From positions 6,805,001 to 6,869,000 of the forward strand of contig CP128386.1 in NCBI GenBank assembly GCA_030345135.1: a DNA stretch of 64,000 nucleotides, given 5' to 3'. A program made the translations under genes and the position numbers. The notes beneath the pieces were generated by a model that had not been told where the DNA came from, did not search any database, and worked only from the letters and a program-made list of their open reading frames with translations. The DNA comes from Chitinophagaceae bacterium DXS (lineage in GTDB: Bacteria > Bacteroidota > Bacteroidia > Chitinophagales > Chitinophagaceae). This document shows, piece after piece, positions 1 to 64,000 of the stretch (positions within the stretch are counted from its first letter, which is position 1; each line of letters begins with the position of its first letter).

Positions 1-2
1 AG

Positions 3-3000
3 AATCAACAATTGCTCCCTTCTGGCGCCATTGGTGAGATCTGCGTAGGTGGGGTACAAGTCGCACGGGGCTATTTAAATCTGGCAAAAGAGACACGCAC
101 AAAGTTCATTGAAGATCCGTTTAGCAACGATGACAAGAGAAAACTTTTTAGAACAGGGGATATTGGACGATGGTTGCATGACGGAACGCTGGAGTTTCTT
201 GGAAGACTGGATGAACAGGTACAGGTGAGGGGGTACCGGGTCGAGCCGGCTGAAATAGAAATTGTGCTGCAACAAAATGAATTGGTAAGTAACGCTGTTG
301 TAGTAACCAGGGAAGATGAACCAGGTGATCTGCGTCTCGCCGCATACATAGTTTTAAAAGCAACAGGCCCGTCTCTGTTGTGGCCATCCGTTGGTGAGTA
401 TCCAATTTATGATGACCTGTTGTATTATGCGCTTACACATGATGAAACACGAAATGATGAGTATAGGTACGCATTCAGTCAATTGGTTAAGGATAAGTCT
501 GTATTAGATATTGGAACGGGTAAAGACGCCATTCTTGCCAGACTATGTATTGAAGCGGGCGCCAAAATTGTATATGCTGTTGAAAGTGACTTTGAAGCCT
601 TTGAACATGCAAAGCAGACTGTTTGCAATTTACATCTTGAAGATAACATAGTGGTTATTTTGGGAGATGTATTAAACGCGACCATTGGTGAATTGGTTGA
701 TGTTTGTGTCTCTGAGATCATAGGGACAATCGGAGGAAGTGAAGGTGCTAATGTGATTCTAAATAATGCCCGCAGATTTCTCAAAGAAGATGGCCGCATG
801 ATTCCTCAACGGTGCTTGACACGCATGGCTGCAATAACATTCCCCGACAACCTGTATGATCATCCTGTTTTTGACAAGGCTGCCGGTTTTTATGCGGATA
901 AAATTTTTGATCAACTGGGCGCCGGTACCGCCATTCGTTTGTGTATAAAGAATTTGCCACACGCCAACATTATTTCAACAGATGCGATTGTGGAGGATCT
1001 AAATTTTAATTCTCCGAATGATGAGGAATATGAAAACGAATTCGTTATAGAAATAACGAAAAATGCAAGATTTGACGGTCTGTTGTTTTGGATCAACCTT
1101 TTTCCTTTGGAAGACAGGCTGATTAACAGCCTTAACGGAGACACCAATTGGCTTCCTGTTTATTTTCCGTTGTTTTATCCTGGCATCGAAGTGCAAAAAG
1201 GTGACTATGTGCAAGGGAAATTTGTTGTTCGTTTAAGTGCAAATAATGTTAATCCTGATTACTCTGTACAGGGCACACTGATTCAAAAAAAAGGGACAAG
1301 TACAGACTTCGGGTACAACTCTTTCTATCAGCCCGCATGTCCAACTAAAAATGCGTTTTACTTAAAGTTATTTCAATCAATAAACAAGGCCACTGAGCCT
1401 GAATCCGGTTCAGATCTCGTAGAAATGCTTAGAAGGCACCTGGGTAAACGGCTGCCCGCTTACATGGTTCCGGATTATTTCCATTTTTTAGAAACGCTGC
1501 CGTTAACAAAAAACGGAAAGATCGATAAAAAGGCGCTACCTGTTCCGGATCGCCATTTCAATAAAAGATACTTAGCTCCGGAAACACTGACACAGGAAAA
1601 ATTAATCAATATCTGGCAGCAGCTGTTGGAAGTGGAACGAATAGGTATAGGGGACGATTTTTTTGCGCTTGGCGGAAACAGCCTGACTGCCGTGAGGGTT
1701 ATTGCACTTGTTCGTAGCGAACTGCAAACAGAAATAGCCATAAGGGATCTTTTCGCTTTCCCTACAATCGAAAGTTTATCGAAGCATCTGCAATCACAAA
1801 ATAGAACATTGCTGTTGCCCTCAATCCAGGTTCAGGATAGACCGCATTTGTTACCGCTTTCCTTTGCCCAGGAAAGATTGTGGTTTATTGACAAGTTGCA
1901 GGGGAGTATTCAGTATCACATGCAGGCTGTTCTGCGTGTGAACGGAAATATTGATGCTATAGCCCTAGAAAATGCTTTGCAAAGCGTTATAGCGCGTCAT
2001 GAAATATTGCGCACTGTTATTTGTGAAGACAACGGGCAGCCATGGCAGCTCGTTCGAAATAATGAAGAATGGCGTTTGCAAATTATCGCTAACCCTTTGT
2101 ATAAGGAAAGCCCTGATAGTTTAAAGCAATGTATCCGGCAAATTGTAGACGAGCCTTTTGATTTAAGCGCTGATTATATGATCCGGGCCAGCCTTATACC
2201 ACTGGAACAGGAAGAAAGTATTATTGTATTGGTTATTCACCATATCGCATCAGATGGTTGGTCATTGTCTGTGCTTATGAAAGAAGTTGCCGGACTCTAT
2301 TCAGCTTACCTGATGAAACGGAAGCCTGACCTTAGCTGTTTACCAATTCAGTATTCGGATTATGCATTGTGGCAGCGACAATATCTCGAAGGTGAGATAT
2401 TACATCGACAGTTGGAATACTGGAAAAAGAAGCTTTCTGATGCACCGGTTTTACAGCTTAGAACCGATTATCCAAGACCTCCTGTCCATACAGCAAGAGG
2501 CAAAATGCTTCACTGTACCATAAATAAAATATTATGTGATCAATTAGAAGCATTCTCTCTTAAAGAAGGCGTTACGCTTTTTATGACGCTTCTTGCAACT
2601 TTTAAGGTACTGATGTATCGTTATACGGGTCAGGCGGATATTTCAATTGGTACGCCTGTGGCCGGCAGACGACAGCTCGAACTGGAAAACATGATCGGTT
2701 TGTTTGTGAACACCATTGTAGTAAGAAGTGAAGTAAATGACCAGATGACATTTGCTTTATTGTTACGCCAATTAAAACAAACAATCCTGGAAGCCTTTGA
2801 ATACCAGGATGCGCCCTTTGAAAAAGTTGTAGAGGCAGTAGTTGAAGATCGCGATTTAAGCAGAAATCCCCTTGTGCAAATACTGTTTGTTCTACAAAAT
2901 ACACCGGAGATACCTCAATTCCAATTAGGGGACACGCGATTGTCAATTGAAGAACATGCACACGGAACAACACCGTTTGACATAAGCGTTAGTATAGAAA

Positions 3001-6000
3001 AAAATACTGATGGCTTGCAGTGTTACGTGCAATACTGCACCGATTTGTACGCGTCGGGCACTATAGAGAGCATGTTTTCGCATTATGAGCAGCTGCTTAA
3101 AGCAATTACACAAAACAGCTATCAAACAATTGCATCCCTTCAAATGCTCACAGGAGATGAGGAACGGCAATTGCTTTATGATTTTAACAACACTGCGATT
3201 CAATGCCCCGTTAACCTGACTGTTGTTGATATGTTCGAACAACAAGTGCTAAAAGATCCGGATGCCATCGCTGTTGTATTCGGCGAATACAAATTAACCT
3301 ATAAGCAACTCAACGAACGGTCTAACCAACTTGCACATTATCTGCGAAAGAAAGGCGTTCGGGAAGAAGTGCTTGTTCCAATTTGTATTGAAAGATCGCC
3401 GGAGATGATTATCGGATTGATTGGCATATTAAAGGCTGGTGGTGCATATGTACCGTTTGATCCTGAGTACCCACAGGAGAGAATTAACTATATGCTTTCG
3501 GATATCTCAGCATCCGTAGTAATAACGAGTGAACGTAGCAAAGAAAAGTTGCTTTCAACTGCAAATCTGGACATTATTGAGTTAGACCAGAATGATGCTG
3601 TTGCAGAACAGCCTGCTGGCAACCCTTCAAAAATAACAGATTCAACAAACCTCACCTTTGTACTATACACTTCCGGTTCTACGGGCAGGCCTAAAGGAGT
3701 GCTAATGCCTTGCAGTAATCTTGTAAATTTGTTGCTTTGGCAAGAACAGCAATTCAGTAACAAATACAGGCATGTTCTGCAGTTTGCCAGCCTGAATTTT
3801 GATGTAAGTTTCCAGGAAATATTTTCAACACTATGTTTTGGAGGTTCACTTTATCTTATAGATAATGACTTGCGCAGGGATACGCCGGGGTTGGTTAAAT
3901 TTATCAAGGCATACGGTATTACACATCTCTTTATGCCTTATGGAGCTTTAAAAAATCTGGCTGAACAGGTCTGTCTGTTCCATGAAAATAGTTTGCCAAT
4001 TGAGGAAGTTATAGTGGCCGGAGAACAACTAAAACTCACTGAAGATATTTGTCAGCTGGTCAACAAGGATCGAATAAAACTGGTTAATCAATATGGACCT
4101 ACCGAAGCTCATGTGGTGACATCTTACGCAATTGACGTGGATCACCCTTCTTCATCTTCCTTGCCGCCGATCGGGAAGCCAATTTATAACACAAGCATTT
4201 ATATGCTGCGTAATGCCAGGGAGTTGTTACCAATAGGAGTTGCCGGTGAAATTTGTATAGCCGGAGAATGTGTGGCCAGGGGATATCTGAATAATAATAA
4301 ACTTACGGCAGAAAAATTTGTTGAAAATCCTTTTGGAGGTGGACGTCTTTATAGAACAGGAGATCTGGGCAGATGGCTGGAAGATGGTAACATCGAATAC
4401 CTGGGAAGAATTGATGACCAGGTAAAAATCCGGGGATACCGCGTAGAACCGGGAGAGATTGAAAGTGTGATACTGCAAAGCAATTTGGCAAGTCAGTGTG
4501 TAGTGCTTGCCAAAGAGAATGGTCAGGGCTTTCAGCAACTGTTGTGTTATGTGGTTCCAAAGACGCCTTTTGATAAAACTAAGGTGGTAGAATACCTGAA
4601 AAGTAAACTTCCGGATTATATGATCCCTGCAAACTGGATCATATTGGAGAAGCTGCCCGTGACCGCCAATGGAAAAATTAATAAAAAAGCGTTGCCAGAT
4701 CCTGATGGTGATTCTTTATTTCACAACAGATATGAAGCTCCGGAGACAGATCTGCAGCAGGTTCTGGCTAATCTGTGGCAGGAATTGCTCGGGGTGGATA
4801 AAATTGGTATACTCGACAACTTCTTCAGTCTTGGAGGGCATAGCCTTATAGCTGTCCGGGTGATTGCCGGTATCCGCCGTTTGCTCCAGGTAGAAGTGGC
4901 GATCAAAGATCTGTTTATTCATCCCACCATAAAAGAGCTCGCAGAATGTATCCAGGTTCAGAATAAGGAACAGCTAATACCTGTTATAAAGAAGACGCAA
5001 CACACAGGTAACATACCACTTTCTTTTTCGCAGGAACGCATCTGGTTCATTGATCAGTTGCAGGGGAGTGTGCAGTATCACCTGCCGGCAGTATTGCGCC
5101 TTAAGGGTAAAATAAATGTGCCTGCTTTGAACCATGCACTTCAATGCATCGTAAACCGGCATGAAGTATTGCGTACTGTTTTTTTAGATGACGGGGGAAT
5201 ACCTTATCAGCATGTGCTACAGCAAAATAGCTGGCATTTAGATATTGCAGATGAGCATCTTTGCCTTGAACATAATCAAAATGTACAGGATTATATTAAC
5301 GGTCTGATCTCACAGCCTTTTGATCTGGCAACGGAGCACATGTTGCGCGCGCATTTGATTGCTTTGAATGAAAATGAGCACATATTGGTGGTGATTCTGC
5401 ATCATATCGCATCTGATGGATGGTCATTGTCGGTGCTTGTGAAAGAAATAACAGAATTGTACGATGCTTATGAACAAAAACGCCGGCCACAACTTTCTGA
5501 ACTCCCTGTTCAATATGCAGACTATGCGTTGTGGCAACGTGACTATTTGCAGGGTGATCTTCTTGACAAAAGACTGCAATACTGGAAAGACAGATTGCAG
5601 GGTGTAGGAATGTTGGCTTTACGCTGCGATTTTCCCCGGCCTGCAATGCAAAGCACACGCGGTGCTGCAGTAGAACACATCATTGATCATCAGCTAACAG
5701 AGCAGCTCAAACAGGTTGCCCTGGAGCATGACTGCACTCTATTCATGGTTATGTTGGCTGCCTTCAAAGTATTGTTGTTCAGATACAGTGGGCAAACGGA
5801 CATTTGTGTAGGAACTCCTGTTGCGGGAAGAAGACAACAGGAGCTTGAGGGCTTAATCGGATTTTTTGTGAACATGCTTCCGCTGAGGACAGAAATAAAT
5901 GCAGGGATGACATGTATTGAATTATTGCAACAAGTCAGACAAACAACCATAGAAGCTTATGAACATCAGGATGCACCATTTGAAAAGATAGTAGATGCAT

Positions 6001-9000
6001 TGGTTAATGAGCGGGACATAACAAGGGCTCCTCTTGTCCAGGTGTTATTTGTTTTGCAGAATACTCCAACTGTTCCGCAGTTGCACTTAGGCGATCTACA
6101 ATTGAGCTGGGAACCGTCCGCACACCAAACAACCTTATTTGATCTTACGGTCGGCGTTATTGAAACCGGTGGTGAACTTCATATATCGACAGAATACTGT
6201 ACTGATCTGTTTAGAGAAAATACTATACGGCAATTGTTAATGCATTATGAGCAATTGCTACGCGCGATGACAAATTATGATGACCGCCCCATTTATCAGC
6301 TTCCCTTATTGACAAAGCAAGAGGAACACCAGTTGCTATATGACTTCAACAATACGGAAGTAGCTTATCCGGAAGACAAAACGATCATAGATCTGTTTGA
6401 AGAGCAGGTAAAAAAGACCCCGGGTAATATAGCGGTAATGTATGAAGAAGAAGTATTAACATACCAGCAGCTCAATGAACGCTCCAATCAGTTAGCATGG
6501 TACCTGAGAAGCAGGGGTGTAAAAGAAGAGACACTGGTACCGGTTTGTATAGAGCGTGGTTTAGCAATGATCATCGGCATACTGGGTATATTAAAAGCAG
6601 GAGGCGCCTATGTACCCATTGACCCGGAATACCCGCAGGAGAGGATCAAGTATATGTTGCAGGATACTGCTGCAACGATAGTAGTGAGCAGCCGGAAAAG
6701 CTGGAATAGTTTGAAGGATTCGGAAGAGATCCGGATCATTGAGTTGGAGCAAGAAGCTTCGGATATAGCACAACAACCGGTGATCAACTTAAACAACGGA
6801 CCGGAAGCAACCAATCTCGCATATGTAATTTATACATCCGGTTCAACGGGTAAACCCAAGGGCGTGATGATCGAACATCGCAATGTTGTACGCCTGTTTT
6901 TCAACCAGTTGCCGTTGTATGATTTTGATGAAAATGATGTATGGAGCATGTTCCATTCCTTCTGCTTTGACTTTTCAGTATGGGAGATGTTCGGTGCGTT
7001 ACTATTCGGCGGCAGGTTGGTGATAGTGCCGTCACTCATCAGTAAAGATGCAATACGCTTTGCAGAATTATTGATAAAGGAAAAAGTAACCATACTTAAC
7101 CAAACGCCCTCTGCATTTTATGTATTGCAGGACTACTTGGTGCATAAGCCAACGGAAGTGGCCCTGAGGTATATCATTTTTGGAGGAGAGGCACTTAACC
7201 CCACCAGGCTACAACCCAGCCGGGAACTCAGCCGGAACTGCCGTTTCATCAATATGTATGGCATAACCGAAACCACTGTTCATGTAACTTTTCAGCTTGT
7301 TGAGACAGCGCATATCCTGGCGGGCAGCAACAGTATAGGCAGGCCAATACCCACTTTAAGTATTTATATTTTAGATGAGTTGCGGCAATTGGTTCCCATT
7401 GGCGTGGCAGGTGAGATTTGTGTGGCTGGTGCCGGCCTGGCAAGAGGCTACTTAAATCGCAGGCAGCTCACGGAAGAGAAATTTGTACAACATCCATATG
7501 GCGCGGGAAGGATCTATTTAAGCGGGGACCAGGGGCGTTGGTTGCCCGATGGAACCATCGAGTATTGTGGAAGGAGAGATGACCAGGTCAAGATCCGGGG
7601 CTATCGTATTGAACCGGGTGAGATTGAAAGTGCGTTGCTGCAAAGTGAACTGGTTAGTCAGTGTGTGGTAATAGCAAATGAAGATATACAGGGCCATAAG
7701 AAGCTAACAGGTTATGTTGTAGCAAAAGGAATATTTAACCGGGAATCAATAATGGCCTACCTGCAAAGCCGGTTGCCATCCTACATGGTTCCGTCATTAT
7801 TAATAGAGCTGGATAGTTTACCGCTGACATCAAACGGAAAGGTGGATAAAAAAGCATTGCCTGTTGCCGATGGCACGCTGCAGTTGAGCGGTCAGTATGT
7901 AGCACCGCGCAATGAAGCCGAAGAGCAACTGGCAGCGATCTGGCAGGAACTGCTGGGCATTGAAAAGATCAGCATCCATGATAATTTCTTTGAGCTGGGC
8001 GGACACAGCCTGACCGCTACAAGGGTCGTTGCCTTTGTACGTGAACGAATGCAAGTGGAGATAGCAATTAAAGACTTGTTTCTTCATCCCACAATTGAGA
8101 ACCTGGCCGCCAGCCTTTATTCCCGAAAGCAAGCATTGTTACTGCCGGTTATCAGGCACGATATCAGGCCGGATCATATTCCACTTTCGTTTGCCCAGGA
8201 ACGTTTGTGGTTTATTCACTTACTGCAGGGAAGTATACAGTATCACATGCCTGTGGTGCTTAGGCTAAAAGGCAAATTAAATGAAGGCGCGCTGAATTAT
8301 GCGTTGAAGGAAATAATACACCGGCATGAAATATTAAGGACAATTATTAAAGAGGAGGAGGGCAAGGCATATCAGTTTATTCAACAGGAGGAATGTTGGC
8401 AATTAAATAAAACGGACAATTTTAAATATGGGAAAGATGTACAAGAGCTGAACCATTACATCGAAAAACTGGTCTCTAAACCATTCGATCTGGACAAAGA
8501 CTATATGTTGCGTGCAGATTTAATTACACTTGAGGATGATGAATGCTTATTGGTCATTGTTATGCACCACATAGCATCCGATGGTTGGTCCCTGTCTGTG
8601 CTGGCTAAAGAAATTGAGCAGCTCTATGCTTTCTCCGAGGGAAAAGCAACAGAACGTCCTGCTCTTCCGATACAATATGCTGATTATGCCATTTGGCAAC
8701 GAAAATACCTGGACGGAGAAATGCTTAACCTGCAACTGCGGTACTGGAAAAATAAACTGAATGGCGTAGCTACCCTGCAATTGCCTGCCAATTTCTCCAG
8801 GCCTGTGGACTATAGTCCACGCGGTAATGCACTATATTTTAGCTGGGATAAGTTATTTGTTGAACAGCTTAAAGAATTTTCGCTTGAACATTATGTTACG
8901 TTATTTATGACCTTGCTTGCGGCGTTTAAGCTTTTATTGTATCGCTATACAGGACAGCCGGATATTTGTGTGGGTACACCTATTGCAGGCAGACGGCAAC

Positions 9001-12000
9001 TTGACCTTGAACAGCTGATCGGCTTTTTTGTAAATACGCTGGCATTGAGAGATCATGTGAGTGGTGAAATGAGTTTTATTGATTTGCTGCAACAGGTAAA
9101 ACAAACTACACTAGAAGCTTATGAACATCAGGATGCGCCATTTGAAAAAGTAGTGGAAGCGGTGGTTGTTGAACGGGATTTAGGCAGGAACCCACTTGTT
9201 CAGGTGCTCTTTGTTTTACAAAACGTGCCGGAGGTGCCAGGGTTACAACTTGAAGAAGCTACGCTCATTAACGAAGAATTTGATCTGCCTACCGCAAAAT
9301 TTGATCTCACTTTTACAGTAATGGAAATTCCTGAAGGCATAAAAGGCTCAGTTGAATTTTCAACAGATTTATACAATGCTGAAACCATTTCAGGCATGCT
9401 CAGGCATTTTGAACAACTGCTTCATGCAGTTATAGAGGCGCCCGGTAAAAAAATTGCTTTGCAAACTTTATTGAGTCCGTCGGAAGAAGAGCAGTTGCTG
9501 AATGTGTTTAATGATCCGTCTGTGCAATTAAAAGACGAAACGTTTGTAACCTTGTTTGAACAACAGGCACAAAATACCCCTGATAACATTTCTGTTATTT
9601 ACAAACTTGAGCAGTTAACTTATAAAGAACTCAATGAACGAAGCAATCAATTGGCGCATTGCCTGCGCAACAAAGGAGTAAAAAGTGAAATGCCGGTTCC
9701 TGTTTGTTTGGAAAATTCACCGGGGTTGATCATTGCGATTATCGGCATCTTCAAGGCAGGAGGATCATATGTGCCGGTAGATCCGGAATTGCCCTCGGAA
9801 AGATTAAACTATATCATTAAGGACACTTCCGCATCAATCATCATTTGCAACGCAGCAACAAAAACGAAACTCGGGGAGATTGTATCAAACCTTATCGTAC
9901 TGGATCAGGAATGGTCACTAAATGGCTGCGACTATCCAATAGATAATCCGCCAATTGATGTCCATGGGAAACACCTTGCCTATATCATGTATACATCCGG
10001 ATCTACCGGCAAGCCAAAGGGGGTAATGGTAAATCATAACAGCCTGATCAACTATCTGCAAAACAGCAAAACAACATATATTTCCAGCGATAGTGACTAT
10101 GCTGGAAGTTTCGTACACTTGTCATCCACATTTGATGCATCCCTTACAGCCATACTCATGCCGCTATTGCATGGGAGATTGAGTGTGATCTCTTCTCAAA
10201 GCTCTGTAAATGTTTTTAACGATAGCAATCTTCTGAAATATGCCCCGTATGATTTTATTAAAATAACGCCTGCTCATCTTGTATTTCTTAATGAGTTTTT
10301 TAAACATGCAAATAGGCAGCTGTTAACTAAAAAATTGGTTATAGGTGGCGAAGCTTTGCATTTGAATCAGCTGCGTGATTTAAAGAATAGTAACATAGAT
10401 ATTGAGATTGTTAATGAATATGGCCCAACTGAAGCTACGGTGGGCTGTAGCACATACACATTACAACTTAGCCAAATCAATGAAAAACAAGGCGGCGCAA
10501 TACCAATTGGAAAGCCTATTGATAACACACAGATCTACATCCTGGATACTTATTGCCAATTAGTACCTGTGGGCGTTTTCGGAGAGCTGTATATAGCGGG
10601 TGCCGGGCTGGCCAGGGGATATTTAAACAACGAGGCATTGACCAGTGAAAAGTTTATCTTAAATCCCTTTGGCGAAGGATATCTGTATCGTACAGGAGAT
10701 TGGGGTCGGTACCTGGTGAATGGCGATATTGAATACCTGGGCCGGACGGATCAGCAGGTAAAGGTTAGTGGCTATCGCATCGAACTGGGTGAGATTGAAA
10801 ATGTTTTACTGGAATATCAACCGGTGAAGCAATGTGTGATGTTAACTAAAGAAGACGATGTTCATAAGCAGCTGATAGGGTATTATGTTACAGACAGGAA
10901 TGTGACATCCATGAAAGAACATACGCTTTATGAAAATCATATAAACAATTGGAAGGAGGTTTACAAGCTTGAATATGGAAAAATAACAGACGATAAAATT
11001 AACGATCCGGAATTTAATACAATAGGTTGGATGGACAGTTTCACAGGAAGAAGCATCCCTGCCGATCAGATGAAGGAATGGTTACGGGATATAATGGATG
11101 TAATCTTTGAGCAAAGGCCACAGAATGTATTAGAGATTGGTTGTGGAACTGGTATGATCTATTATCAGTTAGCCGGAAAAATTAAAAAATATATAGGGAC
11201 TGACTTCTCCGCCGCATGTATTGACGAGATCAGGCAAAGAATAAGTGAGCAACAGAAAGAATATGGCGTTACAAAGTTATTTGTTTGTGCTGCACATGAA
11301 GTATCGTTAAAAGAAGAACGTGTTGATACTGTAATTTTAAATTCAGTCATTCAATATTTTCCGGGGGAAGACTACTTAACCGAAATTATTGAAAAATGCA
11401 TTGATCATCTTCAGGGAAAAGGCTGCATTGTTATTGGAGACATACGGGACAACCACTTGCAAAAACTGTTTAACGTTCGATTACAAATACAGAAGCTCCA
11501 AAAATCAGTTCGCGTAAGGGATCTTATATGGTCTGCGAAACAACGCATGCTTGATGAACAAGAGCTTTGTCTCTCTCCTGGATATTTTCACAAACTTCAA
11601 TCGTTATACCCGGTAATTACCCATATTGACTTACTAGCCAAACAAGCATTCTGTGATAATGAATTAACTGCATACCGCTATACTGCGGTCATATGTGTGG
11701 ATATTGAAAAGAGCGAATTTGAACCTCAATGGCAGGAGTGGGGAAGTCTGGATAATTCAGATATTATCAATCAAATAGATAAGGGCTTGCCTGTGTTAGC
11801 ATTCGCCAATGTTCCCAATCCGCGGTTGAAATACGAAATGCGGCTGCAGCAAGCGCTTTATGATACATCGCTAAATACCATACAAGAACTTGAAAACAAT
11901 GTAGACCTCAAAACAGGTGATAAAGTTGATCCTGACCAGGTGCTCAAACATGCAAAAGCAAAAGGGTATAGTTACAAGTTATTTAAGGCAGAAGATCCTT

Positions 12001-12359
12001 TGTATCTGAATATTTTTCTGCACACCGGTTCTTTTAATGGGTATGTACGGCAACCATATCTCAATACCCTGTACACTTCAGACAGTATCACGTCAAATAT
12101 GCCATTACACAGAAGTATCTCAGCCATCATTCAAAAGGATATCAGAGCCTACCTGCAAAGCCGGTTGCCATCCTACATGGTTCCTTCGTTGTTAATAGAG
12201 TTGGATAGTTTGCCGCTGACACCGAATGGGAAGGTGGATAAAAAGGCATTGCCTGTAGCAGACGGAACGCTGCAGTTGATCGGTCAGTATGTAGCACCGC
12301 TACTCTCACCCTTTTTCACTTTTGGGTATCAAATCTATTGGTATATTAAACAACTTTGA
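3..12359 (+). CDS. Non-ribosomal peptide synthetase, 5'-partial, with two embedded methyltransferases
   Basis: The reading frame is open at the left edge, so the gene starts upstream. Residues are numbered from nt 12. Domain order: end of an adenylation (A) domain (RTGD and RGYRVEP near 50-80); an inserted SAM methyltransferase (about 120-460, motif I VLDIGTGKD at 164); the A10 tail NGKIDKKALP; carrier (LGGNSL 553, Ser557); condensation (HHIASDG 743); A; carrier (Ser1611); condensation (HHIASDG 1797); A; carrier (Ser2666); condensation (HHIASDG 2852); A split by a second methyltransferase (VLEIGCGTG 3706). The end is a bare A10 tail with no carrier, thioesterase or reductase. Read against the GrsA pocket positions, the three complete A domains give DVQFIAQVVK (proline-like), DFWNIGMVHK (the threonine code) and DATKVGEVGK (Asn-like). 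No epimerase domain is seen. The C-terminal 20 or so residues are unlike any NRPS domain and look like read-through into non-coding DNA. Confidence 0.95.
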   Translation, partial: NQQLLPSGAIGEICVGGVQVARGYLNLAKETRTKFIEDPFSNDDKRKLFRTGDIGRWLHDGTLEFLGRLDEQVQVRGYRVEPAEIEIVLQQNELVSNAVVVTREDEPGDLRLAAYIVLKATGPSLLWPSVGEYPIYDDLLYYALTHDETRNDEYRYAFSQLVKDKSVLDIGTGKDAILARLCIEAGAKIVYAVESDFEAFEHAKQTVCNLHLEDNIVVILGDVLNATIGELVDVCVSEIIGTIGGSEGANVILNNARRFLKEDGRMIPQRCLTRMAAITFPDNLYDHPVFDKAAGFYADKIFDQLGAGTAIRLCIKNLPHANIISTDAIVEDLNFNSPNDEEYENEFVIEITKNARFDGLLFWINLFPLEDRLINSLNGDTNWLPVYFPLFYPGIEVQKGDYVQGKFVVRLSANNVNPDYSVQGTLIQKKGTSTDFGYNSFYQPACPTKNAFYLKLFQSINKATEPESGSDLVEMLRRHLGKRLPAYMVPDYFHFLETLPLTKNGKIDKKALPVPDRHFNKRYLAPETLTQEKLINIWQQLLEVERIGIGDDFFALGGNSLTAVRVIALVRSELQTEIAIRDLFAFPTIESLSKHLQSQNRTLLLPSIQVQDRPHLLPLSFAQERLWFIDKLQGSIQYHMQAVLRVNGNIDAIALENALQSVIARHEILRTVICEDNGQPWQLVRNNEEWRLQIIANPLYKESPDSLKQCIRQIVDEPFDLSADYMIRASLIPLEQEESIIVLVIHHIASDGWSLSVLMKEVAGLYSAYLMKRKPDLSCLPIQYSDYALWQRQYLEGEILHRQLEYWKKKLSDAPVLQLRTDYPRPPVHTARGKMLHCTINKILCDQLEAFSLKEGVTLFMTLLATFKVLMYRYTGQADISIGTPVAGRRQLELENMIGLFVNTIVVRSEVNDQMTFALLLRQLKQTILEAFEYQDAPFEKVVEAVVEDRDLSRNPLVQILFVLQNTPEIPQFQLGDTRLSIEEHAHGTTPFDISVSIEKNTDGLQCYVQYCTDLYASGTIESMFSHYEQLLKAITQNSYQTIASLQMLTGDEERQLLYDFNNTAIQCPVNLTVVDMFEQQVLKDPDAIAVVFGEYKLTYKQLNERSNQLAHYLRKKGVREEVLVPICIERSPEMIIGLIGILKAGGAYVPFDPEYPQERINYMLSDISASVVITSERSKEKLLSTANLDIIELDQNDAVAEQPAGNPSKITDSTNLTFVLYTSGSTGRPKGVLMPCSNLVNLLLWQEQQFSNKYRHVLQFASLNFDVSFQEIFSTLCFGGSLYLIDNDLRRDTPGLVKFIKAYGITHLFMPYGALKNLAEQVCLFHENSLPIEEVIVAGEQLKLTEDICQLVNKDRIKLVNQYGPTEAHVVTSYAIDVDHPSSSSLPPIGKPIYNTSIYMLRNARELLPIGVAGEICIAGECVARGYLNNNKLTAEKFVENPFGGGRLYRTGDLGRWLEDGNIEYLGRIDDQVKIRGYRVEPGEIESVILQSNLASQCVVLAKENGQGFQQLLCYVVPKTPFDKTKVVEYLKSKLPDYMIPANWIILEKLPVTANGKINKKALPDPDGDSLFHNRYEAPETDLQQVLANLWQELLGVDKIGILDNFFSLGGHSLIAVRVIAGIRRLLQVEVAIKDLFIHPTIKELAECIQVQNKEQLIPVIKKTQHTGNIPLSFSQERIWFIDQLQGSVQYHLPAVLRLKGKINVPALNHALQCIVNRHEVLRTVFLDDGGIPYQHVLQQNSWHLDIADEHLCLEHNQNVQDYINGLISQPFDLATEHMLRAHLIALNENEHILVVILHHIASDGWSLSVLVKEITELYDAYEQKRRPQLSELPVQYADYALWQRDYLQGDLLDKRLQYWKDRLQGVGMLALRCDFPRPAMQSTRGAAVEHIIDHQLTEQLKQVALEHDCTLFMVMLAAFKVLLFRYSGQTDICVGTPVAGRRQQELEGLIGFFVNMLPLRTEINAGMTCIELLQQVRQTTIEAYEHQDAPFEKIVDALVNERDITRAPLVQVLFVLQNTPTVPQLHLGDLQLSWEPSAHQTTLFDLTVGVIETGGELHISTEYCTDLFRENTIRQLLMHYEQLLRAMTNYDDRPIYQLPLLTKQEEHQLLYDFNNTEVAYPEDKTIIDLFEEQVKKTPGNIAVMYEEEVLTYQQLNERSNQLAWYLRSRGVKEETLVPVCIERGLAMIIGILGILKAGGAYVPIDPEYPQERIKYMLQDTAATIVVSSRKSWNSLKDSEEIRIIELEQEASDIAQQPVINLNNGPEATNLAYVIYTSGSTGKPKGVMIEHRNVVRLFFNQLPLYDFDENDVWSMFHSFCFDFSVWEMFGALLFGGRLVIVPSLISKDAIRFAELLIKEKVTILNQTPSAFYVLQDYLVHKPTEVALRYIIFGGEALNPTRLQPSRELSRNCRFINMYGITETTVHVTFQLVETAHILAGSNSIGRPIPTLSIYILDELRQLVPIGVAGEICVAGAGLARGYLNRRQLTEEKFVQHPYGAGRIYLSGDQGRWLPDGTIEYCGRRDDQVKIRGYRIEPGEIESALLQSELVSQCVVIANEDIQGHKKLTGYVVAKGIFNRESIMAYLQSRLPSYMVPSLLIELDSLPLTSNGKVDKKALPVADGTLQLSGQYVAPRNEAEEQLAAIWQELLGIEKISIHDNFFELGGHSLTATRVVAFVRERMQVEIAIKDLFLHPTIENLAASLYSRKQALLLPVIRHDIRPDHIPLSFAQERLWFIHLLQGSIQYHMPVVLRLKGKLNEGALNYALKEIIHRHEILRTIIKEEEGKAYQFIQQEECWQLNKTDNFKYGKDVQELNHYIEKLVSKPFDLDKDYMLRADLITLEDDECLLVIVMHHIASDGWSLSVLAKEIEQLYAFSEGKATERPALPIQYADYAIWQRKYLDGEMLNLQLRYWKNKLNGVATLQLPANFSRPVDYSPRGNALYFSWDKLFVEQLKEFSLEHYVTLFMTLLAAFKLLLYRYTGQPDICVGTPIAGRRQLDLEQLIGFFVNTLALRDHVSGEMSFIDLLQQVKQTTLEAYEHQDAPFEKVVEAVVVERDLGRNPLVQVLFVLQNVPEVPGLQLEEATLINEEFDLPTAKFDLTFTVMEIPEGIKGSVEFSTDLYNAETISGMLRHFEQLLHAVIEAPGKKIALQTLLSPSEEEQLLNVFNDPSVQLKDETFVTLFEQQAQNTPDNISVIYKLEQLTYKELNERSNQLAHCLRNKGVKSEMPVPVCLENSPGLIIAIIGIFKAGGSYVPVDPELPSERLNYIIKDTSASIIICNAATKTKLGEIVSNLIVLDQEWSLNGCDYPIDNPPIDVHGKHLAYIMYTSGSTGKPKGVMVNHNSLINYLQNSKTTYISSDSDYAGSFVHLSSTFDASLTAILMPLLHGRLSVISSQSSVNVFNDSNLLKYAPYDFIKITPAHLVFLNEFFKHANRQLLTKKLVIGGEALHLNQLRDLKNSNIDIEIVNEYGPTEATVGCSTYTLQLSQINEKQGGAIPIGKPIDNTQIYILDTYCQLVPVGVFGELYIAGAGLARGYLNNEALTSEKFILNPFGEGYLYRTGDWGRYLVNGDIEYLGRTDQQVKVSGYRIELGEIENVLLEYQPVKQCVMLTKEDDVHKQLIGYYVTDRNVTSMKEHTLYENHINNWKEVYKLEYGKITDDKINDPEFNTIGWMDSFTGRSIPADQMKEWLRDIMDVIFEQRPQNVLEIGCGTGMIYYQLAGKIKKYIGTDFSAACIDEIRQRISEQQKEYGVTKLFVCAAHEVSLKEERVDTVILNSVIQYFPGEDYLTEIIEKCIDHLQGKGCIVIGDIRDNHLQKLFNVRLQIQKLQKSVRVRDLIWSAKQRMLDEQELCLSPGYFHKLQSLYPVITHIDLLAKQAFCDNELTAYRYTAVICVDIEKSEFEPQWQEWGSLDNSDIINQIDKGLPVLAFANVPNPRLKYEMRLQQALYDTSLNTIQELENNVDLKTGDKVDPDQVLKHAKAKGYSYKLFKAEDPLYLNIFLHTGSFNGYVRQPYLNTLYTSDSITSNMPLHRSISAIIQKDIRAYLQSRLPSYMVPSLLIELDSLPLTPNGKVDKKALPVADGTLQLIGQYVAPLLSPFFTFGYQIYWYIKQL

Positions 12360-12989
12360 AAATCCTGTTTTTTGTATATGGCAAACATAGGAGGCACAGG
12401 GAAATTTTAGGTGCTTTTGTATTAGCTCTTTTTAATTTAAGATGCTGATCGCTATACAGTACGGACATGACAGTGTTCCTATGTTATTGCTTTGCATTTT
12501 TTTGCCAGTTAATCCATCTCCTCGTCATTCATTTTCAATTGTCCCCGCCTGAATGACTCTGGTCGGGCAGGAATTTTCAATTTTCACTAAACATACGCCT
12601 CCGTGTCCCTTTGTGTTCGCCGGGCCTCCGTGGTTCAACAAAAAAACAACCATTCGTTTATTACTTTCTTTCTTAACCATAATTTGATAAAAAAATCTAT
12701 TCACATATTATAAACATCATTATTTTTGCGTCTTAACAATTTTGGATAACAATTTCATTCTGAACTGAAGTTGAAAGAAAACACAACACATCACAACTTA
12801 TTCGCTTTCCATCCTTCATTGATGGGTGTTGTTTCTTTGGCTAATCTCCCTGTTTTCCGACCTATCCGACGACCTCGTATCTGAGACTAACTCAATGCAT
12901 TGCATCCATATCAATTCAATGCGTCAGGCAGCCTCAAATTCCAGGCTGCAAAGGATACTTCGATTAGCTTATTTATCAAAAAGACAAAA
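12360..12989. other. Spacer between the NRPS and the arginine cluster
   Basis: I see no convincing gene in this 630-bp stretch. It holds an array of ATTTTCAATT-like words around 12530-12595 interrupted by one copy of the CCTGCCCG/CAGGCGGG palindrome (12543-12571, inverted). An AT-rich region follows, with a match to the Bacteroidota -7 element (TATTTTTG, 12721-12728) that could drive the arginine cluster; no well-spaced -33 TTG was found. An ATG at 12900 is in frame with the downstream acetyltransferase but would add 30 residues unlike the family N-terminus. Confidence 0.6.
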
Positions 12990-13709
12990 GTGGAACAAAA
13001 TAATATCATCATTCGTGTAGCTAATAGTGGCGATGTTCATTACGCTAAAACTATTACAGATGAAATGGAATCTTCAGCCAAAGCGCGTGGAACAGGTATT
13101 GCTAAACGCAGTCCCGATTACGTTGCCAACAAAATGGAAGAAGGTAAAGCTGTGATAGCGTTAACAACAGACGGTACATGGGTTGGTTTTTGTTATATAG
13201 AAACCTGGAGCCATGGTGAGTATGTAGCGAACAGCGGATTGATCGTTTCCCCTGAATTTCGTAAAAGCGGTGTTGCCAAAGGAATTAAAAAAAGGATCTT
13301 CGACCTTAGCAGGGAGAAATATCCTAATGCAAAACTTTTTGGCTTAACCACCGGTCTTGCAGTAATGAAGATCAACAGTGAGCTGGGTTACGAGCCGGTT
13401 ACTTATTCTGAGTTGACACAGGATGATTCTTTCTGGGCAGGCTGTAAAAGCTGTGTGAACTATGATATTCTGATGAGCAAGGACAGAAAGAACTGTATGT
13501 GCACTGCTATGCTGTATGATCCTAAAGATCACTACGAGCCACAGGAAACCAAAGAATACTTTGAAAAGAAATCAAAGATCTATGAGCGTTTGCTGCGTTT
13601 AAAGCAAAGCAAGTTCCTGCAGGCATTCAGAAAAAAGAGCAAAGACGAAAATGGCGGCGGCGGCAATCCCACCAAAACCAAATCGTTCTTCCATTTCTTT
13701 AATTTCTAG
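12990..13709 (+). CDS. GNAT-family N-acyltransferase of the arginine cluster
   Basis: A 239-residue GNAT protein. The acyl-CoA binding loop reads RKSGVAKG within GLIVSPEFRKSGVAKGIKK, and the C-terminus is Cys-rich (GCKSCVNYD, NCMCTAM). It is the first gene of the arginine cluster, directly before argG, the position where Bacteroidota usually carry a GNAT proposed to supply N-acylglutamate in place of classical ArgA. With an SOTCase-type ArgF' in the same cluster, the acyl group may be succinyl. I chose the GTG at 12990 because MEQNNIIIRVAN matches the usual family start; ATG at 12900 is the alternative. The substrate is an inference from context. Confidence 0.8.
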   Translation: MEQNNIIIRVANSGDVHYAKTITDEMESSAKARGTGIAKRSPDYVANKMEEGKAVIALTTDGTWVGFCYIETWSHGEYVANSGLIVSPEFRKSGVAKGIKKRIFDLSREKYPNAKLFGLTTGLAVMKINSELGYEPVTYSELTQDDSFWAGCKSCVNYDILMSKDRKNCMCTAMLYDPKDHYEPQETKEYFEKKSKIYERLLRLKQSKFLQAFRKKSKDENGGGGNPTKTKSFFHFFNF

Positions 13710-13763
13710 TTAGCAGGGCGCAGAAACAGCTACGAATGTTTTGACTTTTGATTTTTGACTTTT

Positions 13764-13786
13764 CCTGCCCGACTGGTCAGGCGGGG
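13764..13786 (+). repeat. Oriented palindrome CCTGCCCG/CAGGCGGG, copy in the GNAT-argG spacer
   Basis: This 23-bp imperfect palindrome sits inside an array of TTTTGACTTTT words (13740-13810). It is identical in sequence to the copy at 22481-22503. The two arms are not exact complements: one is CCTGCCCG and the other CAGGCGGG, which gives the element an orientation. Confidence 0.8.
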
Positions 13787-13834
13787 AATTTTTACTTTTG
13801 ACTTTCTTTTTTTCAACTATATCAACATCTTACA

Positions 13835-15094
13835 ATGAGCTTTTCCAACAATGTAAATTTTCAGTTTAGTCCCGATGCTGCCGGCAGCGGAAAGAAAACA
13901 CTGGTGCTTGGTTTTAGCGGCGGCCTGGATACAACTTATTGCGTAAAATATTTAAGTGACGATCTTGGTTATGATGTACACAGTGTTATTGTTAACACGG
14001 GTGGATTTAGTGAAGAAGAATTAAAAAATATTGAAGCTCACGCTTACAAGCTGGGCGTTAAAACACATACAACAGTAGATGCCGTTAAAGGCTACTACGA
14101 CCGCATTATCAAATACCTGGTATTTGGGAATGTGTTGAAAAACAATACTTATCCTCTAAGTGTAAGTGCTGAAAGACTTGTTCAGGCGCTGCATATTGCT
14201 GATCATGTAAAAGCATTGAACGCAGATACAGTTGCACACGGTAGCACTGGCGCAGGTAACGACCAGGTACGTTTTGATATGGTGTTCCACATCATGATCC
14301 CTGACGTGAAGATCCTTACGCCGATCCGTGATCTTAAACTAAGCCGCGAGCAGGAGATAGAATACCTTAAGGCCAAGGGTGTGAACATGAACTTTGAGAA
14401 AGCCGCGTACTCTATCAATAAAGGACTATGGGGAACAAGTGTTGGCGGAAGAGAAACACTTTCTTCAAAAGGCATGTTGCCTGAATCAGCATGGCCCACA
14501 CAGGTTACCAAACACGAAGGTGAAGAAGTTAAACTACATTTTGAAAAAGGTGAACTAACTGCTGTAAACGACAAAACCTTCAGTCACCCTTCAGAAGCTA
14601 TTCAATACTTGCAAAGTATTGCCGGCGCTTATGGCATTGGTCGCGATATACATGTGGGTGATACCATCATCGGTATTAAAGGACGCGTTGGTTTTGAAGC
14701 CGCTGCGCCAATGGTTATTCTAAAAGCGCATCATGCTTTGGAAAAACATGTTCTTACCAAATGGCAGTTAAGCTGGAAAGACAATATTGCTAATTTCTAC
14801 GGAAACTGGCTGCATGAAGGTCAAATTCTGGATCCTGTTATGCGCGATATTGAAGCATTCCTTCAAAGTTCACAGCAAACTGTAACCGGTGATGTGTTTG
14901 TCTACCTTCAACCTTACCGTTTCCAGGTATTGGGTATCGAATCTAAGTATGACCTGATGAGTAGCAAATTTGGTAAATACGGAGAAATGAATAATGGATG
15001 GACTGGTGAAGATGTGCGTGGATTTAGCAAGATTTTTGGTAATCAAACTTCCATGTATCACCTGATAAGGGAAGATGCAGAAAAGCAACAATAA
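13835..15094 (+). CDS. argG: Argininosuccinate synthase
   Basis: The 419-residue protein condenses citrulline and aspartate with ATP to argininosuccinate, the penultimate step of arginine synthesis in the cytoplasm. The ATP pyrophosphatase PP-loop SGGLDTT is at residues 28-34, and the STGAGNDQVRFD stretch typical of the family follows. The length fits the argG type found in Bacteroidota. It lies 125 bp after the GNAT gene, with a TTTTGAC word array and one palindrome in between, and leads the co-directional arginine genes. Confidence 0.97.
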   Translation: MSFSNNVNFQFSPDAAGSGKKTLVLGFSGGLDTTYCVKYLSDDLGYDVHSVIVNTGGFSEEELKNIEAHAYKLGVKTHTTVDAVKGYYDRIIKYLVFGNVLKNNTYPLSVSAERLVQALHIADHVKALNADTVAHGSTGAGNDQVRFDMVFHIMIPDVKILTPIRDLKLSREQEIEYLKAKGVNMNFEKAAYSINKGLWGTSVGGRETLSSKGMLPESAWPTQVTKHEGEEVKLHFEKGELTAVNDKTFSHPSEAIQYLQSIAGAYGIGRDIHVGDTIIGIKGRVGFEAAAPMVILKAHHALEKHVLTKWQLSWKDNIANFYGNWLHEGQILDPVMRDIEAFLQSSQQTVTGDVFVYLQPYRFQVLGIESKYDLMSSKFGKYGEMNNGWTGEDVRGFSKIFGNQTSMYHLIREDAEKQQ

Positions 15095-15144
15095 TATCCT
15101 AATAAGTATAGCATCACTGTGCTTATAACAGCTTAACTTTTTAC

Positions 15145-15489
15145 ATGTCAATACGCAGCAAAGAACAGCCATTACAACACTACCTCTGGGGAAACAATTG
15201 TGATGGCTGGGTTTTAGCTGATACCGAACAATTATCAGTTAAGCAGGAACGCATGCCTCCTCAAACAAGTGAGGCGCTGCATTTTCATAAAAATGCACAA
15301 CAGTTCTTTTTCATATTAAGCGGAACAGCAACTTTTGAAGTTGAAGGAGAAAGCTTCAACGTTATTGCCGGCAACGGTTTTCACATTGAAGCAGGAAAGA
15401 AGCACCGCATCAGCAACAATGCTGCTGATGATCTCGAGTTTATATTAAGCTCTCAACCATCAACCAACAACGACAGGGTGAATGTTTGA
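15145..15489 (+). CDS. Small cupin-domain protein
   Basis: A 114-residue single-domain cupin. Motif 1 is HFHKNAQQFFFILSG (46-60), with two His ligands but Gln53 where the consensus Glu would be. Motif 2 is EAGKKHRISN with its His. Metal binding is therefore plausible but with an altered ligand set. The gene sits between argG and an APH-like kinase, overlapping the kinase start by 8 bp, so it is probably co-translated. It has no known role in arginine synthesis. Function unknown; a small-molecule binding or isomerising role is possible. Confidence 0.88.
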   Translation: MSIRSKEQPLQHYLWGNNCDGWVLADTEQLSVKQERMPPQTSEALHFHKNAQQFFFILSGTATFEVEGESFNVIAGNGFHIEAGKKHRISNNAADDLEFILSSQPSTNNDRVNV

Positions 15490-16369
15490 TGAGCAAGATA
15501 TAATGAGCCTTTGCAAGGATGCCGGATTTTATCCTGCAGATGAAGTAAAACAATTATCAAAAGGCTGGTGGTCGCAAGCTTATTCATTCAGACACGAGGG
15601 AAAAGATTGGGTATTAAGAATTAACGGAAGTGATAAAGATTTCAGAAAGGATCAAAAAGCCTGGGAGTTATTGCACGAAATTACTCCGGTCCCTGGAATA
15701 AGACTAATCGGAAAATTCAGAGATAATTTCTACGCAGTAAGTGAGAAATGCAGCGGGATTACTTTGATTGATGACCATGTAACATCCTCCGAAATTGTTT
15801 TTGAGCTGTTCGATACGCTACTGCAGATGCGGACTTTCAACACAAACGGATTGAACGGCTGGGCATTAATGAACGAGCGTTTTGAGGGAACATATAATAG
15901 TTGGGAAGACTGGCTGCTAAGTTTCCACAATCACAAAATGGATTACACGCTTCAGCAACTGGTGAACGACGGACTTTTTGAAAGCATGCTTCACAAAGTT
16001 GCGCTGAATAGAATAAAACAACTTCTACCCTTTTGTAAAACGGAAAAATACCTTGTTCACGGCGATGCCGGCTTCGACAATGTGTTAAGCGACGGAAAGA
16101 AAATTACAGGAGTAATTGATTGGGGCGAAGCGGCGCTGGGAGATTTTCTCTACGACATTGCCTACCTTTTTTTCAATACAGAGACGGTTGATTACAAAGG
16201 CTACTGGCAACAGTTCGTGCAACAAAGGCAACTACAAATTCCATTCATGGAAGAGCGGTTAAGGTGCTATCAAATGGTTATCGGACTCAACTCTGTAGCC
16301 ATCGCGGCACACACCCGCAACGAAAAGATTTATCATCTGGATAGAAATAAATTGATGCAATTATTATGA
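15482..16369 (+). CDS. Aminoglycoside phosphotransferase (APH)-family kinase
   Basis: A 295-residue protein-kinase-like small-molecule kinase. The catalytic loop HGDAGFDN is at 193-200 and the Mg-binding DWGEAALGD begins at D213, so the active-site residues are intact. The family phosphorylates aminoglycosides, homoserine, choline, sugars and others; the substrate here cannot be read. It overlaps the cupin gene by 8 bp and argC by 4 bp (ATGA), which implies translational coupling inside the arginine operon. A resistance role is unlikely in this context. A housekeeping metabolite kinase or repair kinase is more plausible, but this is inference. Confidence 0.9.
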   Translation: MFDEQDIMSLCKDAGFYPADEVKQLSKGWWSQAYSFRHEGKDWVLRINGSDKDFRKDQKAWELLHEITPVPGIRLIGKFRDNFYAVSEKCSGITLIDDHVTSSEIVFELFDTLLQMRTFNTNGLNGWALMNERFEGTYNSWEDWLLSFHNHKMDYTLQQLVNDGLFESMLHKVALNRIKQLLPFCKTEKYLVHGDAGFDNVLSDGKKITGVIDWGEAALGDFLYDIAYLFFNTETVDYKGYWQQFVQQRQLQIPFMEERLRCYQMVIGLNSVAIAAHTRNEKIYHLDRNKLMQLL

Positions 16370-17349
16370 GCAAGAAAATTAAAGCAGGCATAATAGGTGG
16401 CGCCGGTTATACAGGCGGAGAGTTAATTCGTTTACTCATCAATCACCCTCACGCAGAAATTAGTTTTGTACATAGTAAAAGCAATGCTGGTAACCCGCTT
16501 TATAAGGTTCACCAGGATTTAGTTGGAGACACAGATTTACACTTCACCGGTGAATTGTCTGATGATGTGGATGTGCTGTTCCTTTGCACCGGCCACGGTG
16601 AGGCAAAGAAATTTTTGCAGGCAAATACTATCGCTCCTCACATTAAAATCATCGATCTTTCCAACGATTTCAGGCTTTCTCAGCATGCAGTTCTGGGCGA
16701 CCGCACATTTGTGTATGGTCTGCCGGAATTAAATAAAGCGCAAATCAAATCGGCACATAATATTGCCAATCCCGGTTGTTTTGCAACAGCAATCCAGCTC
16801 GGATTATTGCCGCTTGCAAAAGCCGGATTACTGGAAAATATTTACACAACAGGCATTACAGGTTCTACCGGCGCGGGACAGGGTTTAAGCTCCACATCCC
16901 ACTTTAGCTGGAGAGCAAACAATATACAGGCTTACAAAACATTGACACACCAGCACTTAGGAGAAATTGGACAAACCTTGCAACAATTGTATCCGGACAG
17001 CGATATTGATCTTAGTTTTGTGCCATGGCGGGGAGATTTTACACGGGGCATTTTTATCAGCTCCACCATCACCTGCGACAGTTCTTTGGAATCATTAACT
17101 GCTTTGTTCAACGAATTTTATGCAGCTCATCCTTTCACCGTTGTAAGCAACGACGCCATTTTCCTTAAACAGGTGGTTAACACCAACAAATGCGTCATTC
17201 AACTGGAAAAGGTAGGTACCAAACTCGTCATCCATTCCGCCATCGACAATCTCCTCAAAGGAGCCAGCGGCCAGGCAGTGCAGAATATGAATTTGATGTT
17301 TGGGTTGGAGGAAAGTGCGGGGTTGAGGTTGAAAAGTGCGGGATTTTAG
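16366..17349 (+). CDS. argC: N-acyl-gamma-glutamyl-phosphate reductase
   Basis: The 327-residue NADP-dependent enzyme reduces N-acyl-glutamyl-5-phosphate to the semialdehyde. Visible are the Rossmann motif GGAGYTG at 11-17 and the catalytic Cys138 in NPGCFAT. The start overlaps the preceding kinase gene by 4 bp. In this cluster the acyl group may be succinyl rather than acetyl (see argF'). The C-terminus runs straight into an array of ACGT-type words. Confidence 0.97.
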   Translation: MSKKIKAGIIGGAGYTGGELIRLLINHPHAEISFVHSKSNAGNPLYKVHQDLVGDTDLHFTGELSDDVDVLFLCTGHGEAKKFLQANTIAPHIKIIDLSNDFRLSQHAVLGDRTFVYGLPELNKAQIKSAHNIANPGCFATAIQLGLLPLAKAGLLENIYTTGITGSTGAGQGLSSTSHFSWRANNIQAYKTLTHQHLGEIGQTLQQLYPDSDIDLSFVPWRGDFTRGIFISSTITCDSSLESLTALFNEFYAAHPFTVVSNDAIFLKQVVNTNKCVIQLEKVGTKLVIHSAIDNLLKGASGQAVQNMNLMFGLEESAGLRLKSAGF

Positions 17350-17509
17350 GAGAGTTATAAGTTGTACGTTATACGTTTTACGTTGATCTTAGCGGAGAAA
17401 AAACGACGGTATCACATAAAATTTGATAAACGTACCACGTATAACTTACAACGTACCACGTAAATGCTACCATGAAAAACGTACAACGTAACAACGTAAA
17501 ACGTATATC
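17346..17509. repeat. ACGT-word dyad array upstream of the four-helix-bundle gene
   Basis: After the argC stop the DNA is built of words such as TTGTACGTT, ATACGTTTTACG and, in reverse orientation, AACGTACAACG and AACGTAAAACG. The left block (17355-17385) and right block (17427-17508) are roughly reverse complements. No gene is seen. Confidence 0.75.
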
Positions 17510-17869
17510 ATGCAAAATTATAAAGAGCTGAAGGTTTGGGAAAGAGCACACTCATTTACATTGAGTGTGTATGGTTTGACAAAAGGTTTTCCGAAAGATG
17601 AGCTGTATAGCCTGACAAACCAGTTAAGACGAGCTACTTCATCTATTCCCGCAAATATTGCGGAAGGATGCGGTAAATGTTCACAAAATGAGTTGGCACA
17701 TTTTTTAAATATAGCACTAGGTTCTGCCAACGAAACGGAATATTTTCTATTGCTATCGAAGGATTTAAATTACATCGGGGAAGATAAGTACATAGAACTT
17801 GACGATGATATCAATCAGATCAAAGCCATGCTTATCGCCCTTATTAATAAAGTGAGGAAGAAGTTGTGA
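17510..17869 (+). CDS. Four-helix-bundle protein (S23/IVP family)
   Basis: A 119-residue all-alpha protein with the family signature: YKELKVWERAH at the start, QLRRATSSIPANIAEGCGK in the middle, and FLNIALGSANETEYFL towards the end. Relatives include proteins encoded by 23S rRNA intervening sequences and the Avd accessory proteins of diversity-generating retroelements. No reverse transcriptase or rRNA is present here. The gene interrupts the arginine cluster between argC and argD and is bordered on both sides by ACGT-word arrays, which suggests it arrived with or maintains the repeats; that is inference. Molecular function unknown. Confidence 0.9.
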   Translation: MQNYKELKVWERAHSFTLSVYGLTKGFPKDELYSLTNQLRRATSSIPANIAEGCGKCSQNELAHFLNIALGSANETEYFLLLSKDLNYIGEDKYIELDDDINQIKAMLIALINKVRKKL

Positions 17870-17993
17870 GGTATAAGTAACGAGTTATATTGTAAGCCTG
17901 ATCTTTGGGCGTTTTAAAATTCAGCATATAACCGGAACGCACACTCTGCAACTCTTTTCACGTATAACGTAAAACTTATAACGTACAACTTAT
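17870..17993. repeat. ACGT-word array downstream of the four-helix-bundle gene
   Basis: The spacer carries the same vocabulary as the upstream array (GTATAACGTAAAACTTATAACG-type words at 17960-17993) and runs up to the argD start codon. Together with 17346-17509 it brackets the four-helix-bundle gene. Confidence 0.7.
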
Positions 17994-19169
17994 ATGAAGC
18001 TTTTCGACGTTTACCCCATCAACGACATCACCATCACCAAGGCCCAGGGTTCTTATGTTTGGGATGAGAATGGTGTACAGTACTTAGACATGTACGGCGG
18101 TCATGCCGTTATCAGTATCGGACATACTCACCCTGTGTGGGTAAGACGAATTGAAGAGCAGTTAGAAAAAATTGCTTTCTATTCAAATTCTGTCCGTATT
18201 CCGTTGCAGCAGGAGCTGGCGGACAAGCTCGGTAAGCTGAGCGGCAAAGAAGACTACCAGCTATTCCTTTGCAACAGCGGTGCTGAGGCAAATGAGAATG
18301 CACTTAAACTGGCTTCTTTCCACACAGGAAGAAAGAAGATCGTTGCTTTTAAGAAAGGGTTTCATGGAAGGACATCTTTAGCAGTAGCCGCTACAGACAA
18401 TCCGGCAATAGTTGCACCGGTGAATGAAACGGATAATGTTGACTTCCTGCCATTCAACGATGAAGCTGCACTGAAAACCTATTTCCAGACAAAGGGAAAA
18501 GATGTTTGTGCGGTTATTGTAGAAGGTATTCAGGGTGTTGGCGGTATTCAGATCGCTACGGAAAGCTTTCTGCAACTGATCCGCAGACTTTGTGATCAAA
18601 ACGATGCAGTATTTATCGCGGACAGCGTGCAGTGCGGTTACGGTCGTACCGGTAAATTCTTCTCGCACGATTATGCAGAAGTAAATGCTGATATCTATAC
18701 TATGGCAAAAGGTATGGGCAACGGATTCCCCATTGGTGGAATTTTGATTGCGCCACACATCAAGCCTAAACATGGAATGCTCGGCACAACTTTCGGCGGT
18801 AATCATCTTGCATGTGCTGCCGCCATTGCGGTACTGGAAGTGCTGGAAGATGAAAAGCTGATTGATGTAGCAAAACAAAGAGGTCAGTATTTGTTGAACC
18901 GTTTGAAAGCCATCGACGGCATTACCAACGTGCGTGGTCGCGGTTTAATGATTGGTTTTGACGTGCCTGAGGAATTGAAAGATCTGCGCAAGAAATTGCT
19001 GAACGACTTCTTCATCTTCACCGGAGAAGCAAAACCAAACGTGATCCGTTTATTACCATCACTCGGTATCAGCAGAAAACAGGTAGATGAATTCCTGGAT
19101 GCATTAAAAGAAGCTATCGCTGAATTACAGCCAGCTTCCACCACAACAACAGAAGAAACTGTAGAATAA
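17994..19169 (+). CDS. argD: N-acylornithine aminotransferase (class III, PLP)
   Basis: The 391-residue class-III aminotransferase converts N-acylglutamate semialdehyde to N-acylornithine with glutamate as amino donor. Family features seen are NSGAEANENALKLA, the cofactor-contact segment SVQCGYGRTGKFF, and the Schiff-base lysine K239 in TMAKGMGNGFPIGG. The C-terminus ends in a short Thr/Glu-rich tail. Its place between argC and argF' fits the pathway. Confidence 0.95.
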   Translation: MKLFDVYPINDITITKAQGSYVWDENGVQYLDMYGGHAVISIGHTHPVWVRRIEEQLEKIAFYSNSVRIPLQQELADKLGKLSGKEDYQLFLCNSGAEANENALKLASFHTGRKKIVAFKKGFHGRTSLAVAATDNPAIVAPVNETDNVDFLPFNDEAALKTYFQTKGKDVCAVIVEGIQGVGGIQIATESFLQLIRRLCDQNDAVFIADSVQCGYGRTGKFFSHDYAEVNADIYTMAKGMGNGFPIGGILIAPHIKPKHGMLGTTFGGNHLACAAAIAVLEVLEDEKLIDVAKQRGQYLLNRLKAIDGITNVRGRGLMIGFDVPEELKDLRKKLLNDFFIFTGEAKPNVIRLLPSLGISRKQVDEFLDALKEAIAELQPASTTTTEETVE

Positions 19170-19306
19170 GGTTAGAAGTTATACGTTGTACGTTGTACGT
19201 TTAGGCCCGGGGGCACAAATACCGGCTACGTAACAACATACAGCGTATGATTTTAACTACGCTATAATAAACGTATAACGTACAACGTAAAACTTACAAC
19301 TCAACA
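19170..19306. repeat. ACGT-word dyad array between argD and argF'
   Basis: The left arm (about 19177-19202, words TTATACGTTGTACGTT) and right arm (about 19268-19293, AACGTATAACGTACAACG) are imperfect reverse complements around a 65-bp centre. The vocabulary is that of the arrays around the four-helix-bundle gene, but no gene is inside. Confidence 0.75.
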
Positions 19307-20263
19307 GTGAAGCAATTTATTTCCGTTCATGATGTTACAGACATCAATGCATTGGTAAAAAAAGCGTTGGCATACAAGGCCAATCCACTTACAGACAAAA
19401 ATCTTGGCGTAAACAAACGCATCGGTCTATTATTCCTTAATCCAAGTTTGCGAACCCGTTTAAGCACACAGGTGGCAGCGCAGAACCTGGGTATGGAAGC
19501 CATTGTATTTAATGTGGATAAAGAGGGTTGGGCACTTGAATTTGAAGAAGGTGCCATTATGAGCGGAAACAAGGCTGAACATATTAAAGATGCAGCACCG
19601 GTCCTGGGAAGCTATTTTGATATCCTTTGTATCAGAACCTTTCCTTCACTAAAAAACCGCGAAGATGATTACAGCGAATTGTATATTTCCCAGTTCATCA
19701 AATATTGTGGAGTTCCTGTGATCAGCCTGGAAAGTGCAACATTGCATCCATTACAAAGTCTTACCGATATCATTACCATGACAGAACATGCACCGGCACA
19801 CAAACCCAAGGTGGTTCTTACCTGGGCGCCGCATGTTAAAACATTACCTCAGTGCGTTGCCAACAGCTTTGCACAATGGGTAAACGCATGGGATGGCAAA
19901 GCTGAATTTGTAATTACGCATCCGGAAGATTATGAATTATCAGAACAGTTTACCAAAGGAGCAACCATCACGCATAACCAGGACGAAGCTTTAAAAGATG
20001 CGGATTTTGTATACGTAAAGAACTGGAGCACTTTTAATGATTATGGAAAGATCTATGCGAATGATCCTAAATGGATGCTTACTGAAGAAAAGCTGAAACT
20101 GACAAATAACGCCAAAGTATTGCATTGCCTTCCCGTAAGAAGAAATGTTGAATTGAGCGATGAAGTGTTGGACAGTGCAAACAGCATCGTAACACAGGAA
20201 GCGGCTAACAGGGTTTGGGCGGCGCAGGCGGTGATTAGTGAGATCCTTCAGAGAGGTGAATAG
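19307..20263 (+). CDS. argF': N-succinylornithine (or N-acetylornithine) carbamoyltransferase
   Basis: A 318-residue transcarbamylase that makes N-acylcitrulline from N-acylornithine and carbamoyl phosphate. The carbamoyl-phosphate loop is SLRTR (47-51), the form seen in acylornithine transcarbamylases rather than STRTS-like OTCases, and HCLPVRRN is near the C-terminus. The residue aligned with Pro90 of Bacteroides fragilis SOTCase is Ala90 (NKAEH). From family knowledge, Pro at this site favours succinylornithine and Glu favours acetylornithine; a small residue is more compatible with succinyl. The stop codon lies within a GTGAATAGTGAA word array. Confidence 0.93.
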   Translation: MKQFISVHDVTDINALVKKALAYKANPLTDKNLGVNKRIGLLFLNPSLRTRLSTQVAAQNLGMEAIVFNVDKEGWALEFEEGAIMSGNKAEHIKDAAPVLGSYFDILCIRTFPSLKNREDDYSELYISQFIKYCGVPVISLESATLHPLQSLTDIITMTEHAPAHKPKVVLTWAPHVKTLPQCVANSFAQWVNAWDGKAEFVITHPEDYELSEQFTKGATITHNQDEALKDADFVYVKNWSTFNDYGKIYANDPKWMLTEEKLKLTNNAKVLHCLPVRRNVELSDEVLDSANSIVTQEAANRVWAAQAVISEILQRGE

Positions 20264-20418
20264 TTCTGGTAAAGTGAATAGTGAAGGGTGAATAGTGAAA
20301 GGTGAGACAGGTTAAGTAATTGGAATCAGATTTTTTTGCATAAAGTCAAGATAGAGATATGGAAGATGGATTGAACGTTAGGGCCTTTTGAATTTTGACT
20401 TTTTATTTTTGACTTATC
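20264..20418. repeat. Word arrays between argF' and argB
   Basis: Two vocabularies occur here: GTGAATAGTGAA-type words at 20265-20310, starting in the argF' stop codon, and TTTTGACTTTT-type words at 20385-20416 just before the argB start. No gene is seen. Confidence 0.65.
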
Positions 20419-21201
20419 ATGGACAAGTTGATTATCATAAAGGTTGGCGGTAACATTATAGATGATGAACAAAAGCTGTCATCATTCTTAACTTCTTTTG
20501 CTTCGGTTGAAGGCAAGAAGATCCTGGTGCACGGCGGCGGAAAACTGGCGACCAAAATGGCTGCACAGCTTGGCGTTGAGCAACAGATGATTGATGGCAG
20601 AAGAATTACCGACGCTGAAACACTCAAGATTGTAACCATGGTATATGCCGGTTACATTAACAAAAATATTGTAGCGCAGTTACAGGCAAGAGGTTGCAAT
20701 GCGATCGGTTTATGCGGTGCAGATGGAAATGTTATTCAATCTCACAAAAGAGTTCATCCGACAATTGACTATGGTTTTGTGGGAGACGTTGATTCCATCA
20801 ATACCAGTTTACTGAAAAGCTTGCTTGACCAGGATGTAAATGTGGTAATGGCGCCCATCACTCATAATAAAGAAGGTTTACTGCTTAACACCAATGCAGA
20901 TACAATTGCGCAGGAGATTGCCCAGGCAATGAGTGGTCTATATAGTGTGCAGCTAATCTACTCTTTTGAAAAAAGCGGTGTGTTGTTAAATGCAGAAGAC
21001 GATAGCACGGTGATCCCGGGCATAAATCCCGAATCATACAAGGAATTGAAAGAAAAGAATGTGATTTTCGCCGGCATGATCCCGAAACTGGACAATGCTT
21101 TCACCGCTCTTAAAAAAGGTGTAAGCAAAGTGGTGATAGGAAAAGCCGAAGAGTTGCAGGCCCTTATAACAGGCAAGGCAGGGACAACAATACAAGAATA
21201 G
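20419..21201 (+). CDS. argB: N-acylglutamate kinase
   Basis: The 260-residue amino-acid kinase phosphorylates N-acylglutamate. It shows IKVGGN (7-12), the substrate loop HGGGKLATKM and GLCGADGN, typical of the family. The protein is shorter at the N-terminus than arginine-inhibited NAGKs, which carry an extra N-terminal helix, so feedback inhibition by that mechanism is less likely (inference). The stop codon continues directly into TACGAAG words. Confidence 0.95.
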   Translation: MDKLIIIKVGGNIIDDEQKLSSFLTSFASVEGKKILVHGGGKLATKMAAQLGVEQQMIDGRRITDAETLKIVTMVYAGYINKNIVAQLQARGCNAIGLCGADGNVIQSHKRVHPTIDYGFVGDVDSINTSLLKSLLDQDVNVVMAPITHNKEGLLLNTNADTIAQEIAQAMSGLYSVQLIYSFEKSGVLLNAEDDSTVIPGINPESYKELKEKNVIFAGMIPKLDNAFTALKKGVSKVVIGKAEELQALITGKAGTTIQE

Positions 21202-21240
21202 TACGAAGGGCTGTGCGAAAAGGCGAACTGTTGAACATAG

Positions 21241-21270
21241 GTACTTCGTACTTCGTAACTCGTACTTGAC
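21241..21270 (-). repeat. TACGAAG word array between argB and argE
   Basis: Read on the minus strand this is CAAGTACGAGTTACGAAG followed by TACGAAGTAC. It closely matches arrays at 25787-25818 and 46817-46845. A fragment of the same word directly follows the argB stop (21200-21208). Confidence 0.75.
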
Positions 21271-21349
21271 ATGACATTCACAATGAGAAACACCAAACTA
21301 CTACAGCAACATTTTATAACAAATAACTGGTTGAAAGATCAGTGATTTT

Positions 21350-22444
21350 ATGATAATGAATTTACCGACTGTAATGAATGAGAATATTTCGATACTTGCA
21401 AAAAATGCGACAAGTCTGCTGAAACAATTGATCTCCACGCCTTCCTTTAGTAAAGAGGAAGAAGTAACAGCGGAGATCATCGAAAGTTTTATTGAGTCCA
21501 AAGGAGTTACAACGTACAGCTACCTCAACAACATTTGGGCTAAGAACAAATATTTCGACGAAAGCAAACCCACCATTCTTTTAAATTCTCATCACGACAC
21601 GGTACGACCCAATAAGGGGTACACATTAGATCCCTTCTCTCCCATTGAAAAAGATGGAAAATTATATGGCTTGGGCAGCAATGATGCAGGCGGATGTCTT
21701 GTTTCACTCATTGCTACATTCCTTCATTTTTATAAGGAGCCATCTTTAAAATATAACCTGGTTATTGCAGCCACAGCTGAAGAAGAGATTTCCGGCCACA
21801 ACGGTGTGGAAATCCTGTTACCACGTCTGCCAAAAATTGATTTCGGAATTGTAGGCGAGCCTACATTAATGAATATGGCGCTCGCTGAGAAAGGTCTCCT
21901 CGTGCTCGATTGTACGGCACACGGAAGAGCCGGCCATGCTGCACGTGAGGAAGGCGAAAATGCTTTGTATAAAGCAGTTGACGATATTCAGTGGTTCCGC
22001 AATTATAAATATGATAAGGTTTCGAGCCTGCTTGGCCCCATGAAAATGAGCGTAACCATTATCAATGCTGGTTCCCAACACAATGTAGTTCCGCATGAGT
22101 GTAAGTTTACGGTTGATGTGCGAGTGAACGAACTGTACACTTTTGAAGAGGTCCTGGATATAATCCGTGCCAATGTTAAAAGCGATGTTCAGCCGAGAAG
22201 CAGCCGTCTTCGGTCTACTTCAATTGCGGTTGACCATCCGCTGATCCAGGCAGGTGTTGAGTTGGGAAGAACTTATTACGGCTCGCCCACTACCAGCGAC
22301 AAAGCTCTGATGAACTTTCCAACACTTAAAATGGGGCCTGGCGATAGCGCACGTAGCCACACTGCGGATGAGTTCATCTTCCTTGATGAAATAACCAACG
22401 GCATTGACTTATATATTCAGTTGTTAGATAAGATTTTACGCTGA
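21350..22444 (+). CDS. argE: M20-family N-acylornithine/N-acylcitrulline deacylase
   Basis: A 364-residue metallohydrolase removing the acyl group from N-acylcitrulline (if the pathway is of SOTCase type) or N-acylornithine. Metal-site motifs are visible: LLNSHHDTVRP, GLGSNDAGG, AATAEEEISG and GIVGEP. It has the M20 dimerisation insert. The ATG at 21350 is followed by an in-frame ATG at 21374; either could be used. It lies between argB and argH. Confidence 0.93.
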   Translation: MIMNLPTVMNENISILAKNATSLLKQLISTPSFSKEEEVTAEIIESFIESKGVTTYSYLNNIWAKNKYFDESKPTILLNSHHDTVRPNKGYTLDPFSPIEKDGKLYGLGSNDAGGCLVSLIATFLHFYKEPSLKYNLVIAATAEEEISGHNGVEILLPRLPKIDFGIVGEPTLMNMALAEKGLLVLDCTAHGRAGHAAREEGENALYKAVDDIQWFRNYKYDKVSSLLGPMKMSVTIINAGSQHNVVPHECKFTVDVRVNELYTFEEVLDIIRANVKSDVQPRSSRLRSTSIAVDHPLIQAGVELGRTYYGSPTTSDKALMNFPTLKMGPGDSARSHTADEFIFLDEITNGIDLYIQLLDKILR

Positions 22445-22480
22445 TCCTAACACACGAATCGATTTTGACTTTTTAATTTT

Positions 22481-22503
22481 CCTGCCCGACTGGTCAGGCG
22501 GGG
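22481..22503 (+). repeat. Oriented palindrome CCTGCCCG/CAGGCGGG before argH
   Basis: The sequence is identical to the copy at 13764-13786 and it too is embedded in TTTTGACTTTT words (22462-22512). It lies 38 bp upstream of the argH start. Confidence 0.8.
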
Positions 22504-22540
22504 ACTTTTGAACTAAATGAAATAAGGTAAAATATTTACT

Positions 22541-23875
22541 ATGAAGCTCTGGCAAAAGAATACAGCATCACTTAAAGAGGTAGAACAATTTACTGTTGGT
22601 AATGATCGTGAATTCGATATTTTATTGGCGCCTTTTGATGTGATCGGCAATATTGCGCACGCAAAAATGCTGGCCAGCGTGGGCCTGTTGACAAACGACG
22701 AAGCTGCTGATCTTGTAAAAGAGCTTAGAAAAATATACACCAGCATCAGCGAAGATGAATTTTCTATCAGACCAGATGTTGAAGACATTCATTCCCAGGT
22801 AGAGTTTTTATTAACGGAGAAACTAGGTGATACAGGTAAAAAGATCCATTCTGCCAGAAGCCGTAATGACCAGGTTTTGCTGGATGTTAAACTGTTTTTG
22901 CGCAGTGAGATAGAAAAGACCGTTTTGTCTGTACAATCATTCTTCGAATTATTGATTGCTAAAAGCGAAGAATTCAAAGACGATTTATTGCCAGGCTATA
23001 CCCACCTGCAGTTAGCAATGCCATCTTCTTTTGGTTTGTGGTTAGGCGCTTATGCGGAAAGTCTTGTAGACGATACCGTGATGCTGAAAGCTGCCTATGA
23101 TGTTGTTAATAAAAATCCGTTAGGCTCTGCCGCCGGTTACGGATCTTCTTTCCCGATCAACAGGACCATGACGACAGAGTTGCTTGGCTTTGCCGATTTA
23201 AACTATAATGTTGTGTATGCACAAATGGGGCGGGGAAAAGCGGAACGAATTGTAGCGATGGCTTTGGCGAATGTTGCTGATACACTGGCAAGATTGTCAA
23301 TGGATGCTTGTCTGTATCTGAATCAGAACTTTGGTTTTATTAGTTTTCCCACTGAGTTAACCACAGGAAGCAGCATTATGCCTCATAAAAAGAATCCGGA
23401 TGTTTTTGAACTGATCCGCTCTCAATGCAACAGGATAAAATCTTTGCCTAACGAGATCATGATGATGACTACCAATCTGCCTTCCGGCTATCATCGCGAT
23501 CTTCAACTGCTGAAAGAACACCTGTTCCCTGCCCTCGGCATATTGCGCGATTGTATTGATATGGCCGGCCTGATGCTGAACAACATGGAGGTTAAGAAGA
23601 ATATTCTTGAAGACGAGAAGTACAAATACCTGTTCAGTGTTGAAGAAGTAAACAAGCTTGTTTTAGAAGGCGTGGCTTTTAGAGATGCTTACAAGCAAGT
23701 TGGTTTTGCTATTGAAGACAATGTGTTTACCTACGATACAAAAGTGGCGCACACACACGAGGGAAGTATTGGTAATCTGAAAAACGACGCAATCACAGAT
23801 AATATGCAGCGGCTGTTACAATCCTTCAATTTTGAGGTATATCACGCAGCGATCGATAATCTGTTACATCAATAG
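22541..23875 (+). CDS. argH: Argininosuccinate lyase
   Basis: A 444-residue fumarase/aspartase-superfamily enzyme that splits argininosuccinate to arginine and fumarate. The signature loop GSSIMPHKKNPD is present, as are HSARSRNDQV and TGYTHLQ-like GYTHLQLAMPSSFG. It is the last gene of the arginine cluster. Its 3' end overlaps the end of the convergent PAS-HisKA gene by 7 bp, so no separate terminator fits between them. Confidence 0.97.
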   Translation: MKLWQKNTASLKEVEQFTVGNDREFDILLAPFDVIGNIAHAKMLASVGLLTNDEAADLVKELRKIYTSISEDEFSIRPDVEDIHSQVEFLLTEKLGDTGKKIHSARSRNDQVLLDVKLFLRSEIEKTVLSVQSFFELLIAKSEEFKDDLLPGYTHLQLAMPSSFGLWLGAYAESLVDDTVMLKAAYDVVNKNPLGSAAGYGSSFPINRTMTTELLGFADLNYNVVYAQMGRGKAERIVAMALANVADTLARLSMDACLYLNQNFGFISFPTELTTGSSIMPHKKNPDVFELIRSQCNRIKSLPNEIMMMTTNLPSGYHRDLQLLKEHLFPALGILRDCIDMAGLMLNNMEVKKNILEDEKYKYLFSVEEVNKLVLEGVAFRDAYKQVGFAIEDNVFTYDTKVAHTHEGSIGNLKNDAITDNMQRLLQSFNFEVYHAAIDNLLHQ

Positions 23876-24564
23876 ATCTTAAAGACCTGTTCGTTTTCGT
23901 TGGCCTTAAGTACCTGGTTCATTTCCCTGGAAATTACATCCAGTTTGGAAACTTCTTTGTACAGAATGCCCATCATTTCGTTAAGTTCTTCATCGCTTAC
24001 AAGGCCATCCTTGATCAGATCTATAATACCCAGCATATTGGTGATAGGAGAACGCAGGTTGTGTGAAACAAGATAAGCGTACTGACGCAATTGTGTTGAT
24101 TGATGCATCAGCTCTTTGTTGCGCTGGTGCAGCAATTTTACATTGTTCTGTATATCAGTTACATCGCGTACGATGCGCATGGAGTACTGATCATTGATTT
24201 TTATGCATCTTGATGTGTAACTACGCACAATTCCATTGGGAAAAGGAAGGTCATAGTTGAAATAATGGATTTTACCCGTTTCAATAGGATAAGTGATGTG
24301 ATGCATTAATTCTGAAGCGAAATCTCCTGGAAAATTATGATCGCGGATGTTGGAGTTGTAGATAAATGAATCCTGCTGGTAAATCTCCCCAATTCCTTTT
24401 TTATAATCAACATAGTTGCCTTCTTTATCCATGACAAAAATGAAGTCCGGGATCGCATTGATTATATCATAAAAGCAATTATAAAAGTTTTCAGACAATG
24501 CAAGCAGGGTTTGCAATGGCTTATCGGGCCCCTCGGGATGTTTTTCTTTATTGTTGCTGGTCAT
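23869..24564 (-). CDS. PAS-HisKA protein lacking an ATPase domain
   Basis: A 231-residue protein with a PAS-like sensor domain (about 20-150, AIPDFIFVMDKEGNYV) followed by a dimerisation/phosphoacceptor helix with the H-box YLVSHNLRSPITNMLG. It ends about 50 residues after that His, so there are no N, G1 or G2 boxes of a HATPase. It cannot autophosphorylate in cis, so it may accept phosphate from another kinase or act as a non-enzymatic dimer. The ORF extends to 24612, but MTSNNKEKH at 24564 gives a more natural start. Its stop overlaps that of argH. Confidence 0.82.
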   Translation of the reverse strand: MTSNNKEKHPEGPDKPLQTLLALSENFYNCFYDIINAIPDFIFVMDKEGNYVDYKKGIGEIYQQDSFIYNSNIRDHNFPGDFASELMHHITYPIETGKIHYFNYDLPFPNGIVRSYTSRCIKINDQYSMRIVRDVTDIQNNVKLLHQRNKELMHQSTQLRQYAYLVSHNLRSPITNMLGIIDLIKDGLVSDEELNEMMGILYKEVSKLDVISREMNQVLKANENEQVFKIY

Positions 24565-24706
24565 AATAATCAGGCGTAATGTGAAAATACGGTAATCACC
24601 ATATTTCACCATAAAAATTTATGCAGAAGGTGTTTCATCAAGAGCCTGACTGTTGATGGCCTGACAGCAAACCGCGGTAGCTGCATTTGTTCAGTAACAA
24701 AGCGTG

Positions 24707-24901
24707 CTAATCATTTTGGTTGAGCTTTTTCAAGTAACCAATTGCGTGAAAGACCATGGCAAAAAAACAAGCTGATAATAGTAATAAAGAATGCAGCTTT
24801 TTTTCATTCAGCTCTAACCGCATACAGTAAGCATATGTGATACTGGAGGTGGAAGCTATAAGTGACAGTATCACCCATAGCCATCCAATGTTTTTTCTCA
24901 T
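24707..24901 (-). CDS. Small two-helix membrane protein, hypothetical
   Basis: A 64-residue ORF with two predicted transmembrane helices (about 5-27 and 35-57) and a charged C-terminus (KKLNQND). No family recognised. It lies 63 bp after sdhB on the same strand and could be the last gene of that transcript. The hydrophobic pattern and lack of competing genes support it moderately. Confidence 0.5.
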   Translation of the reverse strand: MRKNIGWLWVILSLIASTSSITYAYCMRLELNEKKLHSLLLLSACFFAMVFHAIGYLKKLNQND

Positions 24902-24964
24902 GTGACGATATTTAAGGCTTACCCTTACAGTTTCTTCAAATACGAATCCGTGCCAACAGCCCGT

Positions 24965-25711
24965 TTATTTTTCCAGGATCCGTGATTTGTTGTATTCGTA
25001 GTTCATACGCGCAATATTCAGGACCGAGATCTCCTGTGGACATTCAACTTCACAAGCTTCGGTATTTGTGCAGTGGCCGAATCCTTCGCTGTCCATTTGA
25101 TTCATCATACTCTTTACCCGGGTGCGCGCTTCTTCTTTTCCTTGTGGTAGTAATGCAAGGTGAGCAACCTTGGCTGATGTAAACAGCGCCGCGCTTGAAT
25201 TTTTGCAAGTGGCTACACAGGCGCCGCAACCAATGCAGGCTGCAGAGTCAAATGCCGCTTCTGCAGTTTCGTGATTGATCGGAATACTGTTTGCTTCCGG
25301 TGCTTGTCCTGTGCTGGCAGAAATAAATCCTCCCGCGGCTATAATGCGATCAAAAGAAGTACGATCTATCTTCAAGTCCCTGATGATAGGAAACGCTGTC
25401 GCGCGGAACGGTTCAATATAAATCGTGTCACCATCCTTAAATGAACGCATGTGAAGCTGACAGGTTGTTGTGTTCGACAGCGGTCCGTGTGCCCGGCCGT
25501 TAATCATAACGCCGCATTGTCCGCAAATTCCTTCCCTGCAATCATGATCAAATTCAACCACACGTTCACCTTTTTCAACAAGCGCTTCATTCAGCATGTC
25601 CAGCATTTCAAGAAAGGACATGTGCTCGGAAACATTATCCAGTGTATAGTCCGCAAGCTTTCCATAGCTGGTCCGGTCTTCCTGCCGCCATATTTTTAAG
25701 TATAGTTTCAT
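24965..25711 (-). CDS. sdhB: Succinate dehydrogenase/fumarate reductase iron-sulfur subunit
   Basis: A 248-residue subunit carrying electrons from the flavoprotein to the quinone site at the cytoplasmic face of the inner membrane. The 2Fe-2S domain has [10 protein letters not shown] and a fourth Cys in TTTCQLH. The C-terminal domain has [11 protein letters not shown] and [12 protein letters not shown] for the other clusters. It is last in the order sdhC-sdhA-sdhB. A 276-bp repeat-filled gap separates it from sdhA. Confidence 0.96.
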
Positions 25712-25987
25712 ATCAATAAATTAAGTCAATAGTGAATGGTGAATAGTGAAAGGTGCATCAGTGTCCTTTTTATTTTGACCTGGTTTCAAGTACGAGTTAC
25801 GAAGTACGAAGTACGTTGCTGTGATCTTGCTAATATTTTTTGAAGCTTCTAAATAATTAAAAGGCCAATGATTTAATGAGCCCGATAAACCTAAGTACTT
25901 CCAACTTCATACTTACTAACAATTAAAAAGCCTGTATTCAGTTCGCCTGATCAATCAAGGTACTTCGTACTTCGTATTTCGTACTTG
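25712..25987. repeat. Word-array dyad between sdhA and sdhB
   Basis: Two TACGAAG arrays face each other: 25787-25818 on the plus strand and 25956-25987 on the minus strand. They are near-perfect reverse complements over about 27 bp and enclose about 140 bp. A GTGAATGGTGAATAGTGAA array (25730-25755) adjoins the sdhB start side. The right arm touches the sdhA stop codon. No gene is seen. Confidence 0.75.
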
Positions 25988-27895
25988 CTACTTATAGCTT
26001 CTCACCGCCAGTTCCACCTCTGTAAACTCCAATGGTTCTTTATGCAGTTCTTCTTCTGCGTCTTTTCCCTTGTACTCCCAGGCTGATACAAAGCAGAAAT
26101 TTTGGTCATCTCTGAGTGCCTCGCCATCGGGAGTCTGGTATTCTTCTCTGAAGTGCGCACCGCAGGATTCGTTGCGGGTTAACGCATCATAACACATGAG
26201 TTCTCCCAGTTCAAGATAGTCTGCCACGCGGCCGGCCTTTTCCAGCTCACTGTTTACCTTGCCGTCGCCAGGTATTCGCAGTTCCTTGTAGAACCTTTCG
26301 CGTAACATTTTAATTTCTTTGATCGCTTCTTCCAACCCTTCTTTGCTGCGGCTGAGCCCGCATTTGTCATACAATAATTTGCCCAGTGTTTTGTGGAAGT
26401 AGTCCGCAGACAGATGCCCTTGAATATGCATTAAATCACCCAGCTGCCGGCGAACCTTTCTTTCTGCGAAATCAAACGCAGGATCCTTTACGTCGATCTT
26501 GCCTGTCTTTAGTTCTCCTGCCAGGTAATTGGGGATAGTATATGGAGCAATAAAATAGCCATCCACACAGGCCTGCAATAACGAATTTGCTCCAAGCCTG
26601 TTTGCGCCATGATCTCCAAAGTTGGCTTCGCCCAAAGCAAACAAACCAGGAATGGTAGTCATCAGTTCATAATCTACCCACAAGCCTCCCATGGTGAAAT
26701 GCGCAGATGGCGAGATCAGCATGGGCTCCGTATAAGCATTGATCCCCGTGATCTTTTCATACATACGGAAAAGGTTGCCGTATTTTTCTTCAATCTTGTC
26801 TTTGCCCTGTTCCCTGATCGCTTTTGAAAAATCAAGACATACAGCATTCTTCATTTCGCCAACACCATGGCCAGCATCGATGCGTTCTTTGGCAGCTCTG
26901 GAAGAAATATCGCGGGGTGCAAGATTGCCGAAGGATGGATAGCGACGCTCGAGGTAATAATCCCTTTCTTCTTCCGGAATGTCATTAGGATGCCGCGTGT
27001 CATTTTGTTTTTTAGGAACCCAGATCCGGCCGTCATTGCGTAGCGATTCAGACATCAATGTCAGCTTGGACTGATGTTCGCCATGTTGAGGCAGAGATGT
27101 TGGGTGCACCTGGATCCAGCTCACGCCCGCCATGTACGCGCCTTTTTTATGCGCACGCCAGATCGCTGAACCATTGCAGCCCATCGCCAATGTTGATAAA
27201 TAATAGATCTTTCCGTAACCGCCGGTTGCCAGAACAACAGCATGTGCACTGTGACGTTCAATTTCACCTGTTTCAAGATCACGCGAAATAATACCCCTGG
27301 CTTTTCCGTCGATGACAACAAGCTCAAGCATTTCATGTCTTGAAAACAATTGAATCCTTCCGGCAGCAACCTGCCTCATCAGCGCCTGGTATGAACCAAG
27401 CAATAATTGCTGACCCGTTTGTCCGCGTGCGTAAAATGTTCGCGAAACCTGTACACCACCAAACGAACGGTTATTTAAATAACCACCATATTCTCTTGCA
27501 AAGGGAACACCTTGCGCAACAGCCTGGTCAATCAGGTTGGCAGAACATTCTGCAAGCCGGTAAACGTTTGCTTCGCGCGAGCGGAAATCACCGCCTTTAA
27601 TTGTATCGTAAAACATACGATAGACGCTATCGCCGTCATTCTTATAATTCTTACATGCATTAACCCCGCCCTGCGCAGCCACAGAGTGTGCGCGCCTTGG
27701 CGTATCCTGGAAACAAAAGGATTTTACGTTGTAGCCTTGTTCTGCCAGTGACGCCGCACATGATGCTCCGGCTAAACCGGTGCCCACCACAATTATATCC
27801 AGCTTTTTGCGGTTGGCCGGGTTTACAAGCTTTGCATGCGATTTATAATTACTCCATTTTTCTGACAATTTGCCTTCCGGAATTTTTGCATTCAT
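25988..27895 (-). CDS. sdhA: Succinate dehydrogenase/fumarate reductase flavoprotein subunit
   Basis: A 635-residue FAD subunit oxidising succinate to fumarate. It shows the dinucleotide fold [19 protein letters not shown], the flavin-attachment His in [14 protein letters not shown], and [15 protein letters not shown] near the active site. Its start lies 3 bp after the sdhC stop, so the two are surely cotranscribed. The stop codon directly abuts a TACGAAG word array. Confidence 0.97.
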
Positions 27896-27898
27896 GGT

Positions 27899-28561
27899 TT
27901 AAGCTTTTGTAAAATGAACGTATACAGGTATCAACATAAATCCGATGGTAATAATGCCGGTATAAGCCCATCCGGCCACTTTTACCCACCTGATATATTT
28001 CGGGTGATAAACGCCTAACGTACGTCCCGCACTGAAAAAGCCATGTAAAAGGTGAAAGCCTAGTGCAATCATAGCAACCTCGTACATGACGACATACCAC
28101 CATTCTTTGTAAGCAGCTACAACTACTGTGTACAGATCTTTGTTTCCTTTCTCATCCAGAGGCAACGTCGTGAATTTGTATTGATACCAGAAGTCTTTGA
28201 AGTGAATAACGAGGAATGCGAAAATAATTGTGCCTAACAAACCCATATTGCGGCTCTGCCATGTGGAGGCGGAACTGCGTCTGTCATATTTATATTTCTT
28301 ACCGCTCGCCAGTTTATTTTTTCGTGTTACGACTAGGGCGTAAACAACATGGCCGATAATAGAAGCATACAAAACATAAGCAATTACCTCGATGATAATA
28401 TTGCCTGCAAGCAAATGTGAGTACCAATTGAATTGTTGCTTTGCCTCTTCACCGGGAAGCAGTAGTTGAATATTGCCAAGTAAATGAATGACGAGAAAAA
28501 AACAGAGAAAGAGTCCCGTGCCGGCCATCCATAATTTGCGCTGATGTGTTGCAGATTTCAT
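27899..28561 (-). CDS. sdhC: Succinate dehydrogenase cytochrome b subunit
   Basis: A 220-residue membrane anchor with five hydrophobic helices, as in the single-subunit (type B) cytochrome b558 anchors of Bacteroidota. His residues in the helices (VIHLLG, GHVVY, HLLHGFF) are candidate haem ligands. The ORF extends to 28660, but MKSATHQRK at 28561 is preceded by an AGGAAG-like ribosome site and begins the conserved part. It is the first gene of sdhCAB. Confidence 0.94.
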   Translation of the reverse strand: MKSATHQRKLWMAGTGLFLCFFLVIHLLGNIQLLLPGEEAKQQFNWYSHLLAGNIIIEVIAYVLYASIIGHVVYALVVTRKNKLASGKKYKYDRRSSASTWQSRNMGLLGTIIFAFLVIHFKDFWYQYKFTTLPLDEKGNKDLYTVVVAAYKEWWYVVMYEVAMIALGFHLLHGFFSAGRTLGVYHPKYIRWVKVAGWAYTGIITIGFMLIPVYVHFTKA

Positions 28562-28687
28562 AGCTTCCTGATTAAGATGAAGAATATACTTATGTACGCT
28601 TTTCTTAAAAAAATTATTACATCTATAACAACCAACCGCTTCATTTGTTGCTCCGGCCAACCAATCACCCGGATCCGTGAAATCAGA

Positions 28688-29830
28688 CTAAAATCTCACC
28701 TGTAACTGAACAATTGCTGTATTGTGCGAATACATTGTTGTTAAGGGAATATTTGTTTTATAGATGTCAATATAAACGCCTGCCTGTAATAATGCAGAAA
28801 AGTTATCTGCGAATTCCATTGCTACCATCGGAGTGATTGTTTGCCTCGTATCGTTGGTTGGCTGTTTGTAATTTTCGTCAAAATATTCGTAGCGGGACGA
28901 TACCTGTAATGAACTTACTTGTTTGCCCATACAACGGTATTTTAATGTTGGCAAAACATAAAATCCTTTCATTTTAAACTGATCAAGTGGGTGAATTCCG
29001 CCACAACTTTTAAATGCCGAGAAGTTTGTCCCATCTTTATATTCACCGGAAAGTTTTAGTGATAGGCGGTTGCTTAAAGAAAGGTCGGTAGCAAAATCTC
29101 CTCCCCAGGCATAACCATTCCTGTTATCGGTGCTGCCTGATCCGCCATTAACGCCAATCGTAGTCCTTTTAAAAGGGCTTATTTCAATCCTTGCATAAAT
29201 ATGTTTGTTGTTGTCGTTGTCTGTTTGCTGATTGCGGTTATTTCCATTGTGTACGCCGACATAATAGCGGACAGGCATTTTGTTTTCTTTATTAAGATCA
29301 CCATAAATGCACATGCCCAATTGAAAACTTTGCCAGCCGTTACTGCCAAAAGCATTGTACTGATTGGAATAGTCCAGCGATTGAATAAGATCTGCCGGAA
29401 TCAGATCTTCTATACCGAAGAAAGGCCGGTATTGTCCCGCGATAACATGCAAGTGCCTGTTGAGCGTATATCGTACAAACGCATTTTCTAACACCTTATT
29501 ATTTACATTGGATGAATTGAACTCCGCAAAATTTATGAGCAGGCTTGCATCGAAGTGAGCATTTATTTTTGCGTTAGCCTGCAAACGTACGCGCCTTAAA
29601 GAAAAACTGTTGGTAACACAATTACCTGAATCAATATTTTTACCAGCCACATCAACACGGCGGTTGAGTGATAATGAATATCTGGTCTGCAGTAATCCGG
29701 AGAAAGTAAGAATACGATTAGCTGTGCCCCGTGATACCGAATCTTTTTTTACTTCCTGGGCGCGCAAACAAAAATTAAGGGATGCTGAGAAAAGAAGAAA
29801 AACTGTGCATATAAGTTTATGTCTGATCAC
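28688..29830 (-). CDS. Outer-membrane porin, OprO/OprP-like
   Basis: A 380-residue protein with a signal peptide (hydrophobic 7-22, ending LRAQ) and alternating beta-strand pattern. FSLRRVRLQANAKINAHFDASLLINF resembles phosphate-selective porins O and P of Bacteroidota. It ends in QLQVRF with the terminal Phe typical of BAM substrates. It lies upstream of sdhC on the same strand; no functional link to SDH is evident. Transported solute unknown. Confidence 0.82.
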   Translation of the reverse strand: MIRHKLICTVFLLFSASLNFCLRAQEVKKDSVSRGTANRILTFSGLLQTRYSLSLNRRVDVAGKNIDSGNCVTNSFSLRRVRLQANAKINAHFDASLLINFAEFNSSNVNNKVLENAFVRYTLNRHLHVIAGQYRPFFGIEDLIPADLIQSLDYSNQYNAFGSNGWQSFQLGMCIYGDLNKENKMPVRYYVGVHNGNNRNQQTDNDNNKHIYARIEISPFKRTTIGVNGGSGSTDNRNGYAWGGDFATDLSLSNRLSLKLSGEYKDGTNFSAFKSCGGIHPLDQFKMKGFYVLPTLKYRCMGKQVSSLQVSSRYEYFDENYKQPTNDTRQTITPMVAMEFADNFSALLQAGVYIDIYKTNIPLTTMYSHNTAIVQLQVRF

Positions 29831-30222
29831 GCATCCCTTTTATAAATGAAGAAAAATGGTAATGCGCGAAGTAAGGATGCATGGGTTGGAGAAGAAATGA
29901 TAAAAAGTGTGTTGGGGCTTGATTTTTATCAGGTAATTGATTTTATGGAAAAAAATGACTGAGAGGATCGCTGCAAGCGATAGAGTAATGCTACAAAGCC
30001 CGGAGGCTTAGCAGAGCGTAAGAGCATAAATTGCCGCGCCGCTGCTTCTTTGCGCTCGCCGCGAGAAATAAATGTGTTTCTTTTTTATCGGATAGAGCAA
30101 AAAAATCGCTGCAAGCGATAGAGTAATGCTACAAAGCCCGGAGGCTTAGCAGAGCGTAAGAGCGTAAATCGCTGCGTCGCTGCTTCTTCGCGCTCGCCGC
30201 GAGAAATATGCGTGAAACAAAC
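29831..30222. repeat. Spacer with two 103-bp direct repeats
   Basis: Copies at 29967-30069 and 30105-30207 differ at about five positions and have a 138-bp period. Each copy contains a hairpin ATCGCT-GCA-AGCGAT and a second stem AAGCC/GGCTT. No gene is seen in this 392-bp spacer between the porin and GH16 genes, both on the minus strand. Confidence 0.85.
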
Positions 30223-31035
30223 CTATTCAATCATTTTATAAACCCGCACGTAATCCACTTCCATTTTTCCGGGAAATGCACTTTCGTCAATTCCTTTTTG
30301 TCCGCCCCAGTTACCTCCTACTGCCACATTCAGCAACAAATGAAATCGTTTATCAAAGGGCCATTCTGCAAATCCCTTACCCGTATTTTTAAATTGAAAG
30401 CATTGCCTATCATCAATAAATCCTTTTATATCATAAGGCGTCCAGTCAATGCGGTAAATGTGAAAATCGCTGGTTGCAGTAGGCACATTTGTAACACTCG
30501 TTTTTTGCGTGTGTATTACGTGGTTAAATGATTTTGTGTGAACGCTGATGTGAATACTGTCGGGATCATATCCAACCTGTTCCATTATGTCTATTTCGCC
30601 GGATTCGGGCCATCCGCCATATTTCCAGTCGGTGGATAACATCCAGATAGCAGGCCACAATCCCTTGCCGGTTGGGAGTTTGGCTTTTATCTCAAATCTT
30701 CCGTATAAAAAATCAGCTTTATTTTTGGTGACCATGCGCGCCGATGTGAACTCTTTGTCGCCTTTTTTTTCTTTTCTTGCCTCAATGGTGAGCATTCCGT
30801 TGGCCACGGAAGCATTGCCTTTATCCGTATAATATTCCAGCTCGTTATTTCCCCAACCACTGCCTCCAACATCATAGCCCCATTTTGAAGGGTCGGGCTT
30901 TCCGGTGTAGTTAAACTCATCGGCCCATACAGGCTTGCTTTCAAATTTCCATTGTTTGTCGGCAATTGTATCTTTTTGCTGGGAAAATCCGTTAAGCCCG
31001 ACAACCAGGAAAGATAGAATGATGAATGCTCTCAT
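30223..31035 (-). CDS. Secreted glycoside hydrolase family 16 beta-glucanase
   Basis: A 270-residue protein with a signal peptide (MRAFIILSFLVVGLNGFSQ) and a single GH16 domain. The catalytic motif EIDIME is at 147-152, with Glu147 as nucleophile and Glu152 as acid/base. WPAIWMLSTDW and GGWPESGE fit the laminarinase-like (beta-1,3 or mixed-linkage glucan) branch. No binding module or sorting domain is present. Exact substrate is inferred from the subfamily look. Confidence 0.93.
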   Translation of the reverse strand: MRAFIILSFLVVGLNGFSQQKDTIADKQWKFESKPVWADEFNYTGKPDPSKWGYDVGGSGWGNNELEYYTDKGNASVANGMLTIEARKEKKGDKEFTSARMVTKNKADFLYGRFEIKAKLPTGKGLWPAIWMLSTDWKYGGWPESGEIDIMEQVGYDPDSIHISVHTKSFNHVIHTQKTSVTNVPTATSDFHIYRIDWTPYDIKGFIDDRQCFQFKNTGKGFAEWPFDKRFHLLLNVAVGGNWGGQKGIDESAFPGKMEVDYVRVYKMIE

Positions 31036-31163
31036 GTTAGGTCAAGTTTGGCTTTGAAGATAAAATAATTTCGCGGTAGCACAACTTACATCACCCCATA
31101 TTAACCACGTAATTTGAAAAAGAGACTGCCATAATCACGTACTTTTGTTTTTTAATTTTTGAT

Positions 31164-32444
31164 ATGATAAACAGAAAAGAAGAGCCAGCCATAAAAGACG
31201 CCGTGGATTTTAACTTACAACTTAAGCCCTATACATACTTTCAATTAGATAACGGAGTGCCTGTTTATACTATTGATGCCGGTGCGCAGGATGTTGTGAT
31301 GGTTGAACTGGTATTTTTTGCAGGAAACTGGTATGAGGATAAAAATATAGTAGCCGCAACAACAAATTACCTGTTGAAGAATGGAACCACTAAAAAGAAT
31401 GCTTTTGCGATAAATGAGCATTTTGAGTTTTACGGAGCCTACCTGAACAGAAACTGTTACAATGAAACCGCAACTATATCACTTCATGCGCTAAGTAAAC
31501 ATTTACCTGAGCTATTGCCGGTTGTAACTGAACTTTTAACGGATGCCACATTGCCGGAAGATGAACTGGCTATTTATAAACAAAACCAGAAGCAACGCCT
31601 GGAGGTAAATCTTAAAAAGGGAGAGTTTGTAGCAAACAGGCTCATTGATGAATACCTGTATGGCTACGATCATCCTTATGGAAAATATACGCTGACTGGC
31701 GATTATGATGCTTTACAACGCGAGGATCTGGAGAAGTTTTACAAGCAATATTATTCAGAAGGAAAATGTTTGCTGTTTGTTGCAGGAAAACTTCCTTCGG
31801 ATATACAGGAACAACTGAATAAATCGTTTGGTCACCTGGCACTGAATAAGGCTGATATTCCGCAGATTACCCATTTACGCCAGCCAGCTGTGCAAAAAAA
31901 ATATGAGGTGATCAATGATGCAAACGGTGTGCAGGGCGCCATCCGTATTGCAAGGCCGTTTCCCAACAGGCATCATCCGGATTTTACCAAGGTACAGGTG
32001 TTGAACAATATTTTCGGAGGTTTTTTTGGCAGCCGGTTAATGAGTAATATCCGTGAGGAAAAGGGTTATACCTACGGTATATACAGTTATCTGCAGAACC
32101 ATGTTGAAAGCAGTGCCTGGATGGTTAGTACTGAAGCCGGCCGTGATGTGAGCCGCGCTACAATTGAAGAAGTGTACAAGGAAATGGAAATACTCAGGAA
32201 AGAACTCGTTGATGATGAAGAGATGCACCTGGTAAAGAATTACATGATGGGATCAATACTTGGAGACCTGGATGGTCCGTTCCAGGTAATATCCCGGTGG
32301 AAAAATTATGTATTAAATAACCTTACAGAAGAGTATTTTTATAATAGTATCAACACAATAAGAGCAATAACTGCGGAAGAAATCAGGGATCTCGCTAACA
32401 AATACCTGGTTGCTGATGAGTTTTATGAGCTGGTTGTTGTATAA
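31164..32444 (+). CDS. M16-family peptidase-like protein, zinc motif missing
   Basis: A 426-residue insulinase-fold protein. In active M16 enzymes the first 80 residues hold HxxEH; the matching stretch here (NYLLKNGTTKKNAFAINEHFEFYGAYLN) has no such motif. It does keep the C-terminal features (NNIFGGFFGSRLMSNIREEKGYTYGIYS). It therefore looks like the non-catalytic partner of a two-gene M16 pair, yet no active partner is adjacent. No signal peptide, so probably cytoplasmic or periplasmic by another route. Confidence 0.88.
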   Translation: MINRKEEPAIKDAVDFNLQLKPYTYFQLDNGVPVYTIDAGAQDVVMVELVFFAGNWYEDKNIVAATTNYLLKNGTTKKNAFAINEHFEFYGAYLNRNCYNETATISLHALSKHLPELLPVVTELLTDATLPEDELAIYKQNQKQRLEVNLKKGEFVANRLIDEYLYGYDHPYGKYTLTGDYDALQREDLEKFYKQYYSEGKCLLFVAGKLPSDIQEQLNKSFGHLALNKADIPQITHLRQPAVQKKYEVINDANGVQGAIRIARPFPNRHHPDFTKVQVLNNIFGGFFGSRLMSNIREEKGYTYGIYSYLQNHVESSAWMVSTEAGRDVSRATIEEVYKEMEILRKELVDDEEMHLVKNYMMGSILGDLDGPFQVISRWKNYVLNNLTEEYFYNSINTIRAITAEEIRDLANKYLVADEFYELVVV

Positions 32445-32473
32445 AAACTGTATTGAACAGTAAAATATAAAAC

Positions 32474-32830
32474 GTGGGAAAATTTATTGGCAAAATACTG
32501 GTTACGGCCCTGGCCGCTTTAATCGCAGCGCATTTTATTCCAGGGGTATCTATAAAAAACGGAACAAGCGCAGTTTTGCTTGCTTTGGTTTTGGCGGTAT
32601 TAAATGCAATAGTGCGGCCGATATTAATTATATTGACCATTCCCATAACTGTAGTCACATTTGGTTTATTCCTGTTGGTTATTAATACGATCATCATCAA
32701 ATGGTCGGCCCTGATTGTCAAAGGCTTCAACGTAGTAAATTGGTGGAGTGCATTCTGGTTCGGAATACTTTTATCAATTGTCACCTTTCTTATTGAATCC
32801 CTGATCAATCGCCACGCCGAAAGAGATTAA
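32474..32830 (+). CDS. Phage-holin-4-like small membrane protein
   Basis: A 118-residue protein of three to four hydrophobic helices (about 7-25, 32-60, 66-90, 92-110) with the widely conserved AVLNAIVRPILIILTIPITVVTFGLFLLVIN pattern of the family called phage holin 4-2/YvlD-like. These are mostly chromosomal and not phage-derived. Start codon is GTG at 32474. It is 30 bp downstream of the M16 gene. Function unknown, perhaps envelope-related. Confidence 0.85.
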   Translation: MGKFIGKILVTALAALIAAHFIPGVSIKNGTSAVLLALVLAVLNAIVRPILIILTIPITVVTFGLFLLVINTIIIKWSALIVKGFNVVNWWSAFWFGILLSIVTFLIESLINRHAERD

Positions 32831-32971
32831 CTCTATAAACTTTTAAAAAGCTTACCTCATTAACGAAGCTTGCGTGTGTAGTTTGTTGCAAACTAAAGCC
32901 GTGCCATGCAATGGCGAGAGAAGATGTATTTGCGACAGATTTTTTGTAACAGCAGTCGCACTAATATTTGA

Positions 32972-35647
32972 ATGCGTATGACAGCAGAGCAGCAACGATT
33001 AAAAGTAAACGCGCTAAAAAAAGTACCACTTGAACAATGGGGACCTTATTTGTCCGACAGGCAGTGGGGAACCGTTCGTGAAGATTTCAGCAGTAATGGA
33101 GACGCATGGAACTATTTTCCTTTCAGTCATTCTCATGCAAGGGCATACCGGTGGGGTGAAGATGGTTTGGGAGGGATCTCCGATTTTTTTCAGAATCTCT
33201 GTTTTTCCGTGGCTTTGTGGAATGGGAAGGACAAAATACTTAAAGAGCGCCTTTATGGCCTGGGTAACTTTGAAGGAAATCATGGCGAAGATGTAAAAGA
33301 ACTGTACTACTACCTCGATAATGTTCCTACCCACTATTACATGGAGTTTCTGTATAAATATCCGCAACAGGAATTTCCGTATGAAGACCTGGTTGAAAAG
33401 AACAGGAACCGCTCGCGGCTGGAGCCAGAATACGAAATCCTGGATACAGGCGTATTTAACGACAACAAATACTTCGACGTTAAGATAACTTATGCCAAGC
33501 ATAGCAAGCGGGACATTGCGATAAGAATAGACATTACCAACCGGGGAAAAACAGCGGCGCCAATAACGGTGTTGCCAACGCTTTGGTTCTACAACCGTTG
33601 GTCCTATGGTGGGTTAACGGAGCGACCCTGCATAAAAAAGATAAATAACAATGCTGTAAAGGCAACACATGAAAGGTTAGGTAATTATTACCTGTATTTT
33701 CAAAAGGCAGATATGGCGCTTTTTACCGAGAATGAAACCAATCATGAAAAGTTGTTCGGCAGGCCCAATCAATCGCCATTTGTAAAAGATGCTTTTAATG
33801 AGGCTATTATCAACAATGTGAATGTAGATCAGCTGCGCGAAAACACTGAAGGCACAAAATTTTCTCCGGTGTACAAATACAGAATTGCCGGCGGAGCAAC
33901 AAAGAGCATTTGCCTGCGATTATCTGATGTTTTGATGGATCAGCCTTTTCCACATGGGTTTGAACACATCTTCGCTACAAGAAAACAGGAGGCTAACGAC
34001 TTTTACGCGGAAATATTGCCAAAGAATGTTTCAGAGGATTGGAAGCAGATCCAGCGTCAGGCGCTGGCCGGGCTTCTGTGGAGCAAGCAATATTATCACT
34101 TCGATATTGAAAGGTGGTTGTCGACGACAGACGATATAAGTCCGCTGAGTCCCGAGCGAAAGACCGGGCGCAACCACGACTGGCAGCATTTAAAGAACCA
34201 GGACATTGTTCTTATGCCTGATAAATGGGAGTATCCATGGTATGCAGCGTGGGACCTTGGTTTTCACTGCGTTTCCATGGCATTGGTAGATCCGGTATTT
34301 GCCAAGCATCAGCTTATTCTTATCATGCGCGAATGGTACATGAAGCCTGACGGACAAATCCCGGCGTATGAATGGAACTTTGGCGACGTTAATCCTCCGG
34401 TACACGCCATGGCTGCATTGCAGGTTTATCATATCGAGAAAAAGCAGAAAGGAACGGGCGATATCAATTTTCTCAAACGCATCTTCCAAAAACTGATCAT
34501 CAATTTTACCTGGTGGATCCATAGAAAAGATGCGAACGGCAATAACATTTTTGAAGGAGGATTTTTAGGACTGGATAATATTGGTGTATTTAACAGAAGC
34601 ATGCCACTGCACGGCCAGATGGAACTGGAGCAGGCCGATGGAACCAGTTGGATGGGCATGTACGCGCTTAACCTCATGGATATGGCCATAGAGATTGCCA
34701 TGCACGATCCATCTTTTGAAGATGCCGCCACTAAATTTTTCGAACATTTTGTATTGATAGCTGAGGGGTTGAATGAGCTGGGCATGTGGAACAACGAAGA
34801 CAAGTTTTATTATGATACGCTTGCAATCAAAGAGCATGATCCAATTCAATTAAAAATTCACTCCATTGTGGGTCTTACTTCTTTATTTGCGGTTTCCACT
34901 ATTGATAAAAAAGTATTCGATAAGCTGGGAGATTTCAGAAAACGATTTGACTGGTTTGAAGACTATCGTAAAAAGAACAACAAATTCTGGCCAAATGAGG
35001 AAAAAGCCGATGAAGAAACTATTTTGCTTTCGCTGATTCCAAAAGAACGCCTGATTGCGTTGTTACAGCGCATTCTGTCTGAAACAGAATTTTTATCGGA
35101 AGGTGGCATCAGGGCTTTATCAAAATACCACGAAAAGAACCCTTATACGGTAAATATCGACGGAACGGATTATACCATACAATATGATCCCGGAGATTCA
35201 ACTTCCAACTTTTTTGGCGGCAACAGTAACTGGCGCGGTCCTGTGTGGATTCCCATCAATTACCTCATTATACAATCCATTAAAAAATACGGTGATTTTT
35301 ATGGCGATAACCTGTGCGTAGAATATCCAACCGGATCGGGAAATTACCTGAACCTCGAGCAAGTATCTGAGGAACTGATGAAAAGAGTGATCAGTATTTT
35401 TGAACTGAATCAGTCTGGCCGCAAAGCCCACGGTGATTATAACTGGTTTTACCAGCAACCGGGAAATGAGCATCTTATTCTTTTTTATGAGTATTTTCAT
35501 GGTGATACTTTGCATGGCCTCGGTGCAGCGCATCAAACAGGCTGGACCGCTCTTGCGGCGAACCTGATTTGCGACATGTCTGAGAATCTGCCACCCGTGG
35601 AACAAGCGCAGGAGGTTTATGAAGAGGAGAATGAAGAAGATGTATAA
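32972..35647 (+). CDS. GH63-like (MGH1-type) glucosidase
   Basis: An 891-residue protein without a signal peptide. It has an (alpha/alpha)6-barrel look, with LLWSKQYYHFD, MPDKWEYPWYAAWDLGFH and PNEHLILFYEYFHGDT-like segments seen in bacterial glucosidases related to mannosyl-oligosaccharide glucosidase. The acidic residues in WDLGFH and in the C-terminal region are candidates for catalysis. Probably cytoplasmic processing of alpha-glucosides; the substrate is not readable. It stands alone between a membrane protein and a sensor kinase. Confidence 0.85.
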   Translation: MRMTAEQQRLKVNALKKVPLEQWGPYLSDRQWGTVREDFSSNGDAWNYFPFSHSHARAYRWGEDGLGGISDFFQNLCFSVALWNGKDKILKERLYGLGNFEGNHGEDVKELYYYLDNVPTHYYMEFLYKYPQQEFPYEDLVEKNRNRSRLEPEYEILDTGVFNDNKYFDVKITYAKHSKRDIAIRIDITNRGKTAAPITVLPTLWFYNRWSYGGLTERPCIKKINNNAVKATHERLGNYYLYFQKADMALFTENETNHEKLFGRPNQSPFVKDAFNEAIINNVNVDQLRENTEGTKFSPVYKYRIAGGATKSICLRLSDVLMDQPFPHGFEHIFATRKQEANDFYAEILPKNVSEDWKQIQRQALAGLLWSKQYYHFDIERWLSTTDDISPLSPERKTGRNHDWQHLKNQDIVLMPDKWEYPWYAAWDLGFHCVSMALVDPVFAKHQLILIMREWYMKPDGQIPAYEWNFGDVNPPVHAMAALQVYHIEKKQKGTGDINFLKRIFQKLIINFTWWIHRKDANGNNIFEGGFLGLDNIGVFNRSMPLHGQMELEQADGTSWMGMYALNLMDMAIEIAMHDPSFEDAATKFFEHFVLIAEGLNELGMWNNEDKFYYDTLAIKEHDPIQLKIHSIVGLTSLFAVSTIDKKVFDKLGDFRKRFDWFEDYRKKNNKFWPNEEKADEETILLSLIPKERLIALLQRILSETEFLSEGGIRALSKYHEKNPYTVNIDGTDYTIQYDPGDSTSNFFGGNSNWRGPVWIPINYLIIQSIKKYGDFYGDNLCVEYPTGSGNYLNLEQVSEELMKRVISIFELNQSGRKAHGDYNWFYQQPGNEHLILFYEYFHGDTLHGLGAAHQTGWTALAANLICDMSENLPPVEQAQEVYEEENEEDV

Positions 35648-35717
35648 GAGATCTGATACACTTCTGCCATTTAGATTGTGGCTGGCTATGCTATACTAAC
35701 GGACAGATAGAAAACGT

Positions 35718-36878
35718 ATGATCAAACAATGGCTTAACTGGCGGACGTTGCTTGCTTTTATTGCGATTATTATTGTATCGGGTACGATATGGTATTCCCA
35801 ATACCTGGCAAATAAAATTGCCATTGACGAAACGAGAAGAGTAGAATCCTGGGTTGAAGCGCAACGCACGATCATGCAGGCTCCGGATGAAGCAAACTTA
35901 AACCTGGCGATAAAGATCTCCAGCGAAAATGAAGATATTCCCATTATTGAAACAAACGAGAAGGATAGCATCACCAACAACTATCTTAACCTCGATACGA
36001 TCAAAGTAAAAGAAGATGCCGGCTACCTGCTGCACAAGCTGAAGGAGTTTAAAAGGCTTCATGCGCCAATTGTAATGGTGCTTACCAAAAGCCCTTACAC
36101 TGCCAACAAGTATTATTATGGCAAAAGCAAGTTGCAATCGCAGGTGCGCTATTATCCTATTGTGCAACTGATCATAGTAACACTGTTTATTATTGTAACC
36201 ATTATTGCACAGCAAACCACCTACCGCAGCAGGCAAAATCAGCTCTGGGTTGGCATGGCGAAAGAAACTGCCCATCAGCTTGGTACGCCGGTAACCAGCC
36301 TTAAAGGGTGGATTGAAGTGCTGAAAGAAATTCCGGGGACTGAATCCATAAACCCCGAGCTGGTGAAAGATGTGAACCGGCTGGAACTGATCACGGACAG
36401 GTTTGGGAAGATTGGCAGCCAACCACAATTGGAAGAAAGAAACATCATCAGCCAGTTGCAGTACATGGTTGACTATATGAAGAAGCGTGCGAGTAACAGA
36501 GTCGAGTTCAGGCTTGATACCGAAGGCAAGCCGGAGATCGCGGCTATGATCTCGCCACCACTTTTTGATTGGGTGATAGAAAACCTTTTAAAGAATGCAT
36601 TGGATGCAATGGAAGGCCAGGGTAAAATTGAAGTGCATGTTGCAGAAGCGCCGGCTAAAATAACAATAGACGTTACAGACAGTGGCAAAGGCATCAGCAA
36701 AGCCAATATCGCCAACGTATTTAAGCCCGGCTTTACAACAAAGAAAAGAGGATGGGGCCTTGGATTAACCCTCACGAAAAGAATTATGAAACAATACCAT
36801 AAGGGCGACATTTTTATCAAGTGGAGTGAGGTGGGAAAGGGAACGACGTTTAGGATTGAGTTGGTGAGACAAAATTGA
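35718..36878 (+). CDS. Membrane sensor histidine kinase
   Basis: A 386-residue kinase. Transmembrane helices at about 10-30 and 145-166 flank a roughly 115-residue periplasmic domain without a recognised fold. The H-box AKETAHQLGTPVTSL has His186, and the ATPase domain shows N-box VIENLLKNALDAM, G1 DSGKGI and G2 GWGLGLTLTKRI. No response regulator is adjacent, so it is an orphan kinase here. The signal is unknown. Confidence 0.93.
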   Translation: MIKQWLNWRTLLAFIAIIIVSGTIWYSQYLANKIAIDETRRVESWVEAQRTIMQAPDEANLNLAIKISSENEDIPIIETNEKDSITNNYLNLDTIKVKEDAGYLLHKLKEFKRLHAPIVMVLTKSPYTANKYYYGKSKLQSQVRYYPIVQLIIVTLFIIVTIIAQQTTYRSRQNQLWVGMAKETAHQLGTPVTSLKGWIEVLKEIPGTESINPELVKDVNRLELITDRFGKIGSQPQLEERNIISQLQYMVDYMKKRASNRVEFRLDTEGKPEIAAMISPPLFDWVIENLLKNALDAMEGQGKIEVHVAEAPAKITIDVTDSGKGISKANIANVFKPGFTTKKRGWGLGLTLTKRIMKQYHKGDIFIKWSEVGKGTTFRIELVRQN

Positions 36879-37642
36879 CAATTGACAATTGAAAATTGAA
36901 AATGGACCATGCGAATGTGCGGCGATTTGAAAATGGACAATTGAAAAATCATCGTTGTCAGAATAAAGATTGAAAAAATTGAGATCTAAAACCCTGTCAG
37001 ACGATAGTTGTAAAATGAATTTAAGCCGGGTCTAGGAAGAGAAGTATTTGATGTTTCATACTCCTTAGAATGAAAGGAAAAGAACCAGAGCCATGCGCGC
37101 TCGTACGATCAGGTAAGGTGATAACAACGATATAATGAAATAGGTTAGCGCAGATCGACTCAATCCCGAAGGGATGAAATTATTATAGAAATGCGTAAAA
37201 TCTTTATTCAAACCCTGAAAGGGTGGCATTATATAATGTCAACCCCTGCCCGTTCGGTCAGGCGGGCTTCGGGTTTTAAATACAGGCGTGTATATCCTTC
37301 TATAATAATTTCATCCCTTCGGGATTGCACGAATTGAGCTTGACGTTTTTAATAAAATTAGACTGGGTTAACGTGGCCGTTGTTCATTAAAGAAGTATTT
37401 CACACCTTTAGTGGGGCAATAATAGTTGAAAATGAACGGTGTGAACGTGAAGCCGGGCAAGATAATTAATAACGAGTGATTCAAACAATGAATAGCATCG
37501 ATCCTATCTTATTCACCCGGCTGCGGATGGTTTTCATTTGCACATTCGCATATTTGCTCATCTGCACATTGTCCCATTTGCACATTAAATAAAAGATGTT
37601 TTTGTCCTTTATTGCATTATCTTTGCCATAAAATCGAGCAAA
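36879..37642. repeat. 764-bp repeat-rich spacer upstream of the Rrf2 gene
   Basis: Contents in order: CAATTGAAAATTG words (36876-36950) with an AATGGACCATGCGAATGTGC block; a 29-bp perfect inverted repeat at 37162-37190 and 37298-37326 (CCCGAAGGGATGAAATTAT core) enclosing ACCCTGAAAGGGT and a CCTGCCCG/CAGGCGGG palindrome (37245-37266); and ATTTGCACATT words (37538-37588). The Rrf2 operator and promoter lie at the right end. No gene is seen. Confidence 0.8.
37592..37625 (+). promoter_or_regulatory. Operator-like dyad and -7 element of the Rrf2 gene
   Basis: AAAGATGTTTTTGTCCTTT (37592-37610) is an imperfect dyad that recurs, in perfected form, before the scdA-like gene. It is followed by TATCTTTG (37618-37625), an exact match to the Bacteroidota -7 consensus TAnnTTTG, 17 bp before the start codon. 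A repressor bound to the dyad would sit in the -7/-33 spacer, consistent with autoregulation. Confidence 0.6.
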
Positions 37643-38080
37643 ATGCTTTTTTCAAAAACCTGTGAATACGGAATCAGAGCTGCAGTGTATATTGCTTCTC
37701 AACATGACAAAGACTATAAAATAGGCATTACCGAGATCTGCGAAAAGATCGAGGCACCCAGGCATTTTACAGCTAAAATTCTCCAGATACTGACCCGTGA
37801 AGGGCTCGTTAGTTCACAGAAAGGCGTTAACGGTGGTTTTTTTATGGATGAAGAGCAAATGAACCGGCCGCTTATAGCGCTCGTTGAAGCGGTGGAAGGT
37901 ACCGAGGCATTATCACGTTGCGGGCTGGGATTAAGAGCTTGTTCAGAAAAGGAGCCTTGCCCCCTGCATAACAAATACAAAGCAATCCGCACCAATATTG
38001 CCAGCATGCTTACTGGCATTACCATTGGTGATATGGCCAAAAAATTACAAAAAGGCAGTAGTTTTTTAAAGATAGCGTAA
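37643..38080 (+). CDS. Rrf2-family Fe-S transcriptional regulator (NsrR/IscR-like)
   Basis: A 145-residue winged-helix regulator starting MLFSKTCEYGIRAAVYIA, as in the family. Three Cys (C93, C100, C106; spacing x6 and x5) match the cluster-binding loop. It sits just before a di-iron Fe-S repair protein and shares an operator-like dyad with it, so a nitric-oxide or oxidative stress response is the natural reading. NsrR versus IscR-type function cannot be decided from sequence alone. Confidence 0.92.
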   Translation: MLFSKTCEYGIRAAVYIASQHDKDYKIGITEICEKIEAPRHFTAKILQILTREGLVSSQKGVNGGFFMDEEQMNRPLIALVEAVEGTEALSRCGLGLRACSEKEPCPLHNKYKAIRTNIASMLTGITIGDMAKKLQKGSSFLKIA

Positions 38081-38098
38081 GCTATTTTTTTGATCAAA

Positions 38099-38120
38099 TT
38101 AAGGATGTTTTTGTCCTTAA
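38099..38120 (+). promoter_or_regulatory. Operator-like dyad upstream of the Fe-S repair gene
   Basis: Perfect arms TTAAGGA and TCCTTAA are separated by TGTTTTTG. The core GATGTTTTTGTCCTT is shared with 37592-37610 before the Rrf2 gene, on the same strand. It lies 40 bp upstream of the start codon. Candidate binding site of the Rrf2 protein. Confidence 0.65.
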
Positions 38121-38160
38121 TTAAAATACAAAATCAATCACTTACAATAAAGACACGATT

Positions 38161-39123
38161 ATGAGTACGAATTTAATTGTTGACGTTACTACAATAGAAC
38201 CGGTGCACCGGCATGCTGCTATTTTTAATCTGTTTGATAATCTCGGAGACGGCGAAGCGCTGACTATCCGGAATGATCACGATCCCAAGCCGCTGTATTA
38301 TGAACTTAGAAGCGCCCGCGGTGCTTCGTTTTCATGGACTTATCTGCAGGAAGGCCCGTTAACCTGGGAAGTGGAAATAAAAAAAGAAGCGCTGAATAAT
38401 GCCGCTGAAACCATTGGTGAAATGGCCCGTAAGAACTTCAGAAAAGCCGAGGTATTCAAAAAACTGGGAATAGACTATTGTTGTGGTGGCAAGAAAACTG
38501 TTGAGGAAGCTTGTGCAAAACACGGATTGGATGTTGAATCTGTAAAACGCGAGCTTGAAAAAGCCGAACAGCCTGGCTCCGCTTCAGCAGTGCAGCACGA
38601 TTTTGACTCATGGCCGCTTTCGTTCCTGGCCGATTACATCGTTAATGTGCATCATAAATATGTACGCGAAAGCACCCAACTGTTGGATGAGCTAAGTGAA
38701 AAAGTGGCAAGAAAACACAGTGATAAGTTTGCTGAACTTCCGGAGATCCGCAGGTGTGTTGTTGAATTGCTCAATGAGCTGACGACACATATGGTAAAAG
38801 AGGAACGCATTCTTTTCCCTTACATCAAGCATACGGAACAAGGTAATGATAGTGCTGGTCCATTCAAACAGACATTTGACTCAATCGAAAAACCAATTTG
38901 GGTAATGGAGCAGGACCATGAAGTTGCCGGCGATCTGTTAAGACAATTGCGTGAACTGACCAACGGTTATTCAGTGCCGCCAAATGCCTGCAACAGCTTT
39001 AATTTTCTCTACAAAAAACTGGAGGAATTTGAAGGAGATCTGCACCAGCACATTCACCTGGAGAACAATATTCTGTTTCCGAAAGTAATTCAGCTGGAAG
39101 AGAGTAAGACAGTAAGAGAGTAA
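38161..39123 (+). CDS. scdA: Iron-sulfur cluster repair di-iron protein with N-terminal DUF2249
   Basis: A 320-residue three-part protein. Residues 1-75 resemble DUF2249, about 80-140 the ScdA N-terminal domain (GEMARKNFRKAEVFKKLGIDYCCGGKKTVEEAC), and 150-315 a hemerythrin-like HHE domain with repeated His and Glu ligands (HHKYVRES, HMVKEERILFPYI, EQDHEVAG, HQHIHLENNILFP). RIC/YtfE relatives repair Fe-S clusters after nitric-oxide or oxidative damage. The last codons (SKTVRE and stop) already belong to the GTAAGA word array. Confidence 0.93.
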   Translation: MSTNLIVDVTTIEPVHRHAAIFNLFDNLGDGEALTIRNDHDPKPLYYELRSARGASFSWTYLQEGPLTWEVEIKKEALNNAAETIGEMARKNFRKAEVFKKLGIDYCCGGKKTVEEACAKHGLDVESVKRELEKAEQPGSASAVQHDFDSWPLSFLADYIVNVHHKYVRESTQLLDELSEKVARKHSDKFAELPEIRRCVVELLNELTTHMVKEERILFPYIKHTEQGNDSAGPFKQTFDSIEKPIWVMEQDHEVAGDLLRQLRELTNGYSVPPNACNSFNFLYKKLEEFEGDLHQHIHLENNILFPKVIQLEESKTVRE

Positions 39124-39450
39124 GATAGTAAGACGTGTAAGACGTGTAAGACGTGTAAGACGTGTAAGATGTGTAAGACGTGTAAGACGTGTAAGACGTG
39201 TAAGACGTGTAAGACGTGTAAGACGTGTAAGACCAAAAAAAGACATGTAAGATAGTAAGAAAGTAAGATGGTAAGAGTTTGTGAACCTGCTGCACCCGCA
39301 ACAGCAATCTTACGATCTTACTGTCTTACGTGTCTTACGGTCTTCCTGCAACAGCAATCTTACGATCTTACTGTCTTACGTGTCTTACGGTCTTCCTGCA
39401 ACGGCTCTTCTTACGATCTTACTGTCTTACGTGTCTTACGGTCTTTATTT
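39124..39450. repeat. Convergent-gene spacer: 9-bp tandem array and an opposing 50-bp array
   Basis: Eleven tandem units of GTAAGACGT span 39128-39226; unit 5 (39164-39172) is GTAAGATGT. At 39301-39445 three copies of a 50-51 bp unit rich in CTTAC words (TACGATCTTACTGTCTTACG) run in the opposite sense. The two blocks are partly reverse complementary and could fold into a long hairpin between convergent genes. Open frames through the array (Thr-Ser-Tyr and Leu-Thr-Arg repeats) are artefacts of the 9-bp period. Confidence 0.9.
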
Positions 39451-40323
39451 TTATCTCTTGTATTGTAACATCCACTGGTAGATGTTCAGGTTATTTTCTT
39501 TGTAGCTCGGATTAGATGCTTTTGTCCACGCATCATGCGTATATGCATTCCAGATTGTCAACCTCGGTTTAATCAGCGGGTATCCGCCATTGATCATTGC
39601 AACGTTGTTAACTGAGTAGGAAGAAGGCACCGTTGGGTCATATTTATTATGAAAAGCCCAAACCGGTAAATTCTTTGATGCCAGGAACTTTGCCCCTGTG
39701 TTGTACAATTTATTCGCACCTGCAATAGGAACAATCGCTGCTGAACGCGTTGGATATTTTTCTGCGAACAACCATGTTCCGCCGCCACCCATGCTAAGGC
39801 CCGCTACATAGATACGCGATGTATCTACCCTGTATTTGTTCCTTGCATAAGTGATCATGCTGTTTACATCATCAGGTGTCGGCCATCTTGTAAATTGCGG
39901 CATAACTACAATGAATGAAAAGTTTTGACCGTTAACATAAAAGTTTGGCGGAAACTTTCCTGCTTTTAATAATGCTGCAGTTCCATTTTTTAGCACTCTG
40001 GGTAACGCGGCAAGACTACCATCTCCTATCTCGCCTTTGCCATGCAGGTAAACCAACAACGGATATTTTTTAGTTGTTGAATCGTACCGTGCAGGTAATG
40101 CCCGGTAATAACCATGGATGTCTGCGCTTACGACAGCAACAACTGCCTTAAGATTTGCTGGTCTTGTTTCAATTATGTCATTTGCGGTTCTTTCTGAAGT
40201 TGAATGATCGCTTGAAGTGTTCTCCTCTGCTGTTTGTGTGGGAGATACGGATTCTTTCTGACATGATGTGATCACCGTCGCACCAACCAGGCATGCGACT
40301 ACAATTGCCTTTAACTTGCTCAT
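39451..40323 (-). CDS. Lipoprotein alpha/beta-hydrolase (PHB-depolymerase/esterase-like), copy 1
   Basis: A 290-residue protein with a lipoprotein signal (MSKLKAIVVACLVGATVITSC, lipobox Cys21), a Ser/Thr-rich linker, then a hydrolase domain. The oxyanion region YLHGKGEIGDG and nucleophile elbow GLSMGGGG are visible, with a late His in AYTHDAW. The ORF extends to 40401, but the signal peptide fixes the start at 40323. It likely acts at the outer membrane on ester-linked polysaccharide or polyester substrates. It is a tandem paralogue of the next gene. Confidence 0.88.
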   Translation of the reverse strand: MSKLKAIVVACLVGATVITSCQKESVSPTQTAEENTSSDHSTSERTANDIIETRPANLKAVVAVVSADIHGYYRALPARYDSTTKKYPLLVYLHGKGEIGDGSLAALPRVLKNGTAALLKAGKFPPNFYVNGQNFSFIVVMPQFTRWPTPDDVNSMITYARNKYRVDTSRIYVAGLSMGGGGTWLFAEKYPTRSAAIVPIAGANKLYNTGAKFLASKNLPVWAFHNKYDPTVPSSYSVNNVAMINGGYPLIKPRLTIWNAYTHDAWTKASNPSYKENNLNIYQWMLQYKR

Positions 40324-40566
40324 AAAAAATTTGGATGTTGGATCCTTTGAAAAGAATGATGAATTTGTTGGACACGGGTAGGTTTTCAAACATGGTGCCA
40401 AAACGGTGTAGAATAAATCCAGGTCAATTATTCCTCGGAATATTGTTGGATTTATTGATGAAAGTCAATAGCAGTAAGGGTTACGAACAATGATGTTCAA
40501 GGATTGGTGAGAAGATTTTTTAAAGTTGTTTGGTCGATGTTGAAAATCTTTTAAACCGAATTAATG
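40324..40566. other. Spacer between the two esterase genes
   Basis: I see no gene, strong hairpin or word array here; it is moderately AT-rich and should hold the promoter of copy 1. Confidence 0.4.
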
Positions 40567-41433
40567 TTAGTTTCTTGTATATTGAAGCATCCATTCGTAA
40601 ATGTTCATGTTGTTTTGTTTATATCCGGGGTTGCAAGCCTTGTTCCATGCATCGTGCGCCTCCGACTCGAAAAGAGTAAGTATTGGCTTAATTGAAGGAT
40701 TAAGCGCTTCTACTTTAGCAACATTATTTTTGGTATAGTTCACGGAAACCATTGTGTCCTGGGTATTATGAAAAGCCCATATCGGCATCTTAGCTGATAC
40801 AAGTGCTTCTGCGTTCTTATCATTTATTGCAGATGCGCTGGAGATTGGAACAATTGCAGCTATTTTTGCTGCCTCGGTGGCGCCGGTTAGCCATGTAATG
40901 CCACCGCCCATACTAAAACCAACTATATAGATGCGGCTTTGATCCACCCGGTAATTTTTTACGGCATAATCCAGCATTGCATTCACATCTCCCGCGTCGG
41001 CCCATTTGTCAAATTGCGGAAGCAATACGATAAATGAATAGTTCTTACCCTGCACATTGAAGTTGGGAGGAAAGGTCTTGTTCTTCACCATTTTTCCAAT
41101 ACCTTCTCTACCTACTTTGTATATGTCAGTAGTGCCATTTCCAATGTCTCCCTGGCCGTGAAGAAATATGATCAGCGGATAGTTTTTCGTTGTAGAATCA
41201 TATAAAGCAGGTAAAGCTTCGCCAAAGCCATGAATGCTGGCGCTGATAGATGCTACTCTCGGAGTTACAATAGCCGGCTTTGATTCTACAATATTGTTAT
41301 TTGGATTATTACCGGTATTGCCATTACTTGCCTCTTCTGCCCTCTGAGATGTGGGTGACACAGATTGCTTGCTGCAGCCGGATAACACTGCGAACATCAA
41401 CAAAAAATAGATAATAGAGCTAAACCTGGTCAT
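40567..41433 (-). CDS. Lipoprotein alpha/beta-hydrolase (PHB-depolymerase/esterase-like), copy 2
   Basis: A 288-residue paralogue of the neighbouring lipoprotein. Signal MTRFSSIIYFLLMFAVLSGC has the lipobox Cys20. The hydrolase motifs are FLHGQGDIGNG, GFSMGGG and SEAHDAW. The two copies share the SKPAI..R..S.S.HG..EALPALYDSTTK block and the C-terminal NMNIYEWMLQYTR. Start is set by the signal peptide rather than the longest ORF (41487). Tandem duplication with divergence is the likely origin. Confidence 0.88.
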   Translation of the reverse strand: MTRFSSIIYFLLMFAVLSGCSKQSVSPTSQRAEEASNGNTGNNPNNNIVESKPAIVTPRVASISASIHGFGEALPALYDSTTKNYPLIIFLHGQGDIGNGTTDIYKVGREGIGKMVKNKTFPPNFNVQGKNYSFIVLLPQFDKWADAGDVNAMLDYAVKNYRVDQSRIYIVGFSMGGGITWLTGATEAAKIAAIVPISSASAINDKNAEALVSAKMPIWAFHNTQDTMVSVNYTKNNVAKVEALNPSIKPILTLFESEAHDAWNKACNPGYKQNNMNIYEWMLQYTRN

Positions 41434-41549
41434 ATACTGAGAACTTCTTGGGCTAACAAATACTTCTGATTCGACCAATAATGCCAAAGATGGTGCCAGA
41501 GCTATAAAAAAATAACCGTTTCATCGATTTTAATATTAGTAAAAAATGA

Positions 41550-41575
41550 AAAAGTCCTTGCTAGCAAGGACTTTT
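41550..41575 (-). terminator. Terminator-like perfect palindrome after the oxidoreductase gene
   Basis: Arms AAAAGTCCTTGC and GCAAGGACTTTT are perfect complements around TA. It lies 33 bp past the stop of the 2-oxoacid oxidoreductase gene (minus strand), with A/T-rich flanks suited to a bidirectional intrinsic terminator. Confidence 0.75.
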
Positions 41576-41607
41576 CACGATATTATTTTTATTTATTAAA
41601 TATTTTT

Positions 41608-42642
41608 CTAAGCTATCTCCCAAACTTCAGAACCTCTTAGCAGCTTATCAAGATTGCCTGAACCTTTTTTGGCAACAGCTTCTTCAATCTGCATGTTCAG
41701 GGCATCCTCGTAACAAGCTCTGTCAGCTTCATAGAACACGCCAAACGGGCGGGGGAAATGACCTTCAATGCGAGGATCATCAAACATTCTTATTAAGATC
41801 TGTGCTTTATAAAAATCCCTTTCATCGTGAATCCACAAATCATCTGTGCTTGCATTTTCTCCTAGCTCAACAACAACAGGTTTTAAGCCATCCAGTTTAA
41901 TTCCTTTGTTTTGGTTAGCTCCAAAAATCAAAGGCTTGCCTTGTTCTAAGAACAGTGTTTCATTCAGTTTGCTGCCTTTCTCTGTAAATATTTCAAATGC
42001 GCCATCATTAAAGATGTTGCAGTTCTGGTAGATTTCCAGGAAAGAAGCGCCCTTGTGCTGATGAGAACGTGTAAGCATCTGTTGCAGATGTTTAGGATCA
42101 CGGTCCATACTTCTGGCTATGAAAGATGCATCTGCTCCCATGGCAAGCGCCAGTGGATTGAACGGATGGTCAATGCTGCCGAGCGGTGTACTTTTCGTGA
42201 TCTTGTTTTCCTCAGAAGTTGGTGAGTACTGGCCCTTGGTAAGACCGTAGATCTGGTTATTGAACAGCAACACATTTACGTCAAAGTTGCGGCGCAGCAA
42301 ATGGATGGTATGGTTACCACCAATGCTCAGGCTGTCACCATCACCCGTAACGATCCAAACACTCAGTTCGGGCCTGGTAGCTTTCAATCCGCTGGCAATG
42401 GCTGTTGCGCGGCCATGGATCGAGTGCATTCCATACGTATTCATGTAATAGGGAAAACGGCTGCTGCAACCGATACCGCTGATAATCACTATATTTTCTT
42501 TAGGAACGCCAATTGTAGGCATTACCTTCTGAACCTGTGCAAGAATGGAATAGTCCCCACAGCCCGGGCACCAGCGAACTTCCTGGTCGGTCGAAAAATC
42601 CTTGGCTGTTAATGTGGGTAACACCGAATTAACTTCACTCAT
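41608..42642 (-). CDS. korB: 2-oxoacid:ferredoxin oxidoreductase beta subunit
   Basis: A 344-residue TPP-binding subunit. WCPGCGDYSIL and GIGCSSRFPYY carry the conserved Cys, and GDGDSLSIGGNH is the TPP-Mg motif. With an alpha subunit it oxidises 2-oxoglutarate (or pyruvate) to acyl-CoA with reduction of ferredoxin. The alpha gene normally lies directly upstream, but the upstream gene here is a carboxymuconolactone-decarboxylase-like protein, so the partner must be elsewhere. The assignment to 2-oxoglutarate rather than pyruvate is tentative. Confidence 0.9.
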   Translation of the reverse strand: MSEVNSVLPTLTAKDFSTDQEVRWCPGCGDYSILAQVQKVMPTIGVPKENIVIISGIGCSSRFPYYMNTYGMHSIHGRATAIASGLKATRPELSVWIVTGDGDSLSIGGNHTIHLLRRNFDVNVLLFNNQIYGLTKGQYSPTSEENKITKSTPLGSIDHPFNPLALAMGADASFIARSMDRDPKHLQQMLTRSHQHKGASFLEIYQNCNIFNDGAFEIFTEKGSKLNETLFLEQGKPLIFGANQNKGIKLDGLKPVVVELGENASTDDLWIHDERDFYKAQILIRMFDDPRIEGHFPRPFGVFYEADRACYEDALNMQIEEAVAKKGSGNLDKLLRGSEVWEIA

Positions 42643-42685
42643 CTCAAAAAAAATTTCTATGCAAAATTAATCAATTAACGGACAC

Positions 42686-43039
42686 CTATTTTAACTCAGA
42701 GCTCATAAGCTCTTCCCAATATTCTGCAGCACGTCTTGTATGTGGAATTACAATTGTTCCGCCAACAATATTGGCTACGGCAAAAATTTCGTACATCTGC
42801 TGGGTTGTAACACCCAATTCGCGGCATTTTCCCAAATGGTATTTAATGCAATCATCACAGCGTAAAACCATGCTGGCAACCAGTCCAAGCATTTCTTTGG
42901 TTCTTTTATCCAAAGCGCCATCTTCATAAGTGTTTGTATCCAGATTCCATAAACGCTTGAGTACCAGGTTATCTTTGCTCAAGATCACCTCATTCATCTT
43001 CTCCCTGTAGTCATTAAATTTCTTTACCAGCTCAGACAT
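42686..43039 (-). CDS. Carboxymuconolactone decarboxylase/AhpD-like protein
   Basis: A 117-residue all-helical protein with the AhpD-type core MVLRCDDCIKYHLGKC (CxxC followed by His). Proteins of this type act as peroxidase or disulfide reductants. It lies 43 bp upstream of the korB-like gene on the same strand and may be cotranscribed, perhaps protecting or reducing the oxygen-sensitive oxidoreductase (inference). Confidence 0.88.
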   Translation of the reverse strand: MSELVKKFNDYREKMNEVILSKDNLVLKRLWNLDTNTYEDGALDKRTKEMLGLVASMVLRCDDCIKYHLGKCRELGVTTQQMYEIFAVANIVGGTIVIPHTRRAAEYWEELMSSELK

Positions 43040-43745
43040 AAAAAAAATTTTCCAAAGTTACGACCGAAGCGCTTAGCGGGCTGTCGAATTGGGTAATAAA
43101 AAACAGGAGAAATCGGGATAAACATTCCAAACGCCACGAAACATTAGATTTCGCCTGATAATTAGATTTTGCTTGAAAGCTTGTGGGGCCAATTCATTGC
43201 CGTCTGCTTCAGCTGACGGACAGTGATTGATTTTTTAAACCGGGCTTTAGCCCTAAAGGGTAGGTTATGTGGCTAAAGCCATGTTCGATATGTTCCACTC
43301 TCCGTCAGCTGAAGCAGACGGCAATGAAAAGAGATAGGTGAATCAATCTCGAAATGGCTTTACAGCAACAAATTCACCAGCTTCCAAAGGAAATAGAATC
43401 GGTTATATAATTGTAAAATATTATCGTTCAAAGACACACACAACAATCATCGCATTCGTCGAATGCTATATTTAAACAACTACAAATCAAACGATAATGC
43501 TTAGCCATATTTAAACAGATAACTTTAAAAGACATTTAAATGCTCTTTCGGGTACGCGTGCTCCCACAATCTATACAACAAAAAAACAAGGCCACTTTGT
43601 ATTTTGCATTAGCTAAAAATTGGTTCTTTTCTCAATGGCATCAGGCAATACACACGTCTGTTAGCTAACAGGTTATTCAAACAAGAGCGCCAATTATTTA
43701 CGTACATGCCTTAACTTGCATTTCTTTTAATTTAGTAATATCCAC
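43040..43745. other. 706-bp spacer before gnd
   Basis: It contains one structured repeat element at 43195-43326 (listed separately). The rest is AT-rich without an ORF or word array that I can see; it should hold divergent promoters for gnd and the AhpD-like gene. Confidence 0.5.
43195..43326. repeat. 132-bp inverted-repeat element, copy 1
   Basis: Perfect 26-bp terminal inverted repeats (43195-43220 and 43301-43326, CATTGCCGTCTGC...) each contain their own CCGTC/GACGG hairpin. The centre has two further stems, GGGCT-TT-AGCCC and GGCT-AA-AGCC. A homologous element in inverted orientation lies at 57591-57743. Confidence 0.85.
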
Positions 43746-45158
43746 ATGAACACATCATTTGACTTCGGCATGGTTGGTCTTGGCGTTATGGGCCGCAACC
43801 TCTTGCTAAACATAGCTGATCATGGCTTTAGCGTTATCGGTTTTGATAAAGATGCAGAAAAGGGAGCTTCCCTGGAATCTTCGGCAACAGCGGGTACAAC
43901 TGTAAAGGGCGTAACAACGTTGGAAGAAATGGTCAAGCAGTTGGCGGTGCCGCGAAAGATTATGATGCTGGTGCCTGCCGGGAAGCCGGTTGATGATGTA
44001 ATTGACAGTTTATTACCTCTTCTGGATCAGGGAGATCTTATAATAGATGGCGGTAACTCACACTATACCGATACACTGAGAAGAATTAAATATGTAAGTG
44101 ATAAAGGTTTTCATTTTATGGGCACTGGTATTTCCGGCGGTGAGTTTGGTGCACGTACCGGGCCAAGCATTATGCCCGGCGGTGATATAAAAGCCTGGGA
44201 AATCATAAAACCAATATTTGAATCCATTGCGGCGCATGTAGACGGCGAACCTTGCGTTGCTTACATGGGTAAAGGCGCTGCCGGACATTTCGTGAAAATG
44301 GTGCACAATGGTATCGAGTATGCCGTGATGCAGCTGATCTGCGAGATCTACGACCTACTTCACCGCGGTTCAGACATTCCCAATGATCGCCTGCATGAAA
44401 TTTTCAAAAGCTGGAACGAAGGGGAACTGAAATCTTACCTGGTAGAAATTACTGCTGATATTCTTAAAAAGAAAGATCCTATTACCGGCAACTTCCTGGT
44501 GGATATGATCAATGATAAAGCTGGTTCTAAAGGAACAGGGATCTGGACCTCACAGGATGCGCTGAATCTGCCCGTTGCCATTCCTACAATTGACGCGGCC
44601 GTTGCAATGCGTACTTTATCCGGATTTAAAGATGAAAGAATTCTTGCAGCCCGCTTGTACAAATCTGATTTTGGAAAGATCACGGATGCAGAATCATTCA
44701 TCAAACAGGCTGAAGAAGCGTTGTTCGCTGCGATCCTGATCAGCTATGCACAAGGCCTGGCAATGTTGAAAAAAGCTTCTGAAGAACTGGATATGGCGAT
44801 AGAATTAAAAGCAGCCGTAAAAGTATGGAGAGGTGGATGTATCATCCGTTCGGTGCTATTGGAAGACTTCTATGAATCATTCAGCAGCAATCCTCAGTTA
44901 ACAAATATCCTGCTCGATACAGAAATTGTAAAACTATTGGATAGCAAACAACACAGCCTGCGTGCAGTAGTTGCGAAAGTGGTTGAAAGTAAAATTGGCG
45001 GCGCTGCCCTGATGAGCACACTGGCTTATTTTGACGCATTCACGACAGAAAAAATGCCAACCAACCTGGTACAGGCACAACGCGACTACTTTGGCGCACA
45101 TACTTACCAGAGAATTGATAAAGAAGGAATATTCCATACAGAAGATTGGGCGAGCTAA
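43746..45158 (+). CDS. gnd: 6-phosphogluconate dehydrogenase, decarboxylating
   Basis: A 470-residue enzyme producing ribulose-5-phosphate, CO2 and NADPH. It shows the NADP fold GLGVMGRNLLLNIADHG, substrate loop SGGEFGARTGPSIMPGG, and the catalytic KMVHNGIEY stretch. Length is that of the classical dimeric family. It is followed by zwf 82 bp downstream, forming an oxidative pentose-phosphate pair; no lactonase gene is present in the window. Confidence 0.97.
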   Translation: MNTSFDFGMVGLGVMGRNLLLNIADHGFSVIGFDKDAEKGASLESSATAGTTVKGVTTLEEMVKQLAVPRKIMMLVPAGKPVDDVIDSLLPLLDQGDLIIDGGNSHYTDTLRRIKYVSDKGFHFMGTGISGGEFGARTGPSIMPGGDIKAWEIIKPIFESIAAHVDGEPCVAYMGKGAAGHFVKMVHNGIEYAVMQLICEIYDLLHRGSDIPNDRLHEIFKSWNEGELKSYLVEITADILKKKDPITGNFLVDMINDKAGSKGTGIWTSQDALNLPVAIPTIDAAVAMRTLSGFKDERILAARLYKSDFGKITDAESFIKQAEEALFAAILISYAQGLAMLKKASEELDMAIELKAAVKVWRGGCIIRSVLLEDFYESFSSNPQLTNILLDTEIVKLLDSKQHSLRAVVAKVVESKIGGAALMSTLAYFDAFTTEKMPTNLVQAQRDYFGAHTYQRIDKEGIFHTEDWAS

Positions 45159-45240
45159 TTTATTGGATTGCTAACCTGCATTTATATTAACTATTGAATG
45201 TTTTGCATGAACGATGTTCAGCAACAGCATTTATTAACCA

Positions 45241-46773
45241 ATGAACATGTCAACACAGAATAACAATAACACCCGTCCGCCGGCCACCTTGTTGTTTATT
45301 TTTGGGGGAAGCGGCGATTTGAATCAAAGAAAATTATCTCCTGCGCTATATAACCTTTTTTTGGATGGCTGGATGCCTGAAAAGTTTGCGATTGTAGGCT
45401 TGGGAAGAACAGCTTACTCTGATGAAAAATTCCGCAAGCATTTGTATGATGGCATCCAGGAATTCAGCAGAAGAAAAGGCGAGCAGAACGGACATTGGAA
45501 AGAATTCTCCCAACACGTGGGCTATTTGCAGATGGATGGTGAAGACGAAGCGGCTTACAGCAAAATAGCAGACAAGGTTAAGGAAGTTGAAGAACAGTTT
45601 GGCGAACATCCTAATGTTATTTTTTACCTGGCGGTTGCTCCGCAACTGGTTCCGGATATTGCTGTGAAACTGGGTAAGCTGAATCTTTGTAAAGACACGA
45701 TCTACACGCGCATAGTAGTTGAAAAACCATTCGGGCATGATTTGAAAAGTGCGCACGAACTGAATGCTTTGCTTACTTCCATGTTTGCTGAGGATCAGAT
45801 CTATAGAATTGACCACTATCTTGGTAAAGAAACCGTTCAGAACATTCTTGCATTGCGTTTTGCAAATGCATTGTTTGAGCCGATCTGGAACCGCAACTAT
45901 ATCGACCACATTCAGATCACTAACGCTGAAACAGTTGGTGTGGAAGGTCGTGGTGGCTACTATGAGCAAAGCGGTGCATTGCGTGACATGGTGCAGAACC
46001 ATATCCTGCAACTGATCTGCATGATAGCGATGGACGCTCCTGTGAACTTTGAAGCTAACGAGATCCGTAATAAGAAAGTGGATGTGTTGAATGCGTTGAG
46101 AAAGATTACCCGCGATGAAGTACATGCTTATGCAGTTCGCGGTCAATACAGTGAAGGCTGGATGAAAGGTGATAAGGTAAAAGGTTACAGGCAGGAAGAG
46201 AAAGTAGCTCCACAATCACCAACCGAAACTTTTGCGGCTATCAAATTCTATATTGATAACTGGCGCTGGCAGGATGTTCCTATCTACGTGCGCACTGGTA
46301 AACACCTGCACGATAAAACAACCATCATTACCGTTCAATTTAAGCAGGCTCCGCATTACGCCTTCCCACCGGAAGCTGCCGAAACATGGAGACCAAACCG
46401 TTTAACGATCAGCATTCAGCCTAAGACGGATATCCGTTTAAGGTTCCAGGCTAAACGTCCGGGTCAGACAATGACGTTGAGTCCTGTGGATATGATCTTT
46501 AACTATGAAGATGCTTACGACGGTCATGAGCCTGAAGCATACGAAACATTGTTGCTCGATGTAATGGAAGGCAACCCGACACAATTCATGCGCGCCGACC
46601 AGGTAGAATCTGCATGGAAAGTAGTAATGCCAATCATCGAAGCATGGGAACAAAGACCACCGGTTGATTTCCCTAACTATTCACCCGGAAGCTGGGGCCC
46701 TGAAGATGCAGAAGCATTGATAGCAAGGGATGGAAGAAATTGGGTGACGTTGCCTGCACCGCATAAGGAGTAA
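45241..46773 (+). CDS. zwf: Glucose-6-phosphate 1-dehydrogenase
   Basis: A 510-residue enzyme oxidising glucose-6-phosphate to the lactone with NADP. GGSGDLNQRKLSPALY is the coenzyme motif and RIDHYLGKETVQN the active-site signature. An ATG at 45241 is followed by another at 45247; either may be used. Pair with gnd upstream. The stop codon is followed at once by GTAAGACGTACGG-like words. Confidence 0.97.
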   Translation: MNMSTQNNNNTRPPATLLFIFGGSGDLNQRKLSPALYNLFLDGWMPEKFAIVGLGRTAYSDEKFRKHLYDGIQEFSRRKGEQNGHWKEFSQHVGYLQMDGEDEAAYSKIADKVKEVEEQFGEHPNVIFYLAVAPQLVPDIAVKLGKLNLCKDTIYTRIVVEKPFGHDLKSAHELNALLTSMFAEDQIYRIDHYLGKETVQNILALRFANALFEPIWNRNYIDHIQITNAETVGVEGRGGYYEQSGALRDMVQNHILQLICMIAMDAPVNFEANEIRNKKVDVLNALRKITRDEVHAYAVRGQYSEGWMKGDKVKGYRQEEKVAPQSPTETFAAIKFYIDNWRWQDVPIYVRTGKHLHDKTTIITVQFKQAPHYAFPPEAAETWRPNRLTISIQPKTDIRLRFQAKRPGQTMTLSPVDMIFNYEDAYDGHEPEAYETLLLDVMEGNPTQFMRADQVESAWKVVMPIIEAWEQRPPVDFPNYSPGSWGPEDAEALIARDGRNWVTLPAPHKE

Positions 46774-47382
46774 AGGGATGTAAGACGTACGGTTTTAGAT
46801 GTACGATGTGGGTAGTAAGTACGAGTTACGAAGTACGAAGTACTTAGGTGAAACAGGCCGATTGAATGTACGATGTCAGATGCCTGCCCGTACCGACGGC
46901 ACGTTCGGGCGGGTACGGTGTACGATGTGAAGGAATGTGAGATGTACGGTCTTAGATGTACGATGTGAGACAATGTACGATGTCTGATGTACGGTGTACG
47001 ATGTGGGGGCAAAATGGAACGTACTGTTAACGACAAGATTGTAATACAAAAGAAGGCACGCGGTTTTTAAACTGCGTGCCTTCTTTGTGCGAATGATTTT
47101 GAACCATGTAGGGCATATAAGGATATATAAGGTTTGCCCGTATTTGATAGAGACGCGACGCATCGCGTATCTACGGTAATTCGCGTGTTGACTGAGGCTG
47201 AAGGCCTCATATCACTAGCCCAGGGCAACGCCCTGGGAAAAATCGAAAATGCCGATCAAGCCCTGAAGGGGCGATAGCAAAAAATCAAATCAATGGCTCG
47301 TTCTACGGAGTGTAGGGCCTGCCGCAAATTGCATGTTGTAACGGAGCAAATGCATATTGTGGAGACGCGATGCATCGCGTCT
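46774..47382. repeat. 609-bp repeat mosaic between zwf and the GH2 gene
   Basis: Contents: GATGTACGATGTGAG words (46780-46812 and 46860-47005); a TACGAAG array (46817-46845); a CCTGCCCG/GGGCGGG palindrome (46883-46913); a terminator-like stem (47048-47086); two copies of a GAGACGCGATG palindrome (47149-47179, 47359-47391); and between these TGAGGC/GCCTCA and CCCAGGGC/GCCCTGGG stems. No gene is seen. Confidence 0.85.
47048..47086. terminator. Bidirectional terminator-like stem between zwf and GH2 genes
   Basis: Arms AAAGAAGGCACGC and GCGTGCCTTCTTT are exact complements, extended by GTTT/AAAC after one mismatch. It lies between two convergent genes with A and T runs on its flanks. Confidence 0.7.
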
Positions 47383-50166
47383 CTACGGTAACGGCACCTG
47401 TTGTTTTTCAATATTCCACCCGCTAACCTGCATCACAGAACCCTGCGTTATTTTATCACCCGCAACCGTCACAGACACATTCGCAGACTCTCCCGGTGCC
47501 AAGGAAATATAATTTGATGACCAAAAACATGGCGCCAGTTCATCAGCACCATTATTCAAAGACAAATTGATAAAGAATGCAACCTCTTTACCTGAATTCG
47601 TTAACTGGTAAGTAAATGTTTTTTCATTCTTCGAAGGAGCTATGCTTATCAACTTCACACCGACACTAGTCTTATCCATGTTCTGCATGGATTGATAATT
47701 GTTGCCCGGTGCAAGCCAATATGTATTGGACGAAACAATCTTCCCCTTAGAGTTTTTCAATCTTAATAAAACAAAACTCACACCGTTGGCGGAGGCCAAC
47801 GTCTTGTTTAATTCCACGGCTGATTTTACTTCCAATGCAGCGAGATTTATATTGCCAACACCTTTGTTGAAAATGGATTTACCACTCAAATCATACACAT
47901 TCACATCAGCTGTTAATCCGCTTTGCAAATTATGGGTGCGATTTACAACTGCAATAGTCGAATCATCATGATTAAACTGGATATGCAACGGCTCACAGGC
48001 GTTCTGCATAAAGTAATATCCGGCATTGGGTTGCAGGTACCAGTCATAGATCTGCCATGCAACACTCGGGAAAGCTGCGTTTAATTTCCATAACATTACG
48101 CCACCTGTTTCATTCAGTTTGTGATTGGCTGCTTCAAAAATTCCCTGGTAGCCTATTGCATTCAGCAATTGCATTTTTGTAGAAAAATCCTCCAGGCTGG
48201 TGGCCTTACCATAGCGCGTTTCCATTTCTTTGTAATACTTATCATAAAACATCGGGCTGGTACATGCATCATGATAACCCCATGTATGATTGAGCGGATA
48301 AGGCAATGATGTATCCCAGGTCAGGTTCGGAATTATCTTGTGCAAAGTAGAAATTGGCGGCTGGGAAGGCAGTCCGGTTTCATCTTTAAAAACCCAATCC
48401 TTACCATTGTTGACGAATTTGTAGTAATCCATCGGATCGCGCCAGGCGTAGGGTCCGCCACTGTAAACACCAGAGGCTTTATCATCCGGCCAGGAGTGTT
48501 TCATATCTGCCGGGAACTTTGCAAAGCCGGAAGAGTTGGGAATAAAAGGTCGAGTGCCATCTAACGTGGCAATACCATCACGCATGGCGTTGTAAATTTC
48601 TTTTCTTGCATGACCTTCATTACCGCCGGTCCATACCAATAAGCTGGCGTGGTTGCGAATGCGGTAAATGGTATTGATCATATTCCTGTTAAATACATCA
48701 CCCTGCAACGGCCAGTCAGGCGAGCCCTTGAACTCTCCTTGTGTATCACCAGTGATCCAGAAATCCGACCAGACCATCAATCCCAAACGATCAGCAATTT
48801 CAAAAAATACATCAGGTGGTGTAACACCTCCGCCCCAAATTCTCACGAGGTTTACATTGGCATTTTGACAAAGCCGCAGTTCATTATCCAATCGCAGGCT
48901 ATCGCGATTCAACATCATATCAGGAACCCACGCACCTCCCACCAAATGCACCTTCTTTCCATTCACATAAAAATCGCGACGCAGCCAACCGTTTACATCA
49001 GTTGTCTTACTATCCACCGTTCTTATGCCGAACACAAATGAGGTGTCGTCAGAAACTGTAGTGCCGTTGCTGTAGCTCAATTGAATTCTGTAGAGATCAG
49101 TCTTTCCATAATCATGCGGCCACCATAGATGCGGCTGCCTGATGATCATCTCTTTTACACTGTTATGATCGAGTGTTACATCAGAAGATGAACCGGCATT
49201 GACAGCAATATTTTTAGTGATGGTGATGGGTGTTCCTGCAAATGTTTCAGGTGTTATCTTAACCGTAAGTTTGCCATTATCGTTTGCTTTGCCGCTATTC
49301 TTTAATGATAAAGAAAGAGAAAGATTGGCGACGCTTGTATCAGGAAGATTGGGCAGATCAGTTTTGATCTGAACCGTATTGATCGTTGTATTGCCAGAAG
49401 TTTTTAAATATACCGGTTGCCAGATACCCATGTTTCTATCGCGCACTGGGGGAAGCCAATCCCAGCCAACGCTACAAAGCATGGTGACGTTCTTGCCAAT
49501 ATCTCCCGTAGGACCTCCATTCAAATAAAAGCTTTCCAGTGCTTTCAGCTGTTCTTTATCAGGCTCACCCGGAACATCCAGCGGATAAATTTTAACGGCG
49601 AGTGCGTTGTTTGCTCCGGCTTTTACAACAGAACTTACATCCAGGCTGTAGGTGGCAAACATGCCGACCATTTGCGATGAATCTGCAATTTGTTGTCCGT
49701 TCAGCCAAACATCCGCGCGGTAGTTAATTCCTTTAAACAGGAGTTGAAAGTGGCGGCCTTTGTCAGCCTCAGGGACTGTAAAGGTTGTTTTGTACCAATA
49801 CGGTTTTGCCCAGGGATTTTGCTGATTGGGCAGATGGCTGTATTGAAATAAATTATAACGATGATTGAAACTATCCGATGCATCGGGAATGAGCATGTTG
49901 TTCATGCCCTGGTATGGATCAGGATAGACATTGTTTCTGACTAACCCGGTGAGTACTGTTGATGGTACTTTCACCGGGAACCAATATTCTTTTGGTTGAA
50001 AGCCGGTAGTTGATAATTCTTTGCCAGATGCGGAGGTAACAGATGATGATTGTAACTGAAATGCTGTAAGCTTTACCTGCTTTACTTTGCCGCTTTGCGC
50101 AAAAAGAGAATGTAATGAGAGTAAAAAAAGAGTAGCTAAAATGGGGTATTGGAATGTCTTTCTCAT
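47383..50166 (-). CDS. Glycoside hydrolase family 2 (beta-mannosidase/exo-glucosaminidase-like)
   Basis: A 927-residue exported enzyme. The signal peptide (MRKTFQYPILATLFLLSLHSLFAQ) fixes the start at 50166, inside a longer ORF. The jelly-roll domain (WYKTTFTVPEADKGRHFQLLFKGINYRADVWLNG), the Ig-like domain and the TIM barrel follow in GH2 order. The acid/base Glu is in WTGGNEGHA and the nucleophile is probably in FKDETGLPS. Similarity of layout is greatest to mannosidase and exo-beta-glucosaminidase branches. The last codons and stop lie in a palindromic repeat (47359-47391). Confidence 0.92.
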   Translation of the reverse strand: MRKTFQYPILATLFLLSLHSLFAQSGKVKQVKLTAFQLQSSSVTSASGKELSTTGFQPKEYWFPVKVPSTVLTGLVRNNVYPDPYQGMNNMLIPDASDSFNHRYNLFQYSHLPNQQNPWAKPYWYKTTFTVPEADKGRHFQLLFKGINYRADVWLNGQQIADSSQMVGMFATYSLDVSSVVKAGANNALAVKIYPLDVPGEPDKEQLKALESFYLNGGPTGDIGKNVTMLCSVGWDWLPPVRDRNMGIWQPVYLKTSGNTTINTVQIKTDLPNLPDTSVANLSLSLSLKNSGKANDNGKLTVKITPETFAGTPITITKNIAVNAGSSSDVTLDHNSVKEMIIRQPHLWWPHDYGKTDLYRIQLSYSNGTTVSDDTSFVFGIRTVDSKTTDVNGWLRRDFYVNGKKVHLVGGAWVPDMMLNRDSLRLDNELRLCQNANVNLVRIWGGGVTPPDVFFEIADRLGLMVWSDFWITGDTQGEFKGSPDWPLQGDVFNRNMINTIYRIRNHASLLVWTGGNEGHARKEIYNAMRDGIATLDGTRPFIPNSSGFAKFPADMKHSWPDDKASGVYSGGPYAWRDPMDYYKFVNNGKDWVFKDETGLPSQPPISTLHKIIPNLTWDTSLPYPLNHTWGYHDACTSPMFYDKYYKEMETRYGKATSLEDFSTKMQLLNAIGYQGIFEAANHKLNETGGVMLWKLNAAFPSVAWQIYDWYLQPNAGYYFMQNACEPLHIQFNHDDSTIAVVNRTHNLQSGLTADVNVYDLSGKSIFNKGVGNINLAALEVKSAVELNKTLASANGVSFVLLRLKNSKGKIVSSNTYWLAPGNNYQSMQNMDKTSVGVKLISIAPSKNEKTFTYQLTNSGKEVAFFINLSLNNGADELAPCFWSSNYISLAPGESANVSVTVAGDKITQGSVMQVSGWNIEKQQVPLP

Positions 50167-50525
50167 TTGTAAGAAATTAATGTTTAAGGAGATGGGCAAA
50201 GTTAAAGTTTTTTGAACCACGGGGGCAGGGCGACACAAAGACACACGACGTATTATAACCACTGAAGCACAGAAAATAAACAAAGAAAAAAGAAAGAAGT
50301 TAACCACAGAGAACATAGAGTTTTTTCACGGAGTTTCACAGAGGAGTGCAAAACCTCAGTGCTTCTGTGTTTCAGTGGCAAAAAAAAACTCAGCGTTAAA
50401 GGAGTTATTTTACTCAGTACAAAACCTCTGTGCTTCTGTGCTTCAGTGGCAACAAAAACCGTGTCCTCTGTGAAAAAAACTCCTTTACCTCTGTGGTTAA
50501 CCCAATGCCGCAAGGCATTTGCATT
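50167..50525. repeat. CACAGAG/CTGTG word dyad upstream of GH2
   Basis: Words CCACAGAG, ACACAAAGACACA and CACTGAAGCACAG (50217-50345) are followed by the reverse set CTTCTGTGTTTCAGTGG (50360-50377), CTTCTGTGCTTCAGTGG (50432-50448) and CCTCTGTG (50464, 50489). No gene is seen. The N-terminal extension of the longest GH2 reading frame runs into this array and is not real. Confidence 0.75.
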
Positions 50526-52844
50526 TTAAACAACACTCAATTTCGATATTTTTTCCTCCTTCGCTTCGAAGCTGGATTGCTGCATCAGGCAGCCGATAAA
50601 ATCATCCGCCCAATAATCCACATCATAATGGTTCACATGCTCCGCCAGTCTTTGCATTCGCATTTGGCGCTCTTCATCATTCATCAGTAAAGCCTGCAAT
50701 AAAGTCTCCTTCAGCGAACGATAATCATACGGATTCGTCAACAATGCATAAGGAAGCTCCACCGCAGCACCTGCAAATTCAGATAGAATTAACGCGCCAT
50801 TCGATTGCTCCAAACATCCCTGAACAGCTACATACTCCTTCGCCACAAGATTCAATCCATCACGCAGCGGAGTGATCCACGCAATATCAGCCAACGCATA
50901 ATAAGCCACCACTTCCTCAAACGGCACCGAGCGGAAGAAGAACCGAACGGGCGTCCAGTTAAACTGCGAATATTTACCATTGATGCGGCCCACAGCCTGC
51001 TCCAGTTCATTCTGCACTTTCTCATACACTTTCATTCCCTGCGCCGGCGGCGTACAAATATTGATCAGCTCAACCTTTCCATGAAACTCAGGATATTCTT
51101 CCAGGAACTGTTCAAATGCCTGGATCTTTTCCAACGGTCCCTTTACATAATCCAGTCGCTCCACACTTAAAATAAGTTGTTTATCTCCCAGCTCGCTTCG
51201 CAGTTTGGCAACTTTTTCCAGCGTTTCATCCTGCTGCATTAACGATTGAATATACTTCACATTAATACCAACCGGGTTAGCGCCAAGACGTATCACGCGA
51301 TTACCCAAATCCAGGCTCGTAGTCATTTGCTCAACACCAAGCGCCGTGCTATAGGTAAGATATTTCGGTGCACAATTCACTTTCTCCTTCACCGTTGCAG
51401 GCATCAGACTCTTCACCACATCCACAAAATTTTCGACATAACGCGGAATATGGAAGCCGATATAATCACATTGCAGCAAACTACTGATGATCTCCCTTCT
51501 CCACGGCAAAATATTAAATGTATTCGCCGCAGGAAAAGCCGTATGGTGGAAGAAGCCAATATGCAGATCGGGCCTCATCTGCCTTAAATAACCCGGAACC
51601 ATCCAGAGATTGTAATCATGAATCCACACAATGGCGCCTTTGTCCGCCTGCTGCGCGGCTTTTTCTGCAAACAGTTTGTTGATCCTTACAAAATGATCCC
51701 AATGGCTGTGATTGAAATTCACCTTGTCAACAAAAGAAAAAATGGTTGGCCAGAAAGCCTCCTTTGAAAAAATACGATAAAAAATATCCACTTCCTTTTT
51801 GGTCAAGCCAATGCGCGAAGCCATCAGGTTAGGATATTTTTCTTTATCTATATACAGGTTCCTAAGCACTTCACCACTACGCGCCACTTCTTCCCAGGCA
51901 ATCCACACACCCGATCTTCCGTTGGCAAAGAAACTTTGCAACGTAGGCAAAATACCATTCGGGCTTTTTGGCGCCACACGTTCTTTCTGCACACCATTGT
52001 CCTTAACCTCGTAAGGAAAACGGTGATACATCATCACGATCTGCGGCTCTCTCGTCGACTTACTCTGCTGTAAAATTTTCTCCGCTTCCTGCGGAATATA
52101 TTTTCTGAAAAACTCAAAATGTTTCATACTCTGCATAATACCGCCGGCACCGGCAATAGAAGCCTGGTACACATCAGCAATATCACGTGTGGCATCCAGC
52201 AACAACTGTTCAGCCTCACCCACAACCACGCCTTTAAAATTGCATTGGTACATGGAGAGGTCATTCAATGTATCGCCCGCTACCAATACTTCAGACGGAT
52301 CTATGCGCAGGTAATCCACCAGGTTGGTAAGGCTGGAACCTTTGTTTATACCTGCGGGAAGAATATCCAAAAATTTCCCGGCAGAATACAGCACATCACA
52401 ACCAATTTCTGCAGCCAGCTCTTTGGCCTTGGGCAGCAGCGAAGTATCACTCGTATAATAAGAGCATCTTCTTTGCTGTGGCACTTCCTGGTACTGTAGT
52501 TGCGGCAACGCTTCCATTTTTTGCTGCACCTGTAAAACGCCCGGCCACTTCTGTTCAATCTTGCTTTGAAGCGGTTGAATGGCATCTAATGTATGTCCGT
52601 TGACGATGGTGGCTCCAACGTCACATATAATAAAGTCAGGATTCGGAATAATGGGATCATTCAGCAACGGCAACACGGTTTCCAATCCTCTGCCGGTTAC
52701 AAATACCAGTCTTATAGAAGGATTTCTCCTGATAATACGATATAGTTGCTGACGGTGCAGGCTTATGCCACCCAAAAAAGTTCCATCCAGATCTGTTGCT
52801 AGTAACATGCGTAAATTCTTTAAATCCAAATCAGAAGAAGTCAA
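50526..52844 (-). CDS. HAD phosphatase-GT20 fusion: glucosylglycerol (or trehalose) phosphate synthase/phosphatase
   Basis: A 772-residue fusion. Residues 10-250 are a HAD phosphatase of sucrose-phosphatase type (ATDLDGTFLGG, VTGRGLE, VAGDTLNDLSMY). Residues 275-750 are a family-20 glycosyltransferase (IHDYNLWMVPGYLRQMRPDL, GFFHHTAFPAA, FHIPRYVENFVDVV, ERLDYVKGP). The HYNL/RYVEN wording resembles glucosylglycerol-phosphate synthase more than OtsA, and a HAD-first order is known for bifunctional GgpPS of Pseudomonas. The next gene upstream is gpsA, which makes sn-glycerol-3-phosphate, the GgpS acceptor. Trehalose-6-phosphate synthase/phosphatase remains possible. Confidence 0.85.
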   Translation of the reverse strand: MTSSDLDLKNLRMLLATDLDGTFLGGISLHRQQLYRIIRRNPSIRLVFVTGRGLETVLPLLNDPIIPNPDFIICDVGATIVNGHTLDAIQPLQSKIEQKWPGVLQVQQKMEALPQLQYQEVPQQRRCSYYTSDTSLLPKAKELAAEIGCDVLYSAGKFLDILPAGINKGSSLTNLVDYLRIDPSEVLVAGDTLNDLSMYQCNFKGVVVGEAEQLLLDATRDIADVYQASIAGAGGIMQSMKHFEFFRKYIPQEAEKILQQSKSTREPQIVMMYHRFPYEVKDNGVQKERVAPKSPNGILPTLQSFFANGRSGVWIAWEEVARSGEVLRNLYIDKEKYPNLMASRIGLTKKEVDIFYRIFSKEAFWPTIFSFVDKVNFNHSHWDHFVRINKLFAEKAAQQADKGAIVWIHDYNLWMVPGYLRQMRPDLHIGFFHHTAFPAANTFNILPWRREIISSLLQCDYIGFHIPRYVENFVDVVKSLMPATVKEKVNCAPKYLTYSTALGVEQMTTSLDLGNRVIRLGANPVGINVKYIQSLMQQDETLEKVAKLRSELGDKQLILSVERLDYVKGPLEKIQAFEQFLEEYPEFHGKVELINICTPPAQGMKVYEKVQNELEQAVGRINGKYSQFNWTPVRFFFRSVPFEEVVAYYALADIAWITPLRDGLNLVAKEYVAVQGCLEQSNGALILSEFAGAAVELPYALLTNPYDYRSLKETLLQALLMNDEERQMRMQRLAEHVNHYDVDYWADDFIGCLMQQSSFEAKEEKISKLSVV

Positions 52845-52954
52845 TAGTGAATGGCCAATAGTGAAATGATCAGGCTCGCTGATTTTTCACTATCATTGAT
52901 CATGTTGAATTTGCGCGCCTGGCGGGCAGGCGGGACTTTTCCGATTCAGATTGG

Positions 52955-53950
52955 TTAACGTAATAATTTCTCTAACAGTTTAAACTCGTGATAAGGGTTT
53001 GCGTGTTGATGTAATATGCGATAAACGCCATGTAAGATAGGCAAACGGAGGCAGGATTGTTGAAGCAGTGCAGCCATCTCCAGCGATGCCTGGTAACCTT
53101 CAGCAACCATTTCCATTTGCTCTAACGCTTTGCCGGCCTGCATACCGCGACCCACCAGCTTGCCCAATGTTCTGTTACGGCTAAAATCGGAATACGCTGT
53201 AACCAGCATATCGCCGAAATAGGCAGAGTCGAACATATCGCGCTCGCGTGCATCGATGTATTGCAAAAGCCTGCTGGTTTCCCGCATGGCGTTACAAATC
53301 AATACCGACTGAAAATTATCGCCGTAATGCAACCCGTTGGCAATGCCGCTGGCAATACCAACAATGTTTTTACAAATGGCGGCATACTCAACACCCAGCG
53401 GATCGTTGTTTTCCACCACATGCATATAAGGCGTTTTAATAGTGGCTGCCAGTTGATGAACATGTTCGGGATTACTGCCGGCGATGGTTAAATAAGTATC
53501 CTGTCCTTTGGCAATTTCTTCTGCATGGCAGGGACCGGCGAGTACCATTACATCACCGGCATCATCAGGAGCCAGCATTTTTTTGAGGTAAACACCCGGA
53601 ATAAGCCCGGTACCGGGCACAAAGCCTTTAATGGATACGGCGATTTGTTTATCAGCCATCCATTCCGGTTCAAGATCCTGTATGTAATAAGACAGGTACG
53701 AAGCTGGTACAGCAAAAACGACCCACTGTGCCTCCTGTACAACATCCTTTAGCGATGTAGAGGGCATAATATATTCAAGGTCTAATTCGGCAAAACTGAG
53801 ATAACGCGGATTTCTTCCGTTTGATTTGATAAAATCTGCCTGTTCTGCATCTCTAACGTGCCACGAAACAGGACATCCGCTCTCAGCAAAAATTTTTACC
53901 AATGCTGTTGCCCAACTCCCACTGCCAATAACGGCGAGTTGTTTCAACAT
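52955..53950 (-). CDS. gpsA: NAD(P)-dependent glycerol-3-phosphate dehydrogenase
   Basis: A 331-residue enzyme reducing dihydroxyacetone phosphate to sn-glycerol-3-phosphate. It shows the Rossmann motif VIGSGSWATAL (8-18), GPCHAEEIAKG and the FSRNRTLG signature. MLKQLAVIG at 53950 is preferred over the longer ORF start at 53983. It lies 110 bp upstream of the HAD-GT20 gene on the same strand, and the spacer has an AATAGTGAATGG array and a degenerate CCTG/CGGG palindrome (52918-52934). Confidence 0.95.
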   Translation of the reverse strand: MLKQLAVIGSGSWATALVKIFAESGCPVSWHVRDAEQADFIKSNGRNPRYLSFAELDLEYIMPSTSLKDVVQEAQWVVFAVPASYLSYYIQDLEPEWMADKQIAVSIKGFVPGTGLIPGVYLKKMLAPDDAGDVMVLAGPCHAEEIAKGQDTYLTIAGSNPEHVHQLAATIKTPYMHVVENNDPLGVEYAAICKNIVGIASGIANGLHYGDNFQSVLICNAMRETSRLLQYIDARERDMFDSAYFGDMLVTAYSDFSRNRTLGKLVGRGMQAGKALEQMEMVAEGYQASLEMAALLQQSCLRLPILHGVYRILHQHANPYHEFKLLEKLLR

Positions 53951-54442
53951 AATAGGTTTTAAGTAAACAATTGCGATCTGCAACCATTGTCTTTTCCAGA
54001 GCTGATCAAGTACGAGCTACGAAGCCTGCCCGAACAGAAGCTCATTCAGGCGGGTACGAAGCCTGCCCGGACTGAGTCCATTCAGGCGGGTACGTTAACT
54101 CGAACACGCTTTATTTCTTCAGCATCCTGAAAAGAGTGGCAGATAAGATCGATAATAAGCAAGTCGATTTCTGGTAAGCCTGACCGAAGTACCGTACTTC
54201 GTACTTCGTATTTCGTACTTTGGCCAAGACAGCATTACCAAAGTATATCGACTCTCATTTAACACCTGGGGTATCTCAAAATTACCTTTTTCCTCCCGGA
54301 AAAGCCGCCCGATGCTCCTCTTGCCCCTTCAAAGCCCCAACACCGGCGTCTGTATCTACCATTATCAGGAGGATAACGGCGAATGTTAAAAAAATCTAAA
54401 CAAATAGGTTGTTAATGAAATTTTCAACTTTTTAGGAACTAA
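53951..54442. repeat. Spacer with TACGAAG arrays carrying two palindrome insertions
   Basis: The plus-strand array CAAGTACGAGCTACGAAG (54007-54024) is interrupted by a palindrome (54025-54054), then TACGAAG (54055-54061), a second palindrome (54062-54090), then TACG. A reverse-orientation array (GTACTTCGTACTTCG) lies at 54189-54221. No gene is seen. Confidence 0.85.
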
Positions 54443-54475
54443 TTGATTAAAAATCGGTTGTAATGAATATTTTTG
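54443..54475 (+). promoter_or_regulatory. Promoter of tRNA-Lys
   Basis: TTG (54443-54445), 22 bp, then TATTTTTG (54468-54475) matches the Bacteroidota -33/-7 pattern. Initiation would fall near 54482, about 24 nt before the mature tRNA. Confidence 0.55.
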
Positions 54476-54505
54476 CAGCCTTCGCAATTAAATAGCGAAG
54501 AAAAT

Positions 54506-54578
54506 GTCTCCGTAGCTCAGTTGGTAGAGCAATTGACTCTTAATCAATGGGTCCAGAGTTCGAGTCTCTGCGGGGACA
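54506..54578 (+). tRNA. tRNA-Lys (anticodon CTT)
   Basis: Acceptor stem GTCTCCG/CGGGGAC (one G-T pair), D-arm TAGCTCAGTTGGTAGAGC, anticodon stem ATTGA/TCAAT with loop CTCTTAA (anticodon CTT), and T-arm CAGAGTTCGAGTCTCTG all fold as expected. The discriminator is A54578 and CCA is not encoded (ACA follows). Confidence 0.96.
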
Positions 54579-54581
54579 CAG

Positions 54582-54617
54582 AAAGCCAGTCAGTGATGAT
54601 TGGCTTTTGTTTTTTTG
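54582..54617 (+). terminator. Terminator after tRNA-Lys
   Basis: AAAGCCAGTCA pairs with TGATTGGCTTT (one mismatch) around GTGA, followed by a T-rich tail (TTGTTTTTTT). Confidence 0.75.
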
Positions 54618-54763
54618 GAGTCATAGCTACCTTGTGCCCATATTTTATCAATTGCTTCGCAAGTGCAAGACCCATACCTTTAAAATGCACCGGAAATTCC
54701 CGAAATTCAATCTCTACCAAAATTTCCTTTTGGTGTTGAATTCCCCAGGCTGAGGATTCTTAA

Positions 54764-55019
54764 TTATTGTTTGCATTGTTTCGCGCCATGTTTCGAGAGT
54801 TCATACTGAACCGTTACGGGCTGGGTGTCTAAAACAGTTCGTTTGATCAATTTATTTGTTTCCAACTCTTTTAGTTCTTTGCTCAACATTTTGTTCGAAA
54901 TCCCAACTACATCGTTCAATATATCTGAAAATCTTCTTTTGTTGTACAGGCAAATTGACGAGATGATAGCTATTCCATTTCTCATTAAGCACATCCATTG
55001 AATGCTGGATAGCCCTCAT
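54764..55019 (-). pseudogene. Decayed HxlR-family regulator
   Basis: Reading from 55019, MRAIQHSMDVLNEKW matches the start of HxlR proteins, but the frame is lost right after the Trp. The protein resumes in another frame as IAIISSICLYNKRRFSDILNDVVGISNKMLSKELKELETNKLIKRTV. The frameshift lies near 54983-54988 and fits one extra A. The end (YELSKHGAKQCKQ) diverges and stops about 30 residues early, before the usual LTEWG-type tail. So it carries a frameshift and a 3' truncation. It neighbours an intact HxlR gene. Confidence 0.8.
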
Positions 55020-55116
55020 TTCTTTTTTATTTTCTTCTTTATCAATGTTCTACACTCCATATTGTTACTTGTTTGCCTTCAAGAAGAAGAACACTTTGCT
55101 ACGCGTTAAAGGTACT

Positions 55117-55506
55117 TTATTGCAACTGCGATACAGTAGTGTCTTGTGCAGAGAAAGCTTCGGAGGACTTTGTGCTAACATGTTTCCTGTGCAGATAGCC
55201 CCATTTCTCCATTGCCGTTAAAACCTCATTCAATGTTTCACTGTAATCTGTCAGTTCATACTGAACTGTTACAGGTTTGGTATTGCAGACTTCGCGGCTT
55301 ACCAGGCCATTCATTTCCATCTCCTGCAGCTCTTTAGACAGAATACGCGGAGAAATTCCCGCTTCCCTTGATAACTCATTAAACCCTTTCTTCCCGCTTC
55401 TTAAAACGGAGATCAAAACCAGCTTCCATTTTCCGCCAACCACATCCAGTGTATCCCTTATAGCCAGCTTGGCTTTTTTACAGCTTTCAACCGTATGTTT
55501 TTCCAT
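55117..55506 (-). CDS. HxlR-family transcriptional regulator
   Basis: A 129-residue winged-helix regulator with the conserved N-terminal Cys9 (VESCKKAKLAIRDTLDVVGGKWKL) and recognition region GISPRILSKELQEMEMNGLV. Relatives such as YodB use this Cys to sense quinones and other electrophiles. It is transcribed divergently from azoR-doxX-pirin, and tandem 18-bp repeats lie at its own promoter, so it probably represses both itself and the azoR unit. Confidence 0.93.
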   Translation of the reverse strand: MEKHTVESCKKAKLAIRDTLDVVGGKWKLVLISVLRSGKKGFNELSREAGISPRILSKELQEMEMNGLVSREVCNTKPVTVQYELTDYSETLNEVLTAMEKWGYLHRKHVSTKSSEAFSAQDTTVSQLQ

Positions 55507-55507
55507 A

Positions 55508-55557
55508 TACTATCCTTTTTGTAAGTACTATCCTTTTTGTAACAGATAACAAAGGTA
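55508..55557 (-). promoter_or_regulatory. Tandem operator and -7 element of the HxlR gene
   Basis: Two 18-bp direct repeats, TACTATCCTTTTTGTAAG (55508-55525) and TACTATCCTTTTTGTAAC (55526-55543), differ only at the last base. On the minus strand TACCTTTG (55557-55550) matches the -7 consensus TAnnTTTG, so the transcript would start at the edge of the repeats. This is a classic place for an autorepressor. Confidence 0.65.
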
Positions 55558-55607
55558 TACTACTTCTTTGGAAATTTGCATCTGCATTTAACCAAAAAAT
55601 CAGATCA

Positions 55608-56216
55608 ATGAAAATTTTAAGATTAGAAACCAGTTTCCAGGGTAAAGCATCCAAAAGCTTTCAATTGGGCAATGCTATTTTGGAAAATTTGGTGAAAAAA
55701 TATCCCGGTTCGCAGGTGCATACCCGCAACCTGGTTCACGACGAAATTCCGCATTTCAACGAGATCCATTTTACCTCTTTTGCAACTCCGGTACAAGATC
55801 TTTCGACGGAACTGAAGCGTGCAGTGCAGTACTCCAATAATGCAATTGAAGAGTTGATGGAGTCGGATATTATAGTGATAGACGTTCCGATGTACAATTT
55901 TACCATTCCCTCTTCACTAAAAGCCTGGATAGACCATATTACAAGAGCCGGGGTTACTTTCCGGTATGGCGAAAATGGTATAGAAGGATTGCTCAAAAAC
56001 AAAAAAGTTTACCTGGCAATTGCTTCGGGGGGTATTTACTCCGAGGGAGTGATGAAGGACTTTGACTTCACAGAAAAATACCTGCGGAGTGTTCTTGGTT
56101 TTCTTGGTGTACAGGAAATTTTCGCTTTCAGGGTGGAAGGCGTTGCCATTCCAGGAATTAAAGAGGAAGCCATGCCCAAAGCCATTCATGCGGTAGAAGA
56201 AGCATTTGCATTTTAA
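55608..56216 (+). CDS. azoR: FMN-dependent NADH-azoreductase/quinone reductase
   Basis: A 202-residue flavodoxin-fold enzyme. The FMN-site stretch PMYNFTIPSSLKAWIDHITRAG is the azoreductase signature, and ASGGIYSEG follows. AzoR-type enzymes reduce quinones by two electrons with NADH, and azo dyes as a side activity. It is the first gene of azoR-doxX-pirin, divergent from an HxlR regulator. Confidence 0.95.
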   Translation: MKILRLETSFQGKASKSFQLGNAILENLVKKYPGSQVHTRNLVHDEIPHFNEIHFTSFATPVQDLSTELKRAVQYSNNAIEELMESDIIVIDVPMYNFTIPSSLKAWIDHITRAGVTFRYGENGIEGLLKNKKVYLAIASGGIYSEGVMKDFDFTEKYLRSVLGFLGVQEIFAFRVEGVAIPGIKEEAMPKAIHAVEEAFAF

Positions 56217-56235
56217 AAATTAAATCTCAACAATT

Positions 56236-56613
56236 ATGACACAAAAAACATCTAAAATGACAGGATGGGTACTAACCATCATTTTAGCGTTACTTTTCAC
56301 AATGAGTGCTTTTATGAAACTCACTCAAAACGCAACAGCTATTGAACAGGCATCTTCATTTGGAATAGATGCGCATACTTACCAGTTTATCGGGATGATT
56401 GAAATTATTTCACTGATATTCTTCATCATACCGAGAACAGGAGTTTTGGGAACACTTTTATTGGCCGCTTATTTAGGTGGCGCCATCGTTACCCACCTCG
56501 AACACCAGGAACCGGTGGTAATGGCGGTTGTTTTTCAAACTGTTCTTTGGATCACAGCCATCATCCGTTTTCCCGAATTAAGACAACGGCTTTTAACAAA
56601 CACAAAAAACTAA
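56236..56613 (+). CDS. DoxX-family membrane protein
   Basis: A 125-residue protein of four hydrophobic helices (about 10-27, 45-65, 70-90, 95-113). SAFMKLTQNATAIEQASSFGID and LLLAAYLGGAIVTHLEHQEP are typical of the DoxX/DoxX-like family. These often accompany redox stress genes; activity is not established. It lies 19 bp after azoR. Confidence 0.9.
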   Translation: MTQKTSKMTGWVLTIILALLFTMSAFMKLTQNATAIEQASSFGIDAHTYQFIGMIEIISLIFFIIPRTGVLGTLLLAAYLGGAIVTHLEHQEPVVMAVVFQTVLWITAIIRFPELRQRLLTNTKN

Positions 56614-56618
56614 AAACA

Positions 56619-57485
56619 ATGACACAAAGAATCATATCGAAAGTTACCCAGGGCAGCTGGCATGAGGGATTTTTGGGGATTGGGCATAGTGCTTCGGCCG
56701 TTTTTGACGGAATCCCTTATGAGGAATCTGATCCCTTTATTTTGTTTATGGATGATAAATTAAACCTTCCGGGAGGAGAACCGGTGGGTGGCGCACATCC
56801 GCACGCCGGGTTTGAAACACTTACATTGGTGTTGGAAGGCAACGAAAAAGATTGGAAAACCGGCAGTTTTGAACTGATGACTGCCGGTAAAGGCATCATT
56901 CATACGGAAGAGATTACATCAAAACAAAACCTGCACATTCTGCAGGTATGGCTGGCATTGCCTCCTGAAAAAAGATGGGCACAACCTTTCTGGCAAAAAA
57001 TTCTGTTAGAAGATGTACCGTCTCTCAAAAATGACAATTACCAAATCCTTGTATACAGTGGAAGCAGCAATGGGTTGACTTCACCAGTCAGGAACCATAC
57101 GCCACTTACACTGGTAGATTTCAGAATGAAAGCCGGTCAGGCTGTTGTTCAGGAATTACCTGCCAGTCAAAACGGACTGATCTATGTGCTGGATGGAAGC
57201 GTTCAGGTAGGGGATAAAACTATTAAAGCAGGACAAGCAGGATGGCTGAACAGAAGCGCAGAAACAGGTAACAGTGAGCTTGCCTTGCAATCACTTGAAG
57301 ACACGCATTTTGTATTGTATGCTGCCCAACCGCATAATGTACCCATAGTTGCGCACGGACCATTTATCGGAGATACGAAGGACGACATTGTAAGGCTTTA
57401 CAAAGCGTATGGCAACGGGCAAATGCCGCATCTGAATAATTTGCCAGGCACTCAAAAAATCAGCTTCGGAAAAGCACAACAATAA
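56619..57485 (+). CDS. Pirin-family protein
   Basis: A 288-residue bicupin. The metal site is in GGAHPHAGFETLTLVLEG, with two His, and a third plus Glu in GIIHTEE. Pirins bind iron, and several act as quercetin dioxygenase in vitro. ATG at 56619 is chosen; the longer ORF start would overlap doxX by 67 bp. It is the third gene after azoR and doxX, 5 bp downstream of doxX. Confidence 0.94.
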   Translation: MTQRIISKVTQGSWHEGFLGIGHSASAVFDGIPYEESDPFILFMDDKLNLPGGEPVGGAHPHAGFETLTLVLEGNEKDWKTGSFELMTAGKGIIHTEEITSKQNLHILQVWLALPPEKRWAQPFWQKILLEDVPSLKNDNYQILVYSGSSNGLTSPVRNHTPLTLVDFRMKAGQAVVQELPASQNGLIYVLDGSVQVGDKTIKAGQAGWLNRSAETGNSELALQSLEDTHFVLYAAQPHNVPIVAHGPFIGDTKDDIVRLYKAYGNGQMPHLNNLPGTQKISFGKAQQ

Positions 57486-58188
57486 ATTCAAATGATGGAT
57501 TGAGCGTATATGAGGGATTTAAAGATCAAAAATCAGGACTTCCATACTTTAATAATTGCCAATGACAGATTTGGGTGTGGTGATTTTTTTCATTGCCGTT
57601 CCGCCTGCCCGATCAGTTCAGGCGGGCTTTAGCGAACGGAACCATAAGGCAACATGAATATGGCTTTAGCCACATGTTATAATATTGGGCTAAAGCCATG
57701 TTTAAATTTAATCACTATCCGTCGGTTAAAACCGACGGCAATGAACCGCTTTAAACAAAACTTTACCTCCCAATAACTTACGCAAACGTTTGAAATGATC
57801 TCTTCATAAGCTTTTTACTAAATTTCCTCAACCGACTGACTTATGTAGTATTTAAAGACCTATTTGTAATGCATACCGGCGATCAACTGAAGATCAGGTT
57901 GAACGGTTGAGCGTTTGAGTAAGGAATAAAATTAACTGGCTTTACAGAACAGGGATGAGTATAAACGATTTTGCTTAGCTTGATTTAAAATACATTCATA
58001 AATCAATGTCGTTTCCTTAAGAGGACACGAAAAAAAAAGCAAGCCTAAAATTAGGTATTTCGTACCCGTCCGAATGCGCATTCGGCGCGGGCGGGCTTCG
58101 TAAATCGTACTTGATAAATGCCAATTATTCTTAAAGAAACGACATACATTCATAACTAACCGGCGCTTTCGTTAAATTTTTACGTTGT
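57486..58188. other. 703-bp spacer before the sigma factor gene
   Basis: It holds the second copy of the inverted-repeat element (57591-57743) and a TACGAAG array (58053-58113) interrupted by a palindrome (58065-58095). A 73-codon minus-strand ORF (57932-58153) runs through the latter and is not credible. No other gene is seen. Confidence 0.6.
57591..57743. repeat. Inverted-repeat element, copy 2, with a nested palindrome
   Basis: The ends CATTGCCG and CGGCAATG and the inner stems GGCTTTAGCC and GGGCTAAAGCC match copy 1 (43195-43326) read on the other strand. The left hairpin CCGTTCCG...CTTTAGCGAACGG is split by a CCTGCCCG/CAGGCGGG palindrome (57604-57626). The right hairpin is CCGTCGGTT/AACCGACGG. 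Confidence 0.8.
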
Positions 58189-58737
58189 ATGCCTCAGCAA
58201 CAGGATGAGTTCATCGTTGAAAGACTAAAGAGCAATGATCTTGCTGCTTATGATGAGCTGTACCTGAAATATTTTAAACTCCTATGTGCAAGCGCCTACT
58301 TTTTCCTGAAGAGTGAAAGTGATGCAAAGGACCTGGTGCAAAATTTATTCATGGACATTTGGGATAAGAAGCTGTACCTGCATTTTCACAACGATGTTAA
58401 AGGATATCTTTTACTGGCAATAAAAAACCGCGCGCTTAATTTTATTAAAAAACAAAAGGTACAGGAAAAAAGAGCAAATGGCTTTACCATGCTTTGCGAT
58501 ACACAGGAAAATGAGGCGCCTGACGAAGACACGCAGGAAAAGCTGCGGGATAAATTAAACGATATGCTTTCTAATATGAAGGGACAAAAAAGAGCCGCCA
58601 TTACCATGGTGTACTTTAATGATAAAAAATACAGTGAAGCAGCGGAAGGTATGGGGATTGGCGTCAACTCGTTTAAAACACACCTGAAAGCAGCCATCAA
58701 AAAACTCCGTGAAGGAATGAACCCAAAAATTAATTAA
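58189..58737 (+). CDS. ECF sigma-70 family factor
   Basis: A 182-residue sigma factor with region 2 (LYLKYFKLLCASAYFFLKSESDAKDLVQNLFMDIWDKK) and region 4 (MVYFNDKKYSEAAEGMGIGVNSFKTHLKAAIKKLRE). It is of the Bacteroidota type paired with FecR-like anti-sigma factors. It is 34 bp upstream of the fecR-like gene and would direct transcription of the SusC/SusD genes that follow. Confidence 0.95.
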   Translation: MPQQQDEFIVERLKSNDLAAYDELYLKYFKLLCASAYFFLKSESDAKDLVQNLFMDIWDKKLYLHFHNDVKGYLLLAIKNRALNFIKKQKVQEKRANGFTMLCDTQENEAPDEDTQEKLRDKLNDMLSNMKGQKRAAITMVYFNDKKYSEAAEGMGIGVNSFKTHLKAAIKKLREGMNPKIN

Positions 58738-58771
58738 CCCGATTTGAATTTTTACTGTATCTAATAGTAGC

Positions 58772-59923
58772 ATGGCAACAGATCCTAACATATTACACAG
58801 GCTTTACATCGAAAAACTGGCTGGCACGATCAGCCAGGAGGAAGAGGCGTGGCTCAAAGACAGGCTTGAAACAGATCCGGAGTCAAAACAAATATGGGAA
58901 CAGCTGGAACGTGAAGGGGAGGATATGAATATACAGGGGTTTCTTGATCAGCTTCATCCGGAAGAAGAACTGGAACAACTGAAGCGCTCAATGCTAAGCC
59001 ACCCTGTTCGCAAGCCCCGTGTGCGGCGCTTAGTGACACTTGCAGCGGCAGCGGCCGTATTGATATTACTGGTAGCAACCGCCAAATGGATGTTTTTCAC
59101 CGACAGGAAAATAACAGATAACCGCGCCATTGCATCCTTAATAAAGGAGAAAAAAGGCACTGTGCATCTTCGCCTTGCCACCGGCAATGATATCGACCTT
59201 AAGGATAAAGCACAGGGAGAACAGCTCAAACTGGGCAACACGACTTTAAATCTCGATAGCAATAAACTTGGATTCAGTTCTACAGACACGGCATTCAACC
59301 TGCTTTCTATTCCACAGGGTGAAACCTACACCATCAACTTATCAGATGGCACTTCCATTACCCTGAATGCAGATTCTAAGCTCAGGTTTCCGTTTAAGTT
59401 TGTAAACGCAACAAGGGAAGTGTACCTGGAAGGAGAAGCATTTTTTAAAGTGGCCAAAGACAGCAGGCATCCTTTTATTGTGCATACCCCGCTTACAAAT
59501 GTAGAAGTGCTCGGTACACAGTTTAATGTGAATACGTATCAAAAGGGAACCGTTGCCACCGCATTGGTAGAAGGTAAAGTGCGCACAGGCATACCGGGAG
59601 GCGACAAGCAGCAGGAACTTGCACCGGGTCAGGCAGCTATATTCAACGCATCGAAAGGATTTAATATAGAAAACTTTGATACCGATGATGTAACCTCGTG
59701 GCTAAACGGCATTTATTACTTTCACGACCTTTCTTTCCACGAATTAGCGGAGTCTATCTCCCGTATATACGGCGTCACAATCAGTTTTGATGATCCTCTC
59801 ATCGAAAAAAAATCCGTATCGGGTGTTATGGATAAAAATAATTTTCCTGAATTACTGCAGGACTTAAAATCAACTGTTGGTATAAAATATTATTACGCCG
59901 GCAACACCTTGCATTTCTATTAA
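58772..59923 (+). CDS. FecR-family anti-sigma factor
   Basis: A 383-residue inner-membrane protein: cytoplasmic sigma-binding part (1-84), one transmembrane helix (about 85-106, rich in Ala and Leu), then periplasmic FecR domain (ITLNADSKLRFPF, VYLEGEAFFKVAKD, VEVLGTQFNVNTY) and a C-terminal DUF4974-like domain (LAESISRIYGVTISFDD). It should release the sigma factor upon a signal from the STN domain of the SusC-like transporter downstream. Confidence 0.95.
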   Translation: MATDPNILHRLYIEKLAGTISQEEEAWLKDRLETDPESKQIWEQLEREGEDMNIQGFLDQLHPEEELEQLKRSMLSHPVRKPRVRRLVTLAAAAAVLILLVATAKWMFFTDRKITDNRAIASLIKEKKGTVHLRLATGNDIDLKDKAQGEQLKLGNTTLNLDSNKLGFSSTDTAFNLLSIPQGETYTINLSDGTSITLNADSKLRFPFKFVNATREVYLEGEAFFKVAKDSRHPFIVHTPLTNVEVLGTQFNVNTYQKGTVATALVEGKVRTGIPGGDKQQELAPGQAAIFNASKGFNIENFDTDDVTSWLNGIYYFHDLSFHELAESISRIYGVTISFDDPLIEKKSVSGVMDKNNFPELLQDLKSTVGIKYYYAGNTLHFY

Positions 59924-60009
59924 GGCCTCATTGTTCATCTACAAAAAACGCACACAAAATATTGCTCCATCCTTGTTACGGCGCGGTCTGTAATTTTTTT
60001 TTTAAATAA

Positions 60010-60042
60010 TTGTTATTTCCCTTCACCCGGTTTATACCTTTT
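60010..60042 (+). promoter_or_regulatory. Possible promoter of the susC-like gene
   Basis: TTG (60010-60012), 21 bp, then TACCTTTTG (60034-60042) is one base longer than the TAnnTTTG consensus. Because an ECF sigma is encoded upstream, a different promoter type may apply. Confidence 0.3.
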
Positions 60043-60101
60043 GTTGTTCCTGGAATATAAAAGCTTGCGATTAAATACTAATTGACTAATTCGAACTTCT
60101 T

Positions 60102-63100
60102 ATGAGCAGAAATCATTCCCCACACCATCCGGTCACGTACCAGCTGATGAAATTCATTTTTTATTGTTGCGTGTTGCTGGCAACAACACATGAAGCAATT
60201 GCACAAAAAGATGCGGAGATGCATGTATCCATCCATTTTAATGATGCTTCTTACCGCCAGGTTTTCCAGTCTATTAAAAAACAAACCGGTTATGTTTTCT
60301 TTTACAGCAACCAACTGCTGAATGATAAAGAAAGACTGACCGTGAATTTTCAGAATGCAAAACTGAAAGAGGTCCTGGATTATTTGTTCCGGGAGAAGCC
60401 CATTACTTACCAGTTCAACGGACAAAAAATTCTGCTGAGCGAAAAGAAAGCTGAACCCACCAAATCAGCAGAAGCATCGATAACACCCCCGCCGGTGCAG
60501 GAAGTTATGGCCGAAATAAAAGGGCAGGTGATGGATGTAGATGGAAATCCCTTATCCGGCGTAGCAGTAATGCTTAAAAGTGATCCTGGCAAAGGCGTGA
60601 TGACGGATGACCTGGGCATCTTCGTTATCCAGGGCAGGGCCGGAGAGACGCTGAGTGTATCTATGGTGGGTATGAACACGCAGGATGTGCTTGTACCACA
60701 TCGCGGTGTTTTAAAAGTTACGTTAACTGCCAAGCAGGATGTAATGAAAGATGTGGTAGTTACATCCTACGGCAAACAAACCAAGATCACCGTTACCGGC
60801 GCTGTAGCGTCTGTAAATATGACTGACATGCAAACGCCTGTGCCCAACCTTACCAACGCGCTTGCAGGCAAAGTAGCCGGTATTATTTCCGTACAATCGA
60901 GCGGCGAACCTGGTTATGATAATTCCACTTTCACCATCCGGGGTATTGGCAGTTTTACCGGCAACAATTCTCCGCTCATTATTGTAGATGGTGTGCAGCG
61001 TGACGATGTGAATGGTTCCTACGGCGGCGCATACAATAACATAGACCCGGAGGACGTAGCCAGCATATCTTTATTAAAAGATGCCTCCTCTACGGCGATG
61101 TATGGAGCCAAAGGTGCCAATGGCGTATTGATTATTACCACCAAAAGAGGTGTTGCCGGCAAAGCCAGGATCTCATTAAAAGCGGAAACAGGGGCAACAG
61201 GCTTTGCCAAAAAACCTGAGATGCTGGACGGCATAAGCTATATGCAGTTATATAATGAGGCGCGTAAAAACATGGGTCTTACTGAAACCTATTCACAGGA
61301 TCAGATCCAAAAAACAGCAAGTGGCCTGGACCCTTACATCTATCCCAATGTAAGCTGGATGGACCAGGTGTACAAGGATTATTCACCGCTTACCAATATC
61401 AACCTGAATGTAACCGGTGGCGGAGAAAACGTACGCTACTTTGTATCCGGTTCGTATTATAGTCAGAAAGGTCCTTATAACGTACGTACATTAAATGATT
61501 ACAACCCTAATCTCTCTTTTAAGCGGTATGACTTCAGAACAAATCTCGACGTGAACATAACCCGTACTACGTTAATGCAATTGAACCTGGATGCGATGCT
61601 GGTAGATCAGCAGTTTCCGGGTATTTCTGCGGGCAATCTCTGGTACCTCACTTTTGCTACAACACCGGTAGGCTTTCCTCCACAATACCCCGATGGAAAA
61701 TGGGCAGGGCCAAACGATGGCGCCAATCCATTAAACGAAGTTCAGAACAATGGTTATGCCAGGGAATTTCATCCTACGGTACAATCTGTATTTACTGTTA
61801 CACAAAAGCTGGATGCATTAACAAAAGGTCTTTCAGCTTACGGGCGTTTTTCTTTTGATAGTTATGGTGAGTTTGATAACCGCCGTACAGGTGTGAGCGA
61901 TCTGTATTTAGCAACAGGGCGGGATGAGAATGGTAACCTGATCTATACACAAAACAGGATCGGCCAGGAATTTTTGGGTTATTCCCAAAGCTCCACCGGC
62001 GATCGTACCATGTACCTGGAAGCCAACATTAACTACGACAGAACATTTGGACCGCACCGTTTTGGTGGCATGGTGCTTTACAATATGCGCAACCATTTAA
62101 TCAGCACTGCCGGAGATGCGATTAGTTCCATCCCTTATAAAAACCAAAGCATTGCCGGACGCATCAACTATGGTTACATGGATAAATACCTGCTGGAGGT
62201 AAATGCCGGTTATACAGGATCAGAAAACTTTGAAGCTGGTAAAAGGTTTGGCTTCTTCCCTTCTGTATCTACCGGTTGGGTAGTATCTAAAGAAGATTTT
62301 TTTAAAGGAATGTCGTCTACGGTGTCCCTGCTAAAACTCCGGGGCTCTTATGGTATTGTGGGTAACGATAACATCGGCGGTACCAATACGCGATTCCCTT
62401 ATTTAACCCAGATAGGTGACGGATCGCATACCGGCTTTGGATTAAATGGTGGTTATGCGGGTGGGATTACTGAAAAAATTATCGGCATCCAGGATCTTAC
62501 CTGGGAACGTTCTTACAAAACGGATATAGGTATTGAGATTGGCCTGTTTAAAAAACTCAACATCATAGCTGATTATTTTGTAGATCATCGTAAGGATATA
62601 TTGGTAGAACGAAAAACCGTATCGGGTATAGCCGGATACAACGGCTCCCAGGTATATGCCAACTTAGGCGAAGCGAGGAACAGGGGTGTGGACGGCAATA
62701 TTGAGTACAATGACCAGTTTGGTAAAGTAGGATTGCGCCTGTTTGGCAACTTTACTTATGCTGTAAACAAGATCATCTTCCAGGATGAGCCGCAAAGAAA
62801 ATATGCTTACCAGAGCGGCACCGGCCACATGTTTGGTGAGTTTACGGGATATAACGCCAATGGATTATTTGCAGATCAGAACGACATCAATAAAAGTCCT
62901 GTTCAACAGTTTGGGACCGTTGCGCCAGGTGATGTGCGCTATAAAGACATGAATGGAGATAACATCGTTGATGCAAGCGATTGGAGCTATCTTGGTAAAT
63001 CATTCTTTCCCAAATGGCAATATGGTACCGGCTTTACCGTCAGCTATCACGGCTTTGATGTATCTGCATTGTTCCAGGGGATCTCAGATGTGGGGATCAT

Positions 63101-63530
63101 GGCTAACGGAAATTACATCAGCAGCGGCTATGGTGTGCCCGGCGTGGGTGTGATTCCTTTTTCAGGCCTCGGACGATACCCCAATAACTCCTTAACAATT
63201 ATCAAAGACAGGTGGACGGAAGATAACCCCAGGCAGAATGCAGCCTATCCACGGCTCACAATAGCGAGCACACAGGACAATAATTATCTCAACAGTTCCT
63301 GGTGGCTGAAAGACGGTTCTTACATCCGTTTGAAGCAGGTTTCAGTGGGATATAATTTTTCCTCAGCCAAAATGAAAAGAGCAGGGTTCAACTCCCTGTA
63401 TGTTTATCTCTCCGGTCAGAACCTGCTCACTTTCTCCAAATTTAAATTATGGGATCCGGAGCTGGGTTCCAATGGAGCCAAGTATCCGATTACGCGTATG
63501 GCCACATTTGGAATAAGGGCACTGTTTTAA
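60102..63530 (+). CDS. SusC/RagA TonB-dependent transporter with STN signalling domain
   Basis: A 1142-residue outer-membrane receptor. After a signal peptide (hydrophobic about 16-34) come an STN domain (about 42-115, VFQSIKKQTGYVFFYSNQLL), a carboxypeptidase-regulatory-like domain (about 140-210, IKGQVMDVDGNPLSGVAV), a plug (NALAGKVAGIISVQSSGEPG, LIIVDGVQRDD, SISLLKDASSTAMYGAKGANGVLIITTKRG) and a 22-strand barrel ending FGIRALF. The STN domain marks it as a transducer for the sigma/FecR pair upstream. The glycan is not readable. Confidence 0.97.
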   Translation: MSRNHSPHHPVTYQLMKFIFYCCVLLATTHEAIAQKDAEMHVSIHFNDASYRQVFQSIKKQTGYVFFYSNQLLNDKERLTVNFQNAKLKEVLDYLFREKPITYQFNGQKILLSEKKAEPTKSAEASITPPPVQEVMAEIKGQVMDVDGNPLSGVAVMLKSDPGKGVMTDDLGIFVIQGRAGETLSVSMVGMNTQDVLVPHRGVLKVTLTAKQDVMKDVVVTSYGKQTKITVTGAVASVNMTDMQTPVPNLTNALAGKVAGIISVQSSGEPGYDNSTFTIRGIGSFTGNNSPLIIVDGVQRDDVNGSYGGAYNNIDPEDVASISLLKDASSTAMYGAKGANGVLIITTKRGVAGKARISLKAETGATGFAKKPEMLDGISYMQLYNEARKNMGLTETYSQDQIQKTASGLDPYIYPNVSWMDQVYKDYSPLTNINLNVTGGGENVRYFVSGSYYSQKGPYNVRTLNDYNPNLSFKRYDFRTNLDVNITRTTLMQLNLDAMLVDQQFPGISAGNLWYLTFATTPVGFPPQYPDGKWAGPNDGANPLNEVQNNGYAREFHPTVQSVFTVTQKLDALTKGLSAYGRFSFDSYGEFDNRRTGVSDLYLATGRDENGNLIYTQNRIGQEFLGYSQSSTGDRTMYLEANINYDRTFGPHRFGGMVLYNMRNHLISTAGDAISSIPYKNQSIAGRINYGYMDKYLLEVNAGYTGSENFEAGKRFGFFPSVSTGWVVSKEDFFKGMSSTVSLLKLRGSYGIVGNDNIGGTNTRFPYLTQIGDGSHTGFGLNGGYAGGITEKIIGIQDLTWERSYKTDIGIEIGLFKKLNIIADYFVDHRKDILVERKTVSGIAGYNGSQVYANLGEARNRGVDGNIEYNDQFGKVGLRLFGNFTYAVNKIIFQDEPQRKYAYQSGTGHMFGEFTGYNANGLFADQNDINKSPVQQFGTVAPGDVRYKDMNGDNIVDASDWSYLGKSFFPKWQYGTGFTVSYHGFDVSALFQGISDVGIMANGNYISSGYGVPGVGVIPFSGLGRYPNNSLTIIKDRWTEDNPRQNAAYPRLTIASTQDNNYLNSSWWLKDGSYIRLKQVSVGYNFSSAKMKRAGFNSLYVYLSGQNLLTFSKFKLWDPELGSNGAKYPITRMATFGIRALF

Positions 63531-63551
63531 ACCATCACTAATTCTATTACA

Positions 63552-64000
63552 ATGAACAAGTTTTTTTCATACAGCTTCCTGGTTTGTTGCACCGTTTTTA
63601 TATTAAGCGGTTGTAAAAAATATCTCGACGAACAACCGGATAACCTTTTAACATCCGAGCTGATCTGGGAAAAAAGATCAACGACGGAATCTTATCTCAA
63701 CCAGGTATACAGCCACGTAATATTGCAACCGGATGATTATACCGTGCTTGGCGCCAGCGATGAAACGGTGTGTAGTTTACCGGGTGTTTCTGTTCGCAAA
63801 ATGGTAGTAGGTAACTGGAGCGCACAAAGTGATTTCTGGAATTACTGGCCGGGTTATTATGCGGGCATTCGTCAATCTATCGTATTTGAAGAGAATATTG
63901 ATAAAGTACCTTCCTCTGAATTAAGCAATGAGTTAAAAAGCCAGTATAAAGCCGAGGACCTTTTTTTAAGAGGCTGGTTTTACTGGAGATTGTTGCGCCA
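63552..64000 (+). CDS. SusD/RagB-family lipoprotein, 3'-partial
   Basis: The frame is open to the window end (149 codons seen). It begins with a lipoprotein signal (MNKFFSYSFLVCCTVFILSGC), then KKYLDEQPDNLLTS, the usual SusD start, and later QYKAEDLFLRGWFYWRLLR, matching the conserved helical block. It starts 21 bp after the susC-like gene and forms the surface glycan-binding partner of that transporter. Confidence 0.94.
   Translation, partial: MNKFFSYSFLVCCTVFILSGCKKYLDEQPDNLLTSELIWEKRSTTESYLNQVYSHVILQPDDYTVLGASDETVCSLPGVSVRKMVVGNWSAQSDFWNYWPGYYAGIRQSIVFEENIDKVPSSELSNELKSQYKAEDLFLRGWFYWRLLR

Follow-up and report, generated by a model that had tools for sequence, protein, structure and literature searches.

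Results

The window, i.e., the entire 64,000-nucleotide stretch of DNA analysed here, covers positions 6805001–6869000 of a 7.29-Mb single-contig Chitinophagaceae genome; coordinates refer to the window unless given as genome positions. A 510-aa ORF on the plus strand (45241–46773), which from its protein sequence we take to be glucose-6-phosphate 1-dehydrogenase (zwf), is located directly upstream of a series of heptad arrays on the same strand; its best relatives in a contig search that does not necessarily include the closest records are Chitinophagaceae proteins of up to 83% identity. The first array (46781–46808) reads TAAGACG TACGGTT TTAGATG TACGATG and harbors an unoccupied TTAGATG/TACGATG joint, followed by an array of the TACGAAG class at 46817–46843 (Tandem Repeats Finder and sequence). 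In the next, occupied array, the left heptads AATG TACGATG TCAGATG (46865–46882) and the right heptads TACGGTG TACGATG, then TG (46914–46929), enclose a 31-bp REP-like imperfect hairpin on the plus strand (46883–46913), presumably an inserted unit, with 22 near-identical copies genome-wide. The array TGAGATG TACGGTC TTAGATG TACGATG (46938–46965) provides the second of two further unoccupied joints in this spacer, the stretch 46927–46967 being 88% identical to 46770–46810 over 41 nt. The last array (46969–47003) consists of GACAATG TACGATG TCTGATG TACGGTG TACGATG. Beyond the arrays of 46781–47003, a separate strong hairpin (47049–47086) is followed by a convergent 977-aa ORF. Two GAGACGCGATGCATCGCGTCTC-type palindromes at 47148–47174 and 47359–47385, 184 nt apart, are 89% complementary.

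At the occupied joint, CGATGTCAGATG (46871–46882) is followed by the 31-mer CCTGCCCGTACCGACGGCACGTTCGGGCGGG (46883–46913) and by TACGGTGTACGATG (46914–46927), while in the neighboring copy CGATGTCTGATG (46978–46989) directly abuts TACGGTGTACGATG (46990–47003); the palindrome and the joined copy thus read letter by letter as the initial annotation had described them. The 31-mer separates AATGTACGATGTCAGATG and TACGGTGTACGATGTG, whose 34 bases run on without a break, apart from one change, in 46972–47005; the flanks 46865–46882 and 46914–46929, when joined without the hairpin, match 46972–47005 at 33 of 34 bases, with one difference. The hairpin is not a chance feature: the pattern CCTGCCCGN{5,25}CGGGCRGG has a single match in the window versus a mean of 0.00 in 100 shuffles. 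No direct repeat of 1–10 bases abutting the hairpin was found, and since the flanking heptads differ (TCAGATG on the left, TACGGTG on the right), no duplication is visible for this copy.

The stretch 46978–47005 had been proposed to be the empty site of the insertion. It does present a near-identical unoccupied joint, but one that lies in a neighboring paralogous array. With up to four mismatches, the joined flank has 15 matching places in a 1.664-Mb sample of the genome, the neighbor among them, and a distant place at genome position 2277563 matches as well as the neighboring array does. Because the region is a heptad array, similar joints are common: hairpin-free TNAGATG/TACGRTG joints number 154 genome-wide (some of them in tandem clusters), compared with 0 in the reversed control, and the neighbor's own TCTGATG variant falls outside the TNAGATG pattern counted here. 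Judged by its sequence, 46978–47005 is one unoccupied paralogue among many rather than an allele.

Array statistics were obtained for the 1.664-Mb sample, which includes the window. Runs of tandem similarity were most numerous at lag 7 (282 runs), with 125 runs at lag 14, 53 at lag 8, 5 at lag 9, 1 at lag 6 and 0–2 at the other lags from 3 to 15. By our own simple ORF caller, which served for placing arrays and hairpins relative to genes, 272 of the 282 lag-7 runs are intergenic within 15 bases, and with their 7-bp units they correspond to heptanucleotide tandem repeats. The words include TACGATG, TACGAAG, GAAAATT, GACTTTT, AGCTTTA, AGTGAAT, AGCTGAT and ACCTGAT, among others; on inspection by eye of the sample, many can be written as GAN or TAN plus a four-base core (AATT, TTTT, AGCT, ACCT, GATG or GAAG). 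The 53 lag-8 runs suggest that the heptads may be accompanied by 8-bp arrays in lower number, and several heptad arrays in the sample also appeared by eye as inverted pairs about 60–260 bp apart. A 32-bp palindrome at genome position 7090739–7090770 is surrounded by mirrored AATT-class heptads, the whole forming one long inverted repeat; this mirrored element was classed differently in the register test and in the gene-placement count described below. Unusually long arrays occur at 39128–39445, where 11.8 copies of the 9-bp unit GTAAGACGT at 97% are followed by 2.9 copies of a 50-bp unit. In relatives, 15 lag-7 runs, composed of other words, were found in 9 of 60 loci (711 kb), with 0–3 runs at lags 4–6 and 8–10.

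Genome-wide, the 31-mer family comprises 22 copies in five sequence variants; array ends with hairpin-like words whose letters are changed or unmatched (genome positions 1446360, 4577807 and 4578011) were left out of this number. The right flank is TACG in 22/22 copies and the left flank GATG in 20/22 (GATA and GGTG once each), and the orientation relative to the heptad strand is identical in all of them. The left heptad is exactly TNAGATG in 19/22 copies, and 14/22 sit in the TNAGATG/TACGRTG pattern. The 31-mer itself hardly varies, in contrast to the flanking heptads (19 distinct 14|14 contexts). Twenty of the 22 copies lack an abutting direct repeat of 2–14 bases, one has a repeat of 7 and one of 2. 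Ten copies belong to two local tandem clusters (genome positions 1572841–1573522 and 5829054–5829757), such that about 14 separate places remain. At distances of more than 30 bases, shared stretches persist in many of the 22 copies; they are long within the two clusters and elsewhere mostly about 20–120 bases, largely TACGAAG-class heptads by eye, and given these shared outer flanks the copies may not all be independent events. All 17 copies in the sample lie in intergenic stretches according to the simple gene caller, and as a multicopy extragenic palindrome within the 20–50 nt range the 31-mer conforms to the general description of a REP. As single-stranded DNA it is not unusually stable (z −1.0 and −0.9 for the two strands).

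Hairpins of the CCTGCC type number 43 in the sample: 17 in arrays of the ATG class, 10 in the AATT, 6 in the TTTT and 4 in the AAG class, plus 6 others. The 31-mer is confined to ATG-class arrays (22/22) and the ACTGGT-type 21–22-mers of the sample to TTTT arrays. The four AAG-class hairpins all differ, with ends resembling the AATT type, and a motif-free scan revealed a further hairpin type in AAG arrays with 5 copies; a hairpin bound to its array class is therefore evident in the case of the 31-mer, while the AAG class gives no such clear picture. One of these 5 copies is a 31-bp hairpin on the minus strand of the window (58065–58095; CCCGCCCGCGCC... on the heptad strand) between TACGAAG-class heptads. 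Within a plus-strand TACGAAG array, two hairpins of 30 and 29 bp are separated by a single TACGAAG heptad (54025–54090); inspection of 54018–54094 showed that the two differ in sequence and both have TACG directly after them. The window further contains a 28-bp hairpin between AATT-class heptads (12544–12571, minus strand) and two 22-bp hairpins between TTTT-class heptads (13764–13785 and 22481–22502, both plus strand). A different 22-bp type, CCTGCCCG, is found at 37245–37266 and at genome positions 1430254, 4337562 and 4666078, with CTT(C/T)GGG after it and outside heptads.

Once the hairpins are excised, arrays of four classes return to a 7-bp register. In this register test, matches at lags 7 and 14 were counted across the joint left by excision, using distinct 14|14 flanks without N (14 of 17 for the ATG class). 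At offset 0, matches amounted to 209/294 (0.71) for the ATG class (14 flanks), 50/84 (0.60) for AAG (4), 157/210 (0.75) for AATT (10) and 90/126 (0.71) for TTTT (6), versus 0.37, 0.32, 0.45 and 0.48, respectively, for the best other offset between −6 and 6. The 6 hairpins classed as other, which were set apart, gave 26/126 (0.21) at offset 0 and no peak. A shift by a whole heptad (offset 7) scored 0.68 (ATG), 0.52 (AAG), 0.67 (AATT) and 0.56 (TTTT) and is inseparable from offset 0. Thus, the clean insertion without target duplication inferred in the initial annotation is supported, as a gain in exact register, by the 22 copies as well as by hairpins in three further array classes, but register alone does not distinguish a 7-bp duplication, i.e., of one heptad. 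A de novo scan for GC-rich hairpins whose removal restores the register yielded 25 places in 1.664 Mb, used here as a list only, as its offset control was not clean (3, 59, 2, 32, 27, 17 and 26 placements at offsets −3, −2, −1, 0, 1, 2 and 3, respectively).

A preference for the joint was evident in the ATG-class chains of the sample, where TNAGATG precedes 13/14 occupied versus 63/297 unoccupied joints (Fisher p = 5.4e-8); this count caught 14 of the 17 copies, the 3 missed ones probably having no exact TACGATG unit in their chain. When four entries of one tandem cluster were removed, 10/10 occupied joints remained with TNAGATG (p = 3.5e-7).

The exact composite GATG-hairpin-TACG occurs 20 times in this genome and 0 times among the remaining 293 genomes sampled from the family; looser CCTGCCYG...CRGGCRGG hairpins are present in 191/294 genomes, this one included. 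There were no matches to the 31-mer family in viral contigs, and no CCTGCC-pattern hairpin in 60 loci around the zwf genes of relatives, whose spacers we regarded as too distant to serve as alleles. A scan of relatives' loci (these 60 and L188–L227) for GC-rich hairpins in heptads returned 5 entries, none of them convincing. Related hairpins of the CCTGCCCGACTNNGTCATTCAGGCGGG type were seen by eye outside heptad arrays at four loci of other genera, which argues for the hairpin being a separable unit. In a different genus rich in similar hairpins (12 genomes), one locus (L191) had no near-identical ortholog and so gave no occupied/empty pair, the best match outside its repeat being about 70% (69% in one genome, 72% over a short stretch of a second). 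At a locus outside this genus's own genome set or within it, namely L205 (position 1501), which likewise belongs to a genus other than that of the window, a CCTGCCCGACTAAGTCGTTCAGGCGGG hairpin is positioned between the heptad-like words GGTTACC and GGTTACT; this case was noticed by eye and is absent from the list of the relatives' scan.

Discussion

The best reading of the locus downstream of zwf is a register-exact gain of the REP-like hairpin 46883–46913 at a heptad boundary, in fixed orientation and with no target bases duplicated. That the hairpin was gained, and not lost from its neighbor, is inferred from the sequence of the two arrays: as in the occupied array, none of the four heptads (TACGATG TCTGATG TACGGTG TACGATG) is missing from the neighboring one, which would favor gain over slippage loss. 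Near-identical hairpins at the same kind of joint elsewhere in the genome point to a small spreading element able to enter repeat arrays with no trace of the usual scar. As the source of the copies we consider a founding insertion followed mostly by copying from array to array, to which we assign a probability of roughly one half. According to this model, a hairpin would enter one array class, and most of its later spread would be due to copying from one array of this class to another, through template switching or conversion via the shared heptads; local tandem duplication may add further copies, and the arrays themselves would lengthen or shorten seven bases at a time through slippage. The class-bound 31-mer, its fixed orientation, the preserved register and the varied outer heptads fit array copying after a founding insertion, and they also fit single-strand transposition; the mode of spread, by array-to-array copying or by transposition in trans, is a matter of deduction. 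The outer flanks shared by many copies, which a copying of larger units could produce, lean toward array copying. Against array copying, only about 18 bases of shared heptads would be usable in most copies.

It is possible, if doubtful, that each occupied joint instead represents a separate transposition of a non-autonomous single-strand element, for which a Y1 HUH transposase (RAYT or IS200 type) encoded elsewhere would do the cutting and joining, guided by the sequence on the left side of the joint. Single-strand HUH transposition gives fixed orientation and no target duplication, in agreement with what is seen for the 31-mer, and the preference for TNAGATG as well as a nearly uniform hairpin amid varied heptads also speak for it. 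Candidate enzymes are encoded in the genome, which has seven PF01797 matches; among four of these proteins scanned, L033 and L034 exceed the cut-off of the REP-associated tyrosine transposase model NF047646 and L028 that of the IS200 model NF033573, and L032 matches the RAYT model below the cut-off. Yet no CCTGCC-pattern hairpin lies within 1.5 kb of any of these seven loci, and the flanks of the RAYT genes, as far as can be judged by eye, carry other palindromes. (L033 and L032 appear to be similar RAYT genes, one apparently truncated, with repeated CGCCGATACAATCGGC and CGAGTG...CACTCG palindromes around them.) Moreover, the four left cores GATG, GAAG, AATT and TTTT do not fit one guide, and the 31-mer is found at GAAG/TACG joints in 0/22 cases, although TACGAAG/TACGAAG joints are common (36 unoccupied ones in the sample). 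Insertions of the IS200/IS605 type are characterized by a fixed orientation 3' of a short target and by the lack of target duplication; here, the orientation is fixed and 20/22 copies have no duplication, but four left cores occur across the classes, and array copying would produce the same pattern.

Alternatively, the arrays may originally have borne the hairpin, the empty ones having arisen by its deletion through slippage between the flanking heptads. Deletion readily affects hairpins that lie between direct repeats, and such slippage would keep the register. It should, however, also remove whole heptads, while the empty array at 46969–47003 retains every heptad of the occupied one, and the 154 unoccupied joints versus 14/22 hairpin copies in the same pattern would call for many such events, making this route quite unlikely. 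Very improbable is a fixed RNA or DNA module, i.e., a terminator or 3' stabilizer under selection and without mobility: its location 3' of zwf, the folding of RNA 46865–47093 (better than shuffles, z −3.94) and the somewhat lower frequency of arrays between divergent genes (39 versus 59 expected by bases) would be in line with such a role, but the folded stretch includes the separate strong hairpin 47049–47086, the excess of arrays is slight in both convergent (67 versus 57) and tandem (166 versus 156) spacers, and ATG-class hairpins in tandem spacers point along the genes in 2 and against them in 10 cases, a count that includes a tandem cluster. The spacer bias of the arrays is mild at most. 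No Rfam match reached the gathering score in 46500–47400, and neither spacer bias, RNA folding nor the Rfam scan provided evidence of a regulatory role of the arrays or the hairpin. The latter is probably a selfish or neutral repeat and not a regulatory switch of zwf.

One may go a step further and regard arrays and hairpins as one mobile system, in which words of 3 + 4 bases would offer their core (GATG, GAAG, AATT or TTTT) as a landing site for the matching hairpin by base-guided single-strand joining. We think this unlikely; if true, the arrays would be a renewable landing pad for REP-like elements.

For comparison with known systems, we draw on Di Nocera et al. 2013, where REPs of the GTAG and CGTC superfamilies are described as high-copy palindromes of 20–40 bp. 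Some of these families have other repeats as their insertion targets, of which a single genome may contain hundreds, and the CGTC families seem to be without a dedicated transposase (PMC3733652). The 31-mer resembles these REPs, as far as they are described there, in being a short high-copy palindrome inside another repeat. It differs in having neither GTAG nor CGTC at either end, its flanks being GATG, GATA or GGTG and TACG, and its targets are 7-bp direct arrays. In the TnpAREP/REP system (REPtron) and in REPINs, small hairpins are possibly moved in single-stranded form by a Y1 transposase in trans, according to the parts of the literature cited (PMC8266576; PMC3116915); the 31-mer lacks the GTAG tetranucleotide, and no hairpin of its pattern lies within 1.5 kb of the PF01797 loci of this genome. 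How REP families that lack their own transposase spread is poorly understood.

Heptanucleotide arrays are likewise known, the passages considered here reporting TAACTGA repeats in Beggiatoaceae, cyanobacteria and five Bacteroidetes (PMC4679880) and GGGAATC and GGGGAYT arrays in Xanthomonas and Nostoc (PMC4692102). They are described there as dispersed and largely intergenic, with heptamer over-representation ascribed to polymerase slippage (PMC4679880; PMC4692102). The arrays of the present genome share the 7-bp unit and the dispersed, largely intergenic location with these descriptions, but many different words occur together in the same genome (282 runs at lag 7 in 1.664 Mb), and several classes bear in-phase hairpins, whereas the term 'palindrom' is absent from the main text of PMC4679880. 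REPs inside repeats, transposase-less REPs and heptad arrays, including those of some Bacteroidetes, are thus separately on record in the portions of the literature cited. Phased hairpins in heptad arrays of Bacteroidota were not found among the papers listed in the literature searched, most subscription journals being outside its reach. The many empty and occupied copies of one short joint, in several classes and within one genome, offer a clean comparison for the spread of such hairpins, and they connect heptanucleotide arrays with REP hairpins, repeat types that are mostly investigated separately.
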